A stretch of 37,527 nucleotides of DNA from assembly GCA_022340345.1 (NCBI GenBank), contig JAJDOE010000068.1:1-37527 (forward strand), given 5' to 3'. The DNA comes from Gammaproteobacteria bacterium. GTDB lineage: Bacteria; Pseudomonadota; Gammaproteobacteria; HyVt-429. A model generated the notes under the pieces. That model ran no database searches and was not told where the DNA came from. It was given only the letters and a program-made list of their open reading frames with translations. The position numbers were made by a program, and so were the translations under genes. Below are positions 1-37,527 of the stretch, in pieces (position 1 is the first letter of the stretch; each line of letters begins with the position of its first letter).

Positions 1-50
1 CGGACAGAATATTAGTTTTTTATTACATACTAAATTAGAATTTCTGTCCA
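1..50. repeat. AT-rich inverted repeat at the 3' end of the M16 gene
   Basis: GGACAGAA at 2-9 is the exact reverse complement of TTCTGTCC at 42-49. The 32 bases between are almost all A and T, unlike the GC-rich surroundings, and hold the stop codon of the M16 peptidase gene (35-37). It could be a terminator hairpin with a large loop, a binding site, or the edge of an inserted or foreign segment whose other side lies outside the window. The arms are read directly; the role is unknown. Confidence 0.5.
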
Positions 51-2908
51 GCCCCGTTCGCCGCCGGCAGGATCAGCACCGGCCGGGCGTCCTGCCAACG
101 CAGGAACCTGCGCGCGCTGGCATTCACATGCCGCGGGCGGATGCCCGCAAGTTCCGCCAACTGGCGCCGGGCCTCCCCCAGGCGGCCCGGCCGTTCGTGG
201 GTACGCAGCAACACCCCCAGCCAGTAGTGATTGCTGCCCTGGCGGCGGCGCACCGCCTCCACTTCCTGGCGCAACGCCCGCTCCAGTTCCTCGTCCCCCA
301 CACCCTCCGCCACCAGCGTACTGGTGATCTGCCGCACCAGCTCCAGCATCTCCGTGGCCCGTTGCGGATCCACGTCCAGGCCCACGCCCATGATGCCGAA
401 GTTGGTAAACACCGGGCTGGCCGTGTTGCCGGCGCTGGGCGCGTAGCTCGCCCCGAGTTGCTCGCGGGCCCGGTCCAGCAATCGCTGACTGACGATGCGC
501 GTCAGCACCGCCAGACGGTAGCGGTCCCGGGTGCGGGTCACATCCACCGTCGGCCAGTACACCAGCGCCATACCGGTGGATGCCTGGCCGTGGTGCTCGA
601 AACGCCGCACCACGCCAGGTTCCGGAAAATGCAGACGCCGCGTTGCCCGCGACGGTGGCTTGCGCAGCCGTCGCGTGGGCAGGGCACCGAAGGTCTGTGC
701 CACGAGGTCAATCGCCTGCTCCGTATCCACGTCCCCCACCAGCGAAATCTCCAGGTATCCTTTCGCCAGGGGTTGGGCCAGCCAGTCGCGGAGCTCGTCC
801 AGGCTGCGGGCACGGGCCTGCTCCAGCGGAGCTAAGCCAAAGCGCGGATCACCGCCCCGCAGGTATCGGGCCACATCCGTTGCCAGCACACCACCCACCG
901 AATCCCGCGACCGCCGGTACAGGCCCGCCAGGGAATCCAGATACTGGGTGTAGGACTCGGGCCGGTATCCCGGGTCCACGAGGAACGCCGCCAGCAACTG
1001 CAGCTGGAACCGCAGGTCGCCGGAGGTGGTGCTACCGTGCAGCTGGAAGGCGTCGTTGCCGACGCTGAAATCCGTGCTTACATTGTGCCCGGAGCTCAGC
1101 TCGCCGAGTTCCGCGGCACTGTGCCGACCCAGGCCACCGGCAAGAAAGGCGGCACTGGCCAGAAGGTCCAGGCCAGGTTTGTCCGCCGGCAGCCGCAGGC
1201 GTCCGCTGCCGAAGCGCACTCCCACCAGTACCGTGCCCGCCTCCCGCTGGGTGCTGAGTACATTGAGACGTACCCGGTTGGCGAACTGCACGCTGACGAC
1301 GCCACTCGGCCGGTGCACGTGACGCCGCAGGACCCGGCCCCTGCGACCCGAATCGGCATAGGCGAAAGCTTCGCCCCGGGTAGCGACTTCCCCCAGCCCG
1401 GGCCGGGAACGGGATTTGGCCAGTGCCGTCTCCACCGCCGCCGGCGCCAGCCCCGGCACCCCGGCGACAAAGGCGTCCGGGGCAGCCTGCCAGGCCTCGC
1501 GAAATTGCGCCTCCACCCGGGCGCGGGAGGTATCCGCCAATACCTGTTCCAGCCACACCAGGTCATCCGCGTCCGCGCTGTAGACGTCCTGGTCCAGGAT
1601 GCTGCGCAACAGGCGATCGGCGATGGCTCCGGCCTTGGCAGTACTCCATTGCTGCACCCGGAGGCGGGCATCCGTAACCAGGGCATCTCGCTGGCGCTGG
1701 AATTCCGCGTCGCTGAAACCATCATTCAGGGCACCGCGCAAGCTGCGCTCCAGTGCCCCCAATGCAACTGCCCAGCGATCGTTTCGGCAAACCGCGGCCA
1801 GCACCAGCAAGCGGGCCTGGCCCCAGAGGATTTCGTCGTGCACCGTGCCGACCCGCAACGGTGGATCCGATCCCTGGCCAAGCTGGCTAAGGCGGTATTC
1901 CAGCATCCGGTGTGCCAGCCACAGTTCGGTGTCCCGGGCCCGCTGCGCACGGGTATCCGGAAGCCGCGGACGCAGCAGCGTCAGGCTGGCCTCCACCTGG
2001 CGACCGCGGCGCGGGTAGGTGTCCACCGCTGCTGGTCGCCGCGGAATTTCCAGCGTCGCCGGCTCAACCGCCTTGTCGCTGCCGCGAAAGGTGTCAAAGC
2101 GACGACGCAACTGCGCCAGCAACGCGGCGGGTTCAAAGTCCCCGACCGCCACCAGCAGAGTCCGGCGCGGATGGTAGTGACGCCGGTAAAAGGCTCGCAG
2201 GCCGGCGCTGGTGACCGCACGCAACGTATCCGCGCGCCCGACAGGATCCCGCTCCGGCAGCGGCGTACCCCGGAAGACAAAATGCAGGCGCGCCTTGCTG
2301 GCGCGCTGTTGCGGGGAATCACGCAATGCCATCTCCCGCAACACGACGGCGCTCTCCGCCTGCAGTTCAGCGGCCTCCAGATGCAGGCCGTCCGCGATAC
2401 CTCGCAGGTAGCCCAGGACGTCGTCCAGAATCTCCGGGGCATTGCGGGTGACTTCCAGGCGGTAGGTCGTCCCAGCATGGGTGGTGAACGCGTTGGTGTG
2501 TGGCCCGAAGGACATGCCCAGGTCCTGCAGGTGCTGCACCAGGCCGCCGGATGCCAGTTCCCCGGAACCCTGGAAGGCCATGTGCTCGAGCAGGTGCGCA
2601 TAGCCCTGCTCGCCATCCCGTTCATCCAGAGATCCGACCTGGAAATGCAGGCGCAGGCTGACCTGCCCGGCCGGGAGCGGGTGCCGAAGCAGGGCGATTC
2701 GCATGCCGTTGGCAAGCTGGTGCCACTGCACCCGCGGATCCGGGAGCACGTCACTGGAACGGTGAGGCCAGGGGCCCGCCAGGGCGGTGGACAGTCCCAT
2801 CCACAACAACAGGGCGGCAGGGAATCCGAGCCCGGAACCAAACCAGCCCTGCCGCCGGGGTTGGCCCGCTCCGATTCGATGACAACGCATACTAATTAGT
2901 ATAGGCAT
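35..2908 (-). CDS. Secreted M16 family zinc metallopeptidase (two-lobed)
   Basis: A periplasmic or secreted protease of the insulinase/pitrilysin M16 family, about 957 residues from the ATG at 2908. The inverted zinc site HLLEH lies at about residues 105-109, with the third ligand, Glu 185, 76 residues after the second His as in pitrilysin. The second half (about 540-957) has the M16 fold pattern without a zinc motif, as is usual for the inactive lobe. A hydrophobic segment near residues 26-45 ending in STALAG looks like a signal peptide with a long basic N-region. Starts at TTG 2944, ATG 2908 and ATG 2890 are all possible; the signal peptide suits 2908 or 2890. The gene stands alone, divergent from the symporter. 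The substrate is unknown; peptide clearance in the periplasm is the likely role. Confidence 0.9.
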   Translation of the reverse strand: MPILISMRCHRIGAGQPRRQGWFGSGLGFPAALLLWMGLSTALAGPWPHRSSDVLPDPRVQWHQLANGMRIALLRHPLPAGQVSLRLHFQVGSLDERDGEQGYAHLLEHMAFQGSGELASGGLVQHLQDLGMSFGPHTNAFTTHAGTTYRLEVTRNAPEILDDVLGYLRGIADGLHLEAAELQAESAVVLREMALRDSPQQRASKARLHFVFRGTPLPERDPVGRADTLRAVTSAGLRAFYRRHYHPRRTLLVAVGDFEPAALLAQLRRRFDTFRGSDKAVEPATLEIPRRPAAVDTYPRRGRQVEASLTLLRPRLPDTRAQRARDTELWLAHRMLEYRLSQLGQGSDPPLRVGTVHDEILWGQARLLVLAAVCRNDRWAVALGALERSLRGALNDGFSDAEFQRQRDALVTDARLRVQQWSTAKAGAIADRLLRSILDQDVYSADADDLVWLEQVLADTSRARVEAQFREAWQAAPDAFVAGVPGLAPAAVETALAKSRSRPGLGEVATRGEAFAYADSGRRGRVLRRHVHRPSGVVSVQFANRVRLNVLSTQREAGTVLVGVRFGSGRLRLPADKPGLDLLASAAFLAGGLGRHSAAELGELSSGHNVSTDFSVGNDAFQLHGSTTSGDLRFQLQLLAAFLVDPGYRPESYTQYLDSLAGLYRRSRDSVGGVLATDVARYLRGGDPRFGLAPLEQARARSLDELRDWLAQPLAKGYLEISLVGDVDTEQAIDLVAQTFGALPTRRLRKPPSRATRRLHFPEPGVVRRFEHHGQASTGMALVYWPTVDVTRTRDRYRLAVLTRIVSQRLLDRAREQLGASYAPSAGNTASPVFTNFGIMGVGLDVDPQRATEMLELVRQITSTLVAEGVGDEELERALRQEVEAVRRRQGSNHYWLGVLLRTHERPGRLGEARRQLAELAGIRPRHVNASARRFLRWQDARPVLILPAANGAGQKF
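2889..2902. promoter_or_regulatory. 14-bp palindrome over a possible M16 start codon
   Basis: ATACTAATTAGTAT is a perfect palindrome. It overlaps the ATG at 2890 on the minus strand and contains a TATACT-like -10 sequence when extended by one base. A near copy, CATACTAAATTAG, lies at 26-38 by the stop codon of the same gene. It could be a regulator site or a -10 region; neither can be settled from sequence alone. Confidence 0.3.
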
Positions 2909-2956
2909 CGGTCGCGCCCCGGTGTTCGTGCCCGGCGGCAGCAAACCGACACACCT

Positions 2957-2984
2957 TTGCCGGTGTTGGTCGGCAGTTTATGAT
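2957..2984 (+). promoter_or_regulatory. Predicted sigma-70 promoter of the AGCS symporter
   Basis: TTGCCG at 2957-2962 and TATGAT at 2979-2984 are separated by 16 bases, a good match to a sigma-70 promoter. Transcription would start near 2991 and give a leader of about 80 nt before the ATG at 3073. I see no recognisable riboswitch in that leader. Confidence 0.5.
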
Positions 2985-3061
2985 CCCCTCAACCCGGGTG
3001 GTGCAACCAAAACCCATAACCCATCATGCACCGAGCTTCCCGGCAAACCAATCCGGAATCC

Positions 3062-3067
3062 AGGAGG
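3062..3067 (+). promoter_or_regulatory. Ribosome binding site that fixes the symporter start
   Basis: A full AGGAGG lies five bases before the ATG at 3073. It makes this the start rather than the in-frame ATG at 2980, which would overlap the predicted -10 box. Confidence 0.8.
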
Positions 3068-3072
3068 AACAC

Positions 3073-4398
3073 ATGACAGACATCCTTAACGAGGTCAGCG
3101 GGATCGTATGGGGTCCGTTCATGCTCGCCGCCCTGTTTGGCGTCGGCGCCTACCTGACCATCGGCCTGCGCCTGATGCCCTGGCGCAGGGTCGGCACGGC
3201 GTTTGCCATGCTGTGGAAAGGCCGCAAAGCGGAAGGCGATGGAGACATCACGCCGTTTCAGGCCCTGATGACCGCGCTGTCCGCCACCATCGGTACCGGC
3301 AACATCGCCGGGGTGGCCACCGCCATCGCGCTCGGCGGACCCGGGGCGGTGTTCTGGATGTGGATTACCGCCCTGGTGGGCATGGCCACCAAGTACGGCG
3401 AGGCGGTACTCGCCGTGAAGTACCGGGAAGTAGATGACCGCGGCCGCTACGTAGGCGGACCGATGTACTACATCAAGAACGGGATGGGCGCCGGATGGGC
3501 CTGGCTGGGCTTCGCCTTCGCCATTTTCGGCATGGTGGCGGCCTTTGGCATTGGCAACATGGTGCAATCGAATTCGGTGGCGGACGCCGTCGAAAGCAAC
3601 TTTGGATTTCCCGAGTGGTCCACCGGACTCGCAATCATGATTTTAGTGGCACTGGTAGTGTTCGGCGGCATCAAGCGGATCGCTCACGTGGCCGAGGCTC
3701 TCGTGCCGTTAATGGCGATCGTTTACGCAGGTGGCGCCCTGGTCATCATCCTTGCTAACGCAAGCGAGGTTCCGGCGGCTCTATCAACTATCGTTTCCAG
3801 CGCTTTTTCCGGCACAGCGGCGACCGGTGGTTTCGCCGGAGCCGCGATATGGGCCGCCGTCCGCTTCGGAGTGGCGCGCGGCGTGTTCTCCAACGAGGCG
3901 GGACTGGGAAGTGCTCCCATTGCCCACGCGGCCTCGGCCACCAACGACCCGGTGCGACAGGGAATGATCGGCATGCTCGGGACTTTCATCGACACCATCA
4001 TCCTTTGCACCATGACCGCCCTGGTGATTGTCCTGACCGGCACATGGACCAGTGGCGAAACCGGTGCAACCCTATCCACAACCGCCTTCGGCACCGGGCT
4101 GCCCGGCTTCGGCAACTTCGTGGTGACCTTCGGCCTGATCATCTTTGCCTTCACCACCATCCTGGGCTGGAGCTACTATGGCGAACGCTGCGCCGAATTC
4201 GTGTTCGGCACCAAAGTCATTACTCCCTACCGGGTACTTTGGGTATTGGCGATCATGGCCGGCGCCAGCGGAAGCCTGGAATTCATTTGGCTGCTGGCGG
4301 ACGTGCTCAATGGCATGATGGCGATTCCCAACCTGATTGCACTGGCCGTTCTCAGCCCGGTGATCTTCAAGCTGACCCGCGAATACAAAGGCCACTGA
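3073..4398 (+). CDS. AGCS family sodium:alanine/glycine symporter
   Basis: An inner-membrane transporter of 441 residues that takes up alanine, glycine or a related small amino acid with Na+. Family hallmarks are visible: [16 protein letters not shown] at about residues 70-85, [10 protein letters not shown] at about 128-137, and [15 protein letters not shown] in the second half, with about ten hydrophobic helices. Length is normal for the family. It is transcribed alone, from a promoter at about 2957-2984 to a strong terminator at 4413-4447. The exact substrate cannot be read from the sequence. Confidence 0.93.
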
Positions 4399-4412
4399 GC
4401 AAACGATGTTGC

Positions 4413-4447
4413 GGCGCCGGTTCCGCTTCGGGGCCGGCGCCCTTTTT
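4413..4447 (+). terminator. Rho-independent terminator of the symporter gene
   Basis: GGCGCCGG at 4413-4420 pairs perfectly with CCGGCGCC at 4434-4441, and inner CCG/GGG bases can extend the stem. A run of five T follows at 4443-4447. It lies just after the symporter stop codon and so isolates the symporter from icd. Confidence 0.85.
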
Positions 4448-4543
4448 CGTCCTGGGTTCAGCAGCGACCCGGCGGGCAAATGGAGCGATTTGCACGGCTT
4501 TGATACACTCCGCGCCCGCCCCGCCCTTCGGAGACCACGCCCG

Positions 4544-6304
4544 GTGAAACACGTACAGCTCCCCGCCCACGGCGAGAAAATTCGCATCGAGAAGGGTCGC
4601 CCGATCGTTCCGGATCAGCCGATCATCGGCTACATCGAAGGGGACGGGATCGGGCCGGATATCACCCACGCCTGTCTGCGGGTATGGGACGCGGCGGTGG
4701 AAAAGGCATACGGCGGCAAGCGCCGCATCGCCTGGTGCGAGTTATTCCTCGGCGAAAAGGCCGCCGGCCTGTACGACGGCGACTATTTTCCCGCTGAGAC
4801 GCTTGACGCGATCCGCGACCTGCGGGTTGCCATCAAAGGACCCCTGACCACCCCGGTGGGCGGCGGTTTCCGTTCCCTGAACGTGTCCCTGCGCCAGGAA
4901 CTGGACCTGTACGCCTGCGTACGACCGGTCCGCTACTACGCCGGTGTGCCCTCGCCGCTTTGTTCTCCCGAGGACGTGGACGTGGTGATTTTCCGGGAAA
5001 ACACCGAAGACGTATACGCGGGTATCGAGTACCGCAGCGGCAGCGACGAAGCGGAAAAACTTTCCCGCTTCCTGCGAGAGGAAATGGGCGCCGAATTTTT
5101 CGACCAGGCCGCCCTGGGAATCAAACCGATCAGCCCTTTCGCCACCCGGCGACTGGTGCGCAAAGCCATTCAGTACGCTATCGACAACGATCGGGAAAGC
5201 GTCACCCTGGTACACAAAGGGAACATCATGAAGTACACGGAAGGCGCGTTCCGCAACTGGGGTTATGAAGTCGCAAAGGCCGAGTTCAGTGACCGGCTGA
5301 TCACCGAGGAACAGCTCTACACCGAGTACAACGGCCGCCAACCGGAAGGCAAGATCGTGATCAAGGACCGTATCGCCGACATCATTTTCCAGCTGCTGCA
5401 GTTGCGTCCTGCGGAGTTCGACGTGATCGCCACCATGAATCTCAACGGTGACTACCTTTCTGATGCCGCGGCTGCGGAGGTCGGTGGCGTAGGCATCGCT
5501 CCCGGGGCCAACATCTCCGACGAGATCGCGGTGTTCGAGGCCACCCACGGAACCGCGCCCAAGTACGCCAATCAAAACAAAGTCAATCCCTCGTCGTTGC
5601 TGCTGTCCGGCGTAATGATGCTGGAGTTTCTCGGCTGGAAGGAAGCAGCAGTCCTGATTAACGCCGCGTTTCCAAAGGTAATCGCCGACCGTACCGTTAC
5701 CTATGATTTTGCCCGTCAGATGGAAGGCGCCATTACCGTCAGCACCAGCGGCTTTGCCGATGCGCTCATCGCCAAAATCACCAACGAGGCGGATGACCTC
5801 GCGCGATTCGAGGAGGAACGTCGCCGGGCGGTACTCGCCCAGCGGGAGGAGCGCGAAGCCAAGCGTATCGCCGACCCGATCCGTGCGATGAAGGATTCCG
5901 GCCGCCAACCACGAACCGCAGCGGGCGTCATGTCTCCAATGCGTTCCCTGCCGGCAGACACCACGATTGCGGACGCCACCCGCTACATGCGGGAGAACGG
6001 CTTCTCCTCGGTGCTGGTGGAACCCGGCGACGACGGCGTCTGGGGCATCATGACCGAGCACGATGTAGTTTCCCGCATCGTCGGCGAGAACCGCGCGGCC
6101 GCCGCGATCCAGGTGGGCGAGATCGCCAGCAAACCCCTGGTCAGCGTTCCGCCGGACACCGGCCTGACGGACGTTGCCTCGCTGATGAACGAGCGCGATT
6201 TTCGCCGCGTTGCGGTAACCGAGAACGGGCAGCCGATCGGCGTCATTTCGGAATCCGATATCTTCCGGGTCGTCGAAGAGTTCGGCTGGCGCCCGGAAGA
6301 ATAG
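4544..6304 (+). CDS. icd: NADP isocitrate dehydrogenase with C-terminal CBS domain pair
   Basis: Oxidises isocitrate to 2-oxoglutarate and CO2 with NADP+ in the TCA cycle. Residues 1-410 follow E. coli Icd closely. The NADP-binding set K340, Y341, V347, Y387 and R391 equals E. coli K344, Y345, V351, Y391 and R395, and S111 equals the AceK-phosphorylated Ser113. A charged, Glu/Arg-rich helical linker (about 411-460) leads to two CBS domains at about 463-517 and 524-580, so the protein is 586 residues instead of about 416. CBS pairs usually bind adenine nucleotides, so allosteric control by energy charge is inferred. The GTG start has GGAG ten bases upstream and gives an N-terminus aligned with E. 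coli Icd. An earlier in-frame ATG at 4406 lies in the terminator and is rejected. Confidence 0.93.
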
Positions 6305-6329
6305 CGGCCGCGACAACCGGTCCGAGCGC

Positions 6330-8003
6330 ATGCCCGCCCTGCGCCCTCCCCGCATCCTGCTTTTTGACTGGCATGCCACCCTGGTGGACACGCTGGACGC
6401 GATGTATGCAGCCGTCGATGAAATGCTTACCCAGATCGGACCGCTGGGCCTGGCGCAGCGGCTGGCCCCGGTTTCCGACTGCAAGACCATCGACGACGCC
6501 AAGCTGGTGGCCTACGTACACCAACACCACGCGCTGCACCCAAAACTGCGTGCCGAACGGCGGGTATCGCGGACCGATATCTTCGAGGTGTTGTTCGGTT
6601 CCGACGCCGCCGCCAAGCAACTGGCTCACGAGGCATTCAATGTTTGCTACCGCCGCCATTTCGGTGAGGTTCGGCCCTTCGAGACCGGTATTCCACAACG
6701 ACTGCGACGACTACGCGCGGAAGGCGTGCGGCTCGGGATCGCCAGCAATCGCTCCCGGGAATTCCTGGAACACGAACTGGAACGGCTCGGAGAAGACTGG
6801 GTCGGGTTGTTCGATGCCATCGCCTGTGGCGACGACGCCACCTGGCACAAACCCAACCCGGAAGTACTGATCCGCGCCCTGGACGATCTGTATGCGGTCC
6901 CGGCCACCAATGTCTGGTACGTGGGCGACTCCACCACAGATATTGCCGCCGCTGGCAAGGCGGGGTTGAGCAGCATCTTTTACAACGGCGCGAACTGGGA
7001 CGATGGCTGGTTGCGCAAGATTTTCCCGGGCTCGGTCGAGCACCCCTGGCTGCCGGACTCGGTGGTCGACGATTTCGAGGAACTGGAAAAATTGGTGGTC
7101 TGCTGTATCCGCCACGCCCTGGACAACCGGGATTGCAACGAGCGTACCGAGCGCCTGTTCAGCAGCTTTTTCCCGGAGTGGCAGAACACCAGCGTGCTGG
7201 CGCCGCCGCGTTTTATCCTGTTTGACTGGCATGCCACGCTGGCGGACACCCTCGACGCCATGTACCGGGCGGTGGATGACCTGTTGCCGCGATTCGATGA
7301 GCTCGGCCTGACCGGGCGGCTCATTGACCCGGCGAAGAGCAAGACCGTGGAAGATGCCAGACTGGTAGAGTACGTCCGCGACCGCAAGCAATTGCACCCG
7401 AAGATCAAGGCGGACCGCAAGATCTCGCGCACCGACATCTTCGAAGTGTTGTTCGGTTCCGATGACGAAGCCAAGCGCATCGCTCACCACGCCTTCAATG
7501 AATGTTATCGGCGCCACTTCGGTGCGGTGGTTCCTTTCGAGCCCGGCGTGCGGGACATGCTGGTGTACCTGAAGAAACTGGGAATTCGCGTTGGCGTGAT
7601 GAGCAACCGGGACCGGGAATTCCTGGAACACGAATTGGAAATCATCGAGGACGGCCGCTGGAAGGATCTCTTCGACGTCGTGGTGGGAGGCGATGAAACC
7701 CGGCGGCGAAAGCCCTTTCCGGATCCGATTCTCAAGGCCATTGAAGACGTGGGCGAGAACCCCGGTCTGCATTGCTGGTACGTGGGCGATTCCACCACCG
7801 ACATCATCTCCGCCCGGCGCGCGGCGGTGACCAGCGTGTTCTACAACGGCGCCCACTGGGATCCCCGCTGGATCATGAAGATTTTTCCGGGCACCCGTGC
7901 GCACCCCCACCAGCCTCACGTGGTGATGGACAGCTTCGCGGAGTTTCGTGAACTGGTTCGCCTGCACCACGGCAAAGTGGCTGACAGCGACGCCGCCCCG
8001 TGA
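6330..8003 (+). CDS. Tandem-duplicated HAD-superfamily hydrolase
   Basis: A 557-residue cytoplasmic protein of two full HAD domains (about 1-260 and 288-545) that are clearly similar to each other. Each has motif I as DWHAT (nucleophile D13 and D299), motif II Ser in ASN/MSN (S139, S425), the motif III Lys (K174, K461) and motif IV GDSTTD (199-204, 486-491). The second Asp of the usual DxDxT is His in both copies, so the general acid/base differs from standard HAD phosphatases. Both also share SRTDIFEVLFGSD and CYRRHFG in the cap region. The gene starts 25 bp after icd and overlaps the next permease gene by 4 bp. The substrate is unknown; phosphatase or another phospho- or halo-substrate hydrolase are options. 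Confidence 0.85.
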   Translation: MPALRPPRILLFDWHATLVDTLDAMYAAVDEMLTQIGPLGLAQRLAPVSDCKTIDDAKLVAYVHQHHALHPKLRAERRVSRTDIFEVLFGSDAAAKQLAHEAFNVCYRRHFGEVRPFETGIPQRLRRLRAEGVRLGIASNRSREFLEHELERLGEDWVGLFDAIACGDDATWHKPNPEVLIRALDDLYAVPATNVWYVGDSTTDIAAAGKAGLSSIFYNGANWDDGWLRKIFPGSVEHPWLPDSVVDDFEELEKLVVCCIRHALDNRDCNERTERLFSSFFPEWQNTSVLAPPRFILFDWHATLADTLDAMYRAVDDLLPRFDELGLTGRLIDPAKSKTVEDARLVEYVRDRKQLHPKIKADRKISRTDIFEVLFGSDDEAKRIAHHAFNECYRRHFGAVVPFEPGVRDMLVYLKKLGIRVGVMSNRDREFLEHELEIIEDGRWKDLFDVVVGGDETRRRKPFPDPILKAIEDVGENPGLHCWYVGDSTTDIISARRAAVTSVFYNGAHWDPRWIMKIFPGTRAHPHQPHVVMDSFAEFRELVRLHHGKVADSDAAP

Positions 8004-9205
8004 ACCGGCCGCTGCCGCTGGTCGCACTCATGTGCCTGGCCCAAGTGCTGAGCATGGCGGGTTTCGCCACCTACGCCACGGTGCTGCCGGAGCTGCAGCT
8101 GAGCTGGGGATTAAGCAATACCCAGGCCGGCTGGATCGCCAGTGCCTTTTTTGTCGGCTACGTGGTGGCGGTACCGCCACTGGTGGGTCTGACGGATCAC
8201 AACGATCCGCGCCGCATCTGGCTGGCGGGCGCACTGTTTGCGGGACTCGGAAATGCCGGATTCGCCTGGCTGGCAAGCGACCTGTGGAGTGCCACGGCGT
8301 TCCAGGCGCTGGCGGGTGCGGGCCTCGCCGGCACCTACATGCCGGGACTGAAGATGCTCACCGACCGGCTGCCCCACGAGATCGCAGTTCGGGCGACTCC
8401 CTATTACACCGCCACCTTCGGCATCGGCACTGCGCTCTCCTACTGGCTGGCCACGCATGCCAGCGACTGGTCGGACTGGCGCGCCGCTTTCACAGTAGCC
8501 GCCGCGGGAACGCTACTGGCGGCCGTCTTGGTGCTACTCAGCATACCGCCCCGTGCGGCCACCACGGGCGGCAGCAGACACCCCCTGAATTTCCTGCCGG
8601 TGCTGCGCAACCCGGCGATCCTCACCTGGTCACTGGCCTATGCCGGGCACTCCTGGGAACTGCTGGCCCTGCGTGCCTGGCTGGTGGCGCTGCTGGGTTT
8701 CAATCTGGCCCGGCAGGGCACCGATCCCGGCGCCTGGGATCCGGGCAACGTCGCCACGCTGGTGGCCCTGGGCGGGGTTCCGGCGAGCGTACTGGGCGCG
8801 GAAATCGCGCGGCTCATGGGGCGCCGGCGCACCATCCGCGTGGTAATGGCCATTTCCCTTCTGCTGGCAGTGGCGCTGGGAGCGGCGGCCGGCGGCTCCT
8901 ACCGGTGGCTCGCGGGGCTGGCGCTGGTCTATAACGTGTTCATTCTGGCCGACTCCGGCGCGATCACCGCGGGCGTGATCCATTCCACGCCGGCGGACCT
9001 GCGCGGTGCCGCCATGGCGGTGCACAGCATCCTGGGCTTCTCCGCCGGCATCGTGGGACCGCTGGCGGTGGGCCTGGCACTGGACCTGGCCGGTGGCGGT
9101 GATTCGGTGTTTGCGTGGCTGCTGGGTGTCATTACAATCGGCCTGGGCTCAATCCTGGGCCTGCTGGCCCTGAGCGCGGGACGCCAACCCGGTGAACGAA
9201 TATGA
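8000..9205 (+). CDS. MFS transporter (first of a tandem pair)
   Basis: A polytopic inner-membrane protein of 401 residues with about twelve hydrophobic helices and a cytoplasmic loop after helix 6 (residues near 190). The loop after helix 2 reads LVGLTDHNDPRRIW, a form of the MFS G-x-x-x-D-x-x-x-R-R motif. The GTG start overlaps the HAD stop in GTGA, and its own stop overlaps the next start in ATGA, so the three genes are almost certainly translated together. Substrate and direction of transport are unknown. Confidence 0.85.
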   Translation: MNRPLPLVALMCLAQVLSMAGFATYATVLPELQLSWGLSNTQAGWIASAFFVGYVVAVPPLVGLTDHNDPRRIWLAGALFAGLGNAGFAWLASDLWSATAFQALAGAGLAGTYMPGLKMLTDRLPHEIAVRATPYYTATFGIGTALSYWLATHASDWSDWRAAFTVAAAGTLLAAVLVLLSIPPRAATTGGSRHPLNFLPVLRNPAILTWSLAYAGHSWELLALRAWLVALLGFNLARQGTDPGAWDPGNVATLVALGGVPASVLGAEIARLMGRRRTIRVVMAISLLLAVALGAAAGGSYRWLAGLALVYNVFILADSGAITAGVIHSTPADLRGAAMAVHSILGFSAGIVGPLAVGLALDLAGGGDSVFAWLLGVITIGLGSILGLLALSAGRQPGERI

Positions 9206-10398
9206 CTGAACACGCCCGCCGCCGCCTGTCCCTGGCCTTCTCCGCCGCCGGGCACGCCACCATGCACCTGCTGACGGCGTTCTTCTTCGTCATCGTGCTG
9301 GCGCTGGAAAACGAGTGGCATCGTCCCTACCACGAGCTGATCGAACTGTGGACCATCGGCGCCTTGCTGGTAGGCGTGGTGGCCGTGCCGGTGGGCTGGA
9401 TCACCGACCGCTGGCACGCCCCCGGCATGCTGACCATCATGTTTCTCGGCCTGGGCGTGTCCTGCCTGGGTTGCGCCCTGGCGGACGGCTCCGTATCCCT
9501 GTGGTGGGGCCTGACCGCGCTCGGCGTGTTCGCCGGCATTTACCACCCGGTGGGCATTCCGTGGGTCGTGCGTACCAGCCAGGCCAGCGGCAAGGCGCTT
9601 GGCCTGAACGGGATTTTCGGTGGCTTCGGCGTGGCCGCCGCCGGTGGCCTGACGGGTTTTCTCACCGACCAATTTGGCTGGCAAGCGGCCTTCGCGGTTC
9701 CCGGCGTGGTGTGCTTGCTGATCGGAATTGCCCTGGGGATCAGCACCCTGCGCGGCTGGGTGGACGACGGCGATCGCAACATCCGCCGTACCCAGCATTC
9801 CCGCGGCGACATGCTGCGCTCTTTCGCCATGCTGGCGGTGACCATGTTCTGCCTGGGTTTCATCTACCAGGCCAGCCAGACCGCATTTCCCAAGGTCTTC
9901 GACGTGCGCCTGGAACACTGGCTCGGCGAAGGGACCCTCGGCGTGGGAATGATCGTGACCATGGTCTACGGCGTGGCGGCGGTCATGCAGCTGGTGGGTG
10001 GCCACCTCGCCGACCACTATCCCCTGAAGCGTGTCTACCTCGGGGCGATCCTGATCCAGACCCCGGTACTGGTGTTCCTGATCCTGGCCGCGGGACTGCC
10101 GCTGATCGCCGCGGCAACCCTTTCCGTGCTGCTGAGCACAGCGGCCCTGCCATCGGAAAACATGCTGCTGGCGCGCATCACCCCGCAAAAGCATGTGAAC
10201 CTGGCCTTCGGCGTCAAGTTCATCCTCGCCTTCGGCGCCGCGCCGGCGGCGATCGCTTTTGTCGCCTGGATCAACGGAACCACCGGCGGCTTCGAGTGGG
10301 TGTTTGGCACCATGGCGATTCTGGCGGCGATTTCCGCAATGGCAGCCATGGCACTGCCGGGGGATCGTCCGCTGGAGGAACAGACCAGCTCCGCATAG
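9202..10398 (+). CDS. MFS transporter (second of a tandem pair)
   Basis: A 398-residue membrane protein with the MFS helix pattern. GWITDRWHAPGML after helix 2 is the family's conserved loop, GHATMH is in helix 1 and GIYHPVGIPW is near helix 4, reminiscent of Fsr-like or sugar-phosphate-related MFS members. It is not a close copy of the upstream permease, so the pair may be two transporters for related compounds rather than a recent duplication. The ATGA overlap with the previous gene shows translational coupling. The last gene of the unit; a hairpin follows at 10418-10448. Confidence 0.85.
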   Translation: MTEHARRRLSLAFSAAGHATMHLLTAFFFVIVLALENEWHRPYHELIELWTIGALLVGVVAVPVGWITDRWHAPGMLTIMFLGLGVSCLGCALADGSVSLWWGLTALGVFAGIYHPVGIPWVVRTSQASGKALGLNGIFGGFGVAAAGGLTGFLTDQFGWQAAFAVPGVVCLLIGIALGISTLRGWVDDGDRNIRRTQHSRGDMLRSFAMLAVTMFCLGFIYQASQTAFPKVFDVRLEHWLGEGTLGVGMIVTMVYGVAAVMQLVGGHLADHYPLKRVYLGAILIQTPVLVFLILAAGLPLIAAATLSVLLSTAALPSENMLLARITPQKHVNLAFGVKFILAFGAAPAAIAFVAWINGTTGGFEWVFGTMAILAAISAMAAMALPGDRPLEEQTSSA

Positions 10399-10417
10399 CG
10401 CCGGTCCCGTAGCCGCA

Positions 10418-10448
10418 TACCGCCTCCGGACGACCACCCGGGGCGGTA
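10418..10448. terminator. Hairpin between convergent genes, possible bidirectional terminator
   Basis: TACCGCC (10418-10424) pairs with GGCGGTA (10442-10448), and CCGG (10426-10429) with CCGG (10438-10441), giving an 11-bp stem with one bulged base and an 8-nt loop. It sits between the stop codons of the MFS gene and rimO. There is no T-run, so termination is an inference. Confidence 0.45.
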
Positions 10449-10500
10449 GCCGGCGATCCGCATCGATATCGCCAGCTGGTTCCTAGGGTGCCGACGCTGG

Positions 10501-11817
10501 CTAGATGGTCTCCGCGAAAAGGTCGTGCTCGGAGGAACCGCTAACCCGTACCCGCACCCGGTCGCCCGGTTTCAGGTCCTCGAAGGTTTCCACGAATACC
10601 TGGCCATCGATCTCGGGTGCGTCCCCGGGGCCGCGGGCGATGGCGCGGTCCGGCTCCACCTCGTCTACCAGCACCTCGATTTCGCTGCCGATCTTCCCCC
10701 GCAGACGTGCCGCGCTGATGGCCTGCTGGGCGTGCATAAGAATTTCCTGGCGTTCGGCCGCCAATTCCGCGGGCACATGGTCCGGCAGTGCGTTGGCAGC
10801 GGCGCCAGCCACCGCTGAATACGTGAAACAGCCCACCCGGTCCAACTGCGCGGCTTCGAGGAATTCCAGCAGCATTTCGAAGTCCTCATCGGTCTCCCCG
10901 GGGAACCCGGTGATAAAGGTGCTGCGCAGGGTGAGTTCCGGGCAGGTATCCCGCCAGCGCTGGATCCGCTCCAGCGTATTTTCGGTCGCCGCCGGCCGGC
11001 GCATCGCCTTCAGGATGCGCGGGCTGCCGTGCTGCAGGGGCACGTCCAGGTAGGGCAACAAGCCGCCGATGCCCATCTGCGGGATCACCTGGTCCACGTG
11101 GGGATAGGGATACACGTAGTGCAACCGAACCCATACACCGAGTTCCGAAAGCGCAGCCACCAGGTCCTGGAAGCGGGTCTGAAGCGGGCGGCCGTTGTGA
11201 AATACGGGTTCGAAGCGACGATCGACGCCGTAGGCGCTGGTGTCCTGGCTGATCACCAGTAACTCCCGCACGCCCGTGGCCACCAGGCGTTCGGCCTCCT
11301 CCAGGACTTCCGGCAATGGGCGGCTCGCCAGGCGGCCGCGCATCTGCGGAATAATGCAGAAACTGCATTTGTGGTTGCAGCCTTCGGAGACCTTCAGGTA
11401 GGCGTAGTGGCGTGGAGTCAGGCGCACACCTTCCACCGGCACCCGCGCCTCGCCCGCATGGGCCGCCACTGGCGGCAGGTGGGCATGCACCTGTGCCATG
11501 ACCGCCTCGTAGTCGTGTGGCCCGGTGACCGCCAGCACCCGCGGATGGGCATCACGGATCAGTTGCTCGTGGACACCCAGGCAACCGGTGACGATCACCC
11601 GACCGTTTTCCGCCAGCGCCTCGCCGATCGCTTCCAGCGACTCCTCCCGCGCGGCGTCAATAAATCCGCAGGTATTTACGATCACCAGGTCGGCGCCGTC
11701 GTAGCGGTCCGCAACCTGGTACCCCTCGCCACGCAACTGGGTGAGGATGCGCTCGGAATCCACCAGTGCCTTGGGACAGCCCAGGCTTACGAAACCAACG
11801 CGTGGCATGGAATCCAT
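10501..11817 (-). CDS. rimO: Ribosomal protein S12 methylthiotransferase RimO
   Basis: Adds a methylthio group to the conserved Asp of ribosomal protein S12, using two 4Fe-4S clusters and SAM. The N-terminal UPF0004 domain has its three Cys (C14 in SLGCPK, C50 in NTCGF, C79 in TGCLG). The radical-SAM CxxxCxxC is CNHKCSFC with C147, C151 and C154, and a TRAM domain ends the protein. Length (438) and sequence follow E. coli RimO throughout, including TPRHYAYLK and [10 protein letters not shown] second ATG at 11808, preceded by GGATGGA, is an equally good start. It lies 20 bp after the lipoprotein gene and is probably the last gene of a fumarase-lipoprotein-rimO unit. Confidence 0.95.
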
Positions 11818-11837
11818 CCGGGCGCGCCCGGCGGGGA

Positions 11838-12116
11838 CTACTCGGACTTGTTGAACATGGCGGTGTCCTCGGCGATCTTGAGGACCGCCAACGCTTCACT
11901 GAAGGCCTTGCCCGCCGCCGCGGCATCCCCCGCCTCCAGGGCCTTTTTGCCCTGCTCCACCAGGGTGCCAACCTGGCTGCTCTGTTCCGGGGTCATGCTA
12001 AAACCCTTGGCCAGCTGGGACTGGATCTCCGTGAGCTGCTCGGTGGGCGCGGCGGAGCCGCAGGCCCCCAGTAGCAGGCTGCCCGCGATCAGAAGAATTG
12101 GCGTAATGCGTGCCAT
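11838..12116 (-). CDS. Small lipoprotein of unknown function
   Basis: A 92-residue protein with a lipoprotein signal: a short hydrophobic stretch and the lipobox LLGAC, giving a lipidated Cys at about residue 19 followed by GSAA. The mature part is a Gln/Ala/Glu-rich helical segment with a TPR-like stretch ([20 protein letters not shown]). GGAGAAG lies just before the ATG. Gaps of 54 bp to fumarase and 20 bp to rimO on the same strand suggest one transcript, though no functional link is obvious. Function not recognised. Confidence 0.8.
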
Positions 12117-12170
12117 GTTTGCTTCTCCAATGGTGATGGTGAGGATTGGCGGCCGGCGGTGGTCCGGGCT

Positions 12171-13682
12171 TCAGTGAATCTGGGATACGGCAATACGTTG
12201 TTTCCATTCGGCCGGGCCGGACTCATGCACCGAGTTGCCATGGACATCCACCGCCACGCTCACCGGCATGTCCTCGACCTCGAACTCGTAAATAGCCTCC
12301 ATACCCAGGTCCTCGAAAGCCAGCACCCGCGAGGCGCGGATGGCCTTGGATACCAGGTAGGCGGCGCCGCCCACCGCGATCAGGTACACCGCGCCGTGGC
12401 GGGCGATAGCCTCGCGTCCGATGGCACCGCGTTCCGCCTTTCCGATCATTCCGATGAGCCCGGTCTTTTCCAGCATCACCTCGGTAAATTTGTCCATGCG
12501 CGTGGCCGTGGTGGGGCCGGCGGGTCCGACCACCTCGTCGCGGACCGCGTCCACCGGGCCGACGTAGTAGATAAACCGGTCACGAAAATTCACCGGCAAT
12601 GGCTCACCCCGTTCCAGCATGCCCGCCAGGCGCCGGTGGGCGGCGTCTCGCCCGGTGAGCAGCTTGCCACTGATGAGCAAGGTCTCGCCTGGCTGCCAGT
12701 CCGCAAGGTCGACGCGAGTCAATCCGTCCAGGTTCACGCGGCGCGCGGTTTCCCCCGCGGACCAGGCGATCTCGGGCCAGTCCGCCAGGGACGGCGGATC
12801 GAGTTGCGCCGGGCCGCTGCCATCGAGTACGAAGTGCGCGTGGCGGGTAGCGGCGCAGTTGGGAATCAGGGCCACCGGCAGCGACGCGGCGTGGGTCGGG
12901 TAATCGCGAATCTTCACGTCCAGAACCGTGGTCAGTCCGCCGAGTCCCTGGGCGCCAATACCCAGGGCATTGACCCGTTCGGCGATTTCCAGACGCAATT
13001 CCTCTACCCGGTTGGCGGGACCCCGGGCCGCCAGCTGCGGCAGGTCGATGGGGTCCATTAACGCTTCTTTGGCCAGCAGCATGGCTTTCTCGGCGCTGCC
13101 ACCGATGCCGATGCCGAGGATACCCGGGGGGCACCATCCCGCGCCGAGGGTGGGAACCGTATCGACCACCCAATCCACCACGCTGTCGGAGGGATTGAGG
13201 ATGGTGAATCGGGATTTATTCTCCGAGCCGCCGCCCTTGGCGGCCACCGTCACACTGACCCGGTCACCGGCCACCACGCGGGTGTGGATCACCGCCGGCG
13301 TGTTGTCGCCGGTGTTGCGGCGGGCGCCGGCCGGATCGCTCACAATCGATGCACGCAAGGGGTTGTCCGGATCGGTGTAGGCCTCGGCTACGCCCTGGTT
13401 GACCATTTCTTCCACTGCCAGTTCGGCCTCCCAGCGCACGTCCATGCCAATTTCCAGGAACACCACCACAATACCGGTGTCCTGGCAGACCGGCCGGTGG
13501 CCCTCCGCCGCCATGCGCGAATTGATGAGAATCTGGGCCATGGCGTCCCGGGCGGCGGGGGATTGCTCGCGCTGCCAGGCATCCGTCATGGCACGAACGA
13601 AATCCGCAGGATGGTAAAACGAAATGTACTGCAACGCGTCGCGGATGCTGGTGATGAAGTCTTGCTGGCGGATTACGGTCAT
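12171..13682 (-). CDS. fumA: Class I (4Fe-4S) fumarate hydratase
   Basis: Interconverts fumarate and malate in the TCA cycle. The 503-residue protein has exactly three Cys, C66 in CQDTG, C184 in GWCPPG and C276 in NCAATRH. Their spacing (118 and 92) matches the cluster ligands of E. coli FumA (C105, C224, C318), so they should hold the oxygen-sensitive 4Fe-4S cluster. KGGGSENKS and GGAAYLVSKAI are other family blocks. I chose the ATG at 13682 because MTVIRQQDFI matches the usual start of this subfamily; a GTG at 13697 adds only five residues. A promoter at 13713-13741 would drive it. Together with the icd gene it gives two TCA genes in the window, in separate units. Confidence 0.95.
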   Translation of the reverse strand: MTVIRQQDFITSIRDALQYISFYHPADFVRAMTDAWQREQSPAARDAMAQILINSRMAAEGHRPVCQDTGIVVVFLEIGMDVRWEAELAVEEMVNQGVAEAYTDPDNPLRASIVSDPAGARRNTGDNTPAVIHTRVVAGDRVSVTVAAKGGGSENKSRFTILNPSDSVVDWVVDTVPTLGAGWCPPGILGIGIGGSAEKAMLLAKEALMDPIDLPQLAARGPANRVEELRLEIAERVNALGIGAQGLGGLTTVLDVKIRDYPTHAASLPVALIPNCAATRHAHFVLDGSGPAQLDPPSLADWPEIAWSAGETARRVNLDGLTRVDLADWQPGETLLISGKLLTGRDAAHRRLAGMLERGEPLPVNFRDRFIYYVGPVDAVRDEVVGPAGPTTATRMDKFTEVMLEKTGLIGMIGKAERGAIGREAIARHGAVYLIAVGGAAYLVSKAIRASRVLAFEDLGMEAIYEFEVEDMPVSVAVDVHGNSVHESGPAEWKQRIAVSQIH

Positions 13683-13712
13683 GAGACTTTGCTGCACTGC
13701 ACAAAAGAAAGC

Positions 13713-13741
13713 ATTCTAGCGGCCGCATCGGCGCTTGAAAA
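13713..13741 (-). promoter_or_regulatory. Predicted sigma-70 promoter of the fumarase unit
   Basis: On the minus strand TTTTCA (13736-13741) and TAGAAT (13713-13718) are 17 bases apart. Transcription would begin near 13706, about 24 nt before the ATG at 13682. The -10 box matches five of six consensus bases, the -35 box four. Confidence 0.45.
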
Positions 13742-13820
13742 GCACGGGCACGAAGCAAGCCACGCCCGGGGTCGGGTATGCTTGCGCGACGATTCTCGTC
13801 GTTTGCGGAGCTGAGCGCCG

Positions 13821-14675
13821 ATGCCTGTCCCCACCCGCCTGCGGGCACCCCTTCGAGCCGTGATCCTGGCCGCCGCGCTGGGCACCACCATGGTCATCAC
13901 CCCGGTCATCAGCCTGGCGCTGGCCGCGGCGCCGGCAAGCGGCGATGCCCTGGCAGAGGATCCCGACTGGCTGCCGCAGGCCGAGCTGGCGGCGGAATCC
14001 GGCAATACGCGCGCCGCGTTCCTGCTGGGGGTCTATTACGAACTGCTGGAAAAACACGGTCCCGCCTACCGCTGGTACCTGCAGGCCGCCGAAGACGGGC
14101 TGCCGCGGGCCCAGGTGCGCATTGGCGAGTACTACCAGCATGGCGAGGGACGTCCCCGCGACCTGGCCGAGGCCCTGACCTGGTACCGCCGCGCCGCGGA
14201 TGCGGGTTCCGCCCGCGGCATGGACTATCTGGGTATTTTCCTGGCCGAAGGCTACGGCGTGGAACGGGATTGTGCCGCAGCGGTGCAGTGGTTCGAAAAA
14301 GCCGTCGCCGGGGGCTATGCGCCGGCGAGCAACAACCTGGCCTATACCCTGGCAACCTGTCCGGACCCGGCGGTTCGGGACGGTCCCCGGGCGCTGGCGC
14401 TGGCGCGCGCCGGGAAACAGGACGATATCGCCGGGCTGGACACCCTGGCGGCCGCCCTCGCGGAGTCGGGCGATTTCGCGCGCGCCCTGCAGATTCAGCA
14501 GCAGGCCATCGACAAGGCACGCGCCGCGGGTGACACGGAGGAGATTGCCCGCTTCCGCGCCAAGCTGGAGAGCTACCGCGCGCAGAAGCCCTGGCGCGAA
14601 GATGGCAGCGAATACAAGGATTACATCTTCGACGAAAGCGAGCCCGAGCCGCCGGTACCCGGTACACGCATATGA
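13821..14675 (+). CDS. Secreted Sel1-repeat (TPR-like) protein
   Basis: A 284-residue periplasmic protein. The N-terminal stretch to about residue 38 is a signal peptide with a long hydrophobic core. From about 45 to 180 come Sel1-like repeats of about 36 residues with the A..LG..Y..G..V..D...A..W...AA..G pattern, for example VRIGEYYQHGEGRPRDLAEALTWY at about 95-118. The tail is a helical, charged region ending DESEPEPPVPGTRI. Sel1 proteins act as scaffolds for protein complexes. It is divergent from fumarase and separated by 115 bp from the next gene. Confidence 0.85.
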   Translation: MPVPTRLRAPLRAVILAAALGTTMVITPVISLALAAAPASGDALAEDPDWLPQAELAAESGNTRAAFLLGVYYELLEKHGPAYRWYLQAAEDGLPRAQVRIGEYYQHGEGRPRDLAEALTWYRRAADAGSARGMDYLGIFLAEGYGVERDCAAAVQWFEKAVAGGYAPASNNLAYTLATCPDPAVRDGPRALALARAGKQDDIAGLDTLAAALAESGDFARALQIQQQAIDKARAAGDTEEIARFRAKLESYRAQKPWREDGSEYKDYIFDESEPEPPVPGTRI

Positions 14676-14790
14676 GCCGGGGCCCGAAAACCCCGCAAAC
14701 AGTGGATTTTGGGTGCGTACTATTTCCTTTTCCCGCGTAACGCCGCGCGTATCATAGGAAATGCAATAACGCATTGGTGAGACTCCGAAA

Positions 14791-15330
14791 GTGAATATCC
14801 TCAGTGAAATCCTCAACGCCTCCGGCGGTGACACCATGCGCCAGCTCGGCCGGCAATTCGGGCTGGATCAACGCGACACCGAGCGCGCCGTGGCCAGCCT
14901 GCTGCCGGCGGTATCCGGTGGCCTGAAACGCAACATGGCCCGGGAAGGCGGCCTGTCCGAGCTGCTCTCGGCCCTGGGCCAGGGCAACCACGAACGCTAC
15001 CTGGACGATCCGGCGGCACTGACCGAACCGGATACCCGGGACGACGGAAACAGCATTCTCGGACACCTGCTGGGCAGCAAGAAGGCGAGCCGTGATGCGG
15101 CCTCCACCGCCGCACAGGAAACCGGCCTGGACCTGGGTATCCTCAAGCAGATGCTGCCGATTATCGCGGCCATGGCCATGGGCTCCATGAACAAGGGTGC
15201 GCGCAGTCGCAATCTGCAGGCAGCGCCTCCCCAGGACCAGCTCGGTGGGCTTGCCTCGCTGCTGGATCTGGACGGTGACGGCAGCGTGGCGGATGACCTG
15301 ATCGGCCTGGCGGGAAAGTTCCTGCGTTGA
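14791..15330 (+). CDS. DUF937 family protein
   Basis: A 179-residue soluble protein with the DUF937 pattern at its N-terminus: a helix (ILSEILNASGGD), then RQLGRQFGLDQRDTERAVASLLPAVSGGL at about 18-46. The middle has a run of Gly, Ser, Lys and Ala, and the C-terminal part LASLLDLDGDGSVADDLIGLAGKFL is the repeat end typical of the family. The start is a GTG with GGTGAG upstream. The family's role is unknown; E. coli YidB is a relative. The stop codon overlaps the next start in TTGA. Confidence 0.8.
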   Translation: MNILSEILNASGGDTMRQLGRQFGLDQRDTERAVASLLPAVSGGLKRNMAREGGLSELLSALGQGNHERYLDDPAALTEPDTRDDGNSILGHLLGSKKASRDAASTAAQETGLDLGILKQMLPIIAAMAMGSMNKGARSRNLQAAPPQDQLGGLASLLDLDGDGSVADDLIGLAGKFLR

Positions 15331-15560
15331 CCCGGGTCGCGGACTGGCGCGAACGCCTGGCCGAAAGGCTGCTGGCGGAACGACGCGGCATCGAAAAAAT
15401 TCTCGACGAGGTTCGCGCCAGCGGTGAACCGGTTTCCCTGCTGGAGCAGGCACGCATCGATGAGCACATCGAGAAGATCTCCGAGCTCAGCTCCCTGCTG
15501 GAGGGAGCCCGGCAAAGCAACACAAAATCGGTAAAGGAGAAAAACCATGGGACTGTTTGA
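15327..15560 (+). CDS. Small charged coiled-coil protein, unknown
   Basis: A 77-residue protein, nearly all predicted helix and rich in Glu, Arg, Leu and Ala, probably a coiled coil. It starts with TTG inside a TTGA overlap with the DUF937 stop and ends 14 bp inside the Kbp gene, so all three are coupled. No family recognised. The overlaps at both ends are the main evidence that it is real; there is no separate ribosome site at its TTG. Confidence 0.6.
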   Translation: MTRVADWRERLAERLLAERRGIEKILDEVRASGEPVSLLEQARIDEHIEKISELSSLLEGARQSNTKSVKEKNHGTV

Positions 15561-15981
15561 CTACGCGATGGATATGGGCAAGAAACTTTTTGATTCCGAA
15601 GACGAGGGCGGGGAAAAGATTCAGCAACATATCGAGAAGGACAACCCGGGCATTAGCGGGCTGCTGGTCAAGGTAAAAGACGGGGTGGCAAGCCTGTTCG
15701 GAAAATCGGATGACCCGGTGGCCGTGGAGAAAGCGATCCTGATGGCCGGCAATGTGGTCGGCGTAAAGGAAGTGAAAACGGAAATCGAGGCGCCGCCCCT
15801 GGCCGACGACGTGGAGTACTACGTGATCGTCCGCGGCGATACCCTCTCCGGTATCGCCAAGCGCTTCTACGGCAAGGCCAGCCTGTATCCGAAGATCTTC
15901 GAGGCCAACCGGGAAGTCATCAAGGACCCGGATCTCATTTATCCGGGGCAAAAGATCCGAATTCCCAAACAGGCGGGATAG
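15547..15981 (+). CDS. kbp: Potassium-binding protein Kbp (BON and LysM domains)
   Basis: A 144-residue protein homologous to E. coli Kbp (YgaU), a cytoplasmic K+-binding protein. The BON domain is at about residues 24-83 and the LysM domain at 90-139 (VEYYVIVRGDTLSGIAKRFYG and YPGQKIRIP). There is no signal peptide, as in Kbp, so peptidoglycan binding is less likely despite the LysM. AAGGAG at 15534-15539 is seven bases before the ATG. It is the last gene of the unit with DUF937 and the small coiled-coil protein. Confidence 0.9.
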   Translation: MGLFDYAMDMGKKLFDSEDEGGEKIQQHIEKDNPGISGLLVKVKDGVASLFGKSDDPVAVEKAILMAGNVVGVKEVKTEIEAPPLADDVEYYVIVRGDTLSGIAKRFYGKASLYPKIFEANREVIKDPDLIYPGQKIRIPKQAG

Positions 15982-16045
15982 CCGACACGACGCGAACGGG
16001 ACCCGGGACAGGAGTGGTGGCCTGGCACACTTTCGTCACGCGGTA

Positions 16046-17416
16046 TTACAAATCCTTCGGCCGGATCAGTTCGTTGACGGTGCTCGCCTCCCCCGCGGTA
16101 AGCGCCGACCAGGAGCCGTTGAACGCGATGCGCGCCAGGCTCGCAGTCGGCAGGAATTTGCCATCCGCCGGCTCGGTCACGCCCAGGTGGCGCGCCAGGT
16201 CCTCAAACCCCGGGTTGTGTCCGACCAGTAACAGGCGGCGGACCACATCCGGCGTTTCCCGTAGCACCCCCAGCAGCCGGTCCAGGTCCGCCAGGTACAG
16301 GCGCCGGTCAAATTCAATGCGCTCGCCACCGAACCCCACTTCCTCGCAGGCGGCAATAGTCGTCTGCCAGGCCCGCAGGGCCGGCGAGGCACGCACGAAG
16401 TCCGGCACCCAGCCCTTTTCGCTGAGCAGCTGACCCACCCGCGGGGCGTCTTCGCGCCCGCGCCGGTTGAGGGGTCGCTCGAAATCGCTGCCTGCACCGC
16501 TATCCCAGTCCGACTTGGCGTGGCGCAGCAGCAGCAGTTCGTGATCGTGTTGCATGGGCGCCTCCCGGGCGGGCTCGCGCAGCCCGTTGATCAGTTCGAT
16601 GAGCTCCCGATGGTAGCCGAGTTTGCGGAACTTTCTGAGTGCGCTGCGGACCTGCTTGCGATAGGCCGTTTCCGTACCCCGCAGCCAGGCGAGAATCGCA
16701 TCCGCCGCAGCCGGTTTGTATTCCGGAACCAGGGCATCCCGGTAATCAAGGATCAGGCGTTGCTGCACGCTGCAGTCCTGGATTCCGCCCAGCGCATCCT
16801 GCAAGGCGCGACAGCAGCGCAATACCTTTTTTGGCGCCCGTCCCCCCGGGGTATCGAACTCCAGCAGATAACGAAAACGTTTGGCCGACTTGCGCAAGCG
16901 GTGCAACTCCACCGCCGGAGCTCCCGGACCGGCGGCCCGCAGGTCCCGGTTAAGGTGTGCGAAGGCCAGCCACAGTGACTCGGCCGCCTGCTCCCGCAGG
17001 TCCATTTTACGACCGGGCTTGGCCAGCCGTTGCCAGCGCTTCAGGATCTGCGCGTAGCGCTGGTCGTCCAGGCACGCCAGCAGCCGGGCAACCGATCGTT
17101 CGCGCTGCTCCGCCACGGCCGTAACCAGTCGGTCGAGACCGGGAACCGGTGGTCCGGCAGTGGCGCGAAACTCCGCCAGCCGACCCAGTAGCAGATCGTG
17201 GTCGCGGGCCGCGGTTGCCGCGGTAAGCCACCGCAAATCCCGTGACAACCGTCGCGCCGGGCGCCCGCCCAGTTCCCGGAGCGCCACGCGGCCGCGCCGC
17301 AGCGTCACCCGGAAACGGTGCAGGATGTCCGGGTCCTGATCGGCGCGTATGGCGGGCAACAGCTCCCGGTGGCAGGCCAACTGCCGGGCGAGGATGGCGG
17401 GGAGATCGGGGCGCAT
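16046..17416 (-). CDS. CHAD domain fused to SixA-type phosphohistidine phosphatase
   Basis: A 456-residue protein of two parts. Residues 1-285 form an Arg- and His-rich helical CHAD domain, with the two hallmark segments LHRFRVTLRRGR (32-43) and LHRLRKSAKRFRYLL (171-185). Residues 290-456 form a histidine phosphatase of the SixA type with LLRHAKSDWD (catalytic H299), R349 in SPALRAWQT and H400 in LVGHNPG. SixA removes phosphate from phosphohistidine of signalling or PTS proteins; CHAD domains bind polyphosphate. The fusion suggests a link between polyphosphate and phosphohistidine control, which is inference. GGGAGGA precedes the ATG. It is convergent with Kbp and divergent from dnaE2, with 143 bp between. 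Confidence 0.88.
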   Translation of the reverse strand: MRPDLPAILARQLACHRELLPAIRADQDPDILHRFRVTLRRGRVALRELGGRPARRLSRDLRWLTAATAARDHDLLLGRLAEFRATAGPPVPGLDRLVTAVAEQRERSVARLLACLDDQRYAQILKRWQRLAKPGRKMDLREQAAESLWLAFAHLNRDLRAAGPGAPAVELHRLRKSAKRFRYLLEFDTPGGRAPKKVLRCCRALQDALGGIQDCSVQQRLILDYRDALVPEYKPAAADAILAWLRGTETAYRKQVRSALRKFRKLGYHRELIELINGLREPAREAPMQHDHELLLLRHAKSDWDSGAGSDFERPLNRRGREDAPRVGQLLSEKGWVPDFVRASPALRAWQTTIAACEEVGFGGERIEFDRRLYLADLDRLLGVLRETPDVVRRLLLVGHNPGFEDLARHLGVTEPADGKFLPTASLARIAFNGSWSALTAGEASTVNELIRPKDL

Positions 17417-17488
17417 GGTCCTCCCGGAATTACGGCGTCGCGCAGGCTTGCCAGGCGACCGCCAAGGGTCCGAAGCGTAGCGGAGGGT

Positions 17489-17500
17489 CCCTGGCCAGGG
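17489..17500. repeat. 12-bp perfect palindrome upstream of dnaE2
   Basis: CCCTGGCCAGGG is its own reverse complement. It lies between the CHAD-SixA start and the LexA box and touches the tandem repeat at 17497-17522. The role is unknown. Confidence 0.4.
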
Positions 17501-17522
17501 AAACCGCTTAGGGAAACCGCTT
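17497..17522. repeat. Tandem 13-bp repeat next to the LexA box
   Basis: AGGGAAACCGCTT occurs twice, head to tail and without mismatch (17497-17509 and 17510-17522). It ends ten bases before the LexA palindrome at 17532, so it lies where the -35 region or an activator of dnaE2 would be. It may be a regulator site or a small slip duplication. Confidence 0.7.
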
Positions 17523-17531
17523 GCGGTAACT

Positions 17532-17549
17532 ACTGTATATATATACAGT
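17532..17549. promoter_or_regulatory. LexA operator (SOS box) of dnaE2
   Basis: ACTGTATATATATACAGT is an 18-bp perfect palindrome containing CTGT-N8-ACAG with an all-AT centre, the strong LexA site of gammaproteobacteria. It ends ten bases before the dnaE2 ATG at 17560, so dnaE2 should be repressed by LexA and induced by DNA damage. The start of the divergent CHAD-SixA gene is about 115 bp away and probably not affected. Confidence 0.92.
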
Positions 17550-17559
17550 CTTTCGCCCC

Positions 17560-20500
17560 ATGCCCCCGGATTATGTCGAACTCCACGCCCTCTCCAACTT
17601 CAGTTTCCTGCGCGGGGCCTCCCATCCCGGAGAGCTGGTGCAGCGCGCCGCGGAACTGGGATATGCGGGCCTGGCCCTCACCGACGAGTGCTCGCTGGCG
17701 GGCGCGGTGCGCGCCCACCAGGCGGCGACGGACTACGGCGACGCCTTTCGCCTGATCCTCGGCAGCGAACTGCGGCTGGAGGACGGGTTGCGGCTGGTCT
17801 TGCTGGTTCCGGACCGGGCCGCGTGGGGGGCCCTGAGCCGGCTGATCACGGCCGCCCGGCGGGCCGCCCCCAAGGGCCGCTACCGGCTGGCGCGGTCCGG
17901 CCTGGAAGAAATGGCGCCCGGCTGCCTGGCCCTGTACCTGCCGGACCCGGAGCCTGCCCGGCGCTGTGAGCAGGTGGGATGGTTTCGCGATCAGTTTGGC
18001 GAACGCGGCTGGCTGGCGGTGGAACTGCTGGCCGGCGACCGTGACCCGGAACACCTGGCGGGCATGCAGGACCTGTCCCGCCACACCGGCCTGCCGCTGG
18101 TCGCCGCCGGCGATGTCCACATGCACCTGCGCACCCGGCGACCCCTGCAGGACACCCTCACCGCCATCCGCCTGGGCACCACCGTGGACGCCGCCGGGAA
18201 TGCCCTGTTTCCCAATGGCGAGCGCTGCCTGCGCAATCGCCAGCGCCTGGCCGGAAGCTACCCGGCGGAACTGCTCGCGGAAACCCTGCACATCGCCGCC
18301 CGCTGCGATTTCCGGCTCGACAGCCTGCGCTACGAATACCCGCGGGAACTGGTTCCCGACGGGCACACCGCCCGCAGCTGGCTTGCGCAACGCACCGCCA
18401 AGGGCATGCGCCGGCGCTGGCCCGAAGGCGCGCCCGCCCCCGTGCGCGCACAGGTGGATCACGAATTACGGCTGATCGCGGAACTGGAATACGAACCCTT
18501 TTTCCTGACCGTGGAGGAGATCGTCCGCTATGCCCGTTCCCGCAACATCCTCTGCCAGGGCCGGGGCTCCGCCGCCAACTCGGCGGTGTGCTACTGCCTG
18601 GGAATCACCGAGGTGGACCCGGCGCGCATGGAGATGCTGTTCGAACGTTTCGTGTCGAAGGAACGCAACGAGCCGCCGGATATCGACGTGGACTTCGAGC
18701 ACGACCGGCGCGAGGAAGTCATCCAGCACATCTACGCGAAGTACGGCCGCGAGCGCGCCGCCCTCGCCGCCACCGTGATCACCTACCGGGCGCGCAGCGC
18801 GGTGCGTGACGTGGGCAAGGCCCTGGGGCTGGAGCCGGAACAGGTGGAGCGGCTCGCCGGCGGGCTGCATCGCTGGAACGGGCGGCGCATCGAGGCGGCA
18901 CAACTCGCCGAAAATGGTTTCGATCCCTTCCACCCACGGCTGGCCCGGGTCATGGGGCTGGTGCAGCAACTGATCGGTTTTCCCCGCCACCTGTCCCAGC
19001 ACGTGGGCGGATTCGTGATCGCCCGGGATTTATTGGAGGAGTTGGTGCCCATCGAGAATGCCGCCATGCCCGGTCGCACCGTTATCCAGTGGGACAAGGA
19101 CGACCTGGAGACCCTCGGTCTGCTCAAGGTGGACTGCCTGGGCCTGGGGATGCTGAGCGCCATCCACCGCGCCCTGGACCTGATCGCCACGCGCCGCGGC
19201 CGACCCTTCGGACTCCAGGACATTCCCGCGGAGGATCCGGCGGTCTACGCCATGATCCAGGAAGCCGATACCCTGGGCGTGTTCCAGATCGAGTCACGGG
19301 CGCAGATGGCCATGCTGCCGCGCCTGAAGCCCGCCTGTTTCTACGACCTGGTGATCGAGGTCGCCATCATCCGCCCGGGCCCGATCCAGGGCGACATGGT
19401 GCATCCCTACCTGCGCCGCCGCCAGGGACGAGAACCGGTGAGCTACCCCAGCGACGAAGTACGCGATGTGCTGGAGCGCACCCTGGGCGTGCCCATTTTC
19501 CAGGAACAGGTGATCAAACTGGCCATGGTGGCGGCGGGGTTTACGCCCGGGGAGGCGGATCACCTGCGGCGTTCCATGGCCGCCTGGAAACGACACGGCG
19601 GGCTGGAGCCATTCGAACAACGCCTGGTGGAAGGCATGCGCCGTCGCGGCTACCAGGAAAGTTTCGCCCGCCAGATCTTCCAGCAGATCCTGGGCTTCGG
19701 CGAATACGGTTTTCCGGAATCCCATTCCGCCAGTTTCGCGCTGCTGGTCTATGTGTCCGCATGGCTCAAGTGTCACCAACCGGCGGCATACTGCTGTGCC
19801 CTGCTCAACAGTCAGCCCATGGGCTTTTATGCTCCCGCCCAGCTGGTCAGCGACGCCCGCCACCACGGTGTACGGGTACTGCCGGTGGACGTGTGCGCCA
19901 GCGACCGGGACTGCACCCTGGAAGGCGATGCCCTGCGCCTGGGGCTGCGCCTGGTCAAGGGGTTGTCCCGGAAAGGCGCAGCGCGTCTGGTAGCGGCCCG
20001 GCGCCAGCAGGCTTTTGCCGGACTTTCCGACCTGCGCCGACGAGCGCGCCCGAACGCAAAGGACCTGCAGGCACTGGCGGACGCCGATGCCCTGGCGGCG
20101 CTGGCCGGCAACCGCCGCCAGGCCAGCTGGCAGGTCCTCGCCCCGGAGACGGCCCCGCTGGACGGGCTGCCCCTGGACGCGCCGATGGAGGGCATGCCGA
20201 TGCTGCGCCCACCCAGCGAGGGAGAGAACATCGCCGCGGATTACGCGAGCCTGGGCCTGAGCCTGGGACGTCACCCGCTGGCGCTGCTGCGCCCGCGCCT
20301 GGATAGCCTGGGCTGGTGCGCTGCCGACGCGCTGCACCGCCAGGCCCATGGTCGCCATACCCGAACCGGTGGCCTGGTGATCTGCCGCCAGCGACCGAGC
20401 AGCGCCTCGGGTGTCATCTTCCTGACCCTGGAAGACGAGACCGGGTACAGCCAGATCATCGTCTGGCCCAGGCTCGCCAAGCAACAGCAACGGGAATTGC

Positions 20501-20634
20501 TGGGGGCGCGACTGATCGGGATCCAGGGCGTGGTACAGAAGGAGGGGCGCGTGTTGCACGTCATCGCCCACCGGATCGAGGACCACTCTGCCTTGCTGGG
20601 CACACTCCGGACCCACTCGCGGGATTTCGCGTGA
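17560..20634 (+). CDS. dnaE2: Error-prone DNA polymerase III alpha-type subunit DnaE2 (ImuC)
   Basis: A C-family polymerase that works in damage-induced mutagenesis and lesion bypass. The 1024 residues hold an N-terminal PHP domain (ELHALSNFSFLRGASHP, the degenerate DnaE2 form), the palm with catalytic Asp 376 and 378 in PDIDVDF and Asp 525 in LKVDCLGLGML, fingers with helix-hairpin-helix, and a C-terminal OB domain (about 930-1000). MPPDYVELHALSNFSFL matches the usual DnaE2 N-terminus, so the ATG right after the LexA box is kept although no Shine-Dalgarno lies before it. The usual partner genes imuA and imuB are not in this window; they may lie elsewhere or be absent. Confidence 0.95.
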   Translation: MPPDYVELHALSNFSFLRGASHPGELVQRAAELGYAGLALTDECSLAGAVRAHQAATDYGDAFRLILGSELRLEDGLRLVLLVPDRAAWGALSRLITAARRAAPKGRYRLARSGLEEMAPGCLALYLPDPEPARRCEQVGWFRDQFGERGWLAVELLAGDRDPEHLAGMQDLSRHTGLPLVAAGDVHMHLRTRRPLQDTLTAIRLGTTVDAAGNALFPNGERCLRNRQRLAGSYPAELLAETLHIAARCDFRLDSLRYEYPRELVPDGHTARSWLAQRTAKGMRRRWPEGAPAPVRAQVDHELRLIAELEYEPFFLTVEEIVRYARSRNILCQGRGSAANSAVCYCLGITEVDPARMEMLFERFVSKERNEPPDIDVDFEHDRREEVIQHIYAKYGRERAALAATVITYRARSAVRDVGKALGLEPEQVERLAGGLHRWNGRRIEAAQLAENGFDPFHPRLARVMGLVQQLIGFPRHLSQHVGGFVIARDLLEELVPIENAAMPGRTVIQWDKDDLETLGLLKVDCLGLGMLSAIHRALDLIATRRGRPFGLQDIPAEDPAVYAMIQEADTLGVFQIESRAQMAMLPRLKPACFYDLVIEVAIIRPGPIQGDMVHPYLRRRQGREPVSYPSDEVRDVLERTLGVPIFQEQVIKLAMVAAGFTPGEADHLRRSMAAWKRHGGLEPFEQRLVEGMRRRGYQESFARQIFQQILGFGEYGFPESHSASFALLVYVSAWLKCHQPAAYCCALLNSQPMGFYAPAQLVSDARHHGVRVLPVDVCASDRDCTLEGDALRLGLRLVKGLSRKGAARLVAARRQQAFAGLSDLRRRARPNAKDLQALADADALAALAGNRRQASWQVLAPETAPLDGLPLDAPMEGMPMLRPPSEGENIAADYASLGLSLGRHPLALLRPRLDSLGWCAADALHRQAHGRHTRTGGLVICRQRPSSASGVIFLTLEDETGYSQIIVWPRLAKQQQRELLGARLIGIQGVVQKEGRVLHVIAHRIEDHSALLGTLRTHSRDFA

Positions 20635-20685
20635 ATACCCGGCTGCTAGAATGCGCCAGGGACGCAGTAAAGGGAGAGACGCGGC

Positions 20686-22272
20686 ATGTTGGCCGACGCA
20701 AAAACCGTAATGAACCGGGTCTGGACGGATCCCGCCTTCGCACGGGTGGTGCTGTACTGGTACCTCGCACTCCTCGCGGTGCTGGGTGCCTTAACCGTGT
20801 GGTTCTTCCCCAGCTACGCCTACCCTTTCGGCGACGAAAACCAGTACTACAGCCAGGCACAGCATCCCTGGACCCTGATCCCGGATATCTTCGAGGGCTA
20901 CCCGGTCAAGGAAATCACCGACCTGTATGCCAAGCGGCTGTTCCTCTGGCCGTTCGCCGCGGTATTCGCGATCTTCGGTTTTAGCCTTCTGGGGGCGCGA
21001 CTGGTGGTCCTGTTCTGGGCCTTATTGCTGGCCTATTTCACGTTCCGAATCGTCGAGCAAATCAGCGGCCACCGGCAGGCCCTGCTCGGCGTCGTGGTGA
21101 TGTCCTTCACCCCCATGTTTCTCTACCTGTCCCATGGCGTGCGTCCCGAAGGCCTGTTCACGCTGTTCCTCGTGATCGCCCTGTGGCTGGTCATCCGCGC
21201 CGCGCACATCACCTGGAAGACCTACGCGGTGGTCGCGTTCGTTGCTTCCTGCACCTTGTGGATCCACTACAACGGCGTACTGATGCCACCGTTGTTCTTT
21301 ATCGTGCTGCTGGCCTATGACCGGGGCCGCAGCTGGAAAAAAGTCGGAGGATTTATCCTGGGTGGCGTCGTCTTCCTGGCCTTGTTCGTTCCGATCAGCG
21401 TCCTGCCCGCCACCGAGTTCCTTCAGCGCTACGGATTGAGCCCGGAGACCCACGAGTCCTCCAAGCAGATTCCGGTCCTGGAGACCCTCGACTGGGCGCG
21501 TGTGCTGTTCGACTCCTATTCCTATTACCTCCGGCAACTGGTGGACAGCGCCTTTGGCGGTTGGTCCCACGCCCTGATCATCGGAATTTTCGTCCTGTCC
21601 CTGGTCGGGCTAATGGCGCCGCAGGCCGATCGGCGCTGGCGACTGCTGAAGATCTATTTCCTGGCCATGCTGGTAGTGCTGTTTTTTGTCGTGCCCAACC
21701 GGCGACTCGAATACCTGTTCTACCTGTATCCGGTCATGATCCCGCTGGCGATCGCCGGCCTGCGCAATGCCCGGGTTCCGGCGGGCCGGGTGCTTGGCGT
21801 GTTTGCCGGCCTGTGCCTGCTGTACGGTGTTTTCGCTTACCAGTTGATGAGCGTGCACTGGAACCGGCACCAGGCCAGCCAGGAAATCGCGGCACAGCTT
21901 AGCAAGGTGATCGCGGAGTACGGAAAGCCGGAATCGGTCCGCATCGTCGGTCCACAGCAAGCGAATATCCTGGCCATGGGGACGCAATACCGGACCCTGC
22001 ACGCAATCATCCAGACCCGCAGCTTTCTGAAGGCAATTCTCCGGCTGCACCCCCACATCGTGCTGCTCAACAACGCTATGGCCGGCTTTGTACTTCGGGT
22101 CGGCGGGCAGGATCAGGCCTCGATACCGCAAACCCGTGCGCGCATGGCACAAACGCTCCGAAGCCTGGGATTCCGGGAACAAAAAATCGTTATGGACGGT
22201 GCCTACTGGATGTCGATTTTCCGGGCGCCCAGGAAGAGGCCGGACCCGGAAAGTCGAAACGGCGCCCCCTGA
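20686..22272 (+). CDS. GT39-type membrane glycosyltransferase, copy 1
   Basis: A 528-residue polytopic protein of the ArnT/PMT-like GT-C superfamily, which moves a sugar from a lipid carrier to a target on the outer face of the inner membrane. The first long periplasmic loop has the acidic pair D50-E51 in YPFGDENQYY, the place of the GT-C catalytic acid; HGVRPEGLF, WIHYNGVLM and NRRLEYLFYLYP are other blocks. About ten or more helices run to residue 410, then a soluble C-terminal domain of about 120 residues. GGGAGAG precedes the ATG. It is clearly paralogous to the next gene, three bases downstream. The substrate is unknown. Confidence 0.85.
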   Translation: MLADAKTVMNRVWTDPAFARVVLYWYLALLAVLGALTVWFFPSYAYPFGDENQYYSQAQHPWTLIPDIFEGYPVKEITDLYAKRLFLWPFAAVFAIFGFSLLGARLVVLFWALLLAYFTFRIVEQISGHRQALLGVVVMSFTPMFLYLSHGVRPEGLFTLFLVIALWLVIRAAHITWKTYAVVAFVASCTLWIHYNGVLMPPLFFIVLLAYDRGRSWKKVGGFILGGVVFLALFVPISVLPATEFLQRYGLSPETHESSKQIPVLETLDWARVLFDSYSYYLRQLVDSAFGGWSHALIIGIFVLSLVGLMAPQADRRWRLLKIYFLAMLVVLFFVVPNRRLEYLFYLYPVMIPLAIAGLRNARVPAGRVLGVFAGLCLLYGVFAYQLMSVHWNRHQASQEIAAQLSKVIAEYGKPESVRIVGPQQANILAMGTQYRTLHAIIQTRSFLKAILRLHPHIVLLNNAMAGFVLRVGGQDQASIPQTRARMAQTLRSLGFREQKIVMDGAYWMSIFRAPRKRPDPESRNGAP

Positions 22273-22275
22273 CCC

Positions 22276-23832
22276 ATGTTCGCGCAAATTCTGCGGCAGC
22301 TGCACCGATTCCGTGCCGAGCCGGCGCTCACCCGGTCCGCATTCTGCTGGTACCTGGCCGGCCTGGGAGCGTTCGGGCTCGCCACCCTGTGGTTCTCGCC
22401 ACCCTATTCCTACCCCTATGGTGACGAAGGCACCTATTTCAGCTACGCACTGCATCCGTGGAGCCTGATCAGCGATTTCTTCGAAGGCTACCCGCCAAAA
22501 GAAGTGGTCAACCCGTACAACGCCCGCCTGTTCCTGTGGCCCTTCTCCGCCGTATTCGCCATTTTCGGTTTCACCGTATTTGGCGCAAGGGTGGTCGTAC
22601 TGTTGACCGCGCTCGCCCTGCTGTACTTCAGCTACCTGCTGGTGGAGCGCCTGAGCACACCGCGCCAGGCCCTGCTGACCGTCGTCCTGTTTTCCCTTTC
22701 TCCCGCCTTTTTTTTCTACTCACACGGCGTGCGCCCGGAAGGCATGATGGCCCTGTTTGTCACGCTGTGCCTGTGGATCACGCTGCGGGAGGAGAAACCC
22801 CGGACGCGTACGTGGTTCACCGTCGGATTGCTGTCCTCGAGCATGCTCTGGATCCACTACAACGGCGTGTTGATGCCACTGGTCTTCTTCGTGGCGCTGC
22901 TGGTCTACGACGCGCAACGAAACTGGCGCAAGGTCGCCGCCTTCTTAGCTGGCGGACTGGTTTTCGTGGTGGTATTCACGTTGCTCAACCTCCTGCCTGC
23001 GCTGGACACGCTGCGGGGCTACGGTCTGCTGCCGATCACCTACGAGTCGTCCAACGCGATCCCGATCCTGCAGACCCTGGACTGGAGTCGGGTTCTGCTG
23101 GAGTCCCTGGCCCGCTACGCACAACTGGCAGCCGCCAGCCCAATCAGTCGCTGGGCGATCACGCTGACCCTGGTGGTGTCCGGCCTGGCATTCGTCGGCC
23201 TGCTGCAAAAATCGCCAAATCGCCGCTGGCGGACGGTCAAAACGGTACTGGTCGGAATCCTCCTGCTGCTGCTGTTCGTGTTTCCCAATCGCCGCCTGGG
23301 CTACCTCTTCTACATCTACCCGGCCCTGTTCGCCCTGGCGATTTTCGCGCTGCGCACCGCCCGGATACCGGACACGCGGACCCTGGCGCTGGTGGGGGCC
23401 CTGGCTGCCGGCTACCTGGTCAACAATGCCACCCTGCTTCGGGGCCACTGGCAGCGCCACCAGGATCATCAGCAGGTGGAGACCGAATTGCGTTCAGCGA
23501 TCGAGCACCTGGGGCCGGCGAAAAGCGTGCGGGTCATGGGTACCCAGCACTTCCACGCCATGGCGGCGGACACCCGCTACCGGACCTTTCACTCCATCAT
23601 CGCCAACGGCAGCATCAGCGCAACGGTGCGCCGCATCAAGCCGGATATGGTCATCATCGACGAGAACGCAGTCCGGTTCCTGGCGCACGTACACCAGTAC
23701 CAGAAATCCTTTCGCCAGGTACGGGAGCAGACCATGCGGGAGCTTCGTGGAATGGGCTTCACCGAACAGAAGGTCTTCGTGCGCGGGCTGCACTGGTTGT
23801 CCCTGTTCCGGGCGCCGCGGAAGATCCCGTGA
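22276..23832 (+). CDS. GT39-type membrane glycosyltransferase, copy 2
   Basis: A 518-residue paralogue of the previous protein, colinear over its whole length: D50-E51 again in YPYGDEGTYF, with ARLFLWPFSAVFAIFGF, SHGVRPEGMM, WIHYNGVLMP and a C-terminal soluble part ending in a shared LHWLSLFRAPRK motif. The degree of divergence speaks for an old tandem duplication with possibly different sugar or acceptor. Its stop codon overlaps the GTG of the following hydrolase gene in GTGA. Confidence 0.85.
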   Translation: MFAQILRQLHRFRAEPALTRSAFCWYLAGLGAFGLATLWFSPPYSYPYGDEGTYFSYALHPWSLISDFFEGYPPKEVVNPYNARLFLWPFSAVFAIFGFTVFGARVVVLLTALALLYFSYLLVERLSTPRQALLTVVLFSLSPAFFFYSHGVRPEGMMALFVTLCLWITLREEKPRTRTWFTVGLLSSSMLWIHYNGVLMPLVFFVALLVYDAQRNWRKVAAFLAGGLVFVVVFTLLNLLPALDTLRGYGLLPITYESSNAIPILQTLDWSRVLLESLARYAQLAAASPISRWAITLTLVVSGLAFVGLLQKSPNRRWRTVKTVLVGILLLLLFVFPNRRLGYLFYIYPALFALAIFALRTARIPDTRTLALVGALAAGYLVNNATLLRGHWQRHQDHQQVETELRSAIEHLGPAKSVRVMGTQHFHAMAADTRYRTFHSIIANGSISATVRRIKPDMVIIDENAVRFLAHVHQYQKSFRQVREQTMRELRGMGFTEQKVFVRGLHWLSLFRAPRKIP

Positions 23833-24794
23833 TCCGGCGACCGGGCCTCGCGGCTGCCGCCGTCGGTTTTGGCCTGCTCGCCGGCCTGGCGCTCGCGGAA
23901 ATCGGACTGTTCCTGGCCGGCGCCGACGCCCCGGTACTGGAGGTGCGGGACACCCGGTGGGTGTTTGCCGACCGCAGCAACCGCCAGGAATTCCGCGAGG
24001 AAGAGCCGGATGCGCGGGCCCTGGCAGCGACCACCACGCGGATCCTGTTTCTTGGTGATTCGGTCACTTTCGGCCAGGGCATCGCCCGGCGCGAGGATCG
24101 CTTCACCGACCTGATCGAGAGCTGGCTCAACCGGGACGGGGGCGGGCAGATCTTTCACACCTACAATGCCGCCCGCTCCGGATCCGAGCCGGAACACTGG
24201 CTGGATTTCACCCGGCGGCTGTTTCCGGAGTATCCGCCGGACTTGCTGGTGGTGGTCTTCTTCCTGCGCGACGGCACCACCCTTTGCACCTCGCTCCGCT
24301 GCCACCGAAAGTACATCGCGGCGCTGAAGAAGCGTTTTGGCTACGACCATCCCTGGCTGCGGTATTCCCGGCTGTGGCGGCTGTATTCCGGCGCGCGGGT
24401 TCGGAATACCTTCAACGCCGACTACCGCGACTACATCCGTGCCGCCTACCTGGGAAGCCCGCAGCAGACAGCCGAATGGCGCCGCCAGCAGGAGTTCCTC
24501 CGGAAAATCATCGCCGATGCCCGGCGGCGGGGAATCGAACCCCTTGTCTTCATTTTTCCGCTGTTGCTGGATCTGGAGAATTACCCGTTCGATGCGGTGG
24601 AGCGGGAAGTTGAGCGGTTTTTTCGGTCCCTGCACGTGCCCCCGATCCCGCTGCTGCCGGCTTTTCGTGGCCGTGCGACCCGTGATCTGTGGGTATCCAG
24701 GGACGACCAGCACCCGAATGAGGCCGGCCACCGAATCGCCGCCGAGGCCATGTACCCGGTTCTGCGGGAGCGGCTGCAACCCGCCCGGCCATGA
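23829..24794 (+). CDS. Membrane-anchored SGNH/GDSL-family hydrolase
   Basis: A 321-residue protein with one N-terminal transmembrane helix (about 8-30) and a periplasmic esterase-like domain. Block I is FLGDSVTFGQG with nucleophile S78, and the DxxH block is D292-H295 in RDDQHPNEAGH. The GTG start overlaps the upstream stop by 4 bp; the open frame runs further upstream, but only inside the glycosyltransferase gene. SGNH proteins in such settings add or remove acyl groups on polysaccharides or lipids, so with the two glycosyltransferases it may modify one envelope glycan. Confidence 0.8.
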   Translation: MIRRPGLAAAAVGFGLLAGLALAEIGLFLAGADAPVLEVRDTRWVFADRSNRQEFREEEPDARALAATTTRILFLGDSVTFGQGIARREDRFTDLIESWLNRDGGGQIFHTYNAARSGSEPEHWLDFTRRLFPEYPPDLLVVVFFLRDGTTLCTSLRCHRKYIAALKKRFGYDHPWLRYSRLWRLYSGARVRNTFNADYRDYIRAAYLGSPQQTAEWRRQQEFLRKIIADARRRGIEPLVFIFPLLLDLENYPFDAVEREVERFFRSLHVPPIPLLPAFRGRATRDLWVSRDDQHPNEAGHRIAAEAMYPVLRERLQPARP

Positions 24795-24921
24795 TGGGCG
24801 TCAATTCACCGCTGCGAAGGAAGTGCTCTAATAGGACCCGGAAACAGGGAATGCCTGCAATCCATTCGGCATGCCCGGAGTCCGGGCGCGGACGCTGATG
24901 GCCAACGATGAAGAGGAACCC

Positions 24922-26061
24922 ATGAACTTCAAGCGCATAGCCCTCTGGGGCGGTATCGCAGTCGCCATCGTCGTCGCCGGCTGGTGGGTATCCCGCCCGA
25001 ACCCACTTCAGGTTGTCACCGCGACCGTGGAGCGGGGCGCGGTGGAGGCTACCGTTGCCAATACCCGCGCCGGAACCATCGAGGCCTGCCGGCGGGCCAA
25101 TTTGTCCCTCGCCCAGGGCGGCCAGATCGCGAACCTGCCGATCCGCAAGGGGCAGATCGTGGAGACCGGGGAACTGCTGGCGGAGTTATGGAACGAAGAC
25201 CTCAAGGCACAGTTGCTATTGGCGGAACGCGGCCTGGTGGCCGGCGAAGCCCGCGCGGTGGAGACCTGCACCCGCGCCGACGTTGCCCGGCGCGAGGCGA
25301 GCCGAACCGCGAGCCTGTTCAAGAGCGGCCTGGCCAGCGAAGAAAATCGCGACCGCACCGATGGTGACGCACGAGCCACCGCCGCGGCCTGCCGCGCCGC
25401 CCACGCGGCCCGGGACGTAAACTCCGCGCAGGTGGACGTGGCCCATGCAGCCCTGGATCGCACCATCCTTCGGGCTCCCTTCACCGGCGTGGTGGCGGAA
25501 ATCAACGGTGAACTCAACGAGTTCGTTACGCCCTCTCCGATTGGAGTCGCCACGCCGCCGGTAGTGGACCTGATCGCCGCCGGCTGCATCTTCGTGAGTG
25601 CTCCCATCGACGAGGTGGATGCGCCATCGATTCAGGTCAACCAGTCGGTGCGCGTCCACATCGATGCCTATCCCGACCAGTCCTTCCCGGGCAACGTGCG
25701 CCGCGTCGCCCCCTACGTACTCGACCTGGAAAAGCAGGCACGTACCGTGGAGGTGGAAGTGGAGGTCGAGTACGGTCCCGAAGTGAAGTTGCTTCCCGGC
25801 TATAGCGCCGACGTGGAGATCCTGTTGCAGCGTCGCGACGACGTCCTGCGGGTCCCCACCGAGGCGGTGATTGAAGGACCACGGGTATGGGTGCTGGACC
25901 CGGTGGGAACGCTAAGCTCACGCAAGGTTCGCACGGGTTTGCGCAACTGGCGCTACACCGAAATTCTGGAAGGTCTGAGCGCCGGGGAGTCCGTGGTCAC
26001 TTCCGTGGACCGGAATGGTATCGACGAGGGGGTGAGCGCAGAGTCCGAAGAACCGTCATGA
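24922..26061 (+). CDS. HlyD/MacA-like periplasmic adaptor protein
   Basis: A 379-residue membrane-fusion protein with an N-terminal anchor helix (about 6-23), a lipoyl-type barrel half (about 45-85), a helical hairpin (about 90-165), the second lipoyl half (RAPFTGVVAEINGE) and a beta-barrel end. It would link the ABC permeases to an outer-membrane channel. AGAGGA at 24912-24917 supports the ATG at 24922; an upstream in-frame start at 24871 has no site. The hairpin has Cys residues (in EACRR, ETCTR, AACRA), uncommon for such proteins. Its stop overlaps the ATPase start in ATGA. Confidence 0.87.
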   Translation: MNFKRIALWGGIAVAIVVAGWWVSRPNPLQVVTATVERGAVEATVANTRAGTIEACRRANLSLAQGGQIANLPIRKGQIVETGELLAELWNEDLKAQLLLAERGLVAGEARAVETCTRADVARREASRTASLFKSGLASEENRDRTDGDARATAAACRAAHAARDVNSAQVDVAHAALDRTILRAPFTGVVAEINGELNEFVTPSPIGVATPPVVDLIAAGCIFVSAPIDEVDAPSIQVNQSVRVHIDAYPDQSFPGNVRRVAPYVLDLEKQARTVEVEVEVEYGPEVKLLPGYSADVEILLQRRDDVLRVPTEAVIEGPRVWVLDPVGTLSSRKVRTGLRNWRYTEILEGLSAGESVVTSVDRNGIDEGVSAESEEPS

Positions 26062-26732
26062 TCCGTCTCGAGGGCATTGACCGCATCTTCCAGGTCGGCG
26101 ACCAGCAGGTACACGCACTGAGCCAGGTGGATCTCGAAGTCGGGACGGGCGAGTACATCTCCATCATGGGGCCATCCGGTTCCGGGAAGTCCACCCTGCT
26201 CAATCTGCTCGGTCTGCTGGATCGCCCCACATCCGGGCGATACTTCCTCAACGACCAGGACGTCAGCGGCCTGGACGACGCCCGCCAGGCATATACCCGC
26301 CGACGCTACATTGGCTTCGTTTTCCAGTTTTTCCACCTGGTGCCGCGCCTGACGGCTGCGGGCAACGTGGAACTGCCACTGATCCTTGACGGAGTCGCGC
26401 CGGCGGAGCGCCACGAACGGGTGAAGACCTCGCTGGCGGAAGTGGGCCTGGCGGATCGCGCCCATCATCGTCCCGATCAATTGTCCGGCGGCCAGCGCCA
26501 ACGGGTTGCGATCGCTCGCGCCACGATCATGCGCCCACAGCTTCTGCTGGCGGACGAACCCACCGGCAACCTGGACCAGGCTTCCGGAGCAGACGTCCTC
26601 AAAGTGCTTGAGGCACTCAGCGACCAGGGTATCGCCCTGATGGTAGTTACCCACGACGCGAACATCGGCGCCCGCGCGCACCGCGCGATCCGAATGGTGG
26701 ATGGCCGCATCGTCAGCGACCGGGCGCAATGA
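26058..26732 (+). CDS. MacB/LolD-type ABC transporter ATPase
   Basis: A 224-residue nucleotide-binding subunit. Walker A GPSGSGKST is at 38-46, the Q-loop Gln at 90, signature LSGGQ at 142-146, Walker B LLLADE at 162-167 and the switch His in VVTHD. The sequence type (GLLDRPTSG, FVFQFFHLVPRLTA) is that of the MacB/LolD/FtsE class, which drives mechanotransmission rather than direct import. It overlaps its neighbours by 4 bp on both sides, in one operon with the adaptor and the two permeases. Confidence 0.93.
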   Translation: MIRLEGIDRIFQVGDQQVHALSQVDLEVGTGEYISIMGPSGSGKSTLLNLLGLLDRPTSGRYFLNDQDVSGLDDARQAYTRRRYIGFVFQFFHLVPRLTAAGNVELPLILDGVAPAERHERVKTSLAEVGLADRAHHRPDQLSGGQRQRVAIARATIMRPQLLLADEPTGNLDQASGADVLKVLEALSDQGIALMVVTHDANIGARAHRAIRMVDGRIVSDRAQ

Positions 26733-27937
26733 AACTGCTGGAAAGCCTGCGCTTCGCCTTCCAGGCCCTCACGGGATTCCGACTGCGCAGCATTCTGATG
26801 GTGCTGGCCATGAGCATCGGCGTGGCCTCGGTGATGATTCTTACCGGCATTGGGGAAGGGGCGCGTGGCTACGTATCGGGCCAGTTTGCCTCGCTGGGCA
26901 CCCATATGCTCATCGTGATCCCCGGCCGCACGGAGACCGGCGGCGCCGGCGCCGCATTCACGGTGCCGGATACCCCACGGGACCTCACTCTCGATGACGC
27001 CATTGCGCTCCGGCGCAGCGCCCACGTATCGATGGTGGCGCCGGTGGTGCTGGGTTCCGGGCTGGTTTCCGCGAAGGGTCGCGAACGGGATATCCCGATC
27101 CTGGGATCCACCCGCGAATTGTTCACCATTCGTCACTGGGAACTGTCTCAGGGGACCGCTCTCCCGGAAGGAGACCTGCAGCGGGACACGCCGGTATGCG
27201 TGTTGGGTTCCAAGGTGCGCAAAGAACTATTCGGGGCGGATCCGGTGCTGGGAGAATGGCTGCGCGTCGGTGACCGACGAATGCGCATCATCGGCGTACT
27301 GCGTCCGGGCGGCATGTCGGTGGGCGTAGATGTGGATGACGTGGTACTGGTGCCGGTCGCGACCGCCCAGGCCCTGTTCAATTCGCCCTCGCTGTTTCGG
27401 ATCATGGTGTCGGCCACCCGCCGCGAAAGTATCGAGCCGGCCCGCCGATTTGTGCGCGATACCCTTCGTGAGCGCCACCAGGGTGAAGAAGACGTGACAG
27501 TGATTACGCAAGACGCAGTGCTCGCCACTTTCGACCAGATCCTCGGTGCGCTGACCCTGGCGGTAGGCGGCATCGGCGCCATCAGTCTGGTAGTAGCCGG
27601 CATCCTGGTAATGAACGTAATGCTGGTAGCGGTCAGCCAGCGTACCGCCGAGATCGGCCTGCTCAAGGCACTGGGTGCGCGCCGAAGCGGCATCCTGCAG
27701 CTGTTTCTGTACGAGGCAGTGCTGTTATGCCTGCTCGGGGCGGTGGTGGGCACCCTCGTCGGGCAGGCGGGAGTCTGGGCGCTGGCCAGCACCTACCCAC
27801 AGGTACCCGTGGCAACTCCGTTGTGGGCGTGGATCGCGGGCGTTTCGGTGGCGGTCGTCACCGGCGTGTTGTTTGGCGTCCTGCCGGCACGCCGCGCCGC
27901 CGACCTGGACCCGGTTACGGCCCTGTCGAGGCGTTGA
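26729..27937 (+). CDS. MacB-like ABC permease, first of two
   Basis: A 402-residue permease with one N-terminal helix (about 20-42), a large periplasmic MacB core domain (about 45-265) and three C-terminal helices in an FtsX domain (about 275-390) with QRTAEIGLLKALGARR and LPARRAADLDPVTAL. This is the membrane half of a MacB transporter, here separate from the ATPase. The ATGA overlap with the ATPase gene shows coupling. It probably forms a heterodimer with the next gene product. Confidence 0.92.
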   Translation: MKLLESLRFAFQALTGFRLRSILMVLAMSIGVASVMILTGIGEGARGYVSGQFASLGTHMLIVIPGRTETGGAGAAFTVPDTPRDLTLDDAIALRRSAHVSMVAPVVLGSGLVSAKGRERDIPILGSTRELFTIRHWELSQGTALPEGDLQRDTPVCVLGSKVRKELFGADPVLGEWLRVGDRRMRIIGVLRPGGMSVGVDVDDVVLVPVATAQALFNSPSLFRIMVSATRRESIEPARRFVRDTLRERHQGEEDVTVITQDAVLATFDQILGALTLAVGGIGAISLVVAGILVMNVMLVAVSQRTAEIGLLKALGARRSGILQLFLYEAVLLCLLGAVVGTLVGQAGVWALASTYPQVPVATPLWAWIAGVSVAVVTGVLFGVLPARRAADLDPVTALSRR

Positions 27938-27940
27938 TGC

Positions 27941-29137
27941 ATGCGTACCGCCGACCTGGTAACCCTGACCGCCGGCAGCATCGTCGCCCAGCGTGGCCGT
28001 AGCGGGCTGACTGCGCTGGGAATCGCGGTGGGAATTGCGGCGGTAGTGTTGCTGACCTCCATCGGCGAGGGACTGCACCGGTTCGTGGTGTCGGAATTTA
28101 CTCAATTCGGTACCAACATCATTGCGGTCAATCCCGGGCAGGCGACCACTTTCGGTGCCTCGGTCGGGATTTACGGCACCGTGCGGCCTCTGACGCTGGA
28201 GGACAGCGACGCCCTCGCCCAGCTACCCGGTGTCGAAGGCGCGGTGCCGTTCTCCCAGGGGAATGCGGAAATCAAGGCCAACGGACGCTCGCGGCGCACC
28301 ATGGTCTACGGTGCCGGGCCCATGTTTCCGCAGGTCCTGAAGTTCCAGGTCGCCTCCGGCCGGTTCCTTCCGGACGACGACCCGCGCTCCGCGCGCGCGT
28401 TCGCGGTGTTGGGCAGTCGCCTGCGCGAGGAACTGTTCGGAGATAAGAACCCGCTGGGAGAGCGTATTCGTGTCGGTGGCGCCCGTTTCCGGATCATCGG
28501 GGTCATGGAGAGCAAAGGACAGGTGCTGGGCTTCGATCTCGACGACACCATCTATCTCCCAACCGCCCGTGCGATGGAACTGTTCAATCGCGAGGGCGTC
28601 GTGGAAATCGACCTGATCTTCAGCGAGGGCCGCGAGGCCGAAGTGGCCGAAGGTATCCGGCGGGTGATTTCCGCCCGACACGGACGTGATGACGTCACCA
28701 TCACCACCCAGAAACAGATGATGGACGTCCTGGGCTCGGTGCTCGACGTGCTGACGCTGGCGGTGGGAATTCTGGGAGGCATTTCCTTGCTGGTGGGAGC
28801 CGTGGGCATCCTTACCATCATGACCATTGCGGTCACGGAACGTACCGGAGAAATCGGCCTGCTTCGCGCGCTCGGCGCTGGCCGTGGTCAGGTACTTGCC
28901 CTGTTCCTCGGCGAGGCGGTGGTGCTGGCGACCGCCGGTGGGCTGGCGGGACTCGGCCTGGGTTTCGGAATCGGTGCCCTGCTGTCCGCCGCGGTTCCGA
29001 CCCTGCCGGTGCATACGCCCCTGAGCTTCGTGGCGCTGGCACTGGCAATGGCTGGGGGAATTGGCCTGTTGGCCGGGGTCCTGCCGGCACGGCGCGCCGC
29101 CGCCATGGACCCAATCGAGGCCTTGCGGGCCGAGTAA
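27941..29137 (+). CDS. MacB-like ABC permease, second of two
   Basis: A 398-residue protein of the same design as the previous one: an N-terminal helix, a periplasmic MacB core and an FtsX domain with ERTGEIGLLRALGAGRGQ and LPARRAAAMDPIEALRAE. The start is the ATG at 27941, three bases after the previous stop. Two different permease subunits with one ATPase and one adaptor make a complete MacAB-like exporter lacking only the outer-membrane channel. The cargo is unknown; peptides, lipids or macrolide-like compounds are options. Confidence 0.92.
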   Translation: MRTADLVTLTAGSIVAQRGRSGLTALGIAVGIAAVVLLTSIGEGLHRFVVSEFTQFGTNIIAVNPGQATTFGASVGIYGTVRPLTLEDSDALAQLPGVEGAVPFSQGNAEIKANGRSRRTMVYGAGPMFPQVLKFQVASGRFLPDDDPRSARAFAVLGSRLREELFGDKNPLGERIRVGGARFRIIGVMESKGQVLGFDLDDTIYLPTARAMELFNREGVVEIDLIFSEGREAEVAEGIRRVISARHGRDDVTITTQKQMMDVLGSVLDVLTLAVGILGGISLLVGAVGILTIMTIAVTERTGEIGLLRALGAGRGQVLALFLGEAVVLATAGGLAGLGLGFGIGALLSAAVPTLPVHTPLSFVALALAMAGGIGLLAGVLPARRAAAMDPIEALRAE

Positions 29138-29154
29138 GCGCACCCCGGCAATTT

Positions 29155-29172
29155 CGCGGCGCCGGCGCCGCG
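29155..29172. repeat. 18-bp perfect GC palindrome after the ABC operon
   Basis: CGCGGCGCCGGCGCCGCG is a perfect palindrome 18 bases after the permease stop codon. It is too tight for a simple hairpin loop but can be part of a cruciform or a binding site. It is followed by the hairpin at 29191-29213. Confidence 0.6.
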
Positions 29173-29190
29173 ACCCGATTCGCCATGGGA

Positions 29191-29213
29191 AAGGGGCCCA
29201 CGCAGGGCCCCTT
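29191..29213. terminator. Hairpin between convergent genes, possible terminator
   Basis: AAGGGGCCC (29191-29199) pairs perfectly with GGGCCCCTT (29205-29213) around a 5-nt loop. It lies between the ABC permease and the minus-strand 33-residue gene, so it could stop transcription from both sides. No T-run follows on the plus strand, only CTT within the stem. Confidence 0.55.
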
Positions 29214-29252
29214 GCGAATCCGGACTTTGGGCCGGGTCCTTGTTTAGCTTGT

Positions 29253-29354
29253 TTAGCCAGCCGGCTTGTTGGTGCTCCGTTCATCAGCCGTCGCACCGTC
29301 GGCAATTGCAAGAAACGGCAGCGCCGCTGCAACTATCAGGCTCGATCGCTTCAT
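29253..29354 (-). CDS. 33-residue secreted peptide, unknown
   Basis: A very small gene whose product is MKRS, a hydrophobic core (about 5-18) and a short polar tail ADERSTNKPAG, that is, a signal peptide with about ten mature residues. AGGAAGGA at 29359-29366 is placed four bases before the ATG, which is better than most sites in the window and the main reason to believe it. A second in-frame TAA follows the stop. Function unknown. Confidence 0.5.
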   Translation of the reverse strand: MKRSSLIVAAALPFLAIADGATADERSTNKPAG

Positions 29355-29358
29355 GCCG

Positions 29359-29366
29359 TCCTTCCT
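29359..29366 (-). promoter_or_regulatory. Ribosome binding site of the 33-residue peptide gene
   Basis: AGGAAGGA on the minus strand, four bases before the ATG at 29354. It decides the start inside a longer open frame that reaches back to 29561. Confidence 0.6.
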
Positions 29367-29463
29367 CAAGTTCGCAAATGACCAGGGATTGACGTCGCCT
29401 GGCCGCCGTCCCGACCGGTGGAAACCGGCGGCTGCGCCGCCCGGGCGCACCGCCCTTGAACCG

Positions 29464-29661
29464 TCAGTCACACTCGGGCTCGGTTTGCTCGCCTGCGGCG
29501 CCCTTTCTCTCTCCCTTGCCCTCCTGGCCGCTGGTCTTTCCCTCTTCGGGCTTCTGGTCATCCGCCTGGCACCAGGGGGAGATACCGGTGGCGAGGTCTG
29601 CCTGGGCGGGAACGTTCACCGCCACCAGCAGGGCCAGCATCGAAACCAGGCGCATCTTCAT
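29464..29661 (-). CDS. 65-residue secreted acidic protein with two Cys, unknown
   Basis: A small protein with a clear signal peptide (MKMR, hydrophobic core, cleavage after VPAQA near residue 21). The mature part of about 44 residues is hydrophilic, rich in Glu, Lys, Gly and Gln, with one Cys near the start (SPWCQ) and one next to the C-terminus (EPECD). The Cys could form a disulfide or bind a metal. CAGGAG at 29670-29675 is eight bases before the ATG. No family recognised. It shares strand and a secretion signal with the 33-residue gene 109 bp downstream. Confidence 0.6.
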   Translation of the reverse strand: MKMRLVSMLALLVAVNVPAQADLATGISPWCQADDQKPEEGKTSGQEGKGERKGAAGEQTEPECD

Positions 29662-29669
29662 GAGTCGAA

Positions 29670-29675
29670 CTCCTG
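29670..29675 (-). promoter_or_regulatory. Ribosome binding site of the 65-residue protein gene
   Basis: CAGGAG on the minus strand, eight bases before the ATG at 29661. It selects this start within an open frame that extends back to 30084. Confidence 0.55.
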
Positions 29676-29845
29676 CTCGTATCGGCATCCCGGTCGCGGG
29701 GCGCCACGGGTTGGCTTTCATCCCGGACACCCGGGCCAGGATCGCAAATCGAGGGTTTCGCGCGAAGAAAGCTTGCCACCCTGACGAATCAACCGGTGCC
29801 GGGCCGAGGCCAATGGTCAGCCCCGGACGGTCAAGCGAGCAGTCT

Positions 29846-30109
29846 TCAGGTCGTTTTGTGTGGTCGCGCATCGCTCGGCGCATCGGCTTCTCCGCTGAAG
29901 TCCGGGTCGCCCGGCTTGGGGCCAAAATTCTCGAGCTTTTTCTGGTGGAGAACGTAGGCGGCGAGTTCGGCCTCGGCATCCTCTTTACTGTCGAAGGGCC
30001 CCATGATGGGACCTTCGCGGGTGGAAAAAAACCACCGCCCATTCTCACAGCAAACCCGTCCTGCCCGAAAGCGCGTCGGTGCATCGTCCGGATCAGTCTT
30101 TCTTTTCAT
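29846..30109 (-). CDS. Small DUF6316-like protein
   Basis: An 87-residue cytoplasmic protein. Its core, about residues 14-55, reads RAGRVCCENGRWFFSTREGPIM and then GPFDSKEDAEAELAAYV, the pattern of short gammaproteobacterial proteins grouped as DUF6316; the tail is polar and disordered. The ATG at 30109 follows a purine-rich GGGAGAGAG stretch; an ATG at 30136 would add nine residues. Function unknown. The 184 bp between it and the 65-residue gene show no further gene. Confidence 0.7.
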   Translation of the reverse strand: MKRKTDPDDAPTRFRAGRVCCENGRWFFSTREGPIMGPFDSKEDAEAELAAYVLHQKKLENFGPKPGDPDFSGEADAPSDARPHKTT

Positions 30110-30251
30110 CTGCTCTCTCCCCGGTGTAGCTTTCATTCTGCCATATTGAGGAAGAACCGCGAATCAAGCGGGATGGGCGATCCGTACGCTGAGCGATTGC
30201 CTTCTTTCGCTTCAGGGTTATCATTCGCCGGATTTTGCGAGAGGGTCAAGC

Positions 30252-30740
30252 GTGGATTCGCCCAAAAAGTGCGTACGGAACGGGTTCCTGGGGTTCTGCC
30301 TGCTGCTGATCGCCGCCTGCGGCGGAACCGACAAGGGCGTGGATTTCGCCCTGCGGGACGTGGATGGCGCCTTGCACCGGCTTTCCGACTACCGCGGGCG
30401 CTGGGTGGTGGTCAACTTCTGGGCTACCTGGTGCGGCCCGTGCCTTGCCGAAATTCCGGAACTCAACCGGCTGGCGGAAAAACACGCGGAACGGGTACGT
30501 GTCATTGGGATCAATTTCGAGGAGATCGATGCCGAGACCCTGCGCCGTTTCATCGCCAGGCACCGGATCGGCTACCTGGTGGTCCGCAACGGCGACCAGC
30601 CGATTGTTCCCTTTGAGCCGCTGAAAGGCCTGCCCGCTTCATTTTTCATCGATCCGGACGGCAACTACGTGGCGCGACAGGTGGGTCGGGTGAGTTTTTC
30701 GATGCTGGAGAAATTCCTGCGCGAGGAAGCCGCGTTCTAG
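30252..30740 (+). CDS. TlpA/ResA-like thioredoxin-fold lipoprotein
   Basis: A 162-residue envelope protein with a lipoprotein signal (lipobox LIAAC, lipidated C23) and a thioredoxin-like domain with the active site WCGPC (C61, C64). The cis-Pro loop is in GLPASFFID. Such proteins reduce or exchange disulfides in the periplasm, for example for cytochrome or metal-centre assembly. The start is a GTG preceded by GAGAGGG. It stands alone on its strand, 91 bp before the DUF3530 gene; its client is unknown. Confidence 0.9.
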   Translation: MDSPKKCVRNGFLGFCLLLIAACGGTDKGVDFALRDVDGALHRLSDYRGRWVVVNFWATWCGPCLAEIPELNRLAEKHAERVRVIGINFEEIDAETLRRFIARHRIGYLVVRNGDQPIVPFEPLKGLPASFFIDPDGNYVARQVGRVSFSMLEKFLREEAAF

Positions 30741-30831
30741 GTTTCAGACGCGCGGAAGCCGTTTGCGGGATAGCAACGCAACAGTTCGCCCCGACGACGA
30801 CAGTCTACGGAGCGAAACGGGAAACCGGGTG

Positions 30832-31614
30832 ATGCGAATCAACAGAGTCTTTTTCGCTGCATTGGCAGCGCTGCTGACCAGTCCCGCGGGTGCTTCCGAT
30901 CTCGAGCGCGAACGGCGCATGGCAGTTGAAGTGAAAGCCGGACTGTTCACCGGCGAGCCGCTACAACTGGATGCGGATGGCACCCCCTTTCTCGCCATCT
31001 TCACCGCAAGCGAGGCTCCGCAAGCCCGCGGTGGCGTCGTCATCCTGCACGGCCGCGGATTTCACCCCGACTGGCCCCAGGTAGCCGGCCCGCTTCGATC
31101 CGGCCTGGCGGTAAAAGGCTGGCACAGTCTGTCCCTGCAGATGCCGGTGCTGGCCACGGACGCCAAATACTTCGACTACGTGCCCGTTTTTCCGGAGGCT
31201 TTTCCACGCATCGAAGCGGGAATTCGGTTTATGAAGGACAAGGGAATCAAGCCGATCATTCTGATCGCGCACAGTTGCGGCGTACATATGGCCATGGCCT
31301 GGATTCGCGCGCGTGGCGAGCCGGGTATCGACGGTTTCGCCGGAATCGGCATGGGCGCTACCGACTACCAGCAGAAAATGGCGGAACCCTTGCCGCTGGC
31401 GAGCATGCGGGTTCCGGTGCTGGACCTGTACGGCGCCGACGACTACCCGGCGGTTCTTCGCATGGCGCCGCAGCGCCTGGCGGCGATCCGCAAGGCGGCC
31501 AACCCGCGCTCCCGCCAGCAGAGGGTGCCGGCAGCAGATCACTACTTCACGGATCGGGGCGACGTCCTGGTCGAGACGGTGAACGCCTGGCTGGCAACTC
31601 TGGCTGTCGAGTAG
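30832..31614 (+). CDS. DUF3530 family secreted alpha/beta-hydrolase-like protein
   Basis: A 260-residue protein with a signal peptide (MRINRVFFAALAALLTSPAGA). GGVVILHGRGFHPDW is the oxyanion-hole side of an alpha/beta hydrolase, and AHSCGVHMA stands at the nucleophile elbow, so the usual GxSxG is AxSxG-like (HSCG). A late His in PAADHYF could complete the triad, with Asp in YGADD. This is the DUF3530 pattern. I prefer the ATG at 30832 because it starts the signal peptide; an ATG at 30763 would put 23 polar residues before it. Substrate unknown. Confidence 0.82.
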   Translation: MRINRVFFAALAALLTSPAGASDLERERRMAVEVKAGLFTGEPLQLDADGTPFLAIFTASEAPQARGGVVILHGRGFHPDWPQVAGPLRSGLAVKGWHSLSLQMPVLATDAKYFDYVPVFPEAFPRIEAGIRFMKDKGIKPIILIAHSCGVHMAMAWIRARGEPGIDGFAGIGMGATDYQQKMAEPLPLASMRVPVLDLYGADDYPAVLRMAPQRLAAIRKAANPRSRQQRVPAADHYFTDRGDVLVETVNAWLATLAVE

Positions 31615-31791
31615 CCGTGCCGCCGGACGAACCCACCCCGGGCGGACCAGGCACCCCCCGCGCGCCGCCGCTCCGCGGCCCATACCTACCCGCACGGCCA
31701 GACCGGGTCCTGCATCGCCATTCACCGGCCGACTTGCGCCGGACGGGATTTCCCGCACAATGCGCCTGCCCTGGCACCAACCGGAAACCCC

Positions 31792-32859
31792 ATGCCCGCG
31801 CGACATACCACAGAAGATCTGCGCATCCGCGAGATTCGCGAGGTCAGCTCGCCGCAATTGCTGCACCAGGAACTGCCCCTGGGGGACGCGGCGGCGAAAA
31901 CCGTGGTACGTACCCGAACTGGCATAGCGGACATTCTTCACGGTCGCGACGACCGCCTGCTGGTGGTGGCGGGCCCCTGCTCCATCCATGACCCGGCGGC
32001 GGCGCTGGAGTACGCGCAACGCCTGCGCGCCGCCAGCGTGCGATACGCCGCCGAGCTGCTGCTGGTGATGCGGGTGTATTTTGAGAAACCCCGCACCACA
32101 GTCGGCTGGAAGGGTCTTATCAATGACCCGGGGCTGGATGGCAGCTTCGACATCAACCGCGGTCTGCGCCTGGCCAGACAGTTGCTGCTGGATCTCAATA
32201 ACGTGGGAATGCCCGCGGCCACCGAGTTCCTGGACCTGGTAACGCCCCAGTACATTGCCGACCTCGTGAGCTGGGGGGCCATCGGCGCGCGAACCACCGA
32301 GAGCCAGGTACACCGTGAACTGGCTTCCGGCCTGTCCTGCCCGGTGGGCTTCAAGAACGGCACCGATGGCACCCTGCGAATCGCGGTGGATGCAATCCGC
32401 TCCGCCAGCGAGGCCCACCATTTCCTTTCCCTGACCATGGACGGCCATTCAGCCATTTTTTCCACCACCGGAAACGGCGATTGCCACGTGATTCTCCGCG
32501 GCGGGCGGCGCCCCAATTTTGATACCGCCGCCGTGGAGGAGGCCTGCCAGCAATTGATGGATGCGGAACTGGTGCCGCGGGTGATGATCGACTTCAGCCA
32601 CGCCAACAGCGGCAAGCAGTTCCAGCGGCAACTCTCGGTGGGCGCCAACGTATCCGCGCAGGTGGCGGGCGGGGAAACCCGCATTATAGGCACCATGATC
32701 GAAAGCCACCTGGAGCCGGGCCGCCAGGATGTGGTGCCGGGCAGGCCGCTGGCCCACGGCGTGAGCATCACCGACGCCTGCCTGGGCTGGGCCGACACCG
32801 AGCCGCTGCTGGCCCAGCTCGCCGACGCCGTCCAACGGCGGCGTCGAAACACCCGATGA
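31792..32859 (+). CDS. aroG: 3-deoxy-7-phosphoheptulonate (DAHP) synthase, class I
   Basis: Condenses phosphoenolpyruvate and erythrose 4-phosphate, the first step of the shikimate pathway. The 355-residue protein follows E. coli AroG along its length: LLVVAGPCSIHDP (metal ligand C63), VMRVYFEKPRTTVGWKGL, ARTTESQVHRELASGLSCPVGFKNGTDGT, IDFSHANS and SITDACLGW. The feedback type (Phe, Tyr or Trp) cannot be told from the sequence with certainty, so aroG is used in the broad sense. It has 177 bp of non-coding sequence before it, with no strong promoter that I can name. Confidence 0.94.
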   Translation: MPARHTTEDLRIREIREVSSPQLLHQELPLGDAAAKTVVRTRTGIADILHGRDDRLLVVAGPCSIHDPAAALEYAQRLRAASVRYAAELLLVMRVYFEKPRTTVGWKGLINDPGLDGSFDINRGLRLARQLLLDLNNVGMPAATEFLDLVTPQYIADLVSWGAIGARTTESQVHRELASGLSCPVGFKNGTDGTLRIAVDAIRSASEAHHFLSLTMDGHSAIFSTTGNGDCHVILRGGRRPNFDTAAVEEACQQLMDAELVPRVMIDFSHANSGKQFQRQLSVGANVSAQVAGGETRIIGTMIESHLEPGRQDVVPGRPLAHGVSITDACLGWADTEPLLAQLADAVQRRRRNTR

Positions 32860-32961
32860 CCCCATCGCCATTCCGCCGACGCCGGCGCTGACACCTACCG
32901 GAAAATCCCTTAGCATTCGACCCGACCGGCCGCTGTTCCGGAGGGGGGAAATACCGGCATC

Positions 32962-34017
32962 ATGAACGCCTGGCTCGAACAGTCTTTTTATGGAAATACC
33001 GCCCTGGAATGGGGCATCGCCCTGGGCATCATCGCCGGGGCGATCGTCCTGTCCAAGCTGGTGTACTGGATACTCGGTTCCGTCGTGCGCCGCATGGCGG
33101 CGAAGACCGACACCCGGCTCGACAATATCGCGATTGATATGCTCGAAGAGCCGGCGGTGGCATTCATCGTGCTTGCCGGCGTCAACTATGCGCTGAACAC
33201 CCTGAGCCTCCCCGCCGGGCTGGAGGCATTCCTCGACAAGGTCCTCGGCTTGCTGATCGCGCTGACCATCACCTGGCTGGCGGCGCGCCTGTTCGATTCC
33301 ATCTACAAGGAATACATCCTGCCGCTGTCGGCCAAGACCGACACCGACCTGGACGACCAGTTACTGCCGATCCTGCGCAAGACGGTCAAGGCCGCCATCT
33401 GGGCGTTCGGCCTGATCATCGGCTTCAACAATGCCGGCTACGACGTGGCTGCGCTGCTCGCGGGTATCGGCATCGGCGGCCTGGCGCTGGCCATGGCGGC
33501 CAAGGACTCGGTTTCGAACGTATTTGGCGGGTTCACGATCATCATGGACCAGCCCTTCTCCATCGGCGACCGCGTGCAGGTGGCCGGACACGACGGTACC
33601 GTCGAGGAAATCGGAATCCGCAGCACCCGACTTCGCACCCTGGAAGGCCGCGAGGTCTCGATCCCGAATTCGAAGTTCACCGACTCCACGGTGGAGAACG
33701 TCTCCCGGGAGCCGTCCCGCAAGGTGGTCAGTAATCTCGGGCTGACCTACGACACGACGCCGGATCAGATGCGCGAGGCCATGGATATCCTCAGAAGGGT
33801 CGCGGGCGACAACGCCAGCCTGGAAGAGAAAGTCACCGTGGCCTTCAACGCCTTTGGCGACTCCGCCATGAACATCCTTTTCATTTACTATATAAAGAGT
33901 GGCGCCGACATTGCCGGCACCCAGTCCGAGATCAACCTGGCGATCCTTGATGCCTTCAATTCCGCTGGCCTCGAATTCGCCTTTCCCACACAAATGCACT
34001 ACACCAAGGCTGTTTAA
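32962..34017 (+). CDS. MscS family mechanosensitive ion channel
   Basis: A 351-residue inner-membrane channel that opens on membrane tension and protects against osmotic downshock. Four or more hydrophobic segments lie in residues 15-185; the pore helix is the Gly/Ala-rich AALLAGIGIGGLALAMAAKDSVSNVFGG region (about 158-185), followed by the beta domain (DQPFSIGDRVQV, GTVEEIGIRSTRLRT, IPNSKF) and the alpha/beta C-terminal domain. GGAGGGGGG lies upstream of the ATG but rather far. Downstream, 15 bp away, is the DUF4332 gene. Confidence 0.92.
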   Translation: MNAWLEQSFYGNTALEWGIALGIIAGAIVLSKLVYWILGSVVRRMAAKTDTRLDNIAIDMLEEPAVAFIVLAGVNYALNTLSLPAGLEAFLDKVLGLLIALTITWLAARLFDSIYKEYILPLSAKTDTDLDDQLLPILRKTVKAAIWAFGLIIGFNNAGYDVAALLAGIGIGGLALAMAAKDSVSNVFGGFTIIMDQPFSIGDRVQVAGHDGTVEEIGIRSTRLRTLEGREVSIPNSKFTDSTVENVSREPSRKVVSNLGLTYDTTPDQMREAMDILRRVAGDNASLEEKVTVAFNAFGDSAMNILFIYYIKSGADIAGTQSEINLAILDAFNSAGLEFAFPTQMHYTKAV

Positions 34018-34032
34018 TAAGGAGATCTCCGA

Positions 34033-34440
34033 ATGTCCAAGTCCATTGAAGCCATCGAAGGTATCGGACCGAAATACGGCGCCAAGCTGCGCAAGATTGG
34101 TTGCAGCAGTCCTGCCGCTCTGCTTCGCGATGGAGCCACTCGCAAGGGACGCAGCGCTATCGCCCAGAATTCGGGTATCAGCGAAAAAATCGTGATGCGT
34201 TGCGTCAACATGGCGGACCTGTTCCGCATCAAGGGTGTGGCCAGCCAGTACGCGGAACTGCTGGAAGCCGCCGGTGTGGATACCATCAAGGAATTGCGCA
34301 ATCGCCGCGCTGACAATCTGACCGTGGCCATGCAGACCACAAACGCGAAGAAGAAACTGGTTCGCCAGGTTCCGAGCGAGAAAATGGTGGCCGGCTGGAT
34401 AGCGCAGGCCAAGACCCTGAAACCCGCCGTCACGTACTGA
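34033..34440 (+). CDS. DUF4332 helix-hairpin-helix protein
   Basis: A 135-residue cytoplasmic protein with two helix-hairpin-helix-like motifs: IEAIEGIGPKYGAKLRKIG (about 5-23) and MADLFRIKGVASQYAELLEAAGV (about 60-82), each followed by a short helix. This is the DUF4332 pattern, a fold related to non-specific DNA-binding domains, though DNA binding is not shown. AAGGAG eight bases before the ATG is a strong site. It lies between the MscS channel and the HerA-like ATPase, with gaps of 15 and 7 bp. Confidence 0.85.
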   Translation: MSKSIEAIEGIGPKYGAKLRKIGCSSPAALLRDGATRKGRSAIAQNSGISEKIVMRCVNMADLFRIKGVASQYAELLEAAGVDTIKELRNRRADNLTVAMQTTNAKKKLVRQVPSEKMVAGWIAQAKTLKPAVTY

Positions 34441-34447
34441 GCGGCGC

Positions 34448-35956
34448 ATGTCGGATTCCGAATCCCCGCGCATTCTGATCGGCGGCGCCGAGGGTGCGCA
34501 CATTAGCCTGGCGACCCGCATGGCCAACCGCCACGGGATGATCGCGGGGGCCACCGGTACGGGTAAAACAGTTACCTTGCAGGTGCTTGCAGAGGGTTTC
34601 TCGCGCCTGGGCGTGCCGGTGTTCATGTCGGACGTCAAGGGCGACTTGTCCGGGTTGGCTGCCGAGGCCCGCCCACACCCGAAAATCGATGAGCGCATAC
34701 AGTCCATCGGCATCGCCGATTACAAGGCGCAACCCAGCCCTACCGTGTTCTGGGACCTGTACGGGGAAAAGGGCCACCCCATCCGCACCACGGTCTCGGA
34801 AATCGGGCCGCTGCTGCTCTCCAATCTGCTGGAACTGAACGATACCCAGACCGGGGTGCTGTATTCCTGCTTCCGCATCGCCGACGACAACGGCATGTTG
34901 TTGCTCGATCTCAAGGACCTGCGTTCCATGCTCTCCTGGATGAGCGACAACGCCCGGGACCTGCAGGGGGAGTACGGCAACATCGCCGCCGCCAGCGTAG
35001 GCGCGATCCAGCGTCGGCTGCTGGTGCTCGAGGAACAGGGCGCCGACCAGTTCCTGGGAGAACCCGCGCTTTCGATCGCCGACCTCATGCAGTTGGACTT
35101 TTCCGGAAACGGTGTCATCAGCGTACTCGATGTCACCCGGGTGGTTTCCCGGGGTCCGCGCCTGTATGCGACATTCCTGTTGTGGCTGCTCGCGGAGCTG
35201 TTCGAGACCCTTCCGGAAGTCGGCGACCCGGACCGGCCAAAGCTGGTTTTTTTCTTTGATGAGGCCCACCTGCTGTTCGATACCGCTCCCAGGGCCCTGC
35301 TGGAGAAGGTCGAACAGGTCGTTCGCCTGATTCGCTCCAAGGGCGTGGGCGTGTTCTTCATCAGCCAGAGTCCCGCCGATATCCCGCCGGACGTGCTCGG
35401 CCAGCTCGGCTGCAAAATTCAGCATGCACTGCGCGCTTTTACGCCCAAGGACCAGAAGGCGATAAAAATCGTCGCCGAAAGCTTCCGTCCCAACCCGGGC
35501 CTTGACACGGGGCAGGTAATCACCGAGCTCGGTATCGGCGAGGCGCTGGTCTCGGTACTGGACGAAAAAGGCGCGCCCACCCCGGTGGAACGTACTCTCG
35601 TGCGGCCACCGGAATCGCGCATCGGTCCGCTTAGCGATGCCGAGCGCAAGGAGAAGATGGACCGCTCTCCCTTCAAGGGCCGCTACGAAACCGCTATTGA
35701 CCGGGAATCCGCGTACGAAATGCTCAAGAAGCGCGCCGAGGAAGCGGCCAAACGAGCCGAAGCCGAGCGCATCGCGGCGGAAAAGACCGCCGCGGAAGAA
35801 AAGCAACGCAAGGAAGAAGCGCGCGAGAAGGCCCGCCAGTCCCGCCGCCAGTCTCCGATCGAGGCGGCCATGACCAGTGCCGCCCGCAGCATCGGCAGCC
35901 AACTCGGGCGCAAGCTGGTGCGCGGCATCCTGGGGTCCCTGCTCGGCAAGAAATAG
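34448..35956 (+). CDS. HerA-like ATPase (DUF853)
   Basis: A 502-residue P-loop ATPase of the HerA/FtsK superfamily. Walker A is GATGTGKT at 34-41 and Walker B LVFFFDEAH with D271-E272; the arginine-finger-side block FISQSPADIPPDVLGQLG follows. Residues 410-470 form a Lys/Glu/Ala-rich coiled coil and the tail SIGSQLGRKLVRGILGSLLGKK is basic. No NurA nuclease gene lies beside it, unlike archaeal HerA, which fits the bacterial DUF853 (YjgR-like) branch of unknown function. Only 7 bp follow the DUF4332 stop, so they share a transcript. Confidence 0.9.
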   Translation: MSDSESPRILIGGAEGAHISLATRMANRHGMIAGATGTGKTVTLQVLAEGFSRLGVPVFMSDVKGDLSGLAAEARPHPKIDERIQSIGIADYKAQPSPTVFWDLYGEKGHPIRTTVSEIGPLLLSNLLELNDTQTGVLYSCFRIADDNGMLLLDLKDLRSMLSWMSDNARDLQGEYGNIAAASVGAIQRRLLVLEEQGADQFLGEPALSIADLMQLDFSGNGVISVLDVTRVVSRGPRLYATFLLWLLAELFETLPEVGDPDRPKLVFFFDEAHLLFDTAPRALLEKVEQVVRLIRSKGVGVFFISQSPADIPPDVLGQLGCKIQHALRAFTPKDQKAIKIVAESFRPNPGLDTGQVITELGIGEALVSVLDEKGAPTPVERTLVRPPESRIGPLSDAERKEKMDRSPFKGRYETAIDRESAYEMLKKRAEEAAKRAEAERIAAEKTAAEEKQRKEEAREKARQSRRQSPIEAAMTSAARSIGSQLGRKLVRGILGSLLGKK

Positions 35957-35991
35957 CCATCGCCAGGCGTCCTGCGTATACTGGAATCGAG

Positions 35992-36273
35992 ATGACCTGT
36001 GCCCGTCGCCGCCTGAAACGCCTCGTCGGGGTGCTCGCCCTGAGCGCCATGTTTGGCATCGCCCAGGAGCTCGCCGGCGCCCACAAAATCCTTGCCAACT
36101 ACCATCCCGGGCATGCCTGCAGCGTGTGCCTGGTGGCCCATGCCACGGCCTTGCCATCGGCGAGCGCGGCGTCGCCGGCTCCCGTTCCGCCACAGTTTGT
36201 TGCGCTGCCTGCGCAGCCCCGCCCGGCCAGTGTCGCGGGCATACCGGCCCGCGCACGTTCCCCGCCGGCCTGA
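35992..36273 (+). CDS. Small secreted or membrane Cys/His protein, DUF2946-like
   Basis: A 93-residue protein with a basic N-terminus, a hydrophobic segment (about 11-30) and then NYHPGHACSVCLVAHA (about 36-51), a CxxC with flanking His that resembles DUF2946 proteins and could bind a metal such as zinc or copper. The rest is rich in Pro, Ala and Ser and looks disordered. TATACT at 35977-35982 may be a -10 box close to the ATG. It is followed after 105 bp by the outer-membrane barrel gene, so the pair may act in metal handling; this is inference. Confidence 0.6.
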   Translation: MTCARRRLKRLVGVLALSAMFGIAQELAGAHKILANYHPGHACSVCLVAHATALPSASAASPAPVPPQFVALPAQPRPASVAGIPARARSPPA

Positions 36274-36378
36274 AGTCTTCTGTCGCGGACCCCGCGTCCG
36301 CCCGCTGATCACCCAAATCCAACCCTCCGCGGCTCTGCCGCGCGGTGGATCGTGTGAATTCCGATACGGAGACTTCTC

Positions 36379-37527
36379 ATGAACCGGTTCCTGATCGCCG
36401 TGGTTTCCACGGCATTTTTCGCCCCCGTGGCTAGCGCGGACACGGCGGACGCCCTCGAGGGCATCCGCGCCTCCGTGGAGGCCATGCGCACCGACTACGA
36501 GACCCGCATCGCAGACCTCGAAAAACGGCTGGCTGCGGCGGAATCCGCGCTGGCCAAGGGCGCAACCGCTGCCGCCACGACGGCAGCCCCACCGGCACCA
36601 ATGGTGGCCGCCGTCGCGCCACCCCCGCCACGCAGTAACAACGCCTACAACCCCAGCATCGGTCTGACGCTAACCGGGCTGTATGCCAACTACAGCCAGG
36701 ACCCGGAGGGGTTTGGAGTCCAGGGGTTCCAGCTGGGCGGTGAGCCCGGGCCGCCGGACACCGGCTTCACTGCCAGCCACAGCGAGATCAGCTTCTCTGC
36801 CAACGTGGACGAGCGGTTCTACGGCCAGGTGATCGCCGCCATTGCCCAGGAGAAAGGCGAGGTCGCCGTGGAACTCGAAGAGGCCTTCGTGGAGGCGGGC
36901 GCCCTGCCGGGCGGACTCTCTTCCCGCGCCGGGCGTTTCCTCTCCTCCATCGGCTATCTCAATTCTTCCCATGCCCATGCCTGGGACTTCGTGGACGCCC
37001 CGTTGCCCTACCGGGCGATGCTCGGCGGCCAGTACGGGGACAACGGGCTGCAGGTGCGCTGGCTCGCACCGACGGATCTGTTCCTGGAAGCCGGCATGGA
37101 GCTCATGAGTGGCGGGGAATTTCCGGGTCGGGCATCCGGGGAAGACTTCCCGGGCCTGGTGACCGCCTCACTGCGACTCGGCGGCGATGCCGGCGACAGC
37201 TACAGCTGGCTCACCGGCATCTCCCGGCTATCGACCGATCCCCGGGAGCGGGGTGCCGGTGCCGAGGAAGGCGGCGGCGCCACCTTCACGGGTGACAGCG
37301 ACCTGACGGTCGTGGACGCGGTGCTCAAGTGGGCGCCGAATGGCAACGCCCGCAACCGCAACTTCAAGCTGCAGGCGGAATTGTTCCGCCGCGAGGAGGA
37401 TGGAATGATTTCGGTGGACGACGGTGCCGCTTCAAGCACGTACCGCGGTACCCAGGATGGCTTTTACGTGCAGGGGGTCTACCAGTTCCAGCCGCGCTGG
37501 CGCGTCGGTACGCGCTACGGCTGGGTC
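36379..37527 (+). CDS. Outer-membrane beta-barrel protein (3' end beyond the window)
   Basis: The first 383 codons of a longer gene; no stop occurs before the window end. A signal peptide (MNRFLIAVVSTAFFAPVASA) is followed by a coiled coil (about 25-60, DALEGIRASVEAMRTDYETRI), a Pro/Ala-rich linker (about 65-85) and a region of alternating polar and hydrophobic residues typical of porin strands (IGLTLTGLYANY, HSEISFSANVDERFYGQVIAAI, LQVRWLAPTDLFLEAGMELM). The coiled coil before the barrel is seen in porins that form trimers or tether to peptidoglycan. GGAG seven bases before the ATG supports the start. Substrate unknown; the Cys/His neighbour hints at metal uptake. Confidence 0.8.
   Translation, partial: MNRFLIAVVSTAFFAPVASADTADALEGIRASVEAMRTDYETRIADLEKRLAAAESALAKGATAAATTAAPPAPMVAAVAPPPPRSNNAYNPSIGLTLTGLYANYSQDPEGFGVQGFQLGGEPGPPDTGFTASHSEISFSANVDERFYGQVIAAIAQEKGEVAVELEEAFVEAGALPGGLSSRAGRFLSSIGYLNSSHAHAWDFVDAPLPYRAMLGGQYGDNGLQVRWLAPTDLFLEAGMELMSGGEFPGRASGEDFPGLVTASLRLGGDAGDSYSWLTGISRLSTDPRERGAGAEEGGGATFTGDSDLTVVDAVLKWAPNGNARNRNFKLQAELFRREEDGMISVDDGAASSTYRGTQDGFYVQGVYQFQPRWRVGTRYGWV

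Follow-up and report, generated by a model that had tools for sequence, protein, structure and literature searches.

A conserved family of gammaproteobacterial HAD proteins with histidine in place of the second motif I aspartate, in two-domain and one-domain forms

The window analyzed here, a 37,527-nucleotide stretch from the genome of a gammaproteobacterium, contains on its forward strand a gene (6330..8003) that is open over 557 codons and encodes a two-domain HAD protein of 557 aa. An N-terminal HAD domain (residues 5-259; 6342..7106; 400 bits with the A1 profile) and a C-terminal HAD domain (residues 291-546; 7200..7967; 437 bits) are joined by an interdomain linker (7107..7199 by the A1 profile bounds), and the two halves are 54% identical over 255 residues (E value, 7e-101). 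Pfam HAD_2 (PF13419) matched the protein at 174.9 bits against a curated cut-off of 23.8, in two stretches, one per half. The usual motif I of HAD phosphatases is DxDxT. Here, motif I of both halves is FDWHAT, with His (H15 and H301) replacing the second Asp, in D13-W14-H15 (6366..6374) and D299-W300-H301 (7224..7232); both sets of columns are invariant in the alignment described below. The other catalytic positions are intact in both halves (motif II Ser, motif III Lys, and motif IV GDSTTD). The first-pass annotation had proposed two fused HAD domains with this substitution in each, and the paired HAD_2 matches together with D13/H15 and D299/H301 bear it out, as the ORF translation and half-versus-half alignment do for the shared motifs that it listed (DWHAT, ASN/MSN, Lys, GDSTTD, SRTDIFEVLFGSD, and CYRRHFG). 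Each half also carries a cap insert preceding SRTDIF, with approximate bounds of 6489..6566 (N half) and 7347..7424 (C half), as judged by alignment with FDWDNT-type relatives, from which it is missing. Read in reverse and codon aligned, 6330-8003 contains one stop.

Upstream on the same strand, a 632-aa isocitrate dehydrogenase-CBS fusion (4406..6304) ends 25 bases before the HAD gene. Downstream, also on the forward strand, a gene for an MFS transporter (8000..9205) shares the last 4 bases of the HAD gene and is in turn overlapped by a second MFS transporter gene (9202..10398). The first MFS gene is a possible operon partner of the HAD gene in this genome. We clustered the ORFs around 80 related loci (L020-L099) with nine window genes, using greedy longest-frame ORFs with antisense frames included. 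The largest neighbor cluster besides the family itself spanned 12 loci, and no listed cluster other than the family contained a window gene. The first MFS gene had no relative in this set, and neither it nor the isocitrate dehydrogenase-CBS gene fell in any cluster of at least four loci. Immediate neighbors across loci were mostly on the opposite strand or unrelated. Given the lack of a conserved neighborhood in the L020-L099 set, we rejected gene context as a guide to function. The source genome has a second isocitrate dehydrogenase copy, 59% identical, at C159, and genomes of the same family match the dehydrogenase part of the 4406-6304 product at about 59 to 60%. Elsewhere in the window, a single protein encoded on the reverse strand (16046-17416) fuses a CHAD domain to a histidine-phosphatase domain, and two adjacent membrane proteins of about 520 aa (20686-23832), similar by eye, are apparently tandem paralogues.

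In the class sample, a match at an E value of 1e-30 or better was found in 16 of 369 genomes, the window's own genome counted; the 16 matching places outside that genome are all one-domain frames, reading DWHAT (n = 15) or DWHGT (n = 1). In one genome of the collection (G213), there are two DWH genes of the one-domain form, each on its own contig (L013 and L019). In the phylum sample, 17 of 398 genomes matched at 1e-12, with two-domain frames in three other genomes (G427, G490, and G525) and a one-domain frame in G544; the remaining matches scored about 65 bits or less, leaving a wide gap below family members. A scan of named genomes returned 289 relatives, and the best 80 of these comprise 54 two-domain frames, 23 one-domain frames, 1 broken two-domain frame (L061), and 2 frames starting at a contig edge (L054 and L058), whose one-domain state is uncertain and which were counted as single in the 146-row alignment, tree, and conservation analyses below. 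Among the best 80, hosts of the two-domain form include Marinobacter, Sedimenticola, Hahella, Ketobacter, Mangrovitalea, and many uncultured gammaproteobacteria. The broken gene (L061:6444-8062) has its frame interrupted inside the N half, by either sequencing error or pseudogenization, and a two-domain gene on an Acidobacteria-labeled contig (L077:15-1910) clusters with gammaproteobacterial genes, representing either a transfer or a mis-binned contig. As tests of mobile spread, searches of plasmids gave no match at an E value of 1e-20, and viral contigs gave 88 pattern stretches, none of them a relative. The question of whether single-domain DWHAT proteins exist, raised in the first-pass annotation, is answered by these samples: they do, and two-domain proteins are widespread, occurring in at least 54 loci. 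The duplication is not confined to this assembly, contrary to one of the two outcomes that the annotation had named as refuting its reading.

To assess conservation, we aligned 146 domains (55 N halves, 55 C halves, and 36 single domains). Five rows that represented the same contigs as others were removed beforehand (L004, L008, L009, L010, and L012, equivalent to L023, L062, L079, L076, and L090), along with L061, because its frame is broken between the halves, and L002 and L003, which are ordinary HADs. The nucleophile Asp, Trp at +1, His at +2, Thr at +4, the motif III Lys, and both motif IV Asp residues are invariant in 146/146 domains, as is the Asn-Arg following motif II; motif II itself is Ser or Thr in all. 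A change of nucleophile in relatives, which the annotation had named as evidence against its reading, was thus not seen. Since the patterns used in the named-genome scan included DWHATL, C-half and single rows are biased toward that sequence. The N halves, however, were chosen independently of the DWHAT pattern, and all 55 carry the +2 His; the 16 class-sample places were likewise chosen independently, and all read DWHAT or DWHGT.

Both halves are under purifying selection, and strongly so in close pairs. In the 21 closest of the 33 listed two-domain gene pairs, dN/dS was 0.015 to 0.19 in either half; the other 12 pairs, with values up to 0.65, are distant and their dS is probably saturated in these GC-rich genes, and we did not rely on them. 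Mean identity was 0.564 among N halves versus 0.702 among C halves of the same proteins, with the N half lower in 1,473 of 1,485 pairs. The low dN/dS and the identity gap together indicate that selection preserves both halves, with tighter constraint on the C half. The annotation's preference for function over decay is supported by this dN/dS range and by the invariance of D, +2 H, T, K, D, and D across 146/146 domains. These data also bear on two local explanations of the second domain, an error of assembly or a duplicate decaying in this genome alone. The gene is absent at an E value of 1e-20 from all three other genomes of the source's own family, and the neighboring MFS gene was found in only this one of the four; however, the halves are just 54% identical, 54 public loci share the two-domain architecture, and both halves are under purifying selection. 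We regard such an origin as barely credible and rejected both an assembly artefact and a recent local duplication.

The same pattern of retention weighs on a noncatalytic role. The available text of one report describes PcrP (PA2803) as a HAD protein that has lost catalysis and binds proteins (PMC12632274), a precedent for a binding or scaffold protein of HAD descent, and a second, diverged domain could act as a binding platform. Nevertheless, a role like that of PcrP fits poorly, because PcrP is described there as lacking the catalytic residues, all of which but the +2 Asp are kept in both DWH halves under purifying selection. We consider a scaffold function quite unlikely.

Structure models support a capped HAD fold for the individual domains. 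The C-half model (pLDDT, 95.0) has a HAD core fold with a cap, and its top structural matches by VIA-align were tied: 3d6j (Z score, 21.9; root mean square deviation [rmsd], 2.8; 205 aligned), 2nyv (Z score, 21.8; rmsd, 2.9; 211 aligned), and 3kzx (Z score, 21.8; rmsd, 5.2; 201 aligned). The full-length model was less certain (pLDDT, 89.9; pTM, 0.57), with a linker pLDDT below 50 (residues 268-282). As to the covalent internal dimer suggested in the first-pass annotation, each half is well predicted, but their mutual arrangement is uncertain, and a dimer of the two halves is no more than possible.

We then considered how the two halves arose. In a quick tree of the 146 rows, a branch with an SH-aLRT of 88 separates the N halves from all other rows; the 36 single rows fall without exception with the C halves, the contig-edge row L054 sitting within a C-half group. 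A careful rooted tree of 51 rows, comprising 47 of the 146 plus four FDWDNT-type outgroup rows and not using L054 or L058, recovered C halves and single domains as one group (93/92) with N halves at the base; there, N halves need two changes and are united in only 13% of bootstrap trees. It could be that the long outgroup branch draws N halves toward the root. These topologies suggest that a single old duplication is likely. The one-domain proteins may be ancestral or may derive from loss of the N half, and the trees are compatible with either and with fusion once or more; an old duplication is the simplest reading. Because N and C halves separate and all 36 single rows fall with the latter, the C half appears to be the core, partnered by an N half that evolves faster.

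Outside relatives offer a view of the +2 residue itself. In the frames examined, motif I of the nearest FDW-type relatives is FDWD[NSDG][TV], and since they keep Asp at +2, His is the derived state, arising from Asp. The Ehrlichia chaffeensis protein of PDB entry 3kzx reads FDWYNT, so more than one change at the +2 position seems to have occurred in this HAD neighborhood. In the alignment with FDWDNT relatives, the DWH family is further distinguished by roughly 25 residues inserted in the cap before S-R-T-D-x-F and by additional conserved sequence ahead of the last strand.

What chemistry might a HAD enzyme perform with His at this position? The first-pass annotation proposed an altered acid/base chemistry, a proposal consistent with the sequence. 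In canonical HAD phosphatases, according to the available text of PMC8069645, the first Asp is the nucleophile and the second the acid/base of a two-step mechanism. With the metal and phosphate positions kept and His capable of acid/base chemistry, His-assisted hydrolysis appears most likely, and with moderate confidence we infer from the sequences that DWH is a gammaproteobacterial family of C1-cap HAD proteins acting as Mg-dependent phosphohydrolases with His as acid/base. In this family, His has replaced the second motif I Asp and become fixed. Asp 13 or Asp 299 would attack phosphorus to form a phospho-aspartate, and the His two residues further on would protonate the leaving group and then activate water. 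Phosphate and metal would be held by motifs II to IV and the substrate, most likely a small phosphorylated metabolite, would be set by the enlarged cap. The C half would serve as the conserved core of catalysis. The N half, putatively an ancient duplicate, retains the complete catalytic set, but its faster evolution makes a changed substrate, or else a regulatory or stabilizing role, probable. More speculatively, a single Asp-to-His change may have been followed by a two-headed enzyme, in which a diverging but intact N domain regulates the C domain or feeds it an intermediate, possibly as a long-lived phospho-aspartate switch; this elaboration we hold to be unlikely.

The main rival to His-assisted hydrolysis is that the +2 His is unable to activate water, so that dephosphorylation would be slow, leaving a long-lived phospho-aspartate suited to a phosphotransferase, mutase, or phospho-sensor. 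The residue replaced in 146/146 domains, with nucleophile and metal residues kept, is the one that the available text of PMC8069645 assigns as general acid/base of the second step, and beta-phosphoglucomutases are among the structural neighbors. Yet no curated enzyme family, mutase models included, was reached at its own cut-off, and this rival may be considered fairly unlikely from the sequences. It also has to contend with the fact that His is a competent acid/base. A different departure would be chemistry on something other than a phosphate ester, dehalogenase-like or phosphonatase-like. Structures of both kinds are among the structural matches, and both also lack Asp at +2, which is Tyr in dehalogenases and Ala in phosphonatases. 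However, phosphonoacetaldehyde hydrolase TIGR01422 scored 34.4 and 32.1 bits per half versus a cut-off of 220, and haloacid dehalogenase type II TIGR01428 scored 51.8 for the whole protein and 39.3 for the N half versus 125.4. Furthermore, the invariant motif IV Asp pair, which to our knowledge dehalogenases lack, fits Mg-dependent phosphoryl chemistry. Dehalogenase-like or phosphonatase-like activity is very unlikely on this evidence.

The DWH family is real and conserved, and it is uncharacterized among the literature matches listed, which contained no DWHAT or DWHGT HAD family and no two-HAD-domain enzyme and were swamped in part by misprints of "and what." HAD phosphatases are usually recognized by a motif that includes the +2 Asp. 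A large family with cultured members (Marinobacter, Sedimenticola, and Hahella) that carries His at +2 and keeps the rest offers a direct test of how HAD chemistry depends on this position. Relatives with Asp, and with Tyr in 3kzx, serve comparison of the residue's role, and the one- and two-domain forms provide a ready comparison for the role of the fused second copy.

Measured against known systems, both halves have the residues of the HAD superfamily in 146/146 domains (Asp nucleophile, motif II S/T, motif III Lys, and motif IV acidic pair) and depart from canonical HAD phosphatases at motif I +2, where His replaces Asp in 146/146. The best-scoring curated enzyme model was phosphoglycolate phosphatase TIGR01449, at 76.8 and 73.7 bits per half and 145.8 for the whole protein versus a cut-off of 180. 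Phosphoglycolate phosphatases (TIGR01449; PDB 2nyv and 2yy6) share the C1-cap HAD fold and motifs II to IV but have motif I DxD (FDLDGT in 2nyv) and chains of 213 to 222 residues, and so one domain. PcrP resembles DWH as a HAD protein that departs from the catalytic signature; unlike PcrP, which the available text of PMC12632274 reports as lacking catalytic residues and activity and whose subfamily is also marked by a truncated cap, the window protein keeps all but the +2 Asp and has an enlarged cap, which places it outside the PcrP subfamily as defined in that text. The top PDB profile match, 3kzx (E value, 1.1e-21; 22% identical), shares the FDW start and a +2 residue other than Asp, but that residue is Tyr, not His, and its 231-residue chain has space for one domain only. 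The nearest outside sequences are FDWDNT-type HAD proteins from other Pseudomonadota classes, for which we found no curated family; the weak phylum-sample matches, taken together, show 31 to 41% identity over part of the domain. They share with DWH the FDW start, the cap motif S-x-R-[DE]-x-F-P-x-x-F, and the motif IV W-F-[IV]-GD, and differ in having the canonical +2 Asp, no cap insert, and one HAD match per frame read.
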